Shown in pieces: positions 1 to 45,738 of a DNA stretch of 45,738 nt (position 1 is its first letter; every line of letters starts with the position of its first letter). This DNA comes from Bacillota bacterium (GTDB taxonomy: Bacteria > Bacillota > Sulfobacillia > JAJZYS01 > JAJZLH01), in contig JAKAUI010000040.1 of the NCBI GenBank assembly GCA_021827745.1, positions 1 to 45,738 of the forward strand. The letters are read 5' to 3'. Below the pieces are notes generated by a model that was given only the letters and a program-made list of their open reading frames with translations, ran no database searches and was not told the DNA's origin. Position numbers and translations under genes: made by a program.

Positions 1-604
1 ACCAAGCCGGAGGTTGATCCATCCATGCGCCACTCTCGGTCAGGACAGCCTGAGCCTTTGCAGGACGGCTAAGGTCGGTCAGGGCGATGTCTGCGTCTAT
101 CGCCTGGCCCCAGCGGTCGTATCCGGCGATCCCGATAACGCCGCACTCGTCGACCGCGGTCGGATAAACGAGCGGACCAACGGGAATCAGGCTGCCCGTC
201 CGGTCGATCCACGCCAAATAGTAAAGGCCTGATCCGGCGGGCGGCAGTTCGTCGACGACCCATCCGTCCGGCGGAGCGTAGGTCACCCCGGTCGCCGCCT
301 TCGCCCAGAGCCGGGCGGTGACACCCGAGGCGGCAGCCGCCTGGATCGCCTCCTCCCGGGCCTTTTGCTCATTGCCGTCCACGAAGGAAGTCAACATCTG
401 GCGAATCCAGCTGCGGCCAACTCCCGCCTTCCGCGCCAGGGCAGTGTGCCCCAGCAATTCCGCATCCGCCACGCGCTCAGTCGCCGGACGGCCTGCGATG
501 CGGGCCACCTCATCCAGCAACATGGTGAACGCCTGGAGCTGGCCTAGACCGGCGAGTACGTCGTCCGGGACTTCATTCGGCATGTAAATCTCGTCAGGAT
601 TCAC
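1..604 (-). CDS. Hypothetical protein with possible HTH, 3' part outside window
   Basis: The reading frame stays open from position 604 down to the left edge, so the C-terminus is missing. The preferred start is GTG at 604, because an AGGGGG ribosome-binding site lies 10 nt upstream; an in-frame ATG at 583 is the alternative. Residues near 40-65 (ELLGHTALARKAGVGRSWIR) look like a helix-turn-helix. The visible part after that is rich in Trp, Asp and Gly and resembles no family I know. It lies in the accessory segment beside tRNA-Leu, just downstream of three GGTTAC repeats, and may be a phage- or island-borne DNA-binding protein. Function is not recognised. Confidence 0.6.
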   Translation of the reverse strand, partial: MNPDEIYMPNEVPDDVLAGLGQLQAFTMLLDEVARIAGRPATERVADAELLGHTALARKAGVGRSWIRQMLTSFVDGNEQKAREEAIQAAAASGVTARLWAKAATGVTYAPPDGWVVDELPPAGSGLYYLAWIDRTGSLIPVGPLVYPTAVDECGVIGIAGYDRWGQAIDADIALTDLSRPAKAQAVLTESGAWMDQPPAW

Positions 605-629
605 GGAAGCCACACCCCCTGAAAAATGC

Positions 630-653
630 GGTTACACTGGTTACAGCGGTTAC
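630..653. repeat. Three GGTTAC repeats with 9-bp period (iteron-like)
   Basis: GGTTAC occurs at 630-635, 639-644 and 648-653, each separated by 3 bp, in the gap between two minus-strand genes. The 9-bp period puts the copies on slightly rotating faces of the helix. They sit just upstream of the ribosome-binding site of the partial gene, so they may be operator sites or replication-type iterons. Role is inferred only. Confidence 0.6.
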
Positions 654-679
654 GGTTCAGGGTCACTGGAGCCAATGTG

Positions 680-1276
680 CTACCCGGGTATTCCTTTTCC
701 GGCAGCAGATAGCGGCAATGTCTGGATCAGCCAGGCGATTGCTCTCTTCTCACCTTGCCAGGTGTTCTTCCCGGAGCCATAGGCTTCCATGAAGCCCTTC
801 TGCAAATCCGGAACCCCAGCCAGGGCCTCTAAGATCGCAGCCTCTTCACTGGGGCTGAATCCGGTGCTGGGCCTGATCGCCCGGAGTCGCGGCTTCGCTG
901 TCTCTTTGGCCCAGGCATCGCACTTGGCAGCAGCAGCCTGCCGACGCAGTTCGCTGCCTCGCTCGAAGTCTTCACGGGTCTGAGCGCCACGCAGCGACCA
1001 GTGCGTCGAGGGAATGTAGGTCGGTTCCGCACCCGACGTCGCACCGCGAACCCCTGTCCGGGTCGATCGAGCCCACTCAGCCGTGGTGTTGTGTTTGGCG
1101 GCATCTTTGAGCCACCACTCGTGTAACGCTTTGCGTTCGTCGTCGCTGAGACGGGTGAGGACCCACGCCCAGAAGTAGTGGGCGTTAACGGGCGGTGGGT
1201 TCCGCCAGCGCCGCTGGATCTTACCCCTCTCTCGCCCTTTGCCTGGGGCACCTCGGTGAACTCTGCGATAAGCCAT
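680..1276 (-). CDS. Hypothetical protein, 198 aa
   Basis: The start is ATG at 1276, with GGAGGT 9 nt upstream. The protein has a basic N-terminus (about residues 1-25), a Trp-rich stretch near residues 34-70 (YFWAWVLTRL, HEWWLKDAA) and a charged middle. No signal peptide or membrane segment is visible. I do not recognise a family. It lies downstream of the excisionase-like gene on the same strand, with the three GGTTAC repeats between it and the next gene, which supports its being part of a phage-like or integrative element. Overlapping frames in the same stretch lack a comparable ribosome-binding site. Confidence 0.6.
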   Translation of the reverse strand: MAYRRVHRGAPGKGRERGKIQRRWRNPPPVNAHYFWAWVLTRLSDDERKALHEWWLKDAAKHNTTAEWARSTRTGVRGATSGAEPTYIPSTHWSLRGAQTREDFERGSELRRQAAAAKCDAWAKETAKPRLRAIRPSTGFSPSEEAAILEALAGVPDLQKGFMEAYGSGKNTWQGEKRAIAWLIQTLPLSAAGKGIPG

Positions 1277-1368
1277 TCAAGATAGACCTCCATTGGGAAC
1301 TGATTTCGGGCTGGTCGCCCTAGTGCCGCGCGCCTGGTGCCCAGAAGGGCCCGGTCGTGGCGAGTTGT

Positions 1369-1566
1369 TCAGCGGGTCTGGTCGGCGGCCCATTCCTGTA
1401 GCTCGGCTGCGTCGAACCGCAACAGTCGAGGGCCTAGGCGGTGCACTGGCACGAGCCCATCTCGGCACCAGCGTCTGAGAGTCGGGACACTCACCCCCAA
1501 CAGCTCTGCCGCCGCCTGGATGGATATCCACGGCGTTCGCCTCACCGGCTCGCTCGCAATCGCCAT
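1369..1566 (-). CDS. Excisionase-family (HTH_17) DNA-binding protein, 65 aa
   Basis: This small protein is almost entirely a winged-helix/MerR-like DNA-binding domain of the excisionase type: WISIQAAAELLGVSVPTLRR forms the helix-turn-helix, followed by a basic wing (VHRLGPRLLRF) and a closing helix (AAELQEWA). The ATG at 1566 has a strong AGGAGGTGA site 8 nt upstream. Such proteins direct excision of integrated elements or act as small regulators. It is divergent from the XRE regulator at 1729 and has a clear promoter at 1638-1666. No integrase is in the window, so the excisionase role is inferred from family and position. Confidence 0.8.
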   Translation of the reverse strand: MAIASEPVRRTPWISIQAAAELLGVSVPTLRRWCRDGLVPVHRLGPRLLRFDAAELQEWAADQTR

Positions 1567-1637
1567 GGCCTTGTCACCTCCTCTTCACATCGTCAGGACT
1601 CGCACTCACAGTTCGTTGTGCGTATCTCTGCGGCCTA

Positions 1638-1666
1638 ACCATAGCAAGTGATCGGGATGTTGTCAA
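1638..1666 (-). promoter_or_regulatory. Sigma-A-type promoter of the excisionase-like gene
   Basis: On the minus strand TTGACA (1666-1661), a 17-bp spacer and TATGGT (1643-1638) precede the ATG at 1566 by about 70 bp. The -35 box is perfect and the -10 box matches 4 of 6. Confidence 0.7.
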
Positions 1667-1728
1667 ACTTTTTGTTGTGTGGGCGTCCCCGTTGCGGTAG
1701 TGTCGGCGAAGAGAGGGGGACGGTTCAC

Positions 1729-2325
1729 ATGGATCTACATCGACGTCGCGTCGGGTTGGCGATTCGGGAGAGGCGCGAGAAGGCTCACCTGTCGGCCGAG
1801 GAGGTCGCTCGAGACACAGGTTGGAGCGCCACCTACCTCAGGTATGTCGAAGACGGAGCACGTACGCCACCTGGATCGGCACAGGCCGACAAGGTTGCAA
1901 GGGTTCTCGATTTGCCTCCGGCCGCCGTCGGTGGGCGCCTCGCCATGGAGGAATTGTTCTGGGCGTGGACAGCACCGAAGGAGAGCCGCGGTGTCTGGAT
2001 CGCGCTGATGGTGGCGCAGGCCCTGAGCGATGACGAACTCGTTTCGATCCTGGATCGCAACGAGCAGCCCCTTGTCCGTAGAGGCTGGAAACCGGCGCCT
2101 CCGCAGATTCGCTTGGATCCAAGAGCCGCTCTTGCCCACTGGCCACGACCCGCCTTGGTGGACCTCCTTTGTGCCATGTCGGCGCGCATGACGCTCGACG
2201 ATCACGGAATCACTATTGAGACGCCAGGCGGAGACTCGCTGCGGGAGGTGTTTAGCGAGTTGAGCCCGAGAGAAGAACACGAAGTGGCGAGCGAGCTCGC
2301 CGATATTGATCACGACGCCACATAG
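1729..2325 (+). CDS. XRE-family transcriptional regulator, 198 aa
   Basis: The N-terminal 65 residues form an XRE/Cro-type helix-turn-helix (RRVGLAIRERREKAHLSAEE, then ARDTGWSATYLRYVEDGART). The C-terminal part, about 130 residues, is not recognised and may sense a ligand or hold a dimerisation region. The frame is open further upstream, but ATG 1729 is preferred because GAGGGGGA lies 9 nt before it and the HTH begins right after. The gene is divergent from the excisionase-like gene, the arrangement of phage or integrative-element repressor/excisionase control regions. A repressor role is inferred. Confidence 0.75.
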   Translation: MDLHRRRVGLAIRERREKAHLSAEEVARDTGWSATYLRYVEDGARTPPGSAQADKVARVLDLPPAAVGGRLAMEELFWAWTAPKESRGVWIALMVAQALSDDELVSILDRNEQPLVRRGWKPAPPQIRLDPRAALAHWPRPALVDLLCAMSARMTLDDHGITIETPGGDSLREVFSELSPREEHEVASELADIDHDAT

Positions 2326-2385
2326 CCGCGCACACGTGATCTTGCCGTCTGCCAACACTCCGCCAACAATCTGCCGTCAAACGAC

Positions 2386-2414
2386 AGGGCCCTCGGATGA
2401 CCTCCGAGGGCCCT
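2386..2414. terminator. Perfect 11-bp inverted repeat, probable terminator
   Basis: AGGGCCCTCGG (2386-2396), a 7-nt loop and CCGAGGGCCCT (2404-2414) form a perfect hairpin after the stop codon of the XRE gene. The following sequence (ATGTCTGTAAC) is only mildly T-rich. It separates the accessory segment from tRNA-Leu, whose 3' end faces it, so it may also end tRNA transcription on the other strand. Confidence 0.6.
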
Positions 2415-2449
2415 ATGTCTGTAACACCCTATGGCTATTGGCTTTCACT

Positions 2450-2535
2450 TGGTGCCGAGGGTGGGATTCGAACCCACATACCGTTTCCGGTAGGGGATTT
2501 TAAGTCCCCCGCGTCTGCCGTTTCGCCACCTCGGC
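2450..2535 (-). tRNA. tRNA-Leu(UAA)
   Basis: The minus strand reads GCCGAGG at the 5' end and CCTCGGC at the 3' end, followed by ACCA, so the CCA tail is encoded. The T arm holds GGTTCGAATCC. The anticodon stem GGGGA/TCCCC encloses the loop CTTAAAA, giving anticodon UAA. A long variable arm (TACCGGAAACGGTA) fits a class II leucine tRNA. It lies 47 bp after the HAD hydrolase gene on the same strand, and its 3' end borders the accessory segment, a common integration target. Confidence 0.95.
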
Positions 2536-2582
2536 GTCCGGTCAGGGGTTCTGCCCGCCCGCCAACTTCCCTGCCCGAAAGG

Positions 2583-3323
2583 TCAGGTGGCAAAGCGGGT
2601 GAGGGCGTCGATGGCCGCGACCAGGTCCGTGGCCACAGCCCACGGCGCCGGCAGCCGAGCCGGGTAGCGCTCTTCGTAGCGGTTGATCCAGACAGCGCGC
2701 ATCTTGGCGCGGCTCGCCCCCAGTATGTCGCTTCCGGGGCTGTCACCAATGAAGCCCATCCGGCTCGGCGCGCAGCCCACTGCATCGGCCAGCCGCTCAA
2801 AGGCGCCCGCTTCCGGCTTGGCGACGCCGCTGTCACCTGAGATGTGGATCACGTCGAACCAGCGGTCGAGGCCTGCGAGCTGCACCTTGCGCCGCTGCAG
2901 CGTGCTCGGGCCGTTCGTCAGGATGGCGAGGGGAAGGGCTCCGCTCAGGCGCTCAAGGCAGGCGGGCACCTCTGAAAAGAGGCGACCGTGGCTGACGGTC
3001 ACCTTGAGGTAGATCTCCTCGAGCGCCGGCACCTGGGAGGGATGGGCCGGCAGTCCGGCCTTCTGGGCCGCCTTCCGGATGGCCGGTCCGCCCAGTTCGG
3101 AAGCAGGGATCAAGCCCTCGTCCCAGGCACGGCTGATGGCGTCCAGTTCATCGGTGAAGACGGCGAGGGCGTCGCTCGGGCACGGCTCGCCTGTGACGAA
3201 CCTCCACATCTCAAAGAAGGCGTCCGCCTCGGCCGGGTCTGTGTCGAGCAGCGTGCCGTCCAAGTCGAAGCCGATCGCTGCGATCCCCGCCGCCCCAAGC
3301 TGCTTCTGCCATGTCCGATCCAG
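2583..3323 (-). CDS. HAD-superfamily hydrolase (phosphatase-like)
   Basis: All HAD motifs are present: motif I GFDLDGTLLDTD, motif II LAILTNGPS, motif III lysine in GVAKPEAGAF, motif IV FIGDSPGSDILGA. The insert between motifs I and II is a helical cap of class I type, so this is a soluble phosphatase-like enzyme; the substrate cannot be told. Motif I sits close to the frame's first TTG, which would cut into it, so the true start lies upstream. The in-frame codon at the right distance from GGGAGGTGA is CTG at 3323, about 246 aa in all; no in-frame ATG, GTG or TTG is available there. tRNA-Leu follows directly. Confidence 0.85.
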   Translation of the reverse strand: MDRTWQKQLGAAGIAAIGFDLDGTLLDTDPAEADAFFEMWRFVTGEPCPSDALAVFTDELDAISRAWDEGLIPASELGGPAIRKAAQKAGLPAHPSQVPALEEIYLKVTVSHGRLFSEVPACLERLSGALPLAILTNGPSTLQRRKVQLAGLDRWFDVIHISGDSGVAKPEAGAFERLADAVGCAPSRMGFIGDSPGSDILGASRAKMRAVWINRYEERYPARLPAPWAVATDLVAAIDALTRFAT

Positions 3324-3460
3324 GCGATCACCTCCCGCTGTTGGGACGAGCTTCCTCGCTTCGCCGCGCCTCGGTCGGCGTCCCTCCCAGCCCTGGGGCA
3401 GGTTGAGGCGCTGGGTTGTGGAATTTGTGGAATGAGACCGGTTAGAGGGGAGACCCAGCC

Positions 3461-3733
3461 ATGTTCAGCGGACTGAAGGCAATGGTCAGCTCCTGGGTTC
3501 TGGAGCGTCTGGAGCCGGACATTCAAGGGGCGCTTGAGACCTGGATGCGGACACCCAAAGGCAAGCAGGCCATCTCGGACATCTTGGCCGAACTCGCTGT
3601 CGACGCCTTCTCTCAGAGCAGCGTCGAAGACTCTTTGTTCGTCGATTTCCTGTGCCGGCTGCTCAGCCGCTACCGAACCCAGGACCCGATCCGCCGCCGA
3701 CTGCTGGCAGCCCTGACCGGGTCAGCCGACTGA
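3461..3733 (+). CDS. Small hypothetical protein, 90 aa
   Basis: ATG 3461 follows a GAGGGGAG site at about 8 nt spacing. The protein is predicted to be largely helical and soluble (LERLEPDIQGALETWMR, SVEDSLFVDFLCRLLSRY), with a basic C-terminal segment (DPIRRRLL). I do not recognise a family. It precedes the cyclodeaminase-family gene by 49 bp on the same strand and may be cotranscribed with it. Confidence 0.6.
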   Translation: MFSGLKAMVSSWVLERLEPDIQGALETWMRTPKGKQAISDILAELAVDAFSQSSVEDSLFVDFLCRLLSRYRTQDPIRRRLLAALTGSAD

Positions 3734-3782
3734 CCTGCCAACAGGTCGGGCAGCCCACCACGATTTGAGCTGAGGTGAGATC

Positions 3783-4742
3783 ATGGCACGGCTGATCAAA
3801 GAGGCCGAGGTGCGTTCGCTTCTGACCATGGATGAGGCGCTTCACGCCATCGAGGGCACCTTTCGGCAGCAGGGCCGCGCCGAGATCCAGAATGTGGCAA
3901 GAGAGCGCCTCATCAGCCAGGAGAGCATCTTCAACGTCATGTTCTCCGCAAACGACGGCGAGCATCTGGCCGGGGCCAAGCTCTACACCGTGACCGGCGA
4001 AGGCGCCCATTTTCTGGTCGTGCTTTTCGACAGTCAGGACGGTAGCCTGAAGGCCCTGATCGAGGCGGATGCGCTTGGTCAGATCCGGACCGGTGCCGCC
4101 TCCGGGGTCGCCACCAAGTACCTGGCCAAGTCCGACGCACATAGGGTCACCATCTTCGGAGCAGGCTGGCAGGCCGCCTCCCAACTTCTCGCCATGGTCC
4201 GGGTGCGCCCGATCGACCGGATCTATGTCGTCGGCCGCGACGTCAGTCGGCGCGACGCCTTCATCCTGGCCATGCGGGAGGAGCTTCGGGTCGCCGTTTC
4301 GGCGGCAGAAGACGCGGCCGCCTGTGTGGCCGACTCCGACATCGTGATCACGGCAACGACGTCTAAGACGCCTGTGCTGAAGGGAGCCTGGCTTTCACCC
4401 GGAACCCACCTCAACCTCGTGGGCTCGAACCATCCGAGTCGCCAGGAGGTGGATCTTGACCTCTTTGCGCGCGCTGACCTGATCACCGTCGACCATCTGC
4501 CGACCGCCAAGGTCGAGTGCGGAGATCTCTTGCCGGCGATCGCCGCTGGCTTGGTCGACTGGAAGGACGTCCGTCAGCTGGGAGACGTGGTGGCCGGCAT
4601 CGTCCCGGGACGGCAACGGCCTGATCAGATCACGGTCTTCGAGTCGCACGGCATGGCGGCAGAAGACGTCTCCGTCGCCTGGCGCTGCCTAGCGCTCGCC
4701 CGCTCCCGCTCGGCCGGCGAGGAGATCGACTTCCTTGGCTGA
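3783..4742 (+). CDS. Ornithine cyclodeaminase / mu-crystallin family NAD(P)-dependent enzyme
   Basis: The 319-aa length and the Rossmann motif TIFGAGWQA at about residues 122-130 fit the ornithine cyclodeaminase/mu-crystallin/alanine dehydrogenase family (COG2423). The dimerisation half comes first, with the family's AGAKLY and ALGQIRTGAASGVATKYLAK segments; the Rossmann domain follows, including DIVITATTSKTPVL and HLNLVGSNHPSRQEVD. Members deaminate ornithine to proline or reduce imines and keto acids; the substrate is not fixed by the sequence. GAGGTGA precedes the ATG. The next gene, an alpha/beta hydrolase, overlaps its end by 8 bp, so the two are translationally coupled and may act in one pathway. 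Confidence 0.85.
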   Translation: MARLIKEAEVRSLLTMDEALHAIEGTFRQQGRAEIQNVARERLISQESIFNVMFSANDGEHLAGAKLYTVTGEGAHFLVVLFDSQDGSLKALIEADALGQIRTGAASGVATKYLAKSDAHRVTIFGAGWQAASQLLAMVRVRPIDRIYVVGRDVSRRDAFILAMREELRVAVSAAEDAAACVADSDIVITATTSKTPVLKGAWLSPGTHLNLVGSNHPSRQEVDLDLFARADLITVDHLPTAKVECGDLLPAIAAGLVDWKDVRQLGDVVAGIVPGRQRPDQITVFESHGMAAEDVSVAWRCLALARSRSAGEEIDFLG

Positions 4743-5550
4743 GTCCGGCGAATCGCTGCCCGTCGTCTCAGAAGACGGCGTCACCCTCCTGGTCCAGCGC
4801 TACGGACCGGCCGGCGGGCCGGTGGCATTGTTGCACCCGGGGGCTGGATCGGACCACCTCACCCTTTCGCTTTTGGCCCGTCATCTGGCCGGCCGCGGCT
4901 ACGGTGCCTGGGTGCTGAACAGCCGCGGCATCGGCGGATCGGACAGGCCGGAGGGCGGCTACCACCTCGCCCAGCTGACGGCCGACGCCATCGCCGTCTT
5001 GGAGCATGCGGGCGGTCAAAGAGCCCTGGTCATCGGTCAGTCTCTCGGCTCGGCCGTCGCCCAGCAGGTGGCCCTCTTGCGCCCCGACCTGGTCGGCTCT
5101 CTGGTCTTGCTCGCCACCTGGGCGGCGAGCGACCCCTACCTGCGCGTTCAGTTCGCGCTCAGTCAGGCCATGGCCCGCAGCGAAGATCCAAGCCCCCTGC
5201 TCTACCTGATCGCCTCCCGCCCGCTCCTGAACGACCCGCCCAGCCGAGAGGGGCTGAAGCGCGGCATGTTCACGGGCAGGCGGGCGCCTCCGGCCGAGAT
5301 GCTGGCCACCTATCTCGCCATCGGTCAGGAGCACGACAGCAAGGGGGCGCTGCCCAGTCTCACCGTGCCCACGCTCGTCCTCTCTGGGGAGAGAGACTTG
5401 ATGATCCCGGCGGTGTATGGTGAGGAGGTCGCTGCTTTGATTCCCGGCGCCACGCACCGGCTCTTGAGCGGACCTCGCTCAAGCCACCTGTTCCACTGGG
5501 AGATGGCCACGGAGGTGCACGCCCTGATCGACGACTTCTGCCAGCTGTGA
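4735..5550 (+). CDS. Alpha/beta-hydrolase fold protein, 271 aa
   Basis: The nucleophile elbow is GQSLGS with Ser at about residue 101. The Asp of the triad is likely in LSGERDLMIP and the His in SRSSHLFHWE, and the oxyanion region is LLHPGAGSDH. This complete triad indicates an active esterase, lactonase or related hydrolase; no signal peptide is visible, so it is cytoplasmic. The start is TTG 4735, inside the end of the cyclodeaminase gene, with GAGGAGAT upstream. Substrate is unknown, but translational coupling to the cyclodeaminase-family gene suggests a shared small-molecule pathway. Confidence 0.85.
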   Translation: MAESGESLPVVSEDGVTLLVQRYGPAGGPVALLHPGAGSDHLTLSLLARHLAGRGYGAWVLNSRGIGGSDRPEGGYHLAQLTADAIAVLEHAGGQRALVIGQSLGSAVAQQVALLRPDLVGSLVLLATWAASDPYLRVQFALSQAMARSEDPSPLLYLIASRPLLNDPPSREGLKRGMFTGRRAPPAEMLATYLAIGQEHDSKGALPSLTVPTLVLSGERDLMIPAVYGEEVAALIPGATHRLLSGPRSSHLFHWEMATEVHALIDDFCQL

Positions 5551-5579
5551 TCTGAGTCTTTCAGGAGGCGATTTCCCAG

Positions 5580-7571
5580 GTGCGCCGCATCATCTTGCCC
5601 TTCATCCTGATCCTGGCGGCATCCACGGCATCCTCTTTGCCAGCCATGGCTGGTGGTTACTCATACGGGACCACCGTCTTTCCGTCCGGCACCTCGTTCG
5701 CAGCGGACCCCACGGTCTGGCTGTATCTGAACGCGTCCGACCCGTCCACGATCGAGGTGAATCTGACGCTCTCCAGCGGCCAGACCATCCCGATGGCCTA
5801 CAACCCTGCCCTGGATGTGGCATCGGTCGTCCTGCCCAACCCACCTCCGCCAGGGGCCCAGATCTCCGGCGACGTCTCGATCTCCGATCCGGGCTACACC
5901 ACAGAGGTGGTCCCGCTCTCCTTCACCGAGGCCAGCACGCCGATCGCCGCCCAGCCGGAGTCTCTCGCCGCCTGGCAGTTCGCAGCCCTGCTCAACAGAA
6001 GCCGGACGGCCGAGGGCCTGCCCACGTTGGCCTATGACCCGCTTCTGTCGGCGGCGTCTTTGGCCCACGCCACCTACGTCCAGACCTACGCCAACTCCCT
6101 GTACGCCTCCGGCAGCTTCAGCCTGCACGCCGAGTCAGCGGCCGACCCCACCGGCTATACGGCCGCCACCCCTGTCCAGCGGGACGAGGCGGTGGGCGCC
6201 GTCTTCTCCGGGCTGGACCTCGAGGTTTTGGCCACCGGCCGCCAGACCGTCGTCCAGGCCTACCGGGCCCTGATGGACACCACCTTCCACCGCTTCGGCC
6301 TGCTCTCGGCTCAGGTCTCGTCGATCGGGGTCGGCTGGCAACCAGGGTCGCAGACGGCGGCCTCTGTGGTGGTGAGCGACATCACCGGCAACGCCGCCGC
6401 CCAGGTGACACCGCCCGCTCAGATGCTGTTCCCGATCCAGGGGGCGACCGACGTGCCGCTCAGCTACACGGGCGAGGACCCCAATCCGCTGTCTGGCATC
6501 CGCTCTGACGCCCAGCTGGCCGCCGATCCGGCCGGCTATCCGATTTCGATCTCCTTCTCGAGCCTGGTGGCCAACTCCGTCCAGATCTCCTCCGCCCAGC
6601 TGCTCGACGCCTCCGGCCTGGTGCCGACCTATCTGATCGACAATGCCACCTATACGGACAACAACCCGGTCTACACCGGCGAGTCGATGGCCCGTGGCGC
6701 CGCCCTGTTCGCGCAGAGCCCGCTTGCCCCGAACACCGTGTACACGGCGCAGTTCAGCGGCACGGAGACCCTGACCTCTGGCGTGATCCAGCCCTTTAGC
6801 GCCGTCTGGTCGTTCACCACAAGACCTGCCGCCTCGGTGACCGCCGCCTACCTGATCGGCTCCACCCTGGTCGTGACCGGCCACGAGCTCGACCTCGCAT
6901 CCACGCCTTCGCCGACCCTGCTCGGCCCTTCGGCGAGCAGCGCCCAGAGCTGGACGGTCACGGCGCACACCGCCGCCACCACGTTCACCACGCCCCCCAA
7001 CCTGACCGGGGTCAGCCTGAATGGGCAGACGGTGCCGATCTCTCCGCCGCCCTTCTCCGATCTTGGCCAGGCCTCTTGGGCAGCGCAGCCGATCATCTCG
7101 GCCTGGGGGCGGAAGGTGGTGCTGGGCATGGGCATGGGGCTGTTCGCCCCGATGTCCCCCGTCACCGGGCTTCAGGCCATCACCCTGATCTACCGCCAGA
7201 TCGGATCGCCGGGAGTGGCGATCAATCCGGCGGTGGCGACCTTGCCGATCTGGAGCCAGGCAGCGGTGTCCTGGGCCCTTTCTGCCGGCTGGATCACAGC
7301 GCAGTTCGTGCCGTCTTTGGCGCTGAGCGCCCCCCGCGATTCAGTGGTGCAGTGGCTGATGCAGGCTGAGGGTGTGGCACCGCTCTCCACGCCGCCGCCC
7401 TTCTCAGACGCCTCCCAGATTCCGGCCGCCCAAGCCGGCTATGTGTCTGCCGCCGCCGCCATGGGTGTGGTCAACGGCTTCCCGAACGGCACCTTCCAGC
7501 CTGCCTCGGTCACGAGCCGGGCGGCGATGGTCAAGCTGCTCTCGGCCTTTTTCCTGCCGAACACCCCATAG
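5580..7571 (+). CDS. Secreted CAP/SCP-domain protein with C-terminal SLH repeats, 663 aa
   Basis: GTG 5580 follows AGGAGGCGA. Residues 1-24 are a signal peptide ending AMA. Residues about 130-275 resemble a CAP/SCP (SCP-PR1-like) domain: LLNRSRTAEGLPTLAYDPLL, a His in FSLHAESA, and FHRFGLLSAQVSSIGVGW. Residues about 280-480 look like Ig-like or bacterial-invasin-type beta domains ending in WSFTTRP. Residues about 488-660 contain three SLH-like repeats, the last being the clearest (MGVVNGFPNGTFQPASVTSR). SLH repeats anchor proteins to pyruvylated secondary wall polymer, so this is probably a cell-surface protein. Its catalytic role, if any, is not known. Confidence 0.85.
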   Translation: MRRIILPFILILAASTASSLPAMAGGYSYGTTVFPSGTSFAADPTVWLYLNASDPSTIEVNLTLSSGQTIPMAYNPALDVASVVLPNPPPPGAQISGDVSISDPGYTTEVVPLSFTEASTPIAAQPESLAAWQFAALLNRSRTAEGLPTLAYDPLLSAASLAHATYVQTYANSLYASGSFSLHAESAADPTGYTAATPVQRDEAVGAVFSGLDLEVLATGRQTVVQAYRALMDTTFHRFGLLSAQVSSIGVGWQPGSQTAASVVVSDITGNAAAQVTPPAQMLFPIQGATDVPLSYTGEDPNPLSGIRSDAQLAADPAGYPISISFSSLVANSVQISSAQLLDASGLVPTYLIDNATYTDNNPVYTGESMARGAALFAQSPLAPNTVYTAQFSGTETLTSGVIQPFSAVWSFTTRPAASVTAAYLIGSTLVVTGHELDLASTPSPTLLGPSASSAQSWTVTAHTAATTFTTPPNLTGVSLNGQTVPISPPPFSDLGQASWAAQPIISAWGRKVVLGMGMGLFAPMSPVTGLQAITLIYRQIGSPGVAINPAVATLPIWSQAAVSWALSAGWITAQFVPSLALSAPRDSVVQWLMQAEGVAPLSTPPPFSDASQIPAAQAGYVSAAAAMGVVNGFPNGTFQPASVTSRAAMVKLLSAFFLPNTP

Positions 7572-7592
7572 CGGGGCGAAGATGGCAAGAAA

Positions 7593-7621
7593 GGCCCCTC
7601 GGCCGACCCGGCCGAGGGGCC
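7593..7621. terminator. Bidirectional terminator, 12-bp stem
   Basis: GGCCCCTCGGCC (7593-7604), loop GACCC and GGCCGAGGGGCC (7610-7621) lie between two convergent genes. The plus strand continues with CTTCTGTTTGCTT and the minus strand with TTTCTTGCC, so it can serve both. Confidence 0.8.
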
Positions 7622-7633
7622 CTTCTGTTTGCT

Positions 7634-8710
7634 TCAGGCACCCTGGCGGTGCGCCCTCTGGTAGATCTCTTCCACTTCGGAATCGGCAATGGCCCGCTCA
7701 AACCGCCGAAAGCCCTCGACCACGAATCCGTGCTTGGTGGCCAGCGCTTGGATCTGGCGCACCCGCTCGACCTCGATGTCGCCGCCCAGGGTGAACGACT
7801 CGTAGCGGCCCTCCATGGCCAGGATCATCGTCTCCGCCATGCACGCCTCGGCCATCTTGGGCGGAAAGCCGAACGAAAAGCCGAAGTCGACGTCGCCGGG
7901 AACCCGGATCACCCCACCATCGATCACCAAGACGTCGTCCCTTCGCTCGTAGACGGCAGATGACACGTTTCTGGGCCGGGCCACGTCGCAGACGACGGCC
8001 CCGGGCTGAAAGTCTTCCGGTTCGACCAGCACACCGGTGGCCGAGCTGACGGTCAGCACCAAGTTGGCCTCTCGGGAGGCCTGGCGCGGGTCCTGACTGA
8101 CTCGGATCTCTGCCGGATAGGCTCCGAGGTCGCTCGCCAGCTGATCCAGCCGCTCTCTGGTGCGGGCGACCAGGGTCAACGAGGCCACCTCTTCGGCCAG
8201 AAGGTGCGAGACCGCCCGACCGATGGCGCCGGTGGCCCCGATCACGCAGGCCTTCAGGTCGGAGCGCGCGATGCGCATCCGGTCTGATGCCTGCAGGGCG
8301 CCGACCACGGCTGACGCCGCCGTGTAGGAGTTCCCGGTGGTGACCGGAATGGCGAGCGCCTTGGCCACCGACACCCCGCGGTCGCCGACGATCTTGGTGA
8401 AGGCGCCGAGGCCGAGAATCCTGGCTCCCAGCCGCTCAGCCAGGTGCCCGGCCTTGATCAGCCGGGGCAGCACGAAGTGCTCGAAGTCGGACTCGACCAG
8501 GACGCGCGGCGTCATGCCGAGGCCGACGAAGTCGCCCTCGAGCTCCACGCCGGTGATCGAACGGGCTCCGGTCACATGCGAGATGTGCAGCGGCGGCAAA
8601 TACTTCATGCCGCCTTCGACCACAGATGGCGGCAGCTTCATCAGAATCGGGAACTTTCTGGCGAAATCCGTGTGCCGAAGCGGGTGGAACAAAAAGGCAA
8701 AGCTCTGCAC
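7634..8710 (-). CDS. Long-chain acyl-ACP (acyl) reductase family, AAR-like (COG5322)
   Basis: The 358-aa protein aligns by eye with cyanobacterial acyl-ACP reductase (AAR), which makes fatty aldehydes from acyl-ACP with NADPH. Shared features are LGAFTKIV followed by VTTGNSYTAASAV, the Rossmann motif VIGATGAIGRAV at about residues 157-167, DVARPRNV near 242, and EACMAETMILAMEG, whose Cys290 lines up with the catalytic Cys of AAR. Start GTG 8710 follows CAGGAGCGACA. It lies 14 bp after the S1-domain gene and is likely cotranscribed. No aldehyde-deformylating oxygenase is next to it. Family is confident; the substrate (acyl-ACP or acyl-CoA) is inferred. It has also been annotated as amino acid or shikimate dehydrogenase in databases. 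Confidence 0.75.
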   Translation of the reverse strand: MQSFAFLFHPLRHTDFARKFPILMKLPPSVVEGGMKYLPPLHISHVTGARSITGVELEGDFVGLGMTPRVLVESDFEHFVLPRLIKAGHLAERLGARILGLGAFTKIVGDRGVSVAKALAIPVTTGNSYTAASAVVGALQASDRMRIARSDLKACVIGATGAIGRAVSHLLAEEVASLTLVARTRERLDQLASDLGAYPAEIRVSQDPRQASREANLVLTVSSATGVLVEPEDFQPGAVVCDVARPRNVSSAVYERRDDVLVIDGGVIRVPGDVDFGFSFGFPPKMAEACMAETMILAMEGRYESFTLGGDIEVERVRQIQALATKHGFVVEGFRRFERAIADSEVEEIYQRAHRQGA

Positions 8711-8724
8711 TGTCGCTCCTGGCC

Positions 8725-9180
8725 TCAGTGGCCGGCGGGCCGGCCCCCGTGGTGGCCGCGCTTGTCCTGGTGGCGACGCAGGGCGGTCAGCTTCTCGTCC
8801 GATTCCTTCAGGAACTTGGTCAGCTTGTCCTCGAAGGTGCCGCGGTTGGGACCGGGGCGCCCTGCGCCGGAGCGCGGCGGGCGGCCGACTGTCCTAGCGC
8901 CTTGGCCGCCTGGGGCGAACGCCGGGGCGGCAGGGCGCGGCGCCGCCTGGCGGATGGAGAGCGCAATCTTGTTGGCACCGTCAAACGACAGCACCTTGAC
9001 CTTGACCGGGTCATTCTCCTTCAGAAACTCTCTTACGTCGCGCACATAGCTGTCCGCAATCTCCGAGATGTGCACCAGCCCGGTCTTGCCATCCGGCAGC
9101 AAAACAAAAGCGCCGAAGTGGGTGATGCCCGTGACCACGCCTTCGACGATCTGGCCAACTTCGATATCCGATTCCGCCAA
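8725..9180 (-). CDS. S1 RNA-binding domain protein (YabR-like)
   Basis: Residues about 5-75 form one S1/OB-fold RNA-binding domain: VGQIVEGVVTGITHFGAFVL, then TGLVHISEIADSYVRDV and KVKVLSFDGANKIALSI. The rest is a Gly/Pro/Arg-rich linker and a charged helical tail. B. subtilis yabR, near divIC, has the same architecture and position. The frame continues far upstream of the S1 domain, but a promoter at 9224-9251 lies inside that extension, so the start is placed at TTG 9180 behind GCGGGGAG (about 151 aa). TTG 9213 is possible but would leave almost no leader. Likely RNA or ribosome binding. Confidence 0.85.
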   Translation of the reverse strand: MAESDIEVGQIVEGVVTGITHFGAFVLLPDGKTGLVHISEIADSYVRDVREFLKENDPVKVKVLSFDGANKIALSIRQAAPRPAAPAFAPGGQGARTVGRPPRSGAGRPGPNRGTFEDKLTKFLKESDEKLTALRRHQDKRGHHGGRPAGH

Positions 9181-9223
9181 GGTCTCCCCGCTTTCCGCAG
9201 TTCCGCGAGCCAAGTGCCCCTTG

Positions 9224-9251
9224 ATTGTAGCATCGTCCCCTTGTCTGTCAA
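9224..9251 (-). promoter_or_regulatory. Extended -10 promoter of the S1-domain gene
   Basis: Minus strand: TTGACA (9251-9246), 16-bp spacer, TACAAT (9229-9224) preceded by TGC, giving an extended -10. It lies about 45 bp before the chosen TTG start. Confidence 0.75.
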
Positions 9252-9356
9252 CGAGGGCGCGGCTTGGGGCAGTTCGCGGCCTGAATTGGCGCGCTGGGCA
9301 ATTGGCCGGTGCACTGGCCAGCAGCAGGCGGACCCGATGAATCCGGGGTACAACTA

Positions 9357-9379
9357 AGGACGCCAACTGGCGGCGTCCT
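9357..9379 (-). terminator. Probable terminator after divIC
   Basis: AGGACGCC (9357-9364), a 7-nt loop and GGCGTCCT (9372-9379) form a perfect 8-bp hairpin 19 bp after the divIC stop. The minus-strand tail TAGTTGTACC is only partly T-rich. Confidence 0.5.
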
Positions 9380-9397
9380 CTTGGCGCAGAATCTGCT

Positions 9398-9757
9398 CTA
9401 GCGCCCGGTCTGGGTCGTGGAGGGCACCTTGACTGGAATCTGTCCGGCTGGCACCAGGTCGAACTGGGACTGGATCGCTGCCTGCCGCCCCTGGGCGCCG
9501 CTGTAGGCGCTGATCTGCTTCTGCAGCTGGGTGTTCGCCGCCTGTTCCGCCTGCACCTGGCGCACCAAGGCCGCCTTCTGGGCGGAAAGCTGCAGCGTGA
9601 CCGCTGCGCCCCACACGCTCATCACGGCCAGATACCCGATGCCGCAGGCGATCAAAAGGCGGCTCCAGCGGATGCGCAGCGTGCGATGCGGCAGGGGAAG
9701 GACAAACTGGTCCTGGCTAGGGGCGCTCAACTCCCTGATCGGTTGGCGGTTGATCAC
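9398..9757 (-). CDS. divIC: Septum formation initiator DivIC/FtsB-like
   Basis: This 119-aa bitopic membrane protein has a short cytoplasmic N-terminus, one transmembrane helix at about residues 33-54 (LLIACGIGYLAVMSVWGAAV) and a coiled coil at about 55-95 (QLSAQKAALVRQVQAEQAAN). The layout and the place between rqcP (yabO) and the S1 gene (yabR) match B. subtilis DivIC, which forms a complex with FtsL and DivIB in the divisome. Its ATG overlaps the stop of the small HTH gene by 4 bp (ATGA), so the two are translationally coupled. Confidence 0.8.
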   Translation of the reverse strand: MINRQPIRELSAPSQDQFVLPLPHRTLRIRWSRLLIACGIGYLAVMSVWGAAVTLQLSAQKAALVRQVQAEQAANTQLQKQISAYSGAQGRQAAIQSQFDLVPAGQIPVKVPSTTQTGR

Positions 9758-9996
9758 GCTTCCAGCCCCTCTTCGCCGTCTGTCTCGTCGCCCGCCAGGC
9801 CGAGCGGGTCACCCTCGATCACGATCACGACCTGATAGCCCTTGGCCTTGGCCCGGTGGTACAAAGTGGCGATCGACGCCTGGCTGATGCCCAGCCGGCG
9901 GGCAATCTCCTCGGCGCTCAGCCCGGTCTCCTTTAGGACCACCACCTGGCGCTCTCTGAAGGAGAGTCGCTCGGCTCCCCGGATTTCGATCTTCAC
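9754..9996 (-). CDS. Small HTH protein (sigma-70 region 4/LuxR-like), 80 aa
   Basis: Residues 11-54 form a helix-turn-helix: LSFRERQVVVLKETGLSAEE, then IARRLGISQASIATLYHRAK. This resembles sigma-70 region 4 or LuxR-type domains, which share the fold. A short acidic tail follows. Start GTG 9996 has AAGGAGA 8 nt upstream. It ends inside divIC by a 4-bp overlap. In B. subtilis this place is taken by yabP and yabQ, which are sporulation genes. Three DnaA-box-like sequences lie just upstream. It may regulate division or a neighbouring gene; that is inference. Confidence 0.75.
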   Translation of the reverse strand: MKIEIRGAERLSFRERQVVVLKETGLSAEEIARRLGISQASIATLYHRAKAKGYQVVIVIEGDPLGLAGDETDGEEGLEA

Positions 9997-10013
9997 CGGC
10001 TGTCTCCTTCACT

Positions 10014-10045
10014 TTGTCCACATTTTATCAACATTCTGTGCATAA
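10014..10045. promoter_or_regulatory. Cluster of three DnaA-box-like 9-mers
   Basis: TTGTCCACA (10014-10022) and TTATCAACA (10025-10033) each match the DnaA box TTATCCACA at 8 of 9. TTATGCACA on the minus strand (10045-10037) fits the looser TTATNCACA form fully. The cluster lies in an AT-richer patch directly upstream of the ribosome-binding site of the HTH-divIC pair. Confidence 0.45.
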
Positions 10046-10060
10046 CTGCGGTCCGCGGTC

Positions 10061-10090
10061 ATTCTAGCCGAAGATCAGAATTCCTGCCAG
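10061..10090 (-). promoter_or_regulatory. Possible promoter of HTH-divIC pair
   Basis: Minus strand: CTGGCA (10090-10085), 18-bp spacer, TAGAAT (10066-10061). Each box matches 4-5 of 6. The predicted start of transcription would put the DnaA-box-like cluster in the early leader. Confidence 0.4.
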
Positions 10091-10100
10091 GCGCGCGCAC

Positions 10101-10124
10101 GGCGGGTGGCACCACCCACCCGCC
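10101..10124. repeat. Inverted repeat after rqcP
   Basis: GGCGGGTGG (10101-10109), 6-nt loop, CCACCCGCC (10116-10124), just past the rqcP stop. No T-tract follows on the minus strand, so a terminator role is only possible. Confidence 0.45.
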
Positions 10125-10128
10125 ATGC

Positions 10129-10398
10129 TCAGATCTGCTCGAGATGTCTTGGACTTCTTGTCAGCACCTCGACCAAGGGCGCCCCCCGGGCCAATCTGCC
10201 GCCCTCCGGCACCCGTACGACGGTGGCCTCGATCTGCCAGCTGCCGGTCGTGACCTCGATTCGGTCGCCCACCGCCACCTCGGCTGCCGCCTTGGCTGCC
10301 TTGCCGTTCAGCCGCACCCGGCCGGCATCGGCCAGCTCCTTGGCCAGCGTCCGGCGTTTGACCAGGCGGCTCTGTTGCAGGAACTTGTCCAGGCGCAC
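10129..10398 (-). CDS. rqcP: S4-domain RNA-binding protein RqcP (YabO)
   Basis: The 89-aa protein begins with a canonical S4 domain: MRLDKFLQQSRLVKRRTLAK, then ADAGRVRLNGKAAK and VGDRIEV. Its size and place between HU and divIC match B. subtilis YabO/RqcP, which binds stalled 50S subunits and helps RqcH add alanine tails to nascent chains. Start GTG 10398 follows GAGGGGGTGA. A UUCG-loop hairpin separates it from the HU gene upstream. Confidence 0.85.
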   Translation of the reverse strand: MRLDKFLQQSRLVKRRTLAKELADAGRVRLNGKAAKAAAEVAVGDRIEVTTGSWQIEATVVRVPEGGRLARGAPLVEVLTRSPRHLEQI

Positions 10399-10426
10399 CG
10401 CCTCACCCCCTCGTCCAACGCGAGAA

Positions 10427-10446
10427 GGCCGACCCGAAGGTCGGCC
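10427..10446 (-). terminator. Hairpin after HU gene with UUCG tetraloop
   Basis: On the minus strand GGCCGACC, loop TTCG and GGTCGGCC form a perfect 8-bp stem 18 bp after the HU stop, followed by TTCTCGCG. The stem is strong and the T-tract weak; partial read-through into rqcP is possible. Confidence 0.6.
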
Positions 10447-10464
10447 CTCTTCACGATCTCCGAC

Positions 10465-10743
10465 TTAGCGACCGCCCACAGTTTCCTTGAGGGCCTTACC
10501 CGCCTTAAACGCCGGGACCTTGCTTGCCTTGATCGAGATGACCTGCCCGGTCTGAGGGTTGCGACCCTTGCGAGCGCTACGGTGGCGCACCTCGAACGTA
10601 CCGAAGCCCACCAGCGACACCTTGCCTCCAGACTTCAGCGCACCCTGAACAGTGCTTACGAAAGCGTTGACCGCCTTCTCTGCGCTCTTCTTGGTGAGCC
10701 CCGTGTGGTCAGCAATCTTGCCTACCAGCTCCGCCTTGTTCGT
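10465..10743 (-). CDS. hup: HU-type nucleoid DNA-binding protein, apparent ACG start
   Basis: The sequence is a classical [42 protein letters not shown] and the DNA-binding arm [21 protein letters not shown] bends and compacts DNA. Families start MNKAEL; here the codon at that place is ACG (10743-10741), preceded by GGAGGGG at 6-7 nt, the best ribosome-binding site around, and a start here gives 92 aa, the normal size. The nearest in-frame standard starts (GTG 10782 or 10779) would add 12-13 residues and have no good site. Either a rare ACG start, a longer N-terminus or a sequence error. Confidence 0.9.
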
Positions 10744-10932
10744 ACCTTTCCCCTCCTTCCTTTCGGCATTCGAAACCACCACTTCTCGCAAACCTGTGCC
10801 GTTCCTTCTTTTCCCGTCCCCGGGTGGGCAAAATGCCCGCTCTGCGCCCGGCACAAAGCCGGCTCCTGTCGGCTGCGGCCAGAGCCCCCTGCCCGCCCGA
10901 AGACCGAGGCCCCGCTTGGCTCTGGCACATTT

Positions 10933-10971
10933 GGCGAGCCTTGGTCCAACCACGTCGGACCTGCCCTCGCC
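10933..10971 (-). repeat. Two-tier inverted repeat after mazG
   Basis: On the minus strand GGCGAG (from 10971) pairs with CTCGCC (to 10933), and inside it GGTCC pairs with GGACC. It begins at the mazG stop and lies upstream of HU. No T-run follows, so it may be a weak terminator or leader structure. The rest of the 10744-10932 gap holds small hairpins (GGGCA-TTT-TGCCC near 10824) but no clear promoter boxes. Confidence 0.4.
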
Positions 10972-11832
10972 TTAGCTGCGCCGTTCGCCGCGTCTTTCTT
11001 CGGCCTTGATCGCCTGCCACAGCCCCGCCACCTGCTCTGGAGTGGTGGCGGTCTCTGTGGCGAAGACGTGGGGGTGGCGGCGGATCAGCTTCTCGCTGAG
11101 CCGATCCGCCAGATGGTCAAGATCGAAGGCAGAGCGCTCAGACGCCAGCTGGCTGTGAAAGACGACCTGGAGCAAGAGGTCTCCCAGCTCCTCCTCCAAG
11201 TGGCCATCGTCTCCCTCCAAGATGGCGTCCGCCACCTCGTTTGCCTCTTCCAGCACAAACGGGCGCAGGCTGAGGTGGGTCTGGGCCTGATCCCAGGGGC
11301 AGCCCTCCGGGCCGCGCAGGGCCGCCATCACGGTGACAAGTCTGGCCAGACCGAAGAGCCTGGGGCCGCCTTGACGCCAGAAGGCGCTCAGCGCCCCTCG
11401 CTCAAGGCCCTCGGCCTCGGCCACGGTGGCCCAGCGGCCCGGGCGGCGGAGATCTGAGAAGACCCGCAGGCGCTCTCTTGGGTCGAACAGGCCGAGACCA
11501 GGCGGCGAGAGGCGGCCCCTTCCCGCCCACAGGATCTGTCCAGGCAGGAGCGGGCCTGCGGTCACGACCGGCAGGTTGCGCCCGGTCAGAGCCTGGGCCA
11601 GGGGTTGGCCATAGGCGATCTTAAGCGTGAAGCCCTGCTTTGAGATCCGTCGCTTCAGGGCAGAAAACAGGGGGTCCGCCGGCTCCGGTCCGCCCAGCAG
11701 CCCGACGGTGAGCCCTGGCCGGAGCTCCTGCAGCACTGGGCCGCCCAGGGCCGAAAGCGGCTTCGGCACCACCACGCCGGAGGGCACTGCTTGGCCGCGT
11801 CCCAGCCCGATCAGGGTCACGACACCGTTCAT
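10972..11832 (-). CDS. mazG: MazG-type nucleotide pyrophosphohydrolase with shortened methylase-like N-terminus (YabN-like)
   Basis: Residues about 165-280 are a MazG domain: LRGPEGCPWDQAQTHLSL, the metal-binding FVLEEANEV and HLEEELGDLLLQVVFH, then KLIRRHPHVFA. Such enzymes hydrolyse (d)NTPs to NMPs and pyrophosphate as house-cleaning. The N-terminal 150 residues start like the tetrapyrrole-methylase domain of YabN (VVTLIGLGRG) but are much shorter than the usual about 230 residues and lack recognisable SAM motifs, so that half is probably non-catalytic. The ATG overlaps the flippase stop by 4 bp (ATGA). The position matches B. subtilis yabM-yabN. Confidence 0.85.
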   Translation of the reverse strand: MNGVVTLIGLGRGQAVPSGVVVPKPLSALGGPVLQELRPGLTVGLLGGPEPADPLFSALKRRISKQGFTLKIAYGQPLAQALTGRNLPVVTAGPLLPGQILWAGRGRLSPPGLGLFDPRERLRVFSDLRRPGRWATVAEAEGLERGALSAFWRQGGPRLFGLARLVTVMAALRGPEGCPWDQAQTHLSLRPFVLEEANEVADAILEGDDGHLEEELGDLLLQVVFHSQLASERSAFDLDHLADRLSEKLIRRHPHVFATETATTPEQVAGLWQAIKAEERRGERRS

Positions 11833-13379
11833 CGGTTCCGCCCGAGCAGGGTGGCGACAGGATGGCGCAACAGCCGGACGCGCTCGTCACGGCTCCAGCC
11901 GCCCATCAGCAGGGATCCGGCGGCATAGGCCACGACGCCTCCCAGCACCTCGATCAGCCCCCAGAGCCGGGCATGGCTGCCGGCCAGGGCAGCGTGGCTC
12001 ACCATCCACCACAGCACCACGCCCATCAGCGGCAGTCCGGCCAGCGGCCGGAGCACGCCGTCTTTCAGCCAGGACAGGTCGCCCACCAGCCGCCAGGCGA
12101 AGGCGAGGGTGATGCCTCCTGCCGCCAGCATGCCGACCGAGGTGGCAAGGGCAGCCCCGACCACACCCATCGTCGGCACCAGCAGCACGGTCAAGAGCAG
12201 CTTCAGGAAAAAGCCTGCGCCGATGCCCCAAAGCGGCAGGTTGGCCCGGCCCACCCCCTGCAGGATGCCGGCCGAGACCTGGAGGACGCCGATCCCCAGT
12301 ACCGACAGCGCCAGCATGCTCAGCATCGGGCCGGCCGCCGGGGTGCGAAAGAGCAGGACCATGATCGGGGTGCCCAGCACGAGAAGCCCGATCGTCGAGG
12401 GAATGGCGACCATGGCGGTGGCCCTCAGCCCATCGGCCGACCGCCGGATCAGGGTCGGACGGTCGCCTCTGCTGGCCGCCTCGGCCAGGGAGGGAACGAT
12501 CGCCACCGCCACGGCGAAGGTGGCCACGGTCGGCAGGAGCATCACCGGAAAGGCGTAGCCGGTCAGTTCGCCGTAGAGGGCGGTGCGGGTGGTGAGGGCG
12601 ACTCCGGCGTGCAGGAGCAGACTTGGCACGAGCAGCAGGTCGCCCATCTGCATCAGGGGCACGACCAAGGTGGCGGCCGCCACCGGCACGGCCAGCACCA
12701 AGAGCTCGGCGAGCAGGTGGCCGTCTGACAGGCCCTCCGTGCTGGCAGCCGGCACCGGATGGCGACGGCGATAGGCCATCAGCACCAAGAGATCGGCCGC
12801 CATGCCGATCACGGCGGCGAAGGTGGCGCCGGCTGCCTGGGCGGCCAGGCCGTACGGTTGGAGCACGACCACCAGCACGACGATGAAGACTACGCGCACC
12901 GCCTGGTCGACCAGTTGGGACAAGGCGGTCGGCATCATGTCCTGACGGCCCTGATAGTGGCCCCGCCAGACGGCCGCCAGAGCCGTGAGCACGATCGCAG
13001 GCGAGATGGCCAAGATCGAGAGCGCCGCCCGGGGGTCTCTGGCCACATTGGCGGCGAGGGATCCGGCCGAGGCGGCCATGGCCACTGCCAGCACTAGCCC
13101 GCCCAGACCAAGGGCCCGCATCGAGAGGTGAAACACCCGTCCGCTGCCGCCGACGTCGCCTCTGGCCAGCCGGTCGGCCACCAACTTCGAGATGGCCACC
13201 GGCAGGCCGCCGGTCGACAGGATGAACAAGATGCCGTAGATCGGGTAGGCCATCTGGTAGAGGCCGACCCCCTGCGCTCCGATCAGCGCTGGCAATAGCA
13301 GGCGGTAGAGGCCGAGCACGCTGGTCAGAAATCCCGCCGCTGCGAGCAGGAAGGCGCCGCGCAGGAAATGTTTGGGCAC
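11829..13379 (-). CDS. SpoVB/MurJ-type MOP-superfamily flippase (YabM-like), 516 aa
   Basis: The protein is hydrophobic throughout with about 14 predicted membrane helices. The start FLRGAFLLAAAGFLTSVLGL, followed by YRLLLPALIGAQGVGLYQMAYPIY and LSTGGLPVAISKLVA, is typical of the SpoVB/YabM branch of MOP exporters, which flip lipid-linked cell-wall or polysaccharide precursors. Start GTG 13379 follows GGGGAGGTC. It heads the minus-strand run mazG-hup-rqcP and is divergent from the HD-GYP gene. SpoVB-type proteins take part in spore cortex synthesis in sporulators; without other spore genes nearby a vegetative envelope role is as likely. Confidence 0.85.
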   Translation of the reverse strand: MPKHFLRGAFLLAAAGFLTSVLGLYRLLLPALIGAQGVGLYQMAYPIYGILFILSTGGLPVAISKLVADRLARGDVGGSGRVFHLSMRALGLGGLVLAVAMAASAGSLAANVARDPRAALSILAISPAIVLTALAAVWRGHYQGRQDMMPTALSQLVDQAVRVVFIVVLVVVLQPYGLAAQAAGATFAAVIGMAADLLVLMAYRRRHPVPAASTEGLSDGHLLAELLVLAVPVAAATLVVPLMQMGDLLLVPSLLLHAGVALTTRTALYGELTGYAFPVMLLPTVATFAVAVAIVPSLAEAASRGDRPTLIRRSADGLRATAMVAIPSTIGLLVLGTPIMVLLFRTPAAGPMLSMLALSVLGIGVLQVSAGILQGVGRANLPLWGIGAGFFLKLLLTVLLVPTMGVVGAALATSVGMLAAGGITLAFAWRLVGDLSWLKDGVLRPLAGLPLMGVVLWWMVSHAALAGSHARLWGLIEVLGGVVAYAAGSLLMGGWSRDERVRLLRHPVATLLGRNR

Positions 13380-13568
13380 CGGTCGACCTCCCCAGGGATC
13401 GCCTTTGGCTTCGCCGACCGGACCTGCGTCCCTGTCTCACCGGGGACAGGGAAGTGCACGGCAGGCGTCGAACCAAAGGCCCAAATTCCTGTCACAAGCA
13501 GATGGCAGGTCTGTCCGATTCGTGAGTCGCCCGGCTCGTGCGGAGGGATTATCATCACGCCGTCCCAC

Positions 13569-16250
13569 ATGACGACCGCCAAGGCGCGTGCCCTGCTTGC
13601 CAAGTTGGCGGACGAAGTCACGAAAGGGACCGACCCCCGGACGCTGACCGAACACGTCCTGGCCCACCTGGGCACGGCGCTGGGCGCCACGTGCGGCTGG
13701 GCCCACGGACGGCGCGCTGGCGGCGGCTTCACGCTGCTTGGGACCTGGCAGCTGCCGCCCGAGCTGGCGGCAGGCAGTAGGGCGGCCCTCAACTGGTCTC
13801 CGTGCCTGTGCCAGCGCAACCTTGGCCGCGACCTCCTGCCAACCGGGCGCCGGATGGAACGCTGCGAGCGTCTGGACGAGCAGGCAGATGCCTTGGGCGG
13901 TCTGCGCTGGCACCTGACCGGAACGCTCTTGAGCCTGGGCCGGCCGGTTGGGCTGCTCTCGCTCGCCTTTGCGGACGAGCGGGTGCTCAGCGCCCTGGAG
14001 ACCGACACGGTGCGCCGCGCCTCGGCCCTTTTGGGTGCGGCGGTCAGCGACGAAACTCTCTGGGCTGAGGCGGCCCCAGAAGGCACCGTGGAGCTTTCGA
14101 CCCTGGCCGACTTCACATCCCTGCTCCTCACCCTGGGCGAGCCGTCCGACATCGCCGGCAGCCTGCTTGAGTTTCTGGCCGGCCAGCTCCCAGTCGACTT
14201 TCTGGCCGTCTACATGGCGAATACGCAGCAGCGCAAGCTGACCTTGGCCGTCGGCCGGCAGTGGCCGGCGGAGCTGACCGACCTCGCCTACGAGGCCGAT
14301 TCCGATGTCATTTCGCAGACGGCACGCCGCAAGGACCCCCTGATCCTGCCCCAGCTCTCCGCATCGCCCTTCACGCTGCCAGCGGCGCTGGACAGCGCTG
14401 GCGTCGACACCCTGCTCGTGGTGCCCATCCACATGCTCGATCAGCTGGTCGGCGTGCTGGCGCTGGCAGCTCGGCCACCGGTGCGCTATGGCAACGGCGA
14501 GGCACGGCTGGTCACCATGGCCGCACAGCAGGCGGCAATGGCCATGACCGGAGCCTATGCCCGGGCCCGCACAGTGCAGCAGGAGACGATGCTGACCGAC
14601 CTGCAGGCTGAGAGCGAGCGCCGGCAGGAGGCGCTGTTCAGCGGCTACACCGCCACCTTGTCCGCCCTGGGTGACGCCCTCGGCCTACGCGATCCCGGGA
14701 CCATGGGCCACTCCGACCGGGCGGTGCGGATCGCCGTGGCCATCGGCAAGCGGATGGGGCTCGGCCGGGACGACCTCCTGCACCTGGAGTGGGGCGCCCA
14801 TCTCCACGACATCGGCAAGATCGGGGTGCCAGACGCCATCTTGTCCAAACCCGGGCCACTGACGGCCGAAGAACGCCAGATCATGCAGACGCACCCGACG
14901 CTCGGCTACCGCATGCTGTCGCACCTCGACTTTTTGGGAAAGAGCCTGGACGTCGTGCGCTGCCACCATGAGCGCTACGACGGTCAGGGCTATCCAGAGG
15001 GGCTGGCGGCAGAGGCCATCCCCCTGCTCGCCCGCATCTTCTCGGTGGCCGACTCCTTCGACGCCATGACCAGCGTCCGGCCCTACCGGCAGCCGTTCTC
15101 TCACCTCGAGGCCCAAGAGGAGCTGATCCGGGAAAGAGGGCACCAGTTCGATCCAGACGTGGTGGAGACGTTCTTGCGGCTCTCCGACGCCGAGCTGTTC
15201 GCCCACCCGGCGGCCGACCAGGCTGCACCCCAGGCCGCCCTGCCCATGCCCGAGTCGATGCAGCAGCATCTTCCCACCACGCTGGAGCCGGGCGCCCTGA
15301 CCGGGGCCCTGCTTGCCATGAGCCAGGCGGCGCTCGCCCAGCAGGAGCTGTGGGAGCTCGTGCTCAAGGTCCTGGAGGACCTGTTCATGACCGAGCTCGG
15401 ATCGATTCTGCTGATCGACAGCCAGCGCCAGGAGCTCTACGTGGCCAGTCAGCGCGGCTACGGCCGCCACCCGGTCGGCAACCTGCGCATGGCCACCCAG
15501 GGCCAGCGCGGCGTGTGCGCCTGGGTTTTCAGAAACGCCCGGCCCTACTATGTGCCAAACGTGCTGTCCGACCCGATCTATCTGATGGGCAACCCGCAGG
15601 TGCACTCCGAACTGGCCCTACCCCTGATCGTGGACAACCAGGTGATCGGTGTCCTGAACGTGGAGAGCCGCGACCCGGACGCCTTCCCGGCACCGGTCCA
15701 GATCATGCTTGAGGTCTTCGCTGGCCTGGTCAGCCTGATCTGCGAACGCCAGCGCCGCAATCAGGAGCTGGAGCAGTTGGCCCTGACCGATCCGGTCAGC
15801 GGCCTGGCCAACCGGCAAGCACTCTTGGACCAGCTGGAGCGGCAGAACGCCCAATCTGTGCGCGGGCGGCGCTCCTACTCGGTGCTCCTCTTTCGGCTGG
15901 ACAACCTGAGCCAGCTCAGCGAAATGTTCGGCCAGACGGCCTGCGACCAGCTGCTGGCAGAGGTCGGGGAGTCGATCCGCAGTCACTGTCGGCGGGGCGA
16001 CTTCCCGGCTCGCTTGAACTCAGACACCTTCGCCGTGATTGCCTCTGGCGCCCGCGAGCGTTCGGCGGCGTCCTTGTCCGCCCGCCTGCTTCTCTCCGTG
16101 CAACGAGGCCGCTGGGCCTCTGACCTCGGCCTGAGTGTGGCCTGCTCGAGCGCCACCTTCCCCACAGACGGCAAGCAGGCAGACGCCATCCTGCACAGTG
16201 CCGTGGCAGGGCTGAACGACGTCGGCCAAGGCGGCAGCGTGCGCTCTTAG
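13569..16250 (+). CDS. GAF - HD-GYP - GAF - degenerate GGDEF signalling protein, 893 aa
   Basis: Domain order: two GAF-like sensor regions (about 20-155 and 175-330), HD-GYP (about 360-530), a third GAF (about 575-730) and a GGDEF-like fold (about 735-885). HD-GYP is complete: HLHDIGK with H413 D414, and HHERYDGQGYP at 466-476, so cyclic-di-GMP hydrolysis is expected. The GGDEF signature has become RLNSDTF at 815-821, lacking the catalytic Gly-Gly-Asp/Glu, so cyclase activity is unlikely and GTP binding or regulation more plausible. No membrane segment is visible. Start ATG 13569 is the first ATG; GGAGGG lies 21 nt upstream, too far, so the start is uncertain. It converges on nuoN with a 16-bp gap. 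Confidence 0.85.
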   Translation: MTTAKARALLAKLADEVTKGTDPRTLTEHVLAHLGTALGATCGWAHGRRAGGGFTLLGTWQLPPELAAGSRAALNWSPCLCQRNLGRDLLPTGRRMERCERLDEQADALGGLRWHLTGTLLSLGRPVGLLSLAFADERVLSALETDTVRRASALLGAAVSDETLWAEAAPEGTVELSTLADFTSLLLTLGEPSDIAGSLLEFLAGQLPVDFLAVYMANTQQRKLTLAVGRQWPAELTDLAYEADSDVISQTARRKDPLILPQLSASPFTLPAALDSAGVDTLLVVPIHMLDQLVGVLALAARPPVRYGNGEARLVTMAAQQAAMAMTGAYARARTVQQETMLTDLQAESERRQEALFSGYTATLSALGDALGLRDPGTMGHSDRAVRIAVAIGKRMGLGRDDLLHLEWGAHLHDIGKIGVPDAILSKPGPLTAEERQIMQTHPTLGYRMLSHLDFLGKSLDVVRCHHERYDGQGYPEGLAAEAIPLLARIFSVADSFDAMTSVRPYRQPFSHLEAQEELIRERGHQFDPDVVETFLRLSDAELFAHPAADQAAPQAALPMPESMQQHLPTTLEPGALTGALLAMSQAALAQQELWELVLKVLEDLFMTELGSILLIDSQRQELYVASQRGYGRHPVGNLRMATQGQRGVCAWVFRNARPYYVPNVLSDPIYLMGNPQVHSELALPLIVDNQVIGVLNVESRDPDAFPAPVQIMLEVFAGLVSLICERQRRNQELEQLALTDPVSGLANRQALLDQLERQNAQSVRGRRSYSVLLFRLDNLSQLSEMFGQTACDQLLAEVGESIRSHCRRGDFPARLNSDTFAVIASGARERSAASLSARLLLSVQRGRWASDLGLSVACSSATFPTDGKQADAILHSAVAGLNDVGQGGSVRS

Positions 16251-16266
16251 GCCCGTTGAGGGACCG

Positions 16267-17778
16267 CTAGCGTCCGGTGATCCCCGCCAGGGGACCGACC
16301 TGGCTGACGCCGTGCATCAGGGCCACGACCGCCCCGGGCGCCACGCCCACCGCCACCGTGGCCAAGGCCAGGCAGAAGATGGTGGCCGCCACCGCAGGCG
16401 ACACCCTGGGCAGGGCCGGGCTCTTTTCTTCCGGGGCGCTGAACAGAGCGAGCAAGGGACGGCCGTAGACGACGAGCGTGATGGCGGTGCCGGCGACCAC
16501 GGCGAGCGCCAGCACCAGCTCGTGGCCGGCAAGCAGTGCCTGCAGGATGAACAGCTTGCCGAAGAAGCCGGCCAGCGGCGGGATGGAGGCAAGTGACAAC
16601 AAGAACACCGCCATGGCGGCAGCCGTCCATGGCTGCTGGTAGAAGAGGCCGCGGTATCGCCGAAGCATCACGCCGCTCTCCTCGCCGCCGGAGAGGGCGG
16701 CGACGATGGCGAAGGCGCCCAGGTTCATCAGGGCGTAGGTGACGAGGAAGTAGACGCCGGCGGCGGTGGCGGCGGCCGTGCCCACCACCAGAACGGCCAA
16801 GAGGTAGCCGGCGTTCAGGATTCCGGAGTAGCCCAGAAGCCGCTTGAAGTTCTGCTGCGGGATGGCCAGCACGGCGCCGCCGATGATCGTCGCCACGGCC
16901 AAGGCGCTGAGCAGGCCCTGCCAGTTCACGGCACTCGTCACGAACACGGTGTCGACCAGGCGGGCCAAAACGCCAAAGGCGGCCACCTTGGTGCCGACCG
17001 ACATGAAGGTCACCACAGACGTCGGCGCCCCCTCGTAGACATCGGGCACCCACTGGTGAAAGGGCACGGCGGCCAGCTTGAAGCCAAGGCCGACCACGAC
17101 CAGCCCGATGCCGAGCTCGGCGATCAGTCCGGTTCCGCTGGCGCCGGCTCCGATCAGGGAGGCGGTGGGAACTGAGGCCAGGGCCGAGGCGACCTGGGTC
17201 AGATTGGTGCCGCCGCTGACCCCGAACAAGAGGGCGAGGCCGTAGAGCAAAAACCCGGACGAGAACGCGCCCAAGAGGAAGTATTTGACCGCAGCCTCCA
17301 GCGAGCTCGGCCGGTCCGGCCGAAAGGCGCACAGGATGTAGAGCGGCAAGGACAACACCTCGACCGCCAGAAACAGCACGATCAGGTCATGGGCCGAGAT
17401 CAGCACCATCATCCCGATCGCTGCCCACAGGACGAGCGCCAGATAGTCGGGCGACGCCTCCGGCCGGTTGGCGGCCAGCACGACCGCCACGAGGGCGGAG
17501 GCCAAAATCACGAGGTCGAGCACGGCAGCCAAGGGATCCATCACCAAGGTTCCGCTGAAGGTGGTGGCCGGAAGGTGCGGGCCAAGGAGCAGCATGACGT
17601 CTCGAGCCGCCGCCACCGCGATGCCGAGACCCGCCACCCAGGTGAGCGCCCGCACGCCGCGACCGGCATCCATGAACAGCGCCGCCAGGAGAATCACGAT
17701 CGAGGTGGCGAGCAGCACCAGCTCGGGCATGATCAAGGAAAGCGATACCGGCGGCGGTGCGATCAGTGGCGGATTCAC
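16267..17778 (-). CDS. nuoN: NADH-quinone oxidoreductase subunit N
   Basis: Antiporter-like membrane subunit of complex I, about 14 helices, 503 aa. The conserved proton-channel segment FLAVEVLSLPLYILCAF has the TM5 Glu, and GFKLAAVPFHQWVPDVYEGA has the TM7 Lys. Start GTG 17778 overlaps the nuoM stop by 4 bp with GGGGAGG upstream; ATG 17730 is an alternative. It is the last gene of the nuo operon and ends 16 bp from the convergent HD-GYP gene, with no clear terminator between. Confidence 0.95.
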   Translation of the reverse strand: MNPPLIAPPPVSLSLIMPELVLLATSIVILLAALFMDAGRGVRALTWVAGLGIAVAAARDVMLLLGPHLPATTFSGTLVMDPLAAVLDLVILASALVAVVLAANRPEASPDYLALVLWAAIGMMVLISAHDLIVLFLAVEVLSLPLYILCAFRPDRPSSLEAAVKYFLLGAFSSGFLLYGLALLFGVSGGTNLTQVASALASVPTASLIGAGASGTGLIAELGIGLVVVGLGFKLAAVPFHQWVPDVYEGAPTSVVTFMSVGTKVAAFGVLARLVDTVFVTSAVNWQGLLSALAVATIIGGAVLAIPQQNFKRLLGYSGILNAGYLLAVLVVGTAAATAAGVYFLVTYALMNLGAFAIVAALSGGEESGVMLRRYRGLFYQQPWTAAAMAVFLLSLASIPPLAGFFGKLFILQALLAGHELVLALAVVAGTAITLVVYGRPLLALFSAPEEKSPALPRVSPAVAATIFCLALATVAVGVAPGAVVALMHGVSQVGPLAGITGR

Positions 17779-19268
17779 AGGCCCCTAGCCTCCCCAGAGA
17801 GATTACTGACCGGCACGGTCAGGGCGGTGCTGGCCTCCTGGCGGGTGATCGACTGAGCGACCGGCGCGACGCGGCCGGTGACCTGTCCCGGCGCCCAGCC
17901 GAGATAGAAGATCAGGAGGATGAAGGGCACCATGGCGGCGATCCGAAGCGGCCCAAACCGCAGCGGCTGTCTCAACTCCGGCTCGGTGGGGCCCTGGGCG
18001 GTGAGCTGGAACAGGCGGATGAAATAGGCGGCCGAGAAGACGACGGCGGCGATGGCGATCCAGGCCCACACCTCACTGGTGTGAAAGATGCCGAGCAGGA
18101 GCAAGAACTCTCCGGCAAAGCCGTTCAGCCCGGGCAGGCCCAAGGCGGCCAGCACCGCGATCCAGAGAAAGCCCGAAAACAGCGCCGCCTTGCGGGCGAT
18201 GCCGCCCAGCTTCGACAAGAGACGGGTTCCGGCCGCCTCCTCGACCACACCGAAGAGCAAGAACAGCGCCACGGCGTAGATGCCGTGATTCAGCATCTGC
18301 AGCACCGCCCCGTCCAGCCCGAGCGCATTGAGCGCCACCACGCCTAGGAACACCAGCCCCAGGTGCGAGAGTGACGAGTAGGCGATCACCATCCGGCCGT
18401 CTCTATGGGTGAGAGCGATCCAGGCGCCGTACAGGATCGAGATCAGGGCGACCACGGCCAGGGCTGGGGCAAACAGGCGGGCGGCATCAGGCAGGAGTGG
18501 GAAGGCGAAGCGGATCAGGGCGTAGAGGCCGGTCTTGGAGAGCACGCCGGAGAGCATCGCTGCCACCTGCGGCCGGCTCTCGCCGTAGGCGTCCGGCATC
18601 CAGGCGTGCAGCGGCCAGATCGGCACCTTGACCATGAATGAAGCGGCAAACAGCAAGAAGATCCAGTCCTGGGTGGCGGCCGGCAGCCGGACAGAGGCCA
18701 ACTGGCTGAGGCTGAAGCTGAGGTGGCCAAGGGCGGGCGCCGCCGACACGGCCAGCGCCACGATCGCCACCAGCAAGAACGCCGACGGGACGAGCGAGTA
18801 GATCAGGAACTTGAGCGCCGCCCGCCGGCTGTTGGCACCCTGGCCATAGGTCCCGATCAAGAGGTAGCCGGGGATGATCATCAGTTCCCAGAACACGTAG
18901 AAGACGAGCAGGTTGGTGCTGAGGAAGGTGCCGATGGCCGTGGCCGCCATCAGCAGGATCAATGAGTAGTAGCCACCCGGCCGTTTCGTCTCGTCCGAAA
19001 ACGCCACCACCGCCACCGTGGCAAGGGCGGTCAGGGCAACCAGGAACATGGAGAGACCGTCCAGGTGCAAGGAGAGGCTGAGGCCGAGGCTCTTCAGCCA
19101 GGGAATGTCGATGTGCTGCGGCGCGTAGACGATGCCAATGACCGAGGCAATGAGCGCCAGGACGCTGGCGCCAAGCGCCACCGTCCGGATGGCTGTGGCC
19201 CGAGAGCCGAGGAACAGCGGTGCCAAGGCGCCCAGGGCCAGCAGGATCAGCGGCGACAAGACCAGCAC
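17775..19268 (-). CDS. nuoM: NADH-quinone oxidoreductase subunit M
   Basis: Antiporter-like proton-pumping subunit, 497 aa, about 14 helices. Diagnostic segments are VFYVFWELMIIPGYLLIG with the TM5 Glu, FMVKVPIWPLHAWMPDAYGE with the TM7 Lys, and AYSSLSHLGLVFLG. Start GTG 19268 follows AAAGGAGGTT. Lies 13 bp after nuoL. Confidence 0.95.
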   Translation of the reverse strand: MLVLSPLILLALGALAPLFLGSRATAIRTVALGASVLALIASVIGIVYAPQHIDIPWLKSLGLSLSLHLDGLSMFLVALTALATVAVVAFSDETKRPGGYYSLILLMAATAIGTFLSTNLLVFYVFWELMIIPGYLLIGTYGQGANSRRAALKFLIYSLVPSAFLLVAIVALAVSAAPALGHLSFSLSQLASVRLPAATQDWIFLLFAASFMVKVPIWPLHAWMPDAYGESRPQVAAMLSGVLSKTGLYALIRFAFPLLPDAARLFAPALAVVALISILYGAWIALTHRDGRMVIAYSSLSHLGLVFLGVVALNALGLDGAVLQMLNHGIYAVALFLLFGVVEEAAGTRLLSKLGGIARKAALFSGFLWIAVLAALGLPGLNGFAGEFLLLLGIFHTSEVWAWIAIAAVVFSAAYFIRLFQLTAQGPTEPELRQPLRFGPLRIAAMVPFILLIFYLGWAPGQVTGRVAPVAQSITRQEASTALTVPVSNLSGEARGL

Positions 19269-19281
19269 GACCGAACCTCCT

Positions 19282-21150
19282 TTAGGGTCTCAGGGACAAA
19301 AAGGCGACCACCAGCATCACGCCGAGGGCGAAGCCAAGGGCGTAGCGACGGACGTAGCCGCTCTGGGTCGGACGCAGGCTCTCGCCCCAACCGGCCACCA
19401 AAAGGCCGACCCGGCTGAAGGCGACGTCCAGGCCCTTTCTGTCGAAGCGCTCGAGGGCACTGCCCAGCCACAGCGCCGGACGCACGATCAGCCACTCGCC
19501 CAACTCGTCGATGTACCACTTGCCCTTGAGCAGGCGATGGAGCGGGCCATGGAGCGGCTCAACCTGGGGCGCCTTGCGCCCGTAGAGCGCCCAGGCCGAT
19601 CCGAATCCGATCAGGGCCATGGCCAAAGACACGGCCATCGCCGCCCAGTTGGTGGGCGGGGGGAGCGGCGGGATCGGCCCGAAGCGGGTGAGCGCCGGCA
19701 GAAGCCACGACTCGATCAGGTTGTATCCGCCGGGCAGCACCAGAAAGCCGCCGACGGTCGACAGCACGGCCAGCACAACGAGCGGAACGGTCATCACAGG
19801 CGGCGACTCGTGGGCGTGGCCAGGCGCGCGCGCCGTACCGCCGAAGACCACGAAGTAGAGCCGGAACATGTAGAAGGCGGTCAGCCCTGCCGCCAGGGTG
19901 CCGATCGCCCACAGGCCGACCTGGCCGCCGGACAGAAGGCCGCCCAAGATCTCATCTTTGGAGAAGAATCCGGCAAAGGGCGGGATCCCGGAGATGGCGA
20001 GCGTCCCGACCAGGAAGGTGGCGGCGGTCAACGGGATGGTGCGCCTCAGCCCGCCCATCTTCCACATGTCCTGCTCGCCGCCCAGGGCGTGGATCACCGA
20101 GCCGGCAGCCAGGAACAAGAGCGCCTTGAAGAAGGCGTGGGTCAGGAAGTGGAAGACGCCCGCCGCATAGGCGGCGGTCCCGACCGCCATGAACATGTAG
20201 CCCAGCTGGGAGACGGTCGAGTAGGCGAGCACCCGCTTGATGTCGTCCTGGGCGATGGCGATGGTGGCGGCGAACAGCGCCGTGAAGCCGCCGACCCAGG
20301 CGATGGTGGTGGCCACAGAGGGGGCCAGCCCGAAGATCGGAAAGGCCCGGGCGACCAGGTAGACGCCGGCTGTGACCATGGTTGCGGCGTGAATCAGGGC
20401 CGACACCGGGGTCGGGCCCTCCATCGCATCCGGCAGCCAGATGTGCAGCGGGAACTGTGCGCTCTTGGCCGCGGCAGCCACAAACAGCAGGGCGGCCACC
20501 AGATCGCGGGTGGCGACCGGCAGGATGCTGAACTGGCGGAACACCGTCTGATAGCCGACATGACCCAGATTCACGAACAGGAGGAAGATGGCCAGGGTCA
20601 GCGCCACGTCGCCCACGACGTTGACCACGAACGCCTTCTTGGCGGCCGCCACCGCAGCCGGTCGCTTGTACCAGAAGCCGATCAGGAAGTAGGAGGCGAG
20701 CCCGACGCCCGCCCAGCCGACTAAGAGGAAGAAGAAGTTTCCGGCCATGACCAGAAGCAGCATGGCGACGATGAACAGGTTCATCTGCCAGAAAAAGCGG
20801 GAGAAGCCCTCGTCGTCGTCCATGTACCCGGCCGAGTAGAGGTGGATCAGGGCGCCCACGCCGGTGATCACCAGCATGAACAGGACGGAGATGGGGTCGA
20901 CCAGCAGGGTGAAGTGGATTGGCGTGCCGCCGGCCACATTCCAGGTGAACAGGGTGTCCTGGATCAGGCGGTGGGCGGCCGGCAGGCCGCTCAGGCGGAC
21001 GAAGGCCGCAACGGCCACCAAGAAGGACAACGAAACAGCCCCGACACAGATCCAGGCGATCAGGCGATGCGAGAGCCTGGGACCGATCCAGGCCGCCAGA
21101 AGGGCGCCCAGCGCCGGAAAGAGGAGTGCGAGGACGATCACGCTGTGCAT
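19282..21150 (-). CDS. nuoL: NADH-quinone oxidoreductase subunit L
   Basis: Largest antiporter-like subunit, 622 aa. Hallmarks are FTLLVDPISVLFMLVITGVG, NFFFLLVGWAGVGLASYFLI, KSAQFPLHIWLPDAMEGPTP and a long C-terminal region with the lateral amphipathic helix. It sits at the distal end of the membrane arm and pumps protons. ATG 21150, 3 bp after nuoK. Confidence 0.95.
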   Translation of the reverse strand: MHSVIVLALLFPALGALLAAWIGPRLSHRLIAWICVGAVSLSFLVAVAAFVRLSGLPAAHRLIQDTLFTWNVAGGTPIHFTLLVDPISVLFMLVITGVGALIHLYSAGYMDDDEGFSRFFWQMNLFIVAMLLLVMAGNFFFLLVGWAGVGLASYFLIGFWYKRPAAVAAAKKAFVVNVVGDVALTLAIFLLFVNLGHVGYQTVFRQFSILPVATRDLVAALLFVAAAAKSAQFPLHIWLPDAMEGPTPVSALIHAATMVTAGVYLVARAFPIFGLAPSVATTIAWVGGFTALFAATIAIAQDDIKRVLAYSTVSQLGYMFMAVGTAAYAAGVFHFLTHAFFKALLFLAAGSVIHALGGEQDMWKMGGLRRTIPLTAATFLVGTLAISGIPPFAGFFSKDEILGGLLSGGQVGLWAIGTLAAGLTAFYMFRLYFVVFGGTARAPGHAHESPPVMTVPLVVLAVLSTVGGFLVLPGGYNLIESWLLPALTRFGPIPPLPPPTNWAAMAVSLAMALIGFGSAWALYGRKAPQVEPLHGPLHRLLKGKWYIDELGEWLIVRPALWLGSALERFDRKGLDVAFSRVGLLVAGWGESLRPTQSGYVRRYALGFALGVMLVVAFLSLRP

Positions 21151-21153
21151 ACC

Positions 21154-21459
21154 CTACCCCTTCATCGCGTTCAGGGTGTCGACGTCGGGGCGGTCGCGGT
21201 GGCGGAACACGAGCACGATGATGATCAGGCCGATCGCCACCTCGGCGGCAGCCGCCACCACCACCACGAAGACGAAGATGTGCCCGCTGACGGCGCCGAA
21301 CTGACGGGCGAAGGCGACCAGAGAGAGGTTGACCGCGTTCCACATCAGCTCGATGGCCATGAACATGATCAGCGGGTTCTTCCGCACCAGCACCCCCACG
21401 GCGCCGATGGCGAACAGGAGCGCCGAGACCAGAAGGAAGTCGACGGTCGGCAAGGTCAC
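21154..21459 (-). CDS. nuoK: NADH-quinone oxidoreductase subunit K
   Basis: Three-helix subunit, 101 aa, related to MrpC. The membrane Glu residues expected in helices 2 and 3 are present (MFMAIELMWNAVNL; VVVVAAAAEVAIGL). Start GTG 21459 follows GAGAGGAGTGAGGGC. 16 bp after nuoJ. Confidence 0.95.
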   Translation of the reverse strand: MTLPTVDFLLVSALLFAIGAVGVLVRKNPLIMFMAIELMWNAVNLSLVAFARQFGAVSGHIFVFVVVVAAAAEVAIGLIIIVLVFRHRDRPDVDTLNAMKG

Positions 21460-21475
21460 GCCCTCACTCCTCTCA

Positions 21476-21979
21476 TCAGCGTTCCCTGGCCAAGAACACG
21501 ACCCCGATCACGGCCGCCAGGAGGACGAGGGCCGTCAGCTCGAAGGGCAAGAGGTACGTGGTGAACAGGGCAGTTCCGAAATTGCTGATGCTGCCAAAGC
21601 TGGTGGTCGGCGGCGGCGGCGCCGCCAGCACGGTGTGAACGGCGAGCGCAAACACGACGAGCGCTGCGAAGACGCCGACCACGGCAATGGCCAGTGCCAC
21701 CTGTCCTGGGAGCGTCTTCGAGCGGGCCTCCTGCGGAGATCGGGTGCCGGCCATCAGCAGCGCCACCACAAACAAGAACAGCACCATCACGGCTCCGGCG
21801 TAGACGATGACCTCGATCACAGCCAGAAACTCGGCGTGGAGCAGCAAGAACAGCACGCCCAGGCCGACGAAGTTGGCGACCAGAGCGATCACCCCGTGCA
21901 TCGGGTTCTTGGCGCTGACCACCACCACGCCCATGAACAGGCACAGCACGGCGGCCAGGACTGCGATCAGATTGGCCAT
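21476..21979 (-). CDS. nuoJ: NADH-quinone oxidoreductase subunit J
   Basis: Five-helix membrane subunit, 167 aa, with the conserved ISAKNPMHGVIALVANF-type segment (VVSAKNPMHGVIAL) and IEVIVYAGAVMVLFLFVVAL, the region holding the pi-bulge helix linked to proton coupling. ATG 21979 follows GAGGAGGGATGAG. Its upstream neighbour is nuoH, only 24 bp away, whereas in standard nuo operons nuoI lies between them. Confidence 0.95.
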   Translation of the reverse strand: MANLIAVLAAVLCLFMGVVVVSAKNPMHGVIALVANFVGLGVLFLLLHAEFLAVIEVIVYAGAVMVLFLFVVALLMAGTRSPQEARSKTLPGQVALAIAVVGVFAALVVFALAVHTVLAAPPPPTTSFGSISNFGTALFTTYLLPFELTALVLLAAVIGVVFLARER

Positions 21980-22003
21980 CTCATCCCTCCTCGCCGAAAC
22001 CTC

Positions 22004-22993
22004 TTAGGGGTGAACCAGGGCCACCCAGGCGGCAGTCCCGATCGCATTCAGCAGGGCGACCGGCAGCAGGATCTTCCACCCAAAGGCCATCAGCCGGTCA
22101 TAGCGCAGGCGCGGCAGGGTGGCACGCAGCCAGACGAACACGAACAAGAAGATGGCGACCTTGATCAGAAACCACAGGTAGCTGGGCAAGAAGGCCGGCC
22201 CGTGCCAGCCGCCCAAAAACAGCGTGGTAGCCAGCGCCGAGACCGTGATCATGTTGATGTACTCGGCCATGAAGAACATGGCGAACTTCATGCCGGTGTA
22301 CTCCGTGTGATAGCCCGCCACCAGCTCCTGCTCGGCCTCCGGCAGGTCGAAGGGCGCCCGATTGGTCTCGGCGATGGCACAGATGAAATAGACGATGAAT
22401 CCGACGATCTGCGGAAAGACGAACCACTCCCGGGTCTGGGCGCTGACGATCTGGTTCAAATTGGCTGACCCGGCGGCCAGCAGCACGCCGATCACCGAAA
22501 GGCCCATCGCCAGCTCGTAGGAGATGATCTGGGCCGAAGACCGCAGGCCGCCGAGCAGCCCGTACTTGTTTTGAGAAGACCAGCCGCCGAGCACGATGCC
22601 GTAGACGCCCAAAGACGCCACCGCGAACACATAGAGCAGGCTCAGGCTCGGTCCGGCCACCTGCAGCGGCACGGTGCGCCCGAAGATCTGCACCGGTGCG
22701 CCAAAGGGAATCACGGCAAAGGCCATCAGGGCGCCGAGCAAGGACAGCATCGGGGCGACCAGAAAGACGAAGCGATCGACGCCGGCCGGAATGATCTCCT
22801 CTTTGAACAGGAGCTTCACGCCGTCAGCCAGGGGCTGCAGCAGGCCGAAGGGTCCGACTCGGTTCGGCCCGGGCCGCAGCTGGAACCTGCCCAAGAGCTT
22901 GCGCTCGATCAGCGTCAGATAGCCAAAGGCAGCCTGCAGAAAGATGATGACAACGAGAGCCTTCCCCACATCGATGCCAATCGCAAGCCCCAT
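22004..22993 (-). CDS. nuoH: NADH-quinone oxidoreductase subunit H
   Basis: Membrane subunit forming the quinone chamber with NuoB and NuoD, 329 aa, eight helices expected. Diagnostic segments: LTLIERKLLGRFQLRPGPNR, QPLADGVKLLFKEEIIP and ETNRAPFDLPEAEQELVAGY with its acidic E-channel residues. ATG 22993 begins right after the nuoG stop. Confidence 0.95.
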   Translation of the reverse strand: MGLAIGIDVGKALVVIIFLQAAFGYLTLIERKLLGRFQLRPGPNRVGPFGLLQPLADGVKLLFKEEIIPAGVDRFVFLVAPMLSLLGALMAFAVIPFGAPVQIFGRTVPLQVAGPSLSLLYVFAVASLGVYGIVLGGWSSQNKYGLLGGLRSSAQIISYELAMGLSVIGVLLAAGSANLNQIVSAQTREWFVFPQIVGFIVYFICAIAETNRAPFDLPEAEQELVAGYHTEYTGMKFAMFFMAEYINMITVSALATTLFLGGWHGPAFLPSYLWFLIKVAIFLFVFVWLRATLPRLRYDRLMAFGWKILLPVALLNAIGTAAWVALVHP

Positions 22994-25168
22994 CTACACA
23001 CTCCTCTCCCGTACCACGATCGTCGCCCCAGCACCCAGCCGGCTGGAACCCGGCCAATCTCCCACCACCAGGCAGTCGTCCACCACATGCGACGATACGG
23101 CCACCCGCACCGAAATCTCCGTCTCGCCGTCGACCAGGGCGACGTCTTCGCCGTCCTCCACGCCGAGGGCGCGGGCGGTTTTTGCTGCCATCTCGACCAC
23201 TTGGTCCGGCACCAAGGAGTCGAGGTGCGGCTCGGGCGTCACCCCGCGGTAGTAGAGGGTAGGCCAACGGAGCAGCGTCTGGCTTGCCGCGCCCTGCGCC
23301 ACCGGCTGCGTCGCCTTGGCGCTGCCCAAGGCTGCCAGCGCCTGGTCCCGGACCTCCGCCAAGGTCACCTCATCGCCTAAGAGCTGGGCAAAGACCTCCC
23401 AGTCCGGACGGCTGACTCCGGCCGTTGTGGCAGCAGGCTCGAACACCTGGGAGAGCCCCTCCATATTCACGAAGACGCCATCCGCCTCGGCAAAGGCGGC
23501 CAGCGGTAGCACCACATCTGCCAGCTCTGCCGTGTCGGACATGACGACGTCCGCCACCACCACAAACGATGTCCGCTCGAGGGCCGCTGCCGCCTGCCCG
23601 CCCGCAGGGGCCACCCGCAGCAGGTCTGTGCCCACGACCAGAAGACCATCGAGTTCGCCTCTTGCCGCCGCATCGAGCAGTCCACTCGCAGGCAGCTCTC
23701 CGGCCTTTGGCACGAGCCCCATGGCCTGGGCGCCAAAGCCGTTGGCATCGGCCCCGGTCACCAAGACGGAGGTCTTGGCCTGGCGGCCTTCCACCAGCTT
23801 GGCGATCGCTGCGTAGAGCAGCGGATCGTACCCGTTCCAGAACACGACCAGGGGCTCCTCCGATCCAACCGCCGCCACAAGCGCCGGATCGCCCTTGCCG
23901 GCGACCGCCGCCTCAAGCACCGAAGCACCTTCGCCCGGGCGATAGAGCACCTCGGCGCTGGCGAGGCCCTCTTCTGTGCGCGGCCCGATCGCCACCACCC
24001 GGGCGTGGCGACCGTGCGCCACATTCTGGCGCAGCCGGAGCCAGGCCACCGGCGTCTCGGTCTTGGGATCGCTCTCGATCATGAGCACCACCCCGGCCTG
24101 GTCGAGGTCGGTCAGGCGTCCCTGGCCAGCGGGCGCAAGGGCGGTGTGCTGTCCTCCGACCCGCCAGTCGGCGACGGCGCCGTCTGTGCGGTCACGGAAT
24201 CTGGCAAGCAGGTACTGGGCCTCGAGCGAGAGCCGGCCGCCACCCAAGATGCCGATGGCGCCTTCAAGGCCGGAGCGCGCCGCCGAGATTGCCTCATCCC
24301 AGGTGCACGGCACCAGCTGGCCGTCTCTGCGGATCAGGGGGCTTGAGATGCGGGCCGGGGCGGTCAAAAAGCCGTACCCGAAGCGGCCGCGGTCGCACAG
24401 CCAGCCCTGGTCCAGCTGCTCGTTCTCCCGAGACAGCATCCGCATCACCCGGCCATCCCGTACGGTGGCCGTTAGGTTGCAGCCGACCGGGCAGTGTGGG
24501 CACACGGACGACACCTGAACGATATCCCAAGGACGCGCCCGAAACCGGTACGGGTGTGAGGTGAGCGCACCGACCGGACACATCTCGATCGTGTTTCCGG
24601 AAAACACGGAGGTCAGGGCCTTGCCGTCCGCCACATCGACCACGCTCTTCGCCCCCCGCTCCTTGAGCACCAGGACGGGGTCGCCGACGATCTCCTCCAT
24701 GAACCGGGTGCAGCGCTGGCACTGGACGCAACGCTCCTGGTCCAGCACCACCATCGGTCCAAGCGTCCAGGCCTTGTGCAGGTGGCGCTTGGGCTCGGCA
24801 AAGCGAGTGGCGCCGGGACCATAGGCGAACGACTGGTCCTGCAGCGGGCACTCGCCGCCCTTGTCGCAGATCGGACAGTCCAAGGGATGCTGGGCGAGCA
24901 AAAACTCCAAAACCCCAGCCTGGGCCTTTTGCACGTCCGGGCGCTGGGTATGAACGACCATCCCCTCGGCCACCGGGGTGGCGCAGGCCGGCTGCAGCTT
25001 CCCCATCTTCTCGATCCCGACCAGACACATCCGACAGGCCGCCACCGGCTTCATCCGGGGGTGGTAGCAGAAGACCGGGATGGTGATGCCGAGCTTCTTG
25101 GCAGCCTCGATCACCAGGGTGCCGGGCTCCACTTCAACGGAGCGGCCGTCGATGCTCAGGTTGATCAT
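22994..25168 (-). CDS. nuoG: NADH-quinone oxidoreductase subunit G (iron-sulfur)
   Basis: Peripheral-arm subunit, 724 aa. N-terminal [2Fe-2S] ligands are C34, C45, C48 and C62. The His-liganded N5 cluster is HPLDCPICDKGGEC. The N4 cluster is CVQCQRC plus a later CPVGAL. The extra N7 cluster also appears present (CPHCPVGC and a later LCDRGR). A molybdopterin-oxidoreductase-like region without cofactor function follows. No additional ferredoxin domain is present that could replace NuoI. Start is ATG 25168, which overlaps the nuoF stop (ATGA) and follows AAAAGGAG; upstream in-frame codons lie within nuoF. Confidence 0.95.
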   Translation of the reverse strand: MINLSIDGRSVEVEPGTLVIEAAKKLGITIPVFCYHPRMKPVAACRMCLVGIEKMGKLQPACATPVAEGMVVHTQRPDVQKAQAGVLEFLLAQHPLDCPICDKGGECPLQDQSFAYGPGATRFAEPKRHLHKAWTLGPMVVLDQERCVQCQRCTRFMEEIVGDPVLVLKERGAKSVVDVADGKALTSVFSGNTIEMCPVGALTSHPYRFRARPWDIVQVSSVCPHCPVGCNLTATVRDGRVMRMLSRENEQLDQGWLCDRGRFGYGFLTAPARISSPLIRRDGQLVPCTWDEAISAARSGLEGAIGILGGGRLSLEAQYLLARFRDRTDGAVADWRVGGQHTALAPAGQGRLTDLDQAGVVLMIESDPKTETPVAWLRLRQNVAHGRHARVVAIGPRTEEGLASAEVLYRPGEGASVLEAAVAGKGDPALVAAVGSEEPLVVFWNGYDPLLYAAIAKLVEGRQAKTSVLVTGADANGFGAQAMGLVPKAGELPASGLLDAAARGELDGLLVVGTDLLRVAPAGGQAAAALERTSFVVVADVVMSDTAELADVVLPLAAFAEADGVFVNMEGLSQVFEPAATTAGVSRPDWEVFAQLLGDEVTLAEVRDQALAALGSAKATQPVAQGAASQTLLRWPTLYYRGVTPEPHLDSLVPDQVVEMAAKTARALGVEDGEDVALVDGETEISVRVAVSSHVVDDCLVVGDWPGSSRLGAGATIVVRERSV

Positions 25169-26442
25169 CCCACACGCTCCTTTTGCAGCGGACATCCCTG
25201 ATGGGTGAAGTGGGCGATGTACTCCTGGCGGAACAGGCGGACGCTCGACGCCACCATGGCGACTGCGGCGTCGCCGAAGGCGCAGAAGGTGCGGCCTCCG
25301 ATATTGTCGGCGAGGTCGAGCAGCAGGTCGAGATCGGCCTCTGTTCCGATTCCCTCCTCCAGCCGGGTCAGCACCTGGTCCATCCAGAGCGTGCCTTCAC
25401 GACAGGGCGTGCACTTGCCGCACGACTCGTGGCGGAAGAACTCCATCGCCCGCCTGGTGAAGGAGACGATGCAGACCGTGTCGTCCAAAACGATCACCCC
25501 GCCCGACCCGAGCATGGTTCCGGCCTGGGCCAGGGTGTCGTAGTCCATGGCGATGTCGATGTGCTCGCCGGTCAGATAGGCGGCAGACGCACCGCCCGGC
25601 ACGACCGCCTTGAAGGTGCGTCCCGCCATCAGGCCGCCAGCCGCCTCGATCAGGTCGCTGAGCGGCACGCCCATCTCGAACTCATAGTTCCCGGGGCGCT
25701 TGAGGGCTCCGGACATGGAGTAGATCTTGGTTCCGGGGCTCTTTTCGGTGCCCATGGCCTTAAACCACTCGCCGCCGTGCTCCACGATCGGAACCACGGC
25801 GCAGAGGGTCTCGACGTTGTTGACGACGGTGGGCAGGCCGTACAGCCCGGCCGTGGCCGGAAACGGCGGCTTCATCCTGGGGATGCCGCGCCGCCCCTCC
25901 AGGGAGTCCAACAGAGCGGTCTCCTCACCGCAGATGTAGGCGCCGGCACCCCGGTACAGCTTCAGCTCGAGGCTATAGTCGGTGCCGCAGACGTGCTGGC
26001 CCAGATATCCAGCGGCGGTGGCCTCGGCGATGGCCTGCTCCAGGAGCTCGTATCCCTGCAAGAACTCGCCGCGCAGATAGATGTAGGCCCTGGGCGCCCC
26101 GATCGCATAGGAGGCCAGGGTCATGCCCTCGACCAGCAGATGGGGCAGGCGGTGGATCAGGAAGTGGTCCTTGAAGGTGCCGGGCTCGCCCTCGTCAGCG
26201 TTGCAGACCAAGAGCCGCTCGCGGCCGTCATTGGGCAAAAAGCTCCACTTGCGGCCGGTGGGAAAGCCGGCGCCACCGCGGCCCCTCAGGCCGGAGTCGA
26301 GCACCGCCTGGACCACGTCGGCCGGCGTCATCTCGGTCAGTGCCCGCTTCAGCGTCGCATAGCCGCCGTGGCGCTCGTAGACGGAGAGCGTCTCGATGCC
26401 CTTGACGTCGGCATGGGCCAGAAGAACCTTAGATTCGTTCAC
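25165..26442 (-). CDS. nuoF: NADH-quinone oxidoreductase subunit F (NADH-binding, FMN)
   Basis: 425 aa. The NADH/FMN site is GLRGRGGAGFPTGRKWSF and NADEGEPGTFKDHFL. GAGAYICGEETALLDSLEGR is the family signature. The N3 [4Fe-4S] ligands are ESCGKCTPCREG and the later Cys in TFCAFGDAA. This is where NADH delivers electrons. Start GTG 26442 follows GAGGAGGCC and overlaps nuoE by 14 bp. Confidence 0.95.
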   Translation of the reverse strand: MNESKVLLAHADVKGIETLSVYERHGGYATLKRALTEMTPADVVQAVLDSGLRGRGGAGFPTGRKWSFLPNDGRERLLVCNADEGEPGTFKDHFLIHRLPHLLVEGMTLASYAIGAPRAYIYLRGEFLQGYELLEQAIAEATAAGYLGQHVCGTDYSLELKLYRGAGAYICGEETALLDSLEGRRGIPRMKPPFPATAGLYGLPTVVNNVETLCAVVPIVEHGGEWFKAMGTEKSPGTKIYSMSGALKRPGNYEFEMGVPLSDLIEAAGGLMAGRTFKAVVPGGASAAYLTGEHIDIAMDYDTLAQAGTMLGSGGVIVLDDTVCIVSFTRRAMEFFRHESCGKCTPCREGTLWMDQVLTRLEEGIGTEADLDLLLDLADNIGGRTFCAFGDAAVAMVASSVRLFRQEYIAHFTHQGCPLQKERVG

Positions 26443-26920
26443 CGCGGGCCTCCTCCCCGTCCGCCAGTCCGGAGAGCACCTGGTCGGCCTTTTCGGGCGT
26501 CAGGTGGTAGTAGTAGCGCAGGTTGACCTGGGCCACCGGCGCATAGCCGCAGGCGGCCAGGCACTCCACCCGCTCCAGAGAGAAGATCCCGTCCGGAGAA
26601 GGGCCGCCCGGCTCCAATTGCCACTTCTCCTTCAGGTGGGCGAGCAGCTCGTCCGTTCCCCGCAGCTGGCAGGCCAGATTGTCGCAGACCTGGATGTGAT
26701 AGCGACCCGTGGCCTTCCGGTGGAACAGCGTGTAGAAGGAGACGACGCCCTCGACCTCGGCTGTGGTCATGGCCATCAGCTCGGCGGCCTCTTCCACGGC
26801 CTGGGGGGTCACATACCCGTAGCTGTCCTGCAGGGCGTGCAGGATCGGGATCAGGGCCGACTGGGCCTCCGGGTAGGTCGCCTTGATGGCCTCGCACCGC
26901 TCGCGCAGCGCCTCTGTCAT
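26429..26920 (-). CDS. nuoE: NADH-quinone oxidoreductase subunit E
   Basis: Thioredoxin-like [2Fe-2S] subunit, 163 aa. The four ligands are seen in CDNLAC (C-x4-C) and CLAACG (C-x3-C), binding cluster N1a. The ATG overlaps the nuoD stop by 4 bp. Confidence 0.95.
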   Translation of the reverse strand: MTEALRERCEAIKATYPEAQSALIPILHALQDSYGYVTPQAVEEAAELMAMTTAEVEGVVSFYTLFHRKATGRYHIQVCDNLACQLRGTDELLAHLKEKWQLEPGGPSPDGIFSLERVECLAACGYAPVAQVNLRYYYHLTPEKADQVLSGLADGEEARGERI

Positions 26921-28095
26921 CTGTCCACATCCCCCAACACGATGTCGATCGAGCCAATGGCCGTGATCAGGTCGGCGATCAGCCGGTCCTTGACCATCAG
27001 GGGCAGGGCCTGCAGGTTGTAGAAGGACGGCGTCCGGGCTCGCACCCGCATCGGCCGGGCGCTGCCGTCGGACACCACATAGCAGCCGATCTCTCCACGC
27101 GGCCCCTCGACTCCCTGATAGGCCTCGCCGGCCGGGACCTTGAAGCCCTCGGTGAACAGCTTGAAGTGGTAGATCAAGGCCTCCATGTTCTTCTCCACGT
27201 GTTGGTGCTTGTCCGGCGGGAAGATCCGCCAGTCGTCGATGTGCCAGGGGCCGTCGGGCAGGCGGTCGATCGCCTGGCGGACGATCCGGGCGCTCTGCAC
27301 CATCTCCTCGAGCCTCAGCTCGTATCGGTCGTAGGCGTCGCCGTTCTGGCGCACCGGGACGTCAAATTCGAACTGCTCGTACCCGGAGTAGGGCTGGGCC
27401 TTGCGCAGGTCGAGCTCGACACCGGTGCTGCGCAGCGTGGGTCCGGTCAGACCGTAGGCCAGGGCGGCCTCTTGCGAGACGACTGCCGCGCCGCGCAAGC
27501 GCTCCACCCAGAGCACGTTTGTGCCCAAGAGCTTGCGGTAGTTGTCGAGCCACTCCGGAAACTCGTCGAGCAGGGCGTGGAGCTTTTCCGAAAACCCCTG
27601 GGGCAGGTCGGCCATCAGGCCGCCGACCCGGAAGTAGCTGGGGTTCATCCGGGCGCCCGTGGTCATTTCGATCAGGTCGAGGATCTTCTCCCGCTCCCGA
27701 AAGCAGTAGAAGAAGACACTCATGGCGCCCATGTCCATGGCGGCAGTTCCGAGCCAGACCAGGTGGCTGGCCATGCGGGAGAGCTCGCAGAACAGCACCC
27801 GGATCGAGCGCGTCCGCTCCGGCACCTCGATCTTGAGCAGCTTCTCGACCGCCAGCACGTACGCCAGGTTGTTGGTCAGAGGAGACAAGTAGTCCATGCG
27901 GTCGATCACGGTGACCGCCTGGTTGTAGGTCAAATTCTCGGCCGTCTTCTCGATGCCGGTGTGCAGGTAGCCGATCACCGGCTCGCAGCTGAGGACCGTC
28001 TCGCCGTCCAATTCCAACACCAAGCGCAGCACGCCGTGCGTCGACGGGTGCTGCGGTCCCATGTTGAGGACAAGCGGTCGGCGCTCGGTTGCCAC
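26917..28095 (-). CDS. nuoD: NADH-quinone oxidoreductase subunit D
   Basis: Quinone-binding 49-kDa-type subunit, 392 aa. NMGPQHPSTHGVLRLVLELD carries the His near the quinone head. The C-terminal GEIGCYVVSDGSARPMRVRA and an Asp-containing IDIVLGDVDR match the family. NuoC and NuoD are separate here, not fused. Start GTG 28095 follows AGGAGA. Confidence 0.95.
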   Translation of the reverse strand: MATERRPLVLNMGPQHPSTHGVLRLVLELDGETVLSCEPVIGYLHTGIEKTAENLTYNQAVTVIDRMDYLSPLTNNLAYVLAVEKLLKIEVPERTRSIRVLFCELSRMASHLVWLGTAAMDMGAMSVFFYCFREREKILDLIEMTTGARMNPSYFRVGGLMADLPQGFSEKLHALLDEFPEWLDNYRKLLGTNVLWVERLRGAAVVSQEAALAYGLTGPTLRSTGVELDLRKAQPYSGYEQFEFDVPVRQNGDAYDRYELRLEEMVQSARIVRQAIDRLPDGPWHIDDWRIFPPDKHQHVEKNMEALIYHFKLFTEGFKVPAGEAYQGVEGPRGEIGCYVVSDGSARPMRVRARTPSFYNLQALPLMVKDRLIADLITAIGSIDIVLGDVDR

Positions 28096-28105
28096 GCGTC
28101 TTCTC

Positions 28106-28576
28106 CTATTCTCTGGCCAGCGGTGGCGTCGGCATGGTGCCGACGATCGGATAGTCGCGGCGCAGCGGGTGGCCTTCCCACTCGTCCGGCATCAGGATCC
28201 GCTCCATGTTCGGATGCCCGGCGAAGGTGACTCCGAACAGGTCGTAGATCTCCCGCTCCGGCCAATTGGCCCCGTGGAACACCGGGATGGCGGTGGGAGG
28301 GGTCTCGCCGTCTCCCACCTTCACCTTGACCCAGACCGCTTCCCCGCTCGTTGGCCTGCGCAGAATATACACGAGATCAAAGCGCGGCTCACGGCCTTCG
28401 CTCCAATGATCGATCATGCCGATGTCGACCAGCAGGGTGAAGCCCTCGGCCTTAAGCGCCTCGAGCAGCGCGATCTGCTGGCCGTCTTCGGCCAGCATCA
28501 GGCTGTGTCCCTTGGCCTCTTCCACCTGCAGATCGGGAAAACGGGAGATGAGCGATTCCAACACGTCAGCCGCCAT
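28106..28576 (-). CDS. nuoC: NADH-quinone oxidoreductase subunit C
   Basis: 30-kDa-type subunit, 156 aa. The signature WPEREIYDLFGVTFAGHPNM, then RILMPDEWEGHPLRRDYP, is complete. The start is ATG 28576, whose A is the last base of the nuoB stop (TGATG); the open frame further upstream lies within nuoB. Confidence 0.95.
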   Translation of the reverse strand: MAADVLESLISRFPDLQVEEAKGHSLMLAEDGQQIALLEALKAEGFTLLVDIGMIDHWSEGREPRFDLVYILRRPTSGEAVWVKVKVGDGETPPTAIPVFHGANWPEREIYDLFGVTFAGHPNMERILMPDEWEGHPLRRDYPIVGTMPTPPLARE

Positions 28577-29082
28577 CAGCCCTGTCCTTGGGCGTGCAGC
28601 GCCTGGTAGGCCCGATTGGCCGGAATCTGGCCGGCGGTGATCTTCTGCTGCAGCTTGATGATGCCGTCGAGCAGTCCCTCCGGGGTCGGCGGGCAGCCCG
28701 GCACGTAGACGTCGACCGGAACCACCCGGTCCACACCCTGAACGATGGCGTAGTTGTTGAACACACCGCCGCAGGAGGCGCAGGCTCCCATCGAGATCAC
28801 CCACTTCGGATCGGGCATCTGGTCGTAGATCTGGCGGAGCACCGGCGCCATCTTCTGCGCCACCCGGCCGGCCACGATCATCAGATCGGCCTGACGAGGG
28901 GACGCCCGCATCACCTCGGCGCCAAAGCGCGCCAGGTCGAAGCGGGGCGCCGCCGTCGACATCATCTCAATGGCGCAGCAGGCGAGCCCGAACTGGGCCG
29001 GCCAGATCGAACTCTTCTGCGCCCAGCGCAGGATGCGGTCTACAGAGGTGAGCAGAAACGGGCGGTCGTCTAACGATCCCAC
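28576..29082 (-). CDS. nuoB: NADH-quinone oxidoreductase subunit B (cluster N2)
   Basis: PSST-type subunit, 168 aa. Ligands of the terminal cluster N2 are the adjacent cysteines in [10 protein letters not shown], the Cys in GACASCGG and that in [10 protein letters not shown]. Start GTG 29082 follows GCGGGGGGGAT and overlaps nuoA by 13 bp; the upstream open frame lies within nuoA. Confidence 0.95.
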
Positions 29083-29435
29083 TGGAATCCCCCCCGCTTC
29101 CAGACATAGGCGTAGCCGATGCCGAGCGCCAGGATGAACAGTCCCATCTCGACCAGCCCGTACAGCCTGAGCTGGCGCATCAGGACCGCCCATGGATAGA
29201 AGGAGACCGCTTCGACATCAAAGATCAAAAACAGCATGGCGACCAAGTAGAACTTGATCGAGAACTTAGGTCCCAACTGAGCCTTCGGCACGATGCCGGA
29301 CTCGTAGGGCTGCAGCTTGGCCACCGACTGCTGCCGCCTCGGCCGGCCCATGATGTGGGAGGCGCCCATGATCCCGAAGCAGACCAGCAAGGATATCGTG
29401 AAGTAAATCACGATCGGAAGGTAGAGCGACAGCAC
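29070..29435 (-). CDS. nuoA: NADH-quinone oxidoreductase subunit A
   Basis: Three-helix membrane subunit, 121 aa, first gene of the operon. [11 protein letters not shown] and [20 protein letters not shown] are the family signatures, including the helix 2 acidic residues. GTG 29435 is preferred, with AGGTGA 5 nt upstream; GTG 29465 would add 10 residues but lies at the predicted transcription start of the promoter at 29474-29503. Confidence 0.95.
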
Positions 29436-29473
29436 GATCCTCACCTGCCCTGCGGGCTCGTTCACTCAGCCGG

Positions 29474-29503
29474 AGTGTAGCACAAACCCGGAGACCCCTC
29501 CAA
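29474..29503 (-). promoter_or_regulatory. Probable nuo operon promoter
   Basis: Minus strand: TTGGAG (29503-29498), 18-bp spacer, TACACT (29479-29474) preceded by TGC, an extended -10. It lies in the 54-bp gap between the mfd stop and nuoA. Confidence 0.5.
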
Positions 29504-29519
29504 GCCGATGGACACTGGC

Positions 29520-32500
29520 CTATGAGCCCGTCTTTGCGCCCAGGAAGCGGAGCACCGAGTCCACCTCAGCCAAGAGCGGTGCGCCTTCGCTCGCAAGCGG
29601 CCTCAGCGCGATGTGCGGCTGCCTGCCCTGATGCACGCTGATCCTCCCCCTGAAGCGCGCCACCAGCTCCACCACCCTCAGCGGTTCGAAGCTGGGCGCA
29701 GGACCGACCTCCAGCCGGACACCCCGGCCAGCCGAGCGCACCGCTTTCAGACCCAGATGGCTGGCCAGGATGCGAAGCCGCGCCACCGCCAAGAGTGCCC
29801 GCACGGGCGGCGGCGGGTCACCGAATCGATCTTGGATCTCGGCCTCCAGGTCGTCGACCACCTCTTCCTGATCGCAGGCGGCCAGCCGACGGTAGAGGGC
29901 CACCTTCTCCCGACCGTCGGCCACCAGTTCGTCCGGGATGAAGGCGTCCACCGGCAGCTCGAGCACGGTGGGCGTCTGCGACCGGACCTCCTCGCCAGCG
30001 AGTCCGCGCACCGCCTCCTCCAAGAGCTGGCTGTAGAGGTCGAGTCCGACGTCGAGCATGAAGCCGTGCTGCTCCGGCCCCAGGATGTTTCCGGCGCCAC
30101 GGATCTCAAGGTCCCTCAGGGCGATCTGGAAGCCGGCCCCCAGCTCCGTGAACTCGCGCATCGCCCTAAGCCGGCTCGCGGCCTCTTCGGTCAGGGTGCG
30201 GTATGTGTGGTAGGTGAAGTAGGCGAAGGCCTGGCGGTGCGAACGACCGATCCGGCCGCGCAGCTGGTACATCTGGCCCAGCCCCAGCCGGTCGGCGTCT
30301 TCGACGATCAGGGTGTTGACGTTCGGGATGTCGAGCCCCGACTCCAGGATGGTGGTGGCGAGCAGGACGTCGGCGTCCTGCTCCTGGAAGCCCAGCATGG
30401 TCTCTTCCAGCTTGTCGTCGCCCATAGGCCCGTAAGCCAGGCGGATCCGCGCCCCAGGCGCCAGGTGCAGCAGGCGGGCGAGGGCCACCGAAATGGTCTC
30501 CACCCGGTTGTGGATATAAAACACCTGGCCGCCGCGGTCCAGTTCCCGAGCGATGGCGTCTCGGACCAGCTCTGGGTCGAACTCCGCCACGACCGTCTGC
30601 ACGGGACGCCGATCTTCGGGCGGGGTGTCGATCCGCGAGATGTCCCGCAGGCCAAAGAATCCCATCTGCAAGGTGCGCGGGATGGGGGTCGCGGTCAGCG
30701 TCAGCACGTGCACGCCGGCCTTCAGCGTCTTCAGCCGCTCTTTGTCCGCCACCCCGAAGCGCTGCTCCTCGTCGACCACGACCAGGCCCAGGCGGTGGAA
30801 GGCGACATCCTTCCCGAGCAGACGGTGGGTGCCGATGATCAGGTCCAGCTGGCCGCTGGCCAGCCGCTTCAGGGTCGCCCGCTGCTCTGCTGCGCTGCGA
30901 AAGCGGGACAGCACGTCCACCGACACCGGCAGGGCGGCCAGCCGCTCGCTGAAGGTCTGGAAGTGCTGCTGGGCCAAAATGGTGGTTGGCACCAGTATGG
31001 CGACCTGCGCCCCCTCCGCCACCACCTTCAAGGCGGCACGGATGGCGAGCTCTGTCTTGCCGTAGCCCACGTCGGCCAACAGGATGCGATCCATCGGCCG
31101 CCCCGACTCCAGGTCCCGGCGAATCTCCTCCATCGCCCGCACCTGGTCTCTTGTCTCCTCGTACGGAAAGCTCTCCTCGAGCAGCTCCTGCCAGGGGGTG
31201 TCCGGACCGCAGCGCAGCCCCTGCACCGTCTGGCGCTTTGCCTGCTGCGCCAGCAGATCCTGGGCCATCTCCTGGACCGATGCCTTGACGCGGGACTTGA
31301 CCCGCTCCCAGTCGGCGCCTCCCAACCGGTAGATCTTCGGCTCTCGGCCCTCCTGGCCGACGTAGCGGTGGACCATCCGGATCTGGTCGGTCGGTACATA
31401 CAGCCGGTCGCCCTGGGCGTAGGCCAGGATCAGGTAGTCGCGCTTCACGCCGCCTGCCACCATCGCCGTCAGGCCAAGATAGTGCCCAATCCCGTGCTGG
31501 ACGTGCACCACGTAGTCTCCGGCCCGAAGCTGCACCGGAGAGGTGATCTGGTCGCCGGCAGCCTCGGGCAGCCGGCGGCGCGGCCGGCGCTCCGTTCCGA
31601 ACAGTTCTTGGTCGGTGATCACCCGCAGCCGATGCCCCGGCAGAAAGAACCCTTGTGACACCATGCCCACGAAGGCGCCCACCGTCCCGGCCTTGGGCAG
31701 GAAGGGACCTTCTGCCCATGCCACCGGGATGTCTGCGTCCTCCAGCCGGTGGCGGACCAGCTGCAGACGATCCTTGGTGGCGGCCGCGATCAGCACCGAC
31801 TCGCCGTCGCGACGGGCGGCGGCCATCGTTTCCAATACCAGCTCCCAGCGTCCCCCATAGCGCTCGCCCGATCGCATGTCGATCGCCTGAACCCCGCCTG
31901 AGGCGGCTCGATGGAACAACTGCTGGCAGGCCAGCACCGCGCGCTGCCTAAGCGTCCGCTCAAAGTGCCTCCATGGCACCTGAACCTCGGCCTGTCGCGG
32001 CAGGAGGCTGCCCTCTTCCAGGAGCACCTCCGCCCGGTGCGCCGACTCCCGCTCCAGATGCTCGGCAGCCTGTGGCAGCCGATCCGCTTCCTCGAGCACG
32101 ACGAGGGCTGACGCCGGCAGGCCGTCGACCAGACAGGCAGGCTGATAGAAGAAGGGCAGGAAGCGGCCTGCCGACCGTCCGACCGGCCGTCCCTGCCAGG
32201 TGTCGATCATCTGCGCCGAGCGCTCCTCCACGGTGATGGCGGACGGCTCGTTTCTGGAGGCGCGCAGGACTCGGACGCGCTCGGCCGACTCCCGGCGCAG
32301 CTGCGCAAGTCCCCGTTGCGCCTCGAGGGCAGGGACCACCACCTCGTCGGCCGGTGCGATCGTCACCTGCTGGCGGGGCTGCAGAGAGCGCTGCGAGCTC
32401 AGATCGAAGCGGCGAATCGATTCCAGACGCTCGCCGTCGAACTCGAGGCGCAGGGGCTCAAGAGAGGGATCGACCAGATCGACGATGCCGCCGCGCACCG

Positions 32501-33035
32501 CCAGGTGGCCGTTCGCTTCCGCTCGCTCGACCCGTTCGTAACCCAGCAGCATCAGGCGCTCGACCAGAGCGCGAAAGTCAAAGTGGTCTCCGACGGTGCA
32601 GGAGATCATCTGGCGCCGCCAGACGTCAAACGGCATCATCCGTCCGACCGCGGCCTCCACGGAGGCGACCACCACCACGTTCTCGTCGGCGGCGAGCCGC
32701 CGCAGAACGCTCAGGCGGCCGTCCTGGGCATGGCGGCTCTCCGCCAGCACCTCGTATGGCAGCACCGGATGCGGCGGGAAGACGGCCACCCGCTCGACCC
32801 CGCTGGCCTCTAAGTCAAGGCGCGCCTCCTCGGCCTGCGCCTCCCCGGGCACCACCACCAAGAGCGGACCGTTCCAGCCCAGGGAGAGGGCGCCGTACAC
32901 CACCCGCAACGCCGATCCGCCCAGCCCGACCAGGGTCTCACGCCTGGGCCCGCCCTGGAGCGAGCGGGCGATCTCAGCCACGTCAGGCCAGCGCGCCACC
33001 GCGCTAAGCAGCGGGGCGGGAGCTCCCTCGCTCAT
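29520..33035 (-). CDS. mfd: Transcription-repair coupling factor Mfd
   Basis: 1171 aa, normal length. The N-terminal UvrB-like module (about 1-330) is followed by the CarD-like RNA polymerase interaction domain (GDYVVHVQHGIGHYLGL). The RecG-like translocase carries Walker A ADVGYGKTELAIRAA, DEEQRFGV, LTATPIPRTLQMGFFGLR, and the TRG motif GAGFQIALRDLEIRGAGNIL. The C-terminal autoinhibitory domain closes it. Mfd removes stalled RNA polymerase at lesions and recruits UvrA. The ATG overlaps the pth stop by 4 bp, as in the conserved pth-mfd order. Confidence 0.97.
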   Translation of the reverse strand: MSEGAPAPLLSAVARWPDVAEIARSLQGGPRRETLVGLGGSALRVVYGALSLGWNGPLLVVVPGEAQAEEARLDLEASGVERVAVFPPHPVLPYEVLAESRHAQDGRLSVLRRLAADENVVVVASVEAAVGRMMPFDVWRRQMISCTVGDHFDFRALVERLMLLGYERVERAEANGHLAVRGGIVDLVDPSLEPLRLEFDGERLESIRRFDLSSQRSLQPRQQVTIAPADEVVVPALEAQRGLAQLRRESAERVRVLRASRNEPSAITVEERSAQMIDTWQGRPVGRSAGRFLPFFYQPACLVDGLPASALVVLEEADRLPQAAEHLERESAHRAEVLLEEGSLLPRQAEVQVPWRHFERTLRQRAVLACQQLFHRAASGGVQAIDMRSGERYGGRWELVLETMAAARRDGESVLIAAATKDRLQLVRHRLEDADIPVAWAEGPFLPKAGTVGAFVGMVSQGFFLPGHRLRVITDQELFGTERRPRRRLPEAAGDQITSPVQLRAGDYVVHVQHGIGHYLGLTAMVAGGVKRDYLILAYAQGDRLYVPTDQIRMVHRYVGQEGREPKIYRLGGADWERVKSRVKASVQEMAQDLLAQQAKRQTVQGLRCGPDTPWQELLEESFPYEETRDQVRAMEEIRRDLESGRPMDRILLADVGYGKTELAIRAALKVVAEGAQVAILVPTTILAQQHFQTFSERLAALPVSVDVLSRFRSAAEQRATLKRLASGQLDLIIGTHRLLGKDVAFHRLGLVVVDEEQRFGVADKERLKTLKAGVHVLTLTATPIPRTLQMGFFGLRDISRIDTPPEDRRPVQTVVAEFDPELVRDAIARELDRGGQVFYIHNRVETISVALARLLHLAPGARIRLAYGPMGDDKLEETMLGFQEQDADVLLATTILESGLDIPNVNTLIVEDADRLGLGQMYQLRGRIGRSHRQAFAYFTYHTYRTLTEEAASRLRAMREFTELGAGFQIALRDLEIRGAGNILGPEQHGFMLDVGLDLYSQLLEEAVRGLAGEEVRSQTPTVLELPVDAFIPDELVADGREKVALYRRLAACDQEEVVDDLEAEIQDRFGDPPPPVRALLAVARLRILASHLGLKAVRSAGRGVRLEVGPAPSFEPLRVVELVARFRGRISVHQGRQPHIALRPLASEGAPLLAEVDSVLRFLGAKTGS

Positions 33036-33631
33036 CGGCCTTGGCTTCCCTCCAACCCCGCGCCTGCTGAAGCCGCCAGCTGCTGGGCGGCGTCAAAGCC
33101 CTTCCCGACTAGCGTATCGAGTACGGCTACCGCCTGGGGCACAGCCAAGTCCAGCGCCCTTCGTTCGGCCAAAGACGGATATCCGAGCACCCATTCCACC
33201 ACCATCTGATCGGTGGGGTGGCCGATGCCGACCCTAAGCCTCGGGACCTGCTCCGTCTGAAGCGCCTCTAAAATCGACTCCAGGCCGTTGTGCCCTCCGG
33301 ACGACCCGCCGGCACGCAGGCGCAGGGAGCCAGGCGGCAGGTCCAGATCGTCCAGAACGACCAGCACCTCTTCGGCGCCAAGCCCGAGCCCGTCCACCGC
33401 CAGACGCACGGAGTCCCCCGACATGTTCATGAAGGTCTGCGGCAAGAGCAGGGCGAGGTCATGCCCAGCCATGCTAAGGCGGCCGAAGCGCCCCTGGTAG
33501 GCGCGCTGCCGGAGCCCCGCCCGGTGGCGCCTGGCCCAGGCCTCGACCACGACGAAGCCCAGGTTGTGCCGGGTCCCCCGGTAAAAGAGGCCCGGATTGC
33601 CCAGGCCAACAACCAGCCTAGTCCGCCTCAT
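33032..33631 (-). CDS. pth: Peptidyl-tRNA hydrolase
   Basis: 199 aa. It hydrolyses peptidyl-tRNA released from ribosomes. Active-site segments: LVVGLGNPG with the Asn, GTRHNLGF with the catalytic His, QTFMNMSG, VVLDDLDLPPG and GGHNGLESI. Start is ATG 33631, inside the end of rplY; the longer frame would add a basic stretch with no family counterpart. Confidence 0.95.
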   Translation of the reverse strand: MRRTRLVVGLGNPGLFYRGTRHNLGFVVVEAWARRHRAGLRQRAYQGRFGRLSMAGHDLALLLPQTFMNMSGDSVRLAVDGLGLGAEEVLVVLDDLDLPPGSLRLRAGGSSGGHNGLESILEALQTEQVPRLRVGIGHPTDQMVVEWVLGYPSLAERRALDLAVPQAVAVLDTLVGKGFDAAQQLAASAGAGLEGSQGR

Positions 33632-34259
33632 CCGGCGTCTCGGCCGCGGCCTCCTCAGGTTCGGCCGCCGCCGGAGCTGCTTCCGCCACAACCTCCACCC
33701 GCGGCGCCACCACGCTCAGGACCAGGGTATCTGGGGCGGTCAGCATCTTCACGCCGTCTGGCAGGGCGATCTCTCCGGCCGTCACATGCCGGCCGAACTC
33801 CAGCCCAACCGCCGAGATGTGCAGCGCCTCCGGCAGGGCGTCGGGTGCCGCCTCGACATGCACATGGGTCAGACTCCAGGACGGGATCAGCCCCTGCTTG
33901 ATGATCAGAGACTCGTCGTCAAGCGTCACCGAAACATCGCTGCGGATGGACTGTCCGGCCAGGACCCGCTGGAAGTCGACGTGCCAGATCTTGCCGTCCA
34001 CGGGGTGGCGGTAGATTTCGCGCACCAAGAGCCGGGCCTTTGCGCCGCCCGGCAGGGTGGCGTCCATCACCGGTCCGCCGTGGGCAGACATCAGCTTGTT
34101 CAGGCTCGCCGACTCCACCGACACCGCCACCGGTTCGTCCTTGCCTCCGTACACGACAGCCGGGATCAGGCCCTGGCGGCGCATCTGCTTCGACGCCGCG
34201 GTGCCGGTGGCTCTGGGCTGGCACTCCAGGCGCACGTGGTCTTGGTGTCGCTCGGCCAT
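33618..34259 (-). CDS. rplY: Ribosomal protein bL25 (Ctc/TL5 type)
   Basis: 213 aa, the long form. The 5S-rRNA-binding L25 domain is first (IPAVVYGG, VREIYRHPVDGKIWHVDFQR); the beta-rich C-terminal TL5 domain and an acidic Ala/Glu tail follow. ATG 34259 has AGAAGGAGGAG upstream. The gene order prs-ctc-pth-mfd equals that of B. subtilis. Confidence 0.95.
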   Translation of the reverse strand: MAERHQDHVRLECQPRATGTAASKQMRRQGLIPAVVYGGKDEPVAVSVESASLNKLMSAHGGPVMDATLPGGAKARLLVREIYRHPVDGKIWHVDFQRVLAGQSIRSDVSVTLDDESLIIKQGLIPSWSLTHVHVEAAPDALPEALHISAVGLEFGRHVTAGEIALPDGVKMLTAPDTLVLSVVAPRVEVVAEAAPAAAEPEEAAAETPDEAD

Positions 34260-34298
34260 CTGGTGTCTCCTCCTTCTCGAATCAACCGGATGAAGGGG

Positions 34299-35240
34299 CT
34301 AGAACAGTTCGCTGACGGACAGGTCCTGATGGATCCGCCACAGGGCGTCACCCAGAAGCGGCGCCACCGAGAGCACTCGGATCCGCTCCGGCGGGTCGAT
34401 GGCCAAGGGAATCGAGTCCGTGACGATCACCTCGGCGAACGGCCCCTCCAGAATGCGCTGTAATCCGGGCCCCGACAACACCGGATGGGTGCAGGCCACC
34501 ACGACTTCCCGCACGCCCCGTTCCAGCAGGGCGCGCGCAGACTCCAGTATCGTGCCGCCGCTGTCGATCATGTCCTCGATCATCAGGGCGGTGCGGCCCT
34601 CGACGTCACCGATGATGTTCATCACTTCGCTCTTCCCGGGCTCGGTGCGCCGCTTGTCGATGAATCCGATCGGCACGTTCAGGAGTTCGGCCATCTCCCG
34701 GGCCCGATTGCCGGATCCGGCGTCCGGCGCCACCACCACGGCGTTCTTGAGGTCCCGCTGCCTCAGATAGGCGGCCAAAATCGGAGCCGCCTTCAGATGG
34801 TCGAGCGGGATGTCGAAGAATCCCTGGATCTGTGGGGCGTGCAGATCCATGGTCAGGACCCTGTCCGCTCCGGCCGTCACCAGCAAGTTGGCCACCAGCT
34901 TGGCCGAGATCGGCTCCCGGCCCCGAGCCTTGCGGTCCTGACGGCCGTATGCATAAAAGGGCACCACCGCGGTCAGGCGGCGGGCGGAGGCGCGCCGGCA
35001 GGCGTCGAGCATGATCAGGAGCTCCATCAGATTCTCGTTGACCGGATGACTGAGCGGCTGCACCAAGAAGACGTCGGCGCCGCGGATGTTCTCCTGGAGC
35101 ATGACCCGAACCTCGCCGTTGGTGAATCGCCCGACCATGCAGTCGCCCAGTCTGGTGCCCAGATGGCGCACCATGGACTCGGCCAGCTTGGGGTTGGCAG
35201 AGCCGGTGAAGATCTTGAGGTCGCCATGGGCGAGGGCCAC
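34299..35240 (-). CDS. prs: Ribose-phosphate pyrophosphokinase
   Basis: 313 aa. It makes PRPP from ribose 5-phosphate and ATP. Motifs: FTGSANPKLAESMVRHLG, PVNENLMELLIM, FYAYGRQDRKARGREPISAK, and the PRPP-binding MIEDMIDSGGT. Start is GTG 35240, with AAGGAGG 7 nt upstream overlapping the end of glmU; the frame upstream lies within glmU. PRPP is both a purine precursor and the effector of PurR, encoded two genes upstream. Confidence 0.95.
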   Translation of the reverse strand: MALAHGDLKIFTGSANPKLAESMVRHLGTRLGDCMVGRFTNGEVRVMLQENIRGADVFLVQPLSHPVNENLMELLIMLDACRRASARRLTAVVPFYAYGRQDRKARGREPISAKLVANLLVTAGADRVLTMDLHAPQIQGFFDIPLDHLKAAPILAAYLRQRDLKNAVVVAPDAGSGNRAREMAELLNVPIGFIDKRRTEPGKSEVMNIIGDVEGRTALMIEDMIDSGGTILESARALLERGVREVVVACTHPVLSGPGLQRILEGPFAEVIVTDSIPLAIDPPERIRVLSVAPLLGDALWRIHQDLSVSELF

Positions 35241-35242
35241 CG

Positions 35243-36604
35243 CTACTCCTCCTTGTGCGATCCGGCTCGGCGCCTGGCCCAGCCCTCGATGTTGCGCTGG
35301 CGCTCTCTGGCCACCGCCAGCGACTGGGCGGGCACCTCCTGGGTCACGGTCGACCCGGCCGCAACATACGCCCCTTCGCCGATCACCAGCGGTGCGATCA
35401 GATTCGCGTTGCAACCAATGAAAGCGCCGTCGGCGATCACCGTCCGGTGCTTCACCTTCCCATCATAATTCACCGTGATCGCTCCGGCTCCGATATTCAC
35501 CTTCCGGCCGATCTCCGAATCCCCCAGGTAGCAGTGGTGATGGGCCTTGCTGCCGCTTCCGATCCGGGTGTTTTTCAGCTCGGCGAAGTTCCCGATCTCG
35601 ACGTCCGATTCCACCACGCATCCCGGTCTCAGGTGCGAGAACGGCCCGATCTTCACCCGATCGCCGATCTCCGAATCCTCGACCACGGACTGGCGGATGT
35701 GGACGTCTGCGCCGATCTTGGCATCAAAGAGCTCGGTTGCGGCTCCGATCCGGCTTCCTCCGCCGACCCGGCTTTGCCCGAAGATGCGGACTCCCGGACC
35801 GATCACCACGTCCTCGGCCAGCTGGACGTCCGACCCGATCCAGGTGCTGACCGGGTCGAGCACGCTGACGCCGTGGTCGAGCCAGTGGTCGATGATCCGC
35901 TGGCGCAGCAGGGCGTTGGCGGCGGCCAGCTGGCGGCGGTCGTTGACGCCTGACATCTCGGCCGGGTCTTCGAGCCTGAAGGTGGTGAACGGTCCGGCCT
36001 TGGCCATCAGGCCCAAAAGGTCGGTCAGGTACAGTTCGCCCTGGGCGTTTTTGCTGTCGAGCTCGCCGATCAGGCTTCGAACCAGTTTCACCTGCAGCAG
36101 GTACAGTCCGGCGTTGACTTCCTTGATCTGGCGCTCTTCGTCCGAGGCATCTCGCTCTTCGACCACGCCTACAAAGTCCTGGCCCTTTCGCACGATGCGG
36201 CCGTAGCCGCCCGGGTCGGTCAGTTCGGCCGAGACGAGGCCCGATCCCTCGGCCGAAACGGCAGAGATGAAGTCGAGGAGCGTGCGAGAGCGCCACAGCG
36301 GCGTGTCTCCCGAGATGACCAGGAGGCGTCCATCGGCCGGAAGGTGCCTGAGGGCGACCCTTAGGGCGTCGCCGGTGCCCTGTGGCGGGTCCTGCCTGGC
36401 GAAGGTCGCCTGGCCGGCAAACGCCTGCTCCACGGCATCGCCTCGGCGGCCGACCACAACCAGCGGCTGACCGAGGCCCGCCTCCTTCAAGGCCGCCAGC
36501 ACGTAGGCCAGCATCGGCTTTTCCAAGAGCGGATGGAGCACCTTGGGCAGGGCCGAGTGCATGCGCTTGCCGTCTCCGGCGGCCAGGACCACGGTCGCCG
36601 TCAT
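35243..36604 (-). CDS. glmU: Bifunctional UDP-GlcNAc pyrophosphorylase / GlcN-1-P acetyltransferase
   Basis: 453 aa. The N-terminal uridyltransferase has VVLAAGDGKRMHSALPKVLH and QGTGDAL (about 1-230). The C-terminal left-handed beta helix has hexapeptide repeats and HHHCYLGDSEIGRKVNIGAG with the catalytic His. It supplies UDP-GlcNAc for peptidoglycan. ATG 36604 overlaps the purR stop (ATGA). In B. subtilis yabJ and spoVG lie between purR and glmU; both are absent here. Confidence 0.96.
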   Translation of the reverse strand: MTATVVLAAGDGKRMHSALPKVLHPLLEKPMLAYVLAALKEAGLGQPLVVVGRRGDAVEQAFAGQATFARQDPPQGTGDALRVALRHLPADGRLLVISGDTPLWRSRTLLDFISAVSAEGSGLVSAELTDPGGYGRIVRKGQDFVGVVEERDASDEERQIKEVNAGLYLLQVKLVRSLIGELDSKNAQGELYLTDLLGLMAKAGPFTTFRLEDPAEMSGVNDRRQLAAANALLRQRIIDHWLDHGVSVLDPVSTWIGSDVQLAEDVVIGPGVRIFGQSRVGGGSRIGAATELFDAKIGADVHIRQSVVEDSEIGDRVKIGPFSHLRPGCVVESDVEIGNFAELKNTRIGSGSKAHHHCYLGDSEIGRKVNIGAGAITVNYDGKVKHRTVIADGAFIGCNANLIAPLVIGEGAYVAAGSTVTQEVPAQSLAVARERQRNIEGWARRRAGSHKEE

Positions 36605-37470
36605 CGCTGCCCGCCCTGGCCGTGCGGCGCCACGTTCAGGCGCCTGATCACCTGGAAGTTGGTCCCACTTCCCTCGCCGTCCACGCTCAGTTCGAGCAGC
36701 GGCACGTAGTCCGAGATCAGCTTCTGTTCCGGCTGGCGGGTGGCAATCAGGACACCCACACCGGTCACCTCGGCATTGAACTCGGCCATCATGTCGATCA
36801 GGCCCTGGGCGGTGCCGCCCCCCTTGAGAAAGTCGTCGATGATCAACACCCGCGATCCCTCGGGCACCGCTCGTCGGGCGAGCGACATGGTGCCGATCCG
36901 GCGGGCGGTTCCGGAGAGGTAGTTCAGTCCGAGCGCCGGCCCCTCGGTCATCCCCGCCTCGCGCCGCGCCACCGCCAGGGGGATGCCGAGCGCCCGGGCC
37001 GTCATCAGGGCCAGCGGGATGCCCTTCGTCTCCACGGTCAGCACCATGTCCGGGCGGCCGGCGGCGAACAAAGAGGCGAAGATTTCGCCCAGACGGCCCA
37101 CCCACAGCGGCGAGAACACGATGTCGGTCAGGTAGAGGAACTCCCCCTGCAGCCGACGGTCTGGCTGCGAAAGCTCAACGGCCAGATCGTCCAGGGTCTG
37201 CTCGGCCTTGTCCGGTGCCGGAAACGGCAGATAGCGGACGCCGCCGCTCGGTCCCAGCGTGCGCTCCACGTAGCCGCGGCCCTCCGCTTCCAGCGCCCGG
37301 TCGATCGCCGCCACGTCCTCGGACAGGGTCGACTTGGCCGCGCCGGTGGCGTGGCCGAGCTCCTGGAGCGTGATCGACAGGCCCGGGTCAGCCATCAGTC
37401 GGGTCATCAGCCGGACCAGCCGCACCGACCGGCCGCCCCTTGGCTCCTCTGGATCGATCTGCTCAGCCAT
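36601..37470 (-). CDS. purR: Purine operon repressor PurR (Bacillus type)
   Basis: 289 aa. An N-terminal winged helix (LVRLMTRLMADPGLSITLQE) is followed by a phosphoribosyltransferase-like effector domain with the PRPP motif VLIIDDFLKGGGTAQG. In Bacillus it represses purine genes when PRPP is low. Start is ATG 37470, which overlaps the NTP transferase gene by 8 bp. Confidence 0.95.
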   Translation of the reverse strand: MAEQIDPEEPRGGRSVRLVRLMTRLMADPGLSITLQELGHATGAAKSTLSEDVAAIDRALEAEGRGYVERTLGPSGGVRYLPFPAPDKAEQTLDDLAVELSQPDRRLQGEFLYLTDIVFSPLWVGRLGEIFASLFAAGRPDMVLTVETKGIPLALMTARALGIPLAVARREAGMTEGPALGLNYLSGTARRIGTMSLARRAVPEGSRVLIIDDFLKGGGTAQGLIDMMAEFNAEVTGVGVLIATRQPEQKLISDYVPLLELSVDGEGSGTNFQVIRRLNVAPHGQGGQR

Positions 37471-38236
37471 GCGCCAACACCGCCTCACAGAGGGCTAGGT
37501 CTTCGGGCTTGTCCACATCGACGCCGATCTCGGCGTCTTCGACCACCACCGCTTGGCCCACTACGCCAAACAGGTCTGAGAAGTGGCGCTCCACCTCGGC
37601 CAGGGTGGGGCGAAAGAGCAGGAACTGGATCAGAAACCCCCATCCCAGGCGCCGGGCCAGCTTGAACGGCGACTTGCGCAGCGCCATGAACGTCTCGACC
37701 TCTTTGGCCATCTGGGTCAACACCTGCGGTCGGACCAGCGCCACGTTGCCCCCCGTGAATGTGCCCTCACGCAGGCGCACATAGGTTCGCTCGCTCCTGC
37801 CAAAGCGCCTCTCCACCGCCTCTTTGGGCACGACCGGGTAGTAGAAGTCGGCGGCTGGCCTTCGGCTGAGGGCCGAAGCGAGGAACCGCTCGACCATGGC
37901 CGCTCGAACGAGCGGGATGTCCGAGGTCAGGATCAGGACCAGCTCGCTCGCTCCGCCGCAGGCGGCGATCCCGCGCTGCAGGTTGTCCAGCATGGACCCG
38001 TGCGGGTGCAGCATCACCATCCGAAGGGCTTGCGGGCCGCCGATGTCCGACCCGATCGCATCCGGTCCCACCACCGCCAGACGGCCGACGCCAGCCGCAC
38101 CGAGTGCCGCCTCCGCCACCCAGGCGGCCATCGGCCGGCCCCCGAACGGCACCAGGGCTTCCCACGGCTGGTCGGAAGCGCCCATCAGGGCACCCCGGTT
38201 CTCGCGGCCGGCGAGCAAGACGGCATCAATGGCCAC
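37463..38236 (-). CDS. MobA-like NTP transferase family protein
   Basis: 257 aa. The N-terminus is a nucleotidyltransferase Rossmann-like fold: AIDAVLLAGRENRGA, a degenerate G-rich loop, ALVPFGGRPMAAWVAEAA, and the metal-site Asp in LILTSDIPLV. The tail GVDVDKPEDLALCEAVL is also typical. The substrate is not clear; the missing standard LAGG-x-SxRMG-K loop suggests a divergent specificity. Start GTG 38236 follows GAGGGAGGG and overlaps ispE by 11 bp. Neighbours place it in envelope or isoprenoid precursor supply. Confidence 0.8.
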   Translation of the reverse strand: MAIDAVLLAGRENRGALMGASDQPWEALVPFGGRPMAAWVAEAALGAAGVGRLAVVGPDAIGSDIGGPQALRMVMLHPHGSMLDNLQRGIAACGGASELVLILTSDIPLVRAAMVERFLASALSRRPAADFYYPVVPKEAVERRFGRSERTYVRLREGTFTGGNVALVRPQVLTQMAKEVETFMALRKSPFKLARRLGWGFLIQFLLFRPTLAEVERHFSDLFGVVGQAVVVEDAEIGVDVDKPEDLALCEAVLAHG

Positions 38237-39110
38237 CGGGGTCCCTCCCTCGATCCGCCCTGGCATTCGCTCGGTTCCAGGGCTTCTCCTCCACCGTCTG
38301 AACCACCCGCACAAAGGCGTCGTCAGGCACCTTTTCGGCCAGCCTTCTGGCATCTGGCTCCGAGTCGGCCAGCCAGAACAGGGCGCTGCCGCTGCCGGTC
38401 AGCTGCGGCTCTTTGCCGGTCCGCGCGCTGAGCTCAGAAACCCACCGGCCAAGCTCCGGGGCCACCGCCACGGCGGCCGTCGTCAGATCATTGCCGGCCA
38501 GCTGCCAGCGCTTGGTTGAGAGCTGGGCGAGCAGGGTGCGGCTGCGCTGTCCCGAGCCGGCGATGGCGTGCCGATACACCTGATCGGTGGCCAGGGAGAA
38601 CTTGGGCCACAGGACCACGAAAAAAGCGGTGCCGACCCCAGAGAGTGCGGTCACCCGCTCGCCCCGACCCTCCAGCAGCGCGGTCCCTCCCTGGATCAAA
38701 AAGGGCACATCTGAGCCGAGCTGGCCGCCGATGTCCATCAGTTCGGTCCGATCTCGGTCCAGGTCCCACAGCTCGTTCAGCCCGACCAGGGTGGCCGCGG
38801 CGTCCGCGCTACCTCCGCCCAGTCCGGCCCCGACCGGGATCTCCTTTCGCACTGTGATGTGCGCTCCATGCGCCACGTGGGCCGCCTGCTGCAGGAGCCG
38901 GGCTGCGCGCCACACCAGGTCCTGTTCGGGTGGCGAGATCGGCGACTCCACCACCAGAGAGTCCGCCGGGGCAAAGCTCAGCTCGTCTGCCAGAGACACC
39001 GTCTGCACCACAGATCGGATGTCGTGGTAGCCGTCCGGCCGCAGGCCCAATACATCCAGCGAGAGGTTCAGCTTGGCAAAGGCCGGGATGGTCAGCACCG
39101 AGCGTCGCAC
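38226..39110 (-). CDS. ispE: 4-diphosphocytidyl-2-C-methyl-D-erythritol kinase
   Basis: 294 aa. GHMP kinase of the MEP isoprenoid pathway. Motifs are AFAKLNLSLDVLGLRPDGYH, the ATP loop IPVGAGLGGGSADAAATL and LTGSGSALFWL. The start is taken as GTG 39110, with AAGG and a GCTGG stretch upstream; GTG 39098 is possible. First gene of the run ispE-NTase-purR-glmU-prs-rplY-pth-mfd, all joined by overlaps or gaps of up to 40 bp. Confidence 0.95.
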   Translation of the reverse strand: MRRSVLTIPAFAKLNLSLDVLGLRPDGYHDIRSVVQTVSLADELSFAPADSLVVESPISPPEQDLVWRAARLLQQAAHVAHGAHITVRKEIPVGAGLGGGSADAAATLVGLNELWDLDRDRTELMDIGGQLGSDVPFLIQGGTALLEGRGERVTALSGVGTAFFVVLWPKFSLATDQVYRHAIAGSGQRSRTLLAQLSTKRWQLAGNDLTTAAVAVAPELGRWVSELSARTGKEPQLTGSGSALFWLADSEPDARRLAEKVPDDAFVRVVQTVEEKPWNRANARADRGRDPGGH

Positions 39111-39143
39111 CAGCCCAGCCTTGGCCCGCTTGGCAACGCGAAA

Positions 39144-39165
39144 CAGGCGGCCTCTAAGCCGCCTG
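39144..39165 (-). terminator. Terminator after veg
   Basis: On the minus strand CAGGCGGC, a 6-nt loop, GCCGCCTG, then TTTCGCG. Perfect 8-bp stem about 18 bp after the veg stop. Confidence 0.65.
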
Positions 39166-39182
39166 CGTTCACCTCGGTTCTT

Positions 39183-39467
39183 CTACTCGCCGACCACGAC
39201 CGGATGGTATTCACCCTCGCCGGAGGCCACCTCCAGCGCCACTGTCTCTGTCAGCACGTCGGCGTAGCTGAACGAGACTCGCCGGGCGGTCGCACCCGTT
39301 TCGTCCAACCGAATCACAAAGATGCTCTGGTAGGTCTTTTCGAGGACGCCTTCCTTTTCGTCGATGCGCCGGCGGCCCCGGTTGGCCCGCAGCCTGATCC
39401 GCTCGCCGATCAATCCGTCCAAGTCCCGCTTGATATCAGCCAAGACGCGCCTAGCCGCCGTAGGCAT
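39183..39467 (-). CDS. veg: Veg protein
   Basis: 94 aa, matching the Veg family: LADIKRDLDGLIGERIRLRA, RGRRRIDEKEGVLEKTYQSI and SFSYADVLTETVAL. Veg is a small cytoplasmic protein highly expressed in Bacillus and linked to biofilm gene control; the biochemical role is not settled. Preceded by GGAAGGGTGC and two strong promoters, so high expression is expected here too. Confidence 0.92.
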   Translation of the reverse strand: MPTAARRVLADIKRDLDGLIGERIRLRANRGRRRIDEKEGVLEKTYQSIFVIRLDETGATARRVSFSYADVLTETVALEVASGEGEYHPVVVGE

Positions 39468-39501
39468 GCACCCTTCCTAAATGGCGCCAAGTCATGTGAA
39501 T

Positions 39502-39530
39502 ACACTAACGTGCAAACGCACGGCTGTCAA
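39502..39530 (-). promoter_or_regulatory. veg proximal promoter
   Basis: Minus strand: TTGACA (39530-39525), 17-bp spacer, TAGTGT (39507-39502). About 35 bp before veg. Confidence 0.7.
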
Positions 39531-39539
39531 GGGGCAAGC

Positions 39540-39568
39540 ATTGTAGGCGCTGTCTCTTGGCATGTCAA
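39540..39568 (-). promoter_or_regulatory. veg distal promoter
   Basis: Minus strand: TTGACA (39568-39563), 17-bp spacer, TACAAT (39545-39540). Near-consensus; tandem with the proximal promoter, 38 bp apart. Confidence 0.8.
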
Positions 39569-39618
39569 GCCGAAGATGTGGCAACGATCCTCAGGACGGC
39601 GCGTGTGCGGCTTGCCTG

Positions 39619-40101
39619 TCACTTCGTGAACTTGTCGGCCACCTTCGAAGCTCCGAACGAATCCGGCTTGATCTTGGCATCGAAGCCGCTGCCGCTGACC
39701 ATGCCCACGATCTCGCGGATCAGTTCGGAACTGGCCCCCTGCGGGCCGATGTCCAGGTGTATCTCCAGGTTGTTGACGGTGCTGCCGGCGCCCGCCATGT
39801 CGCCCGCCACCCGGCCGGCCAGCTGCAGGGAGAGGGAGACCTCGTAGAAGATGCGCTGGCGCAGGGAGCGGATCGGTCGGTGATGCTCCTTTTGGTAATA
39901 GAAGCGGGCGCCCTTGCCCACCCGGTGGCAGACCACGGCCGTCACGAACAGGACTTCGTCGCGGGTCACCTGCGAGTCGGTGCCGACGATCAACTTGTGC
40001 GGCGACTCCGGGTCGGCGGCGATGTATCCCAAAATGTCCGCGATCATCCCACGGTAGTCGATCCGTCCCTTGGACGGGCTGACGAAGAACATCTCCGGCA
40101 C
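39619..40101 (-). CDS. DUF458 / YkuK-like RNase H-like protein
   Basis: 160 aa. DUF458 proteins have an RNase H-like fold. Here DYRGMIADILGYIAADPESP leads to KLIVGTDSQV with the first acidic residue; a further region is TVNNLEIHLDIGPQG and the end has DAKIKPDSFGASKVADKF. The function of the family is not established; RNase activity is possible. Start GTG 40101, 6 bp after rsmA, is likely; ATG 40092 is an alternative. In B. subtilis yabG, a spore protease, lies at this place. Confidence 0.8.
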   Translation of the reverse strand: MPEMFFVSPSKGRIDYRGMIADILGYIAADPESPHKLIVGTDSQVTRDEVLFVTAVVCHRVGKGARFYYQKEHHRPIRSLRQRIFYEVSLSLQLAGRVAGDMAGAGSTVNNLEIHLDIGPQGASSELIREIVGMVSGSGFDAKIKPDSFGASKVADKFTK

Positions 40102-40107
40102 CGAAGA

Positions 40108-40944
40108 TCACATCCCCCTGGCGGACAGTGCGGCTGCCAGCGACTCGAAGGCCGTGAGCGCCAGCTCCTGAGGTCGCAGCGAAGAGGTGAGGCCGGCCTC
40201 GGCCAATACGGCAAGGGCGGCCACGGGGGTCAGCCCAAACGCCTCCTGGAGAGCTCGGCGCACCGTCTTCCTGCGGTACCGGAACAAATTCGTCCAGACC
40301 CGCTGCGCTCCCTGCTCGATCGGGCGGGTGACGGGAGTCAGCCGAAGGACGGCAGACACGACATCCGGCTGCGGCCAGAAGGCAGATCCCTTCACCCGAA
40401 ACAACAGCTCGGCCTCAGCGTTGGCCTCGCAGAGCAGGGTCAGAGACCCGCGCTCTGTGCTCCCGACCGGCGCCAGGAGCCTCTGGGCGACTTCCTCTTG
40501 GACCATCACCACCGCCCGCCGTGGGCGGCGGGTGAGGATCTGGACGAGCAGCGGACCAGAGATGGCGTAGGGGAGGTTCGAGACAAGGCTTACCCGGTCG
40601 AGGGGCTCCCCCACCTCCGCTGCCCAGTCGACCTTGAGGGCGTCGGCCCACACCAGGCGCAGGCTCTTTCCGGCGCCTTCGGCCAGCGCACCGGCCAGCC
40701 TGCGGTCGATCTCGATGGCGGTGACTTTCGCCCTCCGCTCGATCAGGACCCGGGTTAGGCTGCCGGTGCCGGGCCCGATCTCCAAGACGGCGCCCTCGGG
40801 CTCAAGGTCCAGGGAGTCCACGATTCGTTCGGCCACCCGGGAATCGAGCAGGAAGTTTTGGCCCCAACTCTTGCGGGGCGAAAAGCCAGGATCGGGCAGC
40901 AGGCGCTTCAGGCTGGCCGGAACGCCGGCACCCGTGCGGTTCAC
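40108..40944 (-). CDS. rsmA: 16S rRNA dimethyladenosine transferase
   Basis: 278 aa. It dimethylates two adjacent adenines near the 3' end of 16S rRNA. Motifs: KSWGQNFLLD, the SAM site VLEIGPGTGSLTRVL, and the catalytic NLPYAISGPLL. Start GTG 40944 overlaps the YabE-like gene stop by 4 bp. The rnmV gene usually between yabE and ksgA is absent. Confidence 0.95.
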   Translation of the reverse strand: MNRTGAGVPASLKRLLPDPGFSPRKSWGQNFLLDSRVAERIVDSLDLEPEGAVLEIGPGTGSLTRVLIERRAKVTAIEIDRRLAGALAEGAGKSLRLVWADALKVDWAAEVGEPLDRVSLVSNLPYAISGPLLVQILTRRPRRAVVMVQEEVAQRLLAPVGSTERGSLTLLCEANAEAELLFRVKGSAFWPQPDVVSAVLRLTPVTRPIEQGAQRVWTNLFRYRRKTVRRALQEAFGLTPVAALAVLAEAGLTSSLRPQELALTAFESLAAALSARGM

Positions 40945-41843
40945 CCGCGGCTTAGGACGTACACAGTGACATAGCGCATGCCCCAGGCCTGGGCCTCAGC
41001 CAAGGTCGGGAAGTAGAGGTCGACGTGCAGGCCCTTGACCGCAGATCCGGTGTCGTCTGCCACACCCAGGCCATAGCCCTGGACGAACAGGCGGCTGCCC
41101 AGCGGAATCACCGACGGGTCGACGGCGATCGAACCAAAGTGCACATAGGCCCCGGTCGCAGTCCGTCCGTTCGACCAGCGCGGATTGCGCCAGTAGGCGG
41201 TGGCCTTGACGGTCATCCGGGTCAGGTATTGCCCGCTGTACGTGTCGCGCCTCAGCGGTGTGGTCCCGACCAGCACCACCTGGGGCGTGGCCTGGCGAAT
41301 CTCACTGCGACCCACGACCCGGGCTGCACCCACAGCGCCCGCGAACAGCCCCGGACGGCTTTGCAGATTGGCGTAGCCGTCGCTGCCTGTTTGGATCATG
41401 GCGCTCATGCCTAGGGCGAGCGTGCTGTCAGGCACCTGCACCACCGGGTAGGCGAGCGCCGTGCTGAGAGAGACTGCCTGGGCCGACGCCCGGGAGATGG
41501 TGACCGTCTCCCCGCTTGCCACGCTCTGACCGAGCGCCGGGCTGACCAAGACGTCGGCCCCCAGCGGGATGCCAAGCTCGGCCAGAGCTCCGCCGACCGT
41601 GCGCGCATCGGTCACCACGTGCAACGGTGCCCCCTTGCCGACCCTGATGGTCAAGGCGGCTCCACGGGGACGGTTACTCTGAGCGCTGGCCACCTTCGAT
41701 CCCATCGGTCCCCCCACCCAGACAATGGCGCCTAGGGCGAAGACCATCACGACGAGGAGCCATACTTGGACGCTGGCTCCGAGTCCATTGTGCCAGTGGT
41801 GCCGGAACTGTGCTCCCAACTCACGCATGCGTTCGCGAATCAT
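40941..41843 (-). CDS. YabE-like cell-wall protein with DUF348/G5 and 3D domains
   Basis: 300 aa. One membrane anchor or signal segment lies at about residues 27-45 (VWLLVVMVFALGAIVWV). Then come ubiquitin-like DUF348 segments (TIRVGKGAPLHVVTDARTVG), a G5-like region, and a C-terminal 3D domain (VKATAYWRNPRW, TGAYVHFGSIAVDPSVIPLG, and the Asp set in VADDTG and GLHVDLYF), related to lytic transglycosylase MltA cores. Likely a secreted peptidoglycan-acting enzyme. ATG 41843 has GGAGGCAGTGA right before it. Confidence 0.88.
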   Translation of the reverse strand: MIRERMRELGAQFRHHWHNGLGASVQVWLLVVMVFALGAIVWVGGPMGSKVASAQSNRPRGAALTIRVGKGAPLHVVTDARTVGGALAELGIPLGADVLVSPALGQSVASGETVTISRASAQAVSLSTALAYPVVQVPDSTLALGMSAMIQTGSDGYANLQSRPGLFAGAVGAARVVGRSEIRQATPQVVLVGTTPLRRDTYSGQYLTRMTVKATAYWRNPRWSNGRTATGAYVHFGSIAVDPSVIPLGSRLFVQGYGLGVADDTGSAVKGLHVDLYFPTLAEAQAWGMRYVTVYVLSRG

Positions 41844-41887
41844 TCACTGCCTCCAGTCGCGATCCCATGGATTGAAGTCCATACCCG

Positions 41888-41905
41888 TGCCAACAGCGGT
41901 TGGCA
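41888..41905 (-). repeat. Leader hairpin of YabE-like gene
   Basis: TGCCAAC, loop of 4, GTTGGCA: perfect 7-bp stem just downstream of the -10 box at 41916-41921, so it would sit at the 5' end of the transcript and may stabilise it. Confidence 0.5.
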
Positions 41906-41915
41906 ACTCTCGGCA

Positions 41916-41945
41916 ATTATACCCGTTCTCACAGATCGCTGCCTT
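41916..41945 (-). promoter_or_regulatory. Promoter of YabE-like gene
   Basis: A perfect TATAAT -10 box on the minus strand (41921-41916) with only a weak -35 match (AAGGCA, 18-bp spacing). About 73 bp before the ATG. Confidence 0.55.
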
Positions 41946-41974
41946 GGGCGGCCAGCGCGGCGCTGCAGCCCAGG

Positions 41975-42751
41975 CTAGCCGGGCAGTTCCGGGAACACGC
42001 CCAGCACACGCTGCACGTTTTCGGCGACCGTCTCCATCAGGGTGGCTGGGCTCACCTGGCGGACCAGAGCCACCGCCTCGCCGGTGATCGCCACCTGTGC
42101 CGGTTCGTTGCGCCGAGACCGCAGCGGGTGCGGAGAGAGGTAGGGCGAGTCGGTCTCGAGCAAGATGCGCTCGCTTGGACAGATCCGCGCCGCCTGGCGC
42201 AGCTGGTCCGACTTGGGAAAGGTGACTGGGCCGGCAAAGGAGAGGTAGTACCCCCTGGCCATGGCGTCTTCCGCCTCTTTCGCTCCGTGCGAGAAGCAGT
42301 GCAGCACCACCGGAACCTCAACTCCGGCCAGGGCCGTCATCAGATCGGCAAAGGCGTCCCGTTCGTGAATCACAAGTGGCAGGCCCATCTGATCGGCCAG
42401 TGCGATCTGAGCGTCCAGAAGCTTGCGCTGGGCCGAGGCGGAATACGGCGTCCAGTGGTAGTCGAGGCCGACCTCGCCCAGCGCGCGGATACCCGGCTCG
42501 GCCAGGCGGCGCTGAAGCTCCAGCAGGTCCTGTGCATCCGTCTCTTGGGCCTGCGCCGGGTGAATGCCGATGATCGCCACCTGCCCCGGGCCGCCGGATG
42601 CCCAGGCACACACACTCTCCCAGGCGGCCGGCTCACAGCCGACAACCACCATCCGCCTGACGTCGGCCGCCTTGGCCCTGGCCAGCACGTCCTCGCGATC
42701 TTGGTCGAAGACCGGATCGAAGAGATGGGCGTGGGTATCGGTCCAGCTCAC
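41975..42751 (-). CDS. TatD-family metal-dependent DNase (YabD-like)
   Basis: 258 aa. TIM-barrel hydrolase with the metal ligands in DTHAHLFD, GEVGLDYHW, PLVIHERDA, VVLHCFSH and ETDSPYLSPHP. Members show 3'-5' exonuclease activity. Start GTG 42751 overlaps the metG stop (GTGA). The metG-tatD pair is conserved in many bacteria. Confidence 0.93.
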   Translation of the reverse strand: MSWTDTHAHLFDPVFDQDREDVLARAKAADVRRMVVVGCEPAAWESVCAWASGGPGQVAIIGIHPAQAQETDAQDLLELQRRLAEPGIRALGEVGLDYHWTPYSASAQRKLLDAQIALADQMGLPLVIHERDAFADLMTALAGVEVPVVLHCFSHGAKEAEDAMARGYYLSFAGPVTFPKSDQLRQAARICPSERILLETDSPYLSPHPLRSRRNEPAQVAITGEAVALVRQVSPATLMETVAENVQRVLGVFPELPG

Positions 42752-44667
42752 GACACCGGCGATCCCGGCTCAATCGATCCGTCAACCGTCAGCAGCCGAA
42801 GATGGTCAGCGTCTTTGGCCGCCAGGATCATGCCCCCGGACTCGATGCCAAAGATGGTGGCCGGAGCGAGGTTCGCGAGCAAGATCACATCCTTGCCCAC
42901 CAGTTGCGGGCCTTCGTAGTGGGCAGCGATGCCGGACACCACGGTCCGCTGCTCGCCGCCGAGGTTGAGCGTCAGTTTCAGGAGCTTGCGGCTTCCCGCC
43001 ACCGGCTCGGCGCTGAGCACCCGCGCCACGCGAAGCTGAAGGCGCTTGAAGTCATCGATGGCGATGACGCCGGCCCGCTCGTCCGACGCCCGCTCCTTGG
43101 TCGCCTTCTCAGGCCGCGCTGCCAAAGCGCCTTCCCCGGGTGCACTCGGTGCGGCGTCAGTGTCCTCGATTCTCGGAAACAGCGGCGCGCCGCGCTGGAC
43201 GGTGGCACCGGGCTTGAGCCCTCCCCACGCCGTGTCCTTCCAGCTGGTGGCGCTGATGTCTCCGGCGCCCAGCTGGGCGTAGATCTTGCCAGGCGCATCG
43301 ATCAGAAAGGGGCGCAGCGCCACGGCCGTGACCCTCAGGCTCTCTGCCAGGTCGTAGAGCACAGTGCCCAGGCGCGGATTCTGGCTGCGATGAAGCGTCC
43401 AGGGCGCCTCGTCCTCGATCGACTTGTTGGCCGCCCTGACCAGTCGGAACAGGGAGACGAGCGCATCGGACAGGGATAGGTTGGCCAGCGCCTGCTCGCA
43501 CTCTGCGATCGCCGCCTCGGCGATCGGGCGCAGGATGCTCTGGCCCGAAGGCGCCGGCACCGTGCCAGCGGAAAAGCGCTCCAGCATTGCCGTCGTGCGC
43601 GACAGCAGATTGCCGAGGTCGTTCGCCAGATCCACGTTCGTGCGCAGGATCAGCGCCGGCTCGCTGTACGAACCGTCCGATCCGAAGGCCACCTCGCGCA
43701 AGAGGTAGTAGCGGACAGCGTCCAGCCCGTAGCGCTCTACCAATGCTGTCGGCTCGATCACGTTGCCGCTCGACTTGCCGATCTTGGCGTCGTCCAAGAG
43801 CAGCCAGCCGTGTCCGAACACGGTCTTGGGCAGCGGCAGCTTGAGCGCCAGGAGAATGATCGGCCAGATGATGGCATGGAAACGGACGATCTCCTTGCCG
43901 ACAAGATGGACGTCGGCTGGCCACAGGCGGGCGAAGCGGTCGGGATCGGAGCCGAAGCCGGCGGCCGTGATGTAGTTGGTCAGGGCGTCGATCCAGACGT
44001 AGGCCACGTGCGTTTCGTCCCCGGGAAGCGGCACGCCCCAGTCGAAGCTGGTCCGAGAGATGGAGAGGTCGTCCAGGCCAGAGTCGATGAAGGCCAGCAT
44101 CTCGTTGCGTCGACTCTCCGGCTGGATGAATTCGGGGTGATCGAGAATGTGCTGCCGCAGCCGCTTGGCGTACGGCTCAAGTCTGAGAAAGTAGCTTTCT
44201 TCCCGCACCCGTTCGACCGGCCGGCCGCAGACCGGACACTTGCCGTCGACCAGCCGCCCCTCTGGCCAGAACGACTCGTCCGGCGTGCAGTACCAGCCTT
44301 CGTATGTGCCCTTGTATACGTCGCCGCTGGCCTGGAGCCGGCGAAACACGTCCTGGACCACGGCGCGGTGCCGGTCCTCGCTGGTCCGGATGAAGTCGTC
44401 GCAGGAGATGGCCAAGGTCGCCCACAGCTCGCGGATGGTGGCCACAATCTGGTCCACGTACTGCTGCGGGCTGAGCCCAGCCTCCTGCGCCGTGCGGGCG
44501 ATCTTCTGACCGTGCTCGTCTGTGCCGGTCAGGAAAAAGACCTCTTCGCCCAAGAGGCGATGGTAGCGGGCCAGGGCGTCTGCGGCGACCGTCGTGTAGG
44601 CGTGCCCGATGTGCAGTCGGGCGTTTGGATAGTAAATCGGTGTGGTGATGTAAAACTTCTTCTTCAC
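42748..44667 (-). CDS. metG: Methionyl-tRNA synthetase
   Basis: 639 aa. Class I catalytic core with HIGH motif ARLHIGHAYTT and KMSKS-like AKIGKSSGNVI. A zinc knuckle is present (CPVCGRP with one pair; the other position reads WYCTPDESF), so it may bind metal atypically. The C-terminal tRNA-binding OB domain begins at IDDFKRLQLRVARVLSAE and is attached by an Ala/Glu-rich linker. Start is GTG 44667, following GGGGAGGCGC; the upstream frame lies within the T-box leader. Regulated by that T-box. Confidence 0.95.
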   Translation of the reverse strand: MKKKFYITTPIYYPNARLHIGHAYTTVAADALARYHRLLGEEVFFLTGTDEHGQKIARTAQEAGLSPQQYVDQIVATIRELWATLAISCDDFIRTSEDRHRAVVQDVFRRLQASGDVYKGTYEGWYCTPDESFWPEGRLVDGKCPVCGRPVERVREESYFLRLEPYAKRLRQHILDHPEFIQPESRRNEMLAFIDSGLDDLSISRTSFDWGVPLPGDETHVAYVWIDALTNYITAAGFGSDPDRFARLWPADVHLVGKEIVRFHAIIWPIILLALKLPLPKTVFGHGWLLLDDAKIGKSSGNVIEPTALVERYGLDAVRYYLLREVAFGSDGSYSEPALILRTNVDLANDLGNLLSRTTAMLERFSAGTVPAPSGQSILRPIAEAAIAECEQALANLSLSDALVSLFRLVRAANKSIEDEAPWTLHRSQNPRLGTVLYDLAESLRVTAVALRPFLIDAPGKIYAQLGAGDISATSWKDTAWGGLKPGATVQRGAPLFPRIEDTDAAPSAPGEGALAARPEKATKERASDERAGVIAIDDFKRLQLRVARVLSAEPVAGSRKLLKLTLNLGGEQRTVVSGIAAHYEGPQLVGKDVILLANLAPATIFGIESGGMILAAKDADHLRLLTVDGSIEPGSPVS

Positions 44668-44700
44668 CTCGGCGCCTCCCCAGCAGATTTCCTCGGCCTT

Positions 44701-44944
44701 CGAACACAAACGTCGCCCCGACAGGGGCGACGTGAGTCGCGGTACCACCCTTTTCCCCACCCCGAGCGGATGGGCTTGTGCGGGGCGCTTTGCCCCTCGC
44801 CCGATATCGGCGGCAGACCGGCCTCACGGCAACTCGGGGGGTCATCTTCTCGTCGGCCGGGACCAGGCTTTCACCGCCGCCTGGTTCTCTACGATCCGCG
44901 ACCGGCGATACTCTTCCCCTGTCATCGCACCTATGGGGTTTGTA
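44701..44944 (-). ncRNA. T-box riboswitch, Met specifier, controlling metG
   Basis: On the minus strand the leader carries GGAAGAGTA (K-turn region of stem I), a GGTGAAAGCCTGG arm, and a specifier loop GAAGATGACC whose codon is AUG (44845-44843), fitting methionine. The T-box sequence AAGGGTGGTACCGCGA is at 44752-44737. The terminator ACGTCGCCCC-TGTC-GGGGCGACGT (44733-44710) ends with TTGTGTTCG. Uncharged tRNA-Met should stabilise the antiterminator and allow metG transcription. Confidence 0.92.
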
Positions 44945-44950
44945 GCGGCA

Positions 44951-44979
44951 AGTATAGGCGGCGGCTGAGGCGGTGTCAA
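44951..44979 (-). promoter_or_regulatory. metG promoter
   Basis: Minus strand: TTGACA (44979-44974), 17-bp spacer, TATACT (44956-44951). Near-consensus; transcription would start about 44944, the beginning of the T-box leader. Confidence 0.85.
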
Positions 44980-45098
44980 AATGAGGGCGGCAGCCTCGGT
45001 ACCTCGCTCAGCGCGTGATCGGCCATGGGCAGGCGAAGGACCGCCGCCTTCGGCGACAAGCCGTACGGCCCTCACACAGAGCGATGGGCGTGGTCATC

Positions 45099-45127
45099 CG
45101 CCGCCAGGGGGGATCCCCCAGGCGGCG
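45099..45127. repeat. Imperfect 29-bp palindrome in the metG/Prx intergenic region
   Basis: CGCCGCC (45099-45105) pairs with GGCGGCG (45121-45127) around a central GGGGG-AT-CCCCC core with an A-A mismatch. No T-run on either side. The remaining gap, about 44980-45200, shows no gene I can support; a promoter for the downstream gene is not clear. Confidence 0.5.
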
Positions 45128-45200
45128 TGGAAAGAGTCAACATTCGCTGAATCACACCGCATCGCGTCGTCTCAGATAGGTGGCAACAGGGTGGCGATGA

Positions 45201-45665
45201 ATGGTGGGCGTCCCAGACATCTCCCTCTCGGATCTTTTCTTGGACTTTCCGGCTACTCCGGACCGCAGCTGGCGTCAGGTGTTTGCCGACCACCGGCTCA
45301 CCGTCATTCACCTGATGCGGGCTGTGACCTGAGTAGGTTGTCAGCGCAACGCGCGCCAGTTGGCTGCGCAGACCACCCGCTGGGCCGCGGCGGACATCTC
45401 GGCGATCGCCGTGGCGCCCGCCACTCAGTCCAGTTGCGACCGCCACGCCGTCTCGATGTCGCTCACCATCCCGCTGCTGGCTGACCCGGATCGCCGTCTG
45501 TACAGCGCCTTGGCAATGCACAGGGTGTTCGCCGGGACGCTTCAGACCAGTGGAACGGCCATCGTCGACCACCAGGGGACTGTCCGCTATCTGAGGAGCC
45601 AGGCCAACCCCCAGCGCTCCCTGGATATGGCCGAGCTTGAGGCTGCACTGGCCCAGCTTCCTTAG
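45201..45665 (+). CDS. Peroxiredoxin-like (AhpC/TSA) protein with in-frame UGA, candidate selenoprotein
   Basis: ATG 45201 follows AGGGTGG at 6-7 nt. The frame is open to TAG 45665 (154 codons) except for one TGA at 45330-45332, codon 44. Around it the text reads HLMRAVT-UGA-VGCQRNARQL, exactly where relatives have a T-Cys-x-x-Cys redox motif. The later region fits the thioredoxin-like AhpC/TSA fold: IPLLADPDRRLYSAL, SGTAIVDHQGTVRYL and ANPQRSLDMAELEAAL. A SECIS-like hairpin follows at 45340-45373. It would reduce peroxides or act as thiol oxidoreductase with a Sec-x-x-Cys centre. The alternative is a pseudogene with a nonsense mutation. Confidence 0.65.
45340..45373 (+). promoter_or_regulatory. 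SECIS-like stem-loop after in-frame UGA
   Basis: GTCAGCGCA (45340-45348) pairs with TGCGCAGAC (45365-45373) with one A-A mismatch. An inner GCC-AGTT-GGC hairpin gives a 4-nt apical loop whose second base is G, starting 26 nt after the UGA; a 6-nt bulge lies on the 5' side. This meets the loose bacterial SECIS rules of spacing (about 16-37 nt) and an early loop G. Confidence 0.5.
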
Positions 45666-45681
45666 CTCGGGAACGAAGTCC

Positions 45682-45695
45682 GTCCCTTTGGGGAC
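45682..45695 (+). terminator. Weak hairpin after the peroxiredoxin-like gene
   Basis: GTCCC-TTTG-GGGAC, 17 bp past the stop, no T-run after it. Only a possible terminator. Confidence 0.25.
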
Positions 45696-45738
45696 AACCA
45701 TTATCTGGTAATTCTACCTCTTCGTGGGCAGGCGTTTT

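Follow-up and report, generated by a model that had tools for sequence, protein, structure and literature searches.

The stretch of DNA that was analysed, hereafter the window, comprises 45,738 nucleotides of contig JAKAUI010000040.1 from a Bacillota bacterium, and holds near its end a gene for a peroxiredoxin (Prx)-like protein whose features are collected in Table 1. A preliminary description of this DNA had proposed an open reading frame of 154 codons with its own ribosome-binding site, interrupted only by a TGA at codon 44. This is indeed what is found, given that the frame is preceded by a Shine-Dalgarno-like element and that codon 44 is its sole internal stop. The standard code allows this frame only 43 codons, and what a reading with translation table 11 leaves is no more than a 101-codon frame that starts from a TTG located 3' of the UGA. 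For this reason, standard gene calling would truncate the gene or miss it. The opposite strand carries an open reading frame of 209 amino acids (45072-45701) without any match in Pfam, which is best taken as a shadow of the high-G+C coding frame.

Table 1. Positions of the features of the Prx-like gene in the window
Feature	Position	Strand	Remarks
CDS, Sec-containing Prx-like protein (154 aa, U44)	45201..45665	+	ATG start, TAG stop, UGA read through
Shine-Dalgarno-like AGGGTGG	45188..45194	+	6 nt 5' of ATG; putative, from sequence
UGA codon 44, almost certainly decoded as selenocysteine	45330..45332	+	column shared by all close homologues
Cys47 codon TGT, second residue of UxxC	45339..45341	+	aligned to the AhpE peroxidatic Cys
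Bacterial SECIS-like hairpin within the CDS	45351..45369	+	loop AGUU 45358-45361, bulged U 45365

The source genome is a draft MAG of 1.62 Mb that is 96.8% complete, and the contig ends 73 bases past the gene. The downstream neighbourhood is supplied by an overlapping contig, C12, which shares the final 307 bases apart from 4 mismatches and continues beyond them. Members of the genus have the gene as a divergently oriented neighbour of metS, accompanied by the same downstream genes, a locus that is common to three species; none of the neighbours at this locus is an evident functional partner. Upstream of metS, on the minus strand at 44730-44760, the sequence GGGTGGTACCGCG was recognized by eye as a T-box antiterminator motif, which suggests a T-box leader for metS.

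The protein obtained by reading through the UGA matches the Pfam families AhpC-TSA (PF00578, 40.5 bits, cut-off 26) and Redoxin (PF08534, 32.5 bits, cut-off 26.6). For AhpC-TSA_2 (PF13911, cut-off 27 bits) the score is 22.6 bits for the window protein, 28.6 for the homologue from genome G082 and 32.2 for that from G003. No NCBIfam model reaches its cut-off with the window protein, the best match being the SelL-related NF040769 with 36.8 bits (46.3 for the G082 homologue) at a cut-off of 120. The AlphaFold2 model (pLDDT 84.7) has a helix at residues 45-55 directly behind U44, and the predicted position of U44 just before this helix is where thioredoxin folds usually have their active site. The best matches among solved structures are Bcp1, PrxQ, AhpC and AhpE, the first three being the best Foldseek hits. 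In the alignment with AhpE, the peroxidatic Cys is matched by Cys47 and the Thr by U44, indicating that the protein is not a canonical peroxiredoxin but belongs to the Prx-like UxxC type. Indeed, the canonical motif PxxxTxxC with its Thr is not seen in this protein, the Thr position being Sec44, and the redox site UxxC (T-U-V-G-C) replaces TxxC/TxxU. The comparison made earlier, in which the UGA was set against a T-C-x-x-C motif of AhpC/TSA-like relatives, therefore holds for the Trx-like/Prx-like branch, in which this motif occurs, and fails for AhpC proper, which has T-x-x-C with a Cys that aligns with Cys47. The Trx-like UxxC site is best read as that of a Prx-like thiol:disulfide oxidoreductase or peroxidase.

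The conservation of the UGA was followed in a first set of 61 genomes (the source genome and 60 relatives) and in a profile search over 154 genomes of the class. In the first set, three other genomes carry the gene, each with exactly one internal TGA, and the profile search adds G082, G083 and G085 with the TGA again in the same column. Thus, in the alignment of codon 44 with homologues that had been proposed as a check, each of the six closest homologues found among the 154 class genomes has a single TGA, always in this column, and no other internal stops. These homologues have identities of 69-70% (G001), 45-47% (G002) and 26-34% (G003, G082, G083 and G085), and over this whole range the protein is conserved on both sides of the UGA. 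They share the pattern MRxxxUxxCxxxxRQLA, with M39, R40, U44, C47, R52, Q53, L54 and A55 invariant. A search of GTDB contigs with the single sequence gave no match, and a search with the profile found the three nearest relatives, the nearest named records being JAJZLY01, JAJZLH01 and JAJZYS01; plasmids searched for the gene gave no match. In the wider phylum, the TGA is found at this place also in relatives from G380, G429 and G509, where it gives UxxC in most cases and UMLG in one paralogue; these relatives are SelL-like and more distant.

Given that one base change suffices to turn TGC or TGT into TGA and that the frame holds a single in-frame stop, the preliminary description had also considered a nonsense allele, that is, a pseudogene derived from a Cys-type Prx-like gene. 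The conservation of the UGA refutes this proposal, since six further homologues, with identities as low as 26%, have their TGA in this column too, within a protein that is conserved on either side and has no other internal stops, and since the genome has a complete selenocysteine machinery, all of which makes a pseudogene very improbable. The outcome that had been named as refuting a selenoprotein, namely a genome that lacks sel genes, or stops scattered at random through this gene in close relatives, did not occur. An error of sequencing or assembly could be suspected in a draft MAG whose overlap with contig C12 has 4 mismatches; the same TGA is nonetheless present in independent assemblies of other species, which leaves such an error with a negligible likelihood. 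The conserved TGA together with the constant distance of the hairpin (see below) excludes both a pseudogene and a sequencing error for practical purposes.

Other UGA-containing genes of thioredoxin-like or Prx-like proteins were observed in the genomes searched. Weaker, BCP-like matches with TPGU in G034 (L045) and G035 (L046) were rejected as orthologues and left out of the orthologue counts, because they belong to a different Prx branch (PrxQ/BCP type). In these proteins TPGU replaces TPGC, and the presence of TPGC in G139 and G140, which are of the same genus as G035, points to a likely recent Cys/Sec exchange. Genomes G380 (L055) and G509 (L053) each have two adjoining Sec-type Prx-like paralogues and, in addition, two tRNA-Sec genes above cut-off. 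A Trx-like protein with a hydrophobic N-terminus and the motif T-U-T-A-C, encoded in G099 (L043, 1339-1920), is likely another selenoprotein.

The check for selA, selB, selC and selD that had been proposed for this genome found all four genes, so that the machinery is complete. The tRNA-Sec lies at C49:68877-68968 (72.7 bits, anticodon tca by ARAGORN), SelB is full length and over its cut-off with 358.8 bits, SelA reaches 479 bits, and SelD reaches 343 bits with one in-frame TGA. The selA gene is followed by selD at G000:C2:40009-42277, where the TGA of the latter falls within G-U-G-C-K, and SelD of this organism is thus itself likely a selenoprotein. The catalytic subunit of formate dehydrogenase, FdhA (L057, at about 1735; G000:C2:12455-14329), likewise contains a TGA, within R-T-U-H-A-P, which corresponds to the classical UHxP site; a match to positions 1-53 of the family model is located approximately 2.4 kb further on, in another frame. 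These two UGA-containing genes are positive controls for selenocysteine decoding in the source organism. The tRNA-Sec was found in every carrier of the Prx-like UGA gene that was tested for it, G001 and G002 having been tested for SelA, SelB and SelD only, and it is also present in relatives that lack the gene. The machinery is therefore a general property of the class and carries no weight as evidence on its own, unlike the conserved UGA.

A genome-wide reassignment of UGA, or its readthrough as another residue such as Trp or Cys, would equally leave the frame open with TGA as a residue. It is, however, extremely unlikely, given that the frame of 154 amino acids has one TGA, placed at the redox position, that ordinary genes like metS and selB have open frames with table 11, that tRNA-Sec and SelA, SelB and SelD are present, and that TGA is the ordinary terminator of the homologous gene itself in G002, G003, G082 and G083.

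A hairpin with the spacing and the apical G of a bacterial SECIS had been described downstream of the UGA, and the comparison of homologues bears it out by its constant distance and by covariation. In the window the apical loop begins 25 nt after the UGA and the G occupies the second loop position. When the best hairpin with a G at loop position 1 or 2 was sought in ten sequences, its loop was AGUU, AGUUA or AGUUG and began exactly 25 nt after the UGA in 10 of 10. In seven of these ten, its stability was reached by only 1 to 21 of 400 synonymous recodings; in G002, G083 and G082 the hairpin was not clearly better than the 400 recodings made of each. The stem has compensatory changes, and the covariation score of the simple 7-bp stem in 12 aligned sequences was 0.494 versus 0.177 after shuffling (none of 500 reached 0.494) and at most 0.238 in slid controls, a comparison that is tilted towards the stem, as the structure was derived from these same sequences, which are moreover related. 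For the Leu codon in the loop (U+10), all 7 of 7 homologues use TTG or TTA, which account for no more than 7 of the 126 remaining Leu codons in these genes. In L047, the sole distant Cys homologue examined, this codon is also TTG, which means that the Leu codon alone does not prove selection for a SECIS. The window hairpin taken by itself has no unusual stability in a longer fold (z -0.81), where a competing pairing exists, and its support is thus that of the comparative tests and not of the thermodynamic stability of the single window sequence. The divergent homologues offer a clean example of a SECIS within a conserved protein motif (RQL), which is useful for refining SECIS models.

The sel genes, the conserved UGA column and the covarying hairpin support the proposed decoding of the UGA, and from these sequence comparisons UGA44 is almost certainly read as selenocysteine. 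We are highly confident that the gene encodes a bona fide selenoprotein, with SelB-directed insertion of Sec at UGA44, a Prx-like product of 154 residues and the redox site U44-V-G-C47. The basis of this reading is computed, namely the frame, the family, the fold prediction, the Sec machinery and the conservation of the UGA and of the RNA hairpin, and from it we infer the actual insertion of selenocysteine, the selenenylsulfide cycle and the substrate. SelB carrying Sec-tRNA-Sec would dock on the hairpin directly 3' of UGA44, and the ribosome would place selenocysteine at this codon and continue to the TAG. The product would be a thioredoxin-fold protein with U44-V-G-C47 where the first active-site helix begins; the attacking selenolate is most likely that of Sec44, which would then form a selenenylsulfide with Cys47. 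The predicted activity is that of a thiol:disulfide oxidoreductase or of a reductant-dependent peroxidase. Decoding of UGA as Sec is in competition with release factor 2, and for this reason the UGA could be imagined as a regulated switch, with Sec inserted only when selenium is available and a truncated peptide of 43 residues that matters otherwise. Nothing points to a function of such a peptide and the C-terminal part is conserved as protein, so that a switch of this kind has very little probability compared with the full-length selenoprotein.

The uncultured Bacillota lineage thereby gains a selenoprotein that is firmly supported computationally, and the understanding of Sec decoding is unchanged by this gene. 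A literature search on AhpC-like and Prx-like members of the Firmicutes selenoproteome gave no paper, and no close Cys orthologue of the MRxxxUxxCxxxxRQLA proteins was found. The nearest named family is that of the SelL-related redox proteins (NF040769), which share the Prx-like fold and a redox motif with the window protein; the latter lies far below the cut-off of this family and has UxxC, whereas the redox motif of SelL is UxxU. AhpE and the PrxQ/BCP peroxiredoxins match the window protein in sequence and fold but are canonical TxxC proteins, with the catalytic Cys and the Thr aligned to Cys47 and Sec44, respectively. The cd02970 peroxiredoxin-like family (PMC13188914) likewise belongs to the Prx-like branch and has Sec as the first residue of its motif, and differs by having UxxS instead of UxxC. 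That Prx-like UxxC selenoproteins are already known, as had been stated, is clear from publications since at least 2005: a report on the Sargasso Sea describes such proteins with UxxC replacing TxxU (PMC1088965), Prx-like 1 (pfam00578, UxxC) is abundant in GOS (PMC2398784), cultured bacteria also hold them, including a 'distant Prx-like' protein in Syntrophomonas wolfei (PMC1794560), and they are listed in a 2026 review (PMC13188914). It is possible, and we propose it tentatively, that the proteins with MRxxxUxxCxxxxRQLA form a separate, unnamed and Sec-only Prx-like subfamily across Bacillota, in which the codons for RQL(A/R) serve at once as a SECIS whose AGUU loop is invariant and lies 25 nt 3' of the UGA. 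The window protein has in common with the published Prx-like UxxC selenoproteins (PMC1088965, PMC2398784, PMC13188914) the PF00578 domain, the UxxC site, the downstream SECIS-like hairpin and the Sec machinery, while it differs from them by its divergent sequence, its scores below all NCBIfam cut-offs and its Bacillota lineage; by sequence it would thus represent a divergent, apparently Sec-only subfamily of a group that is itself known.
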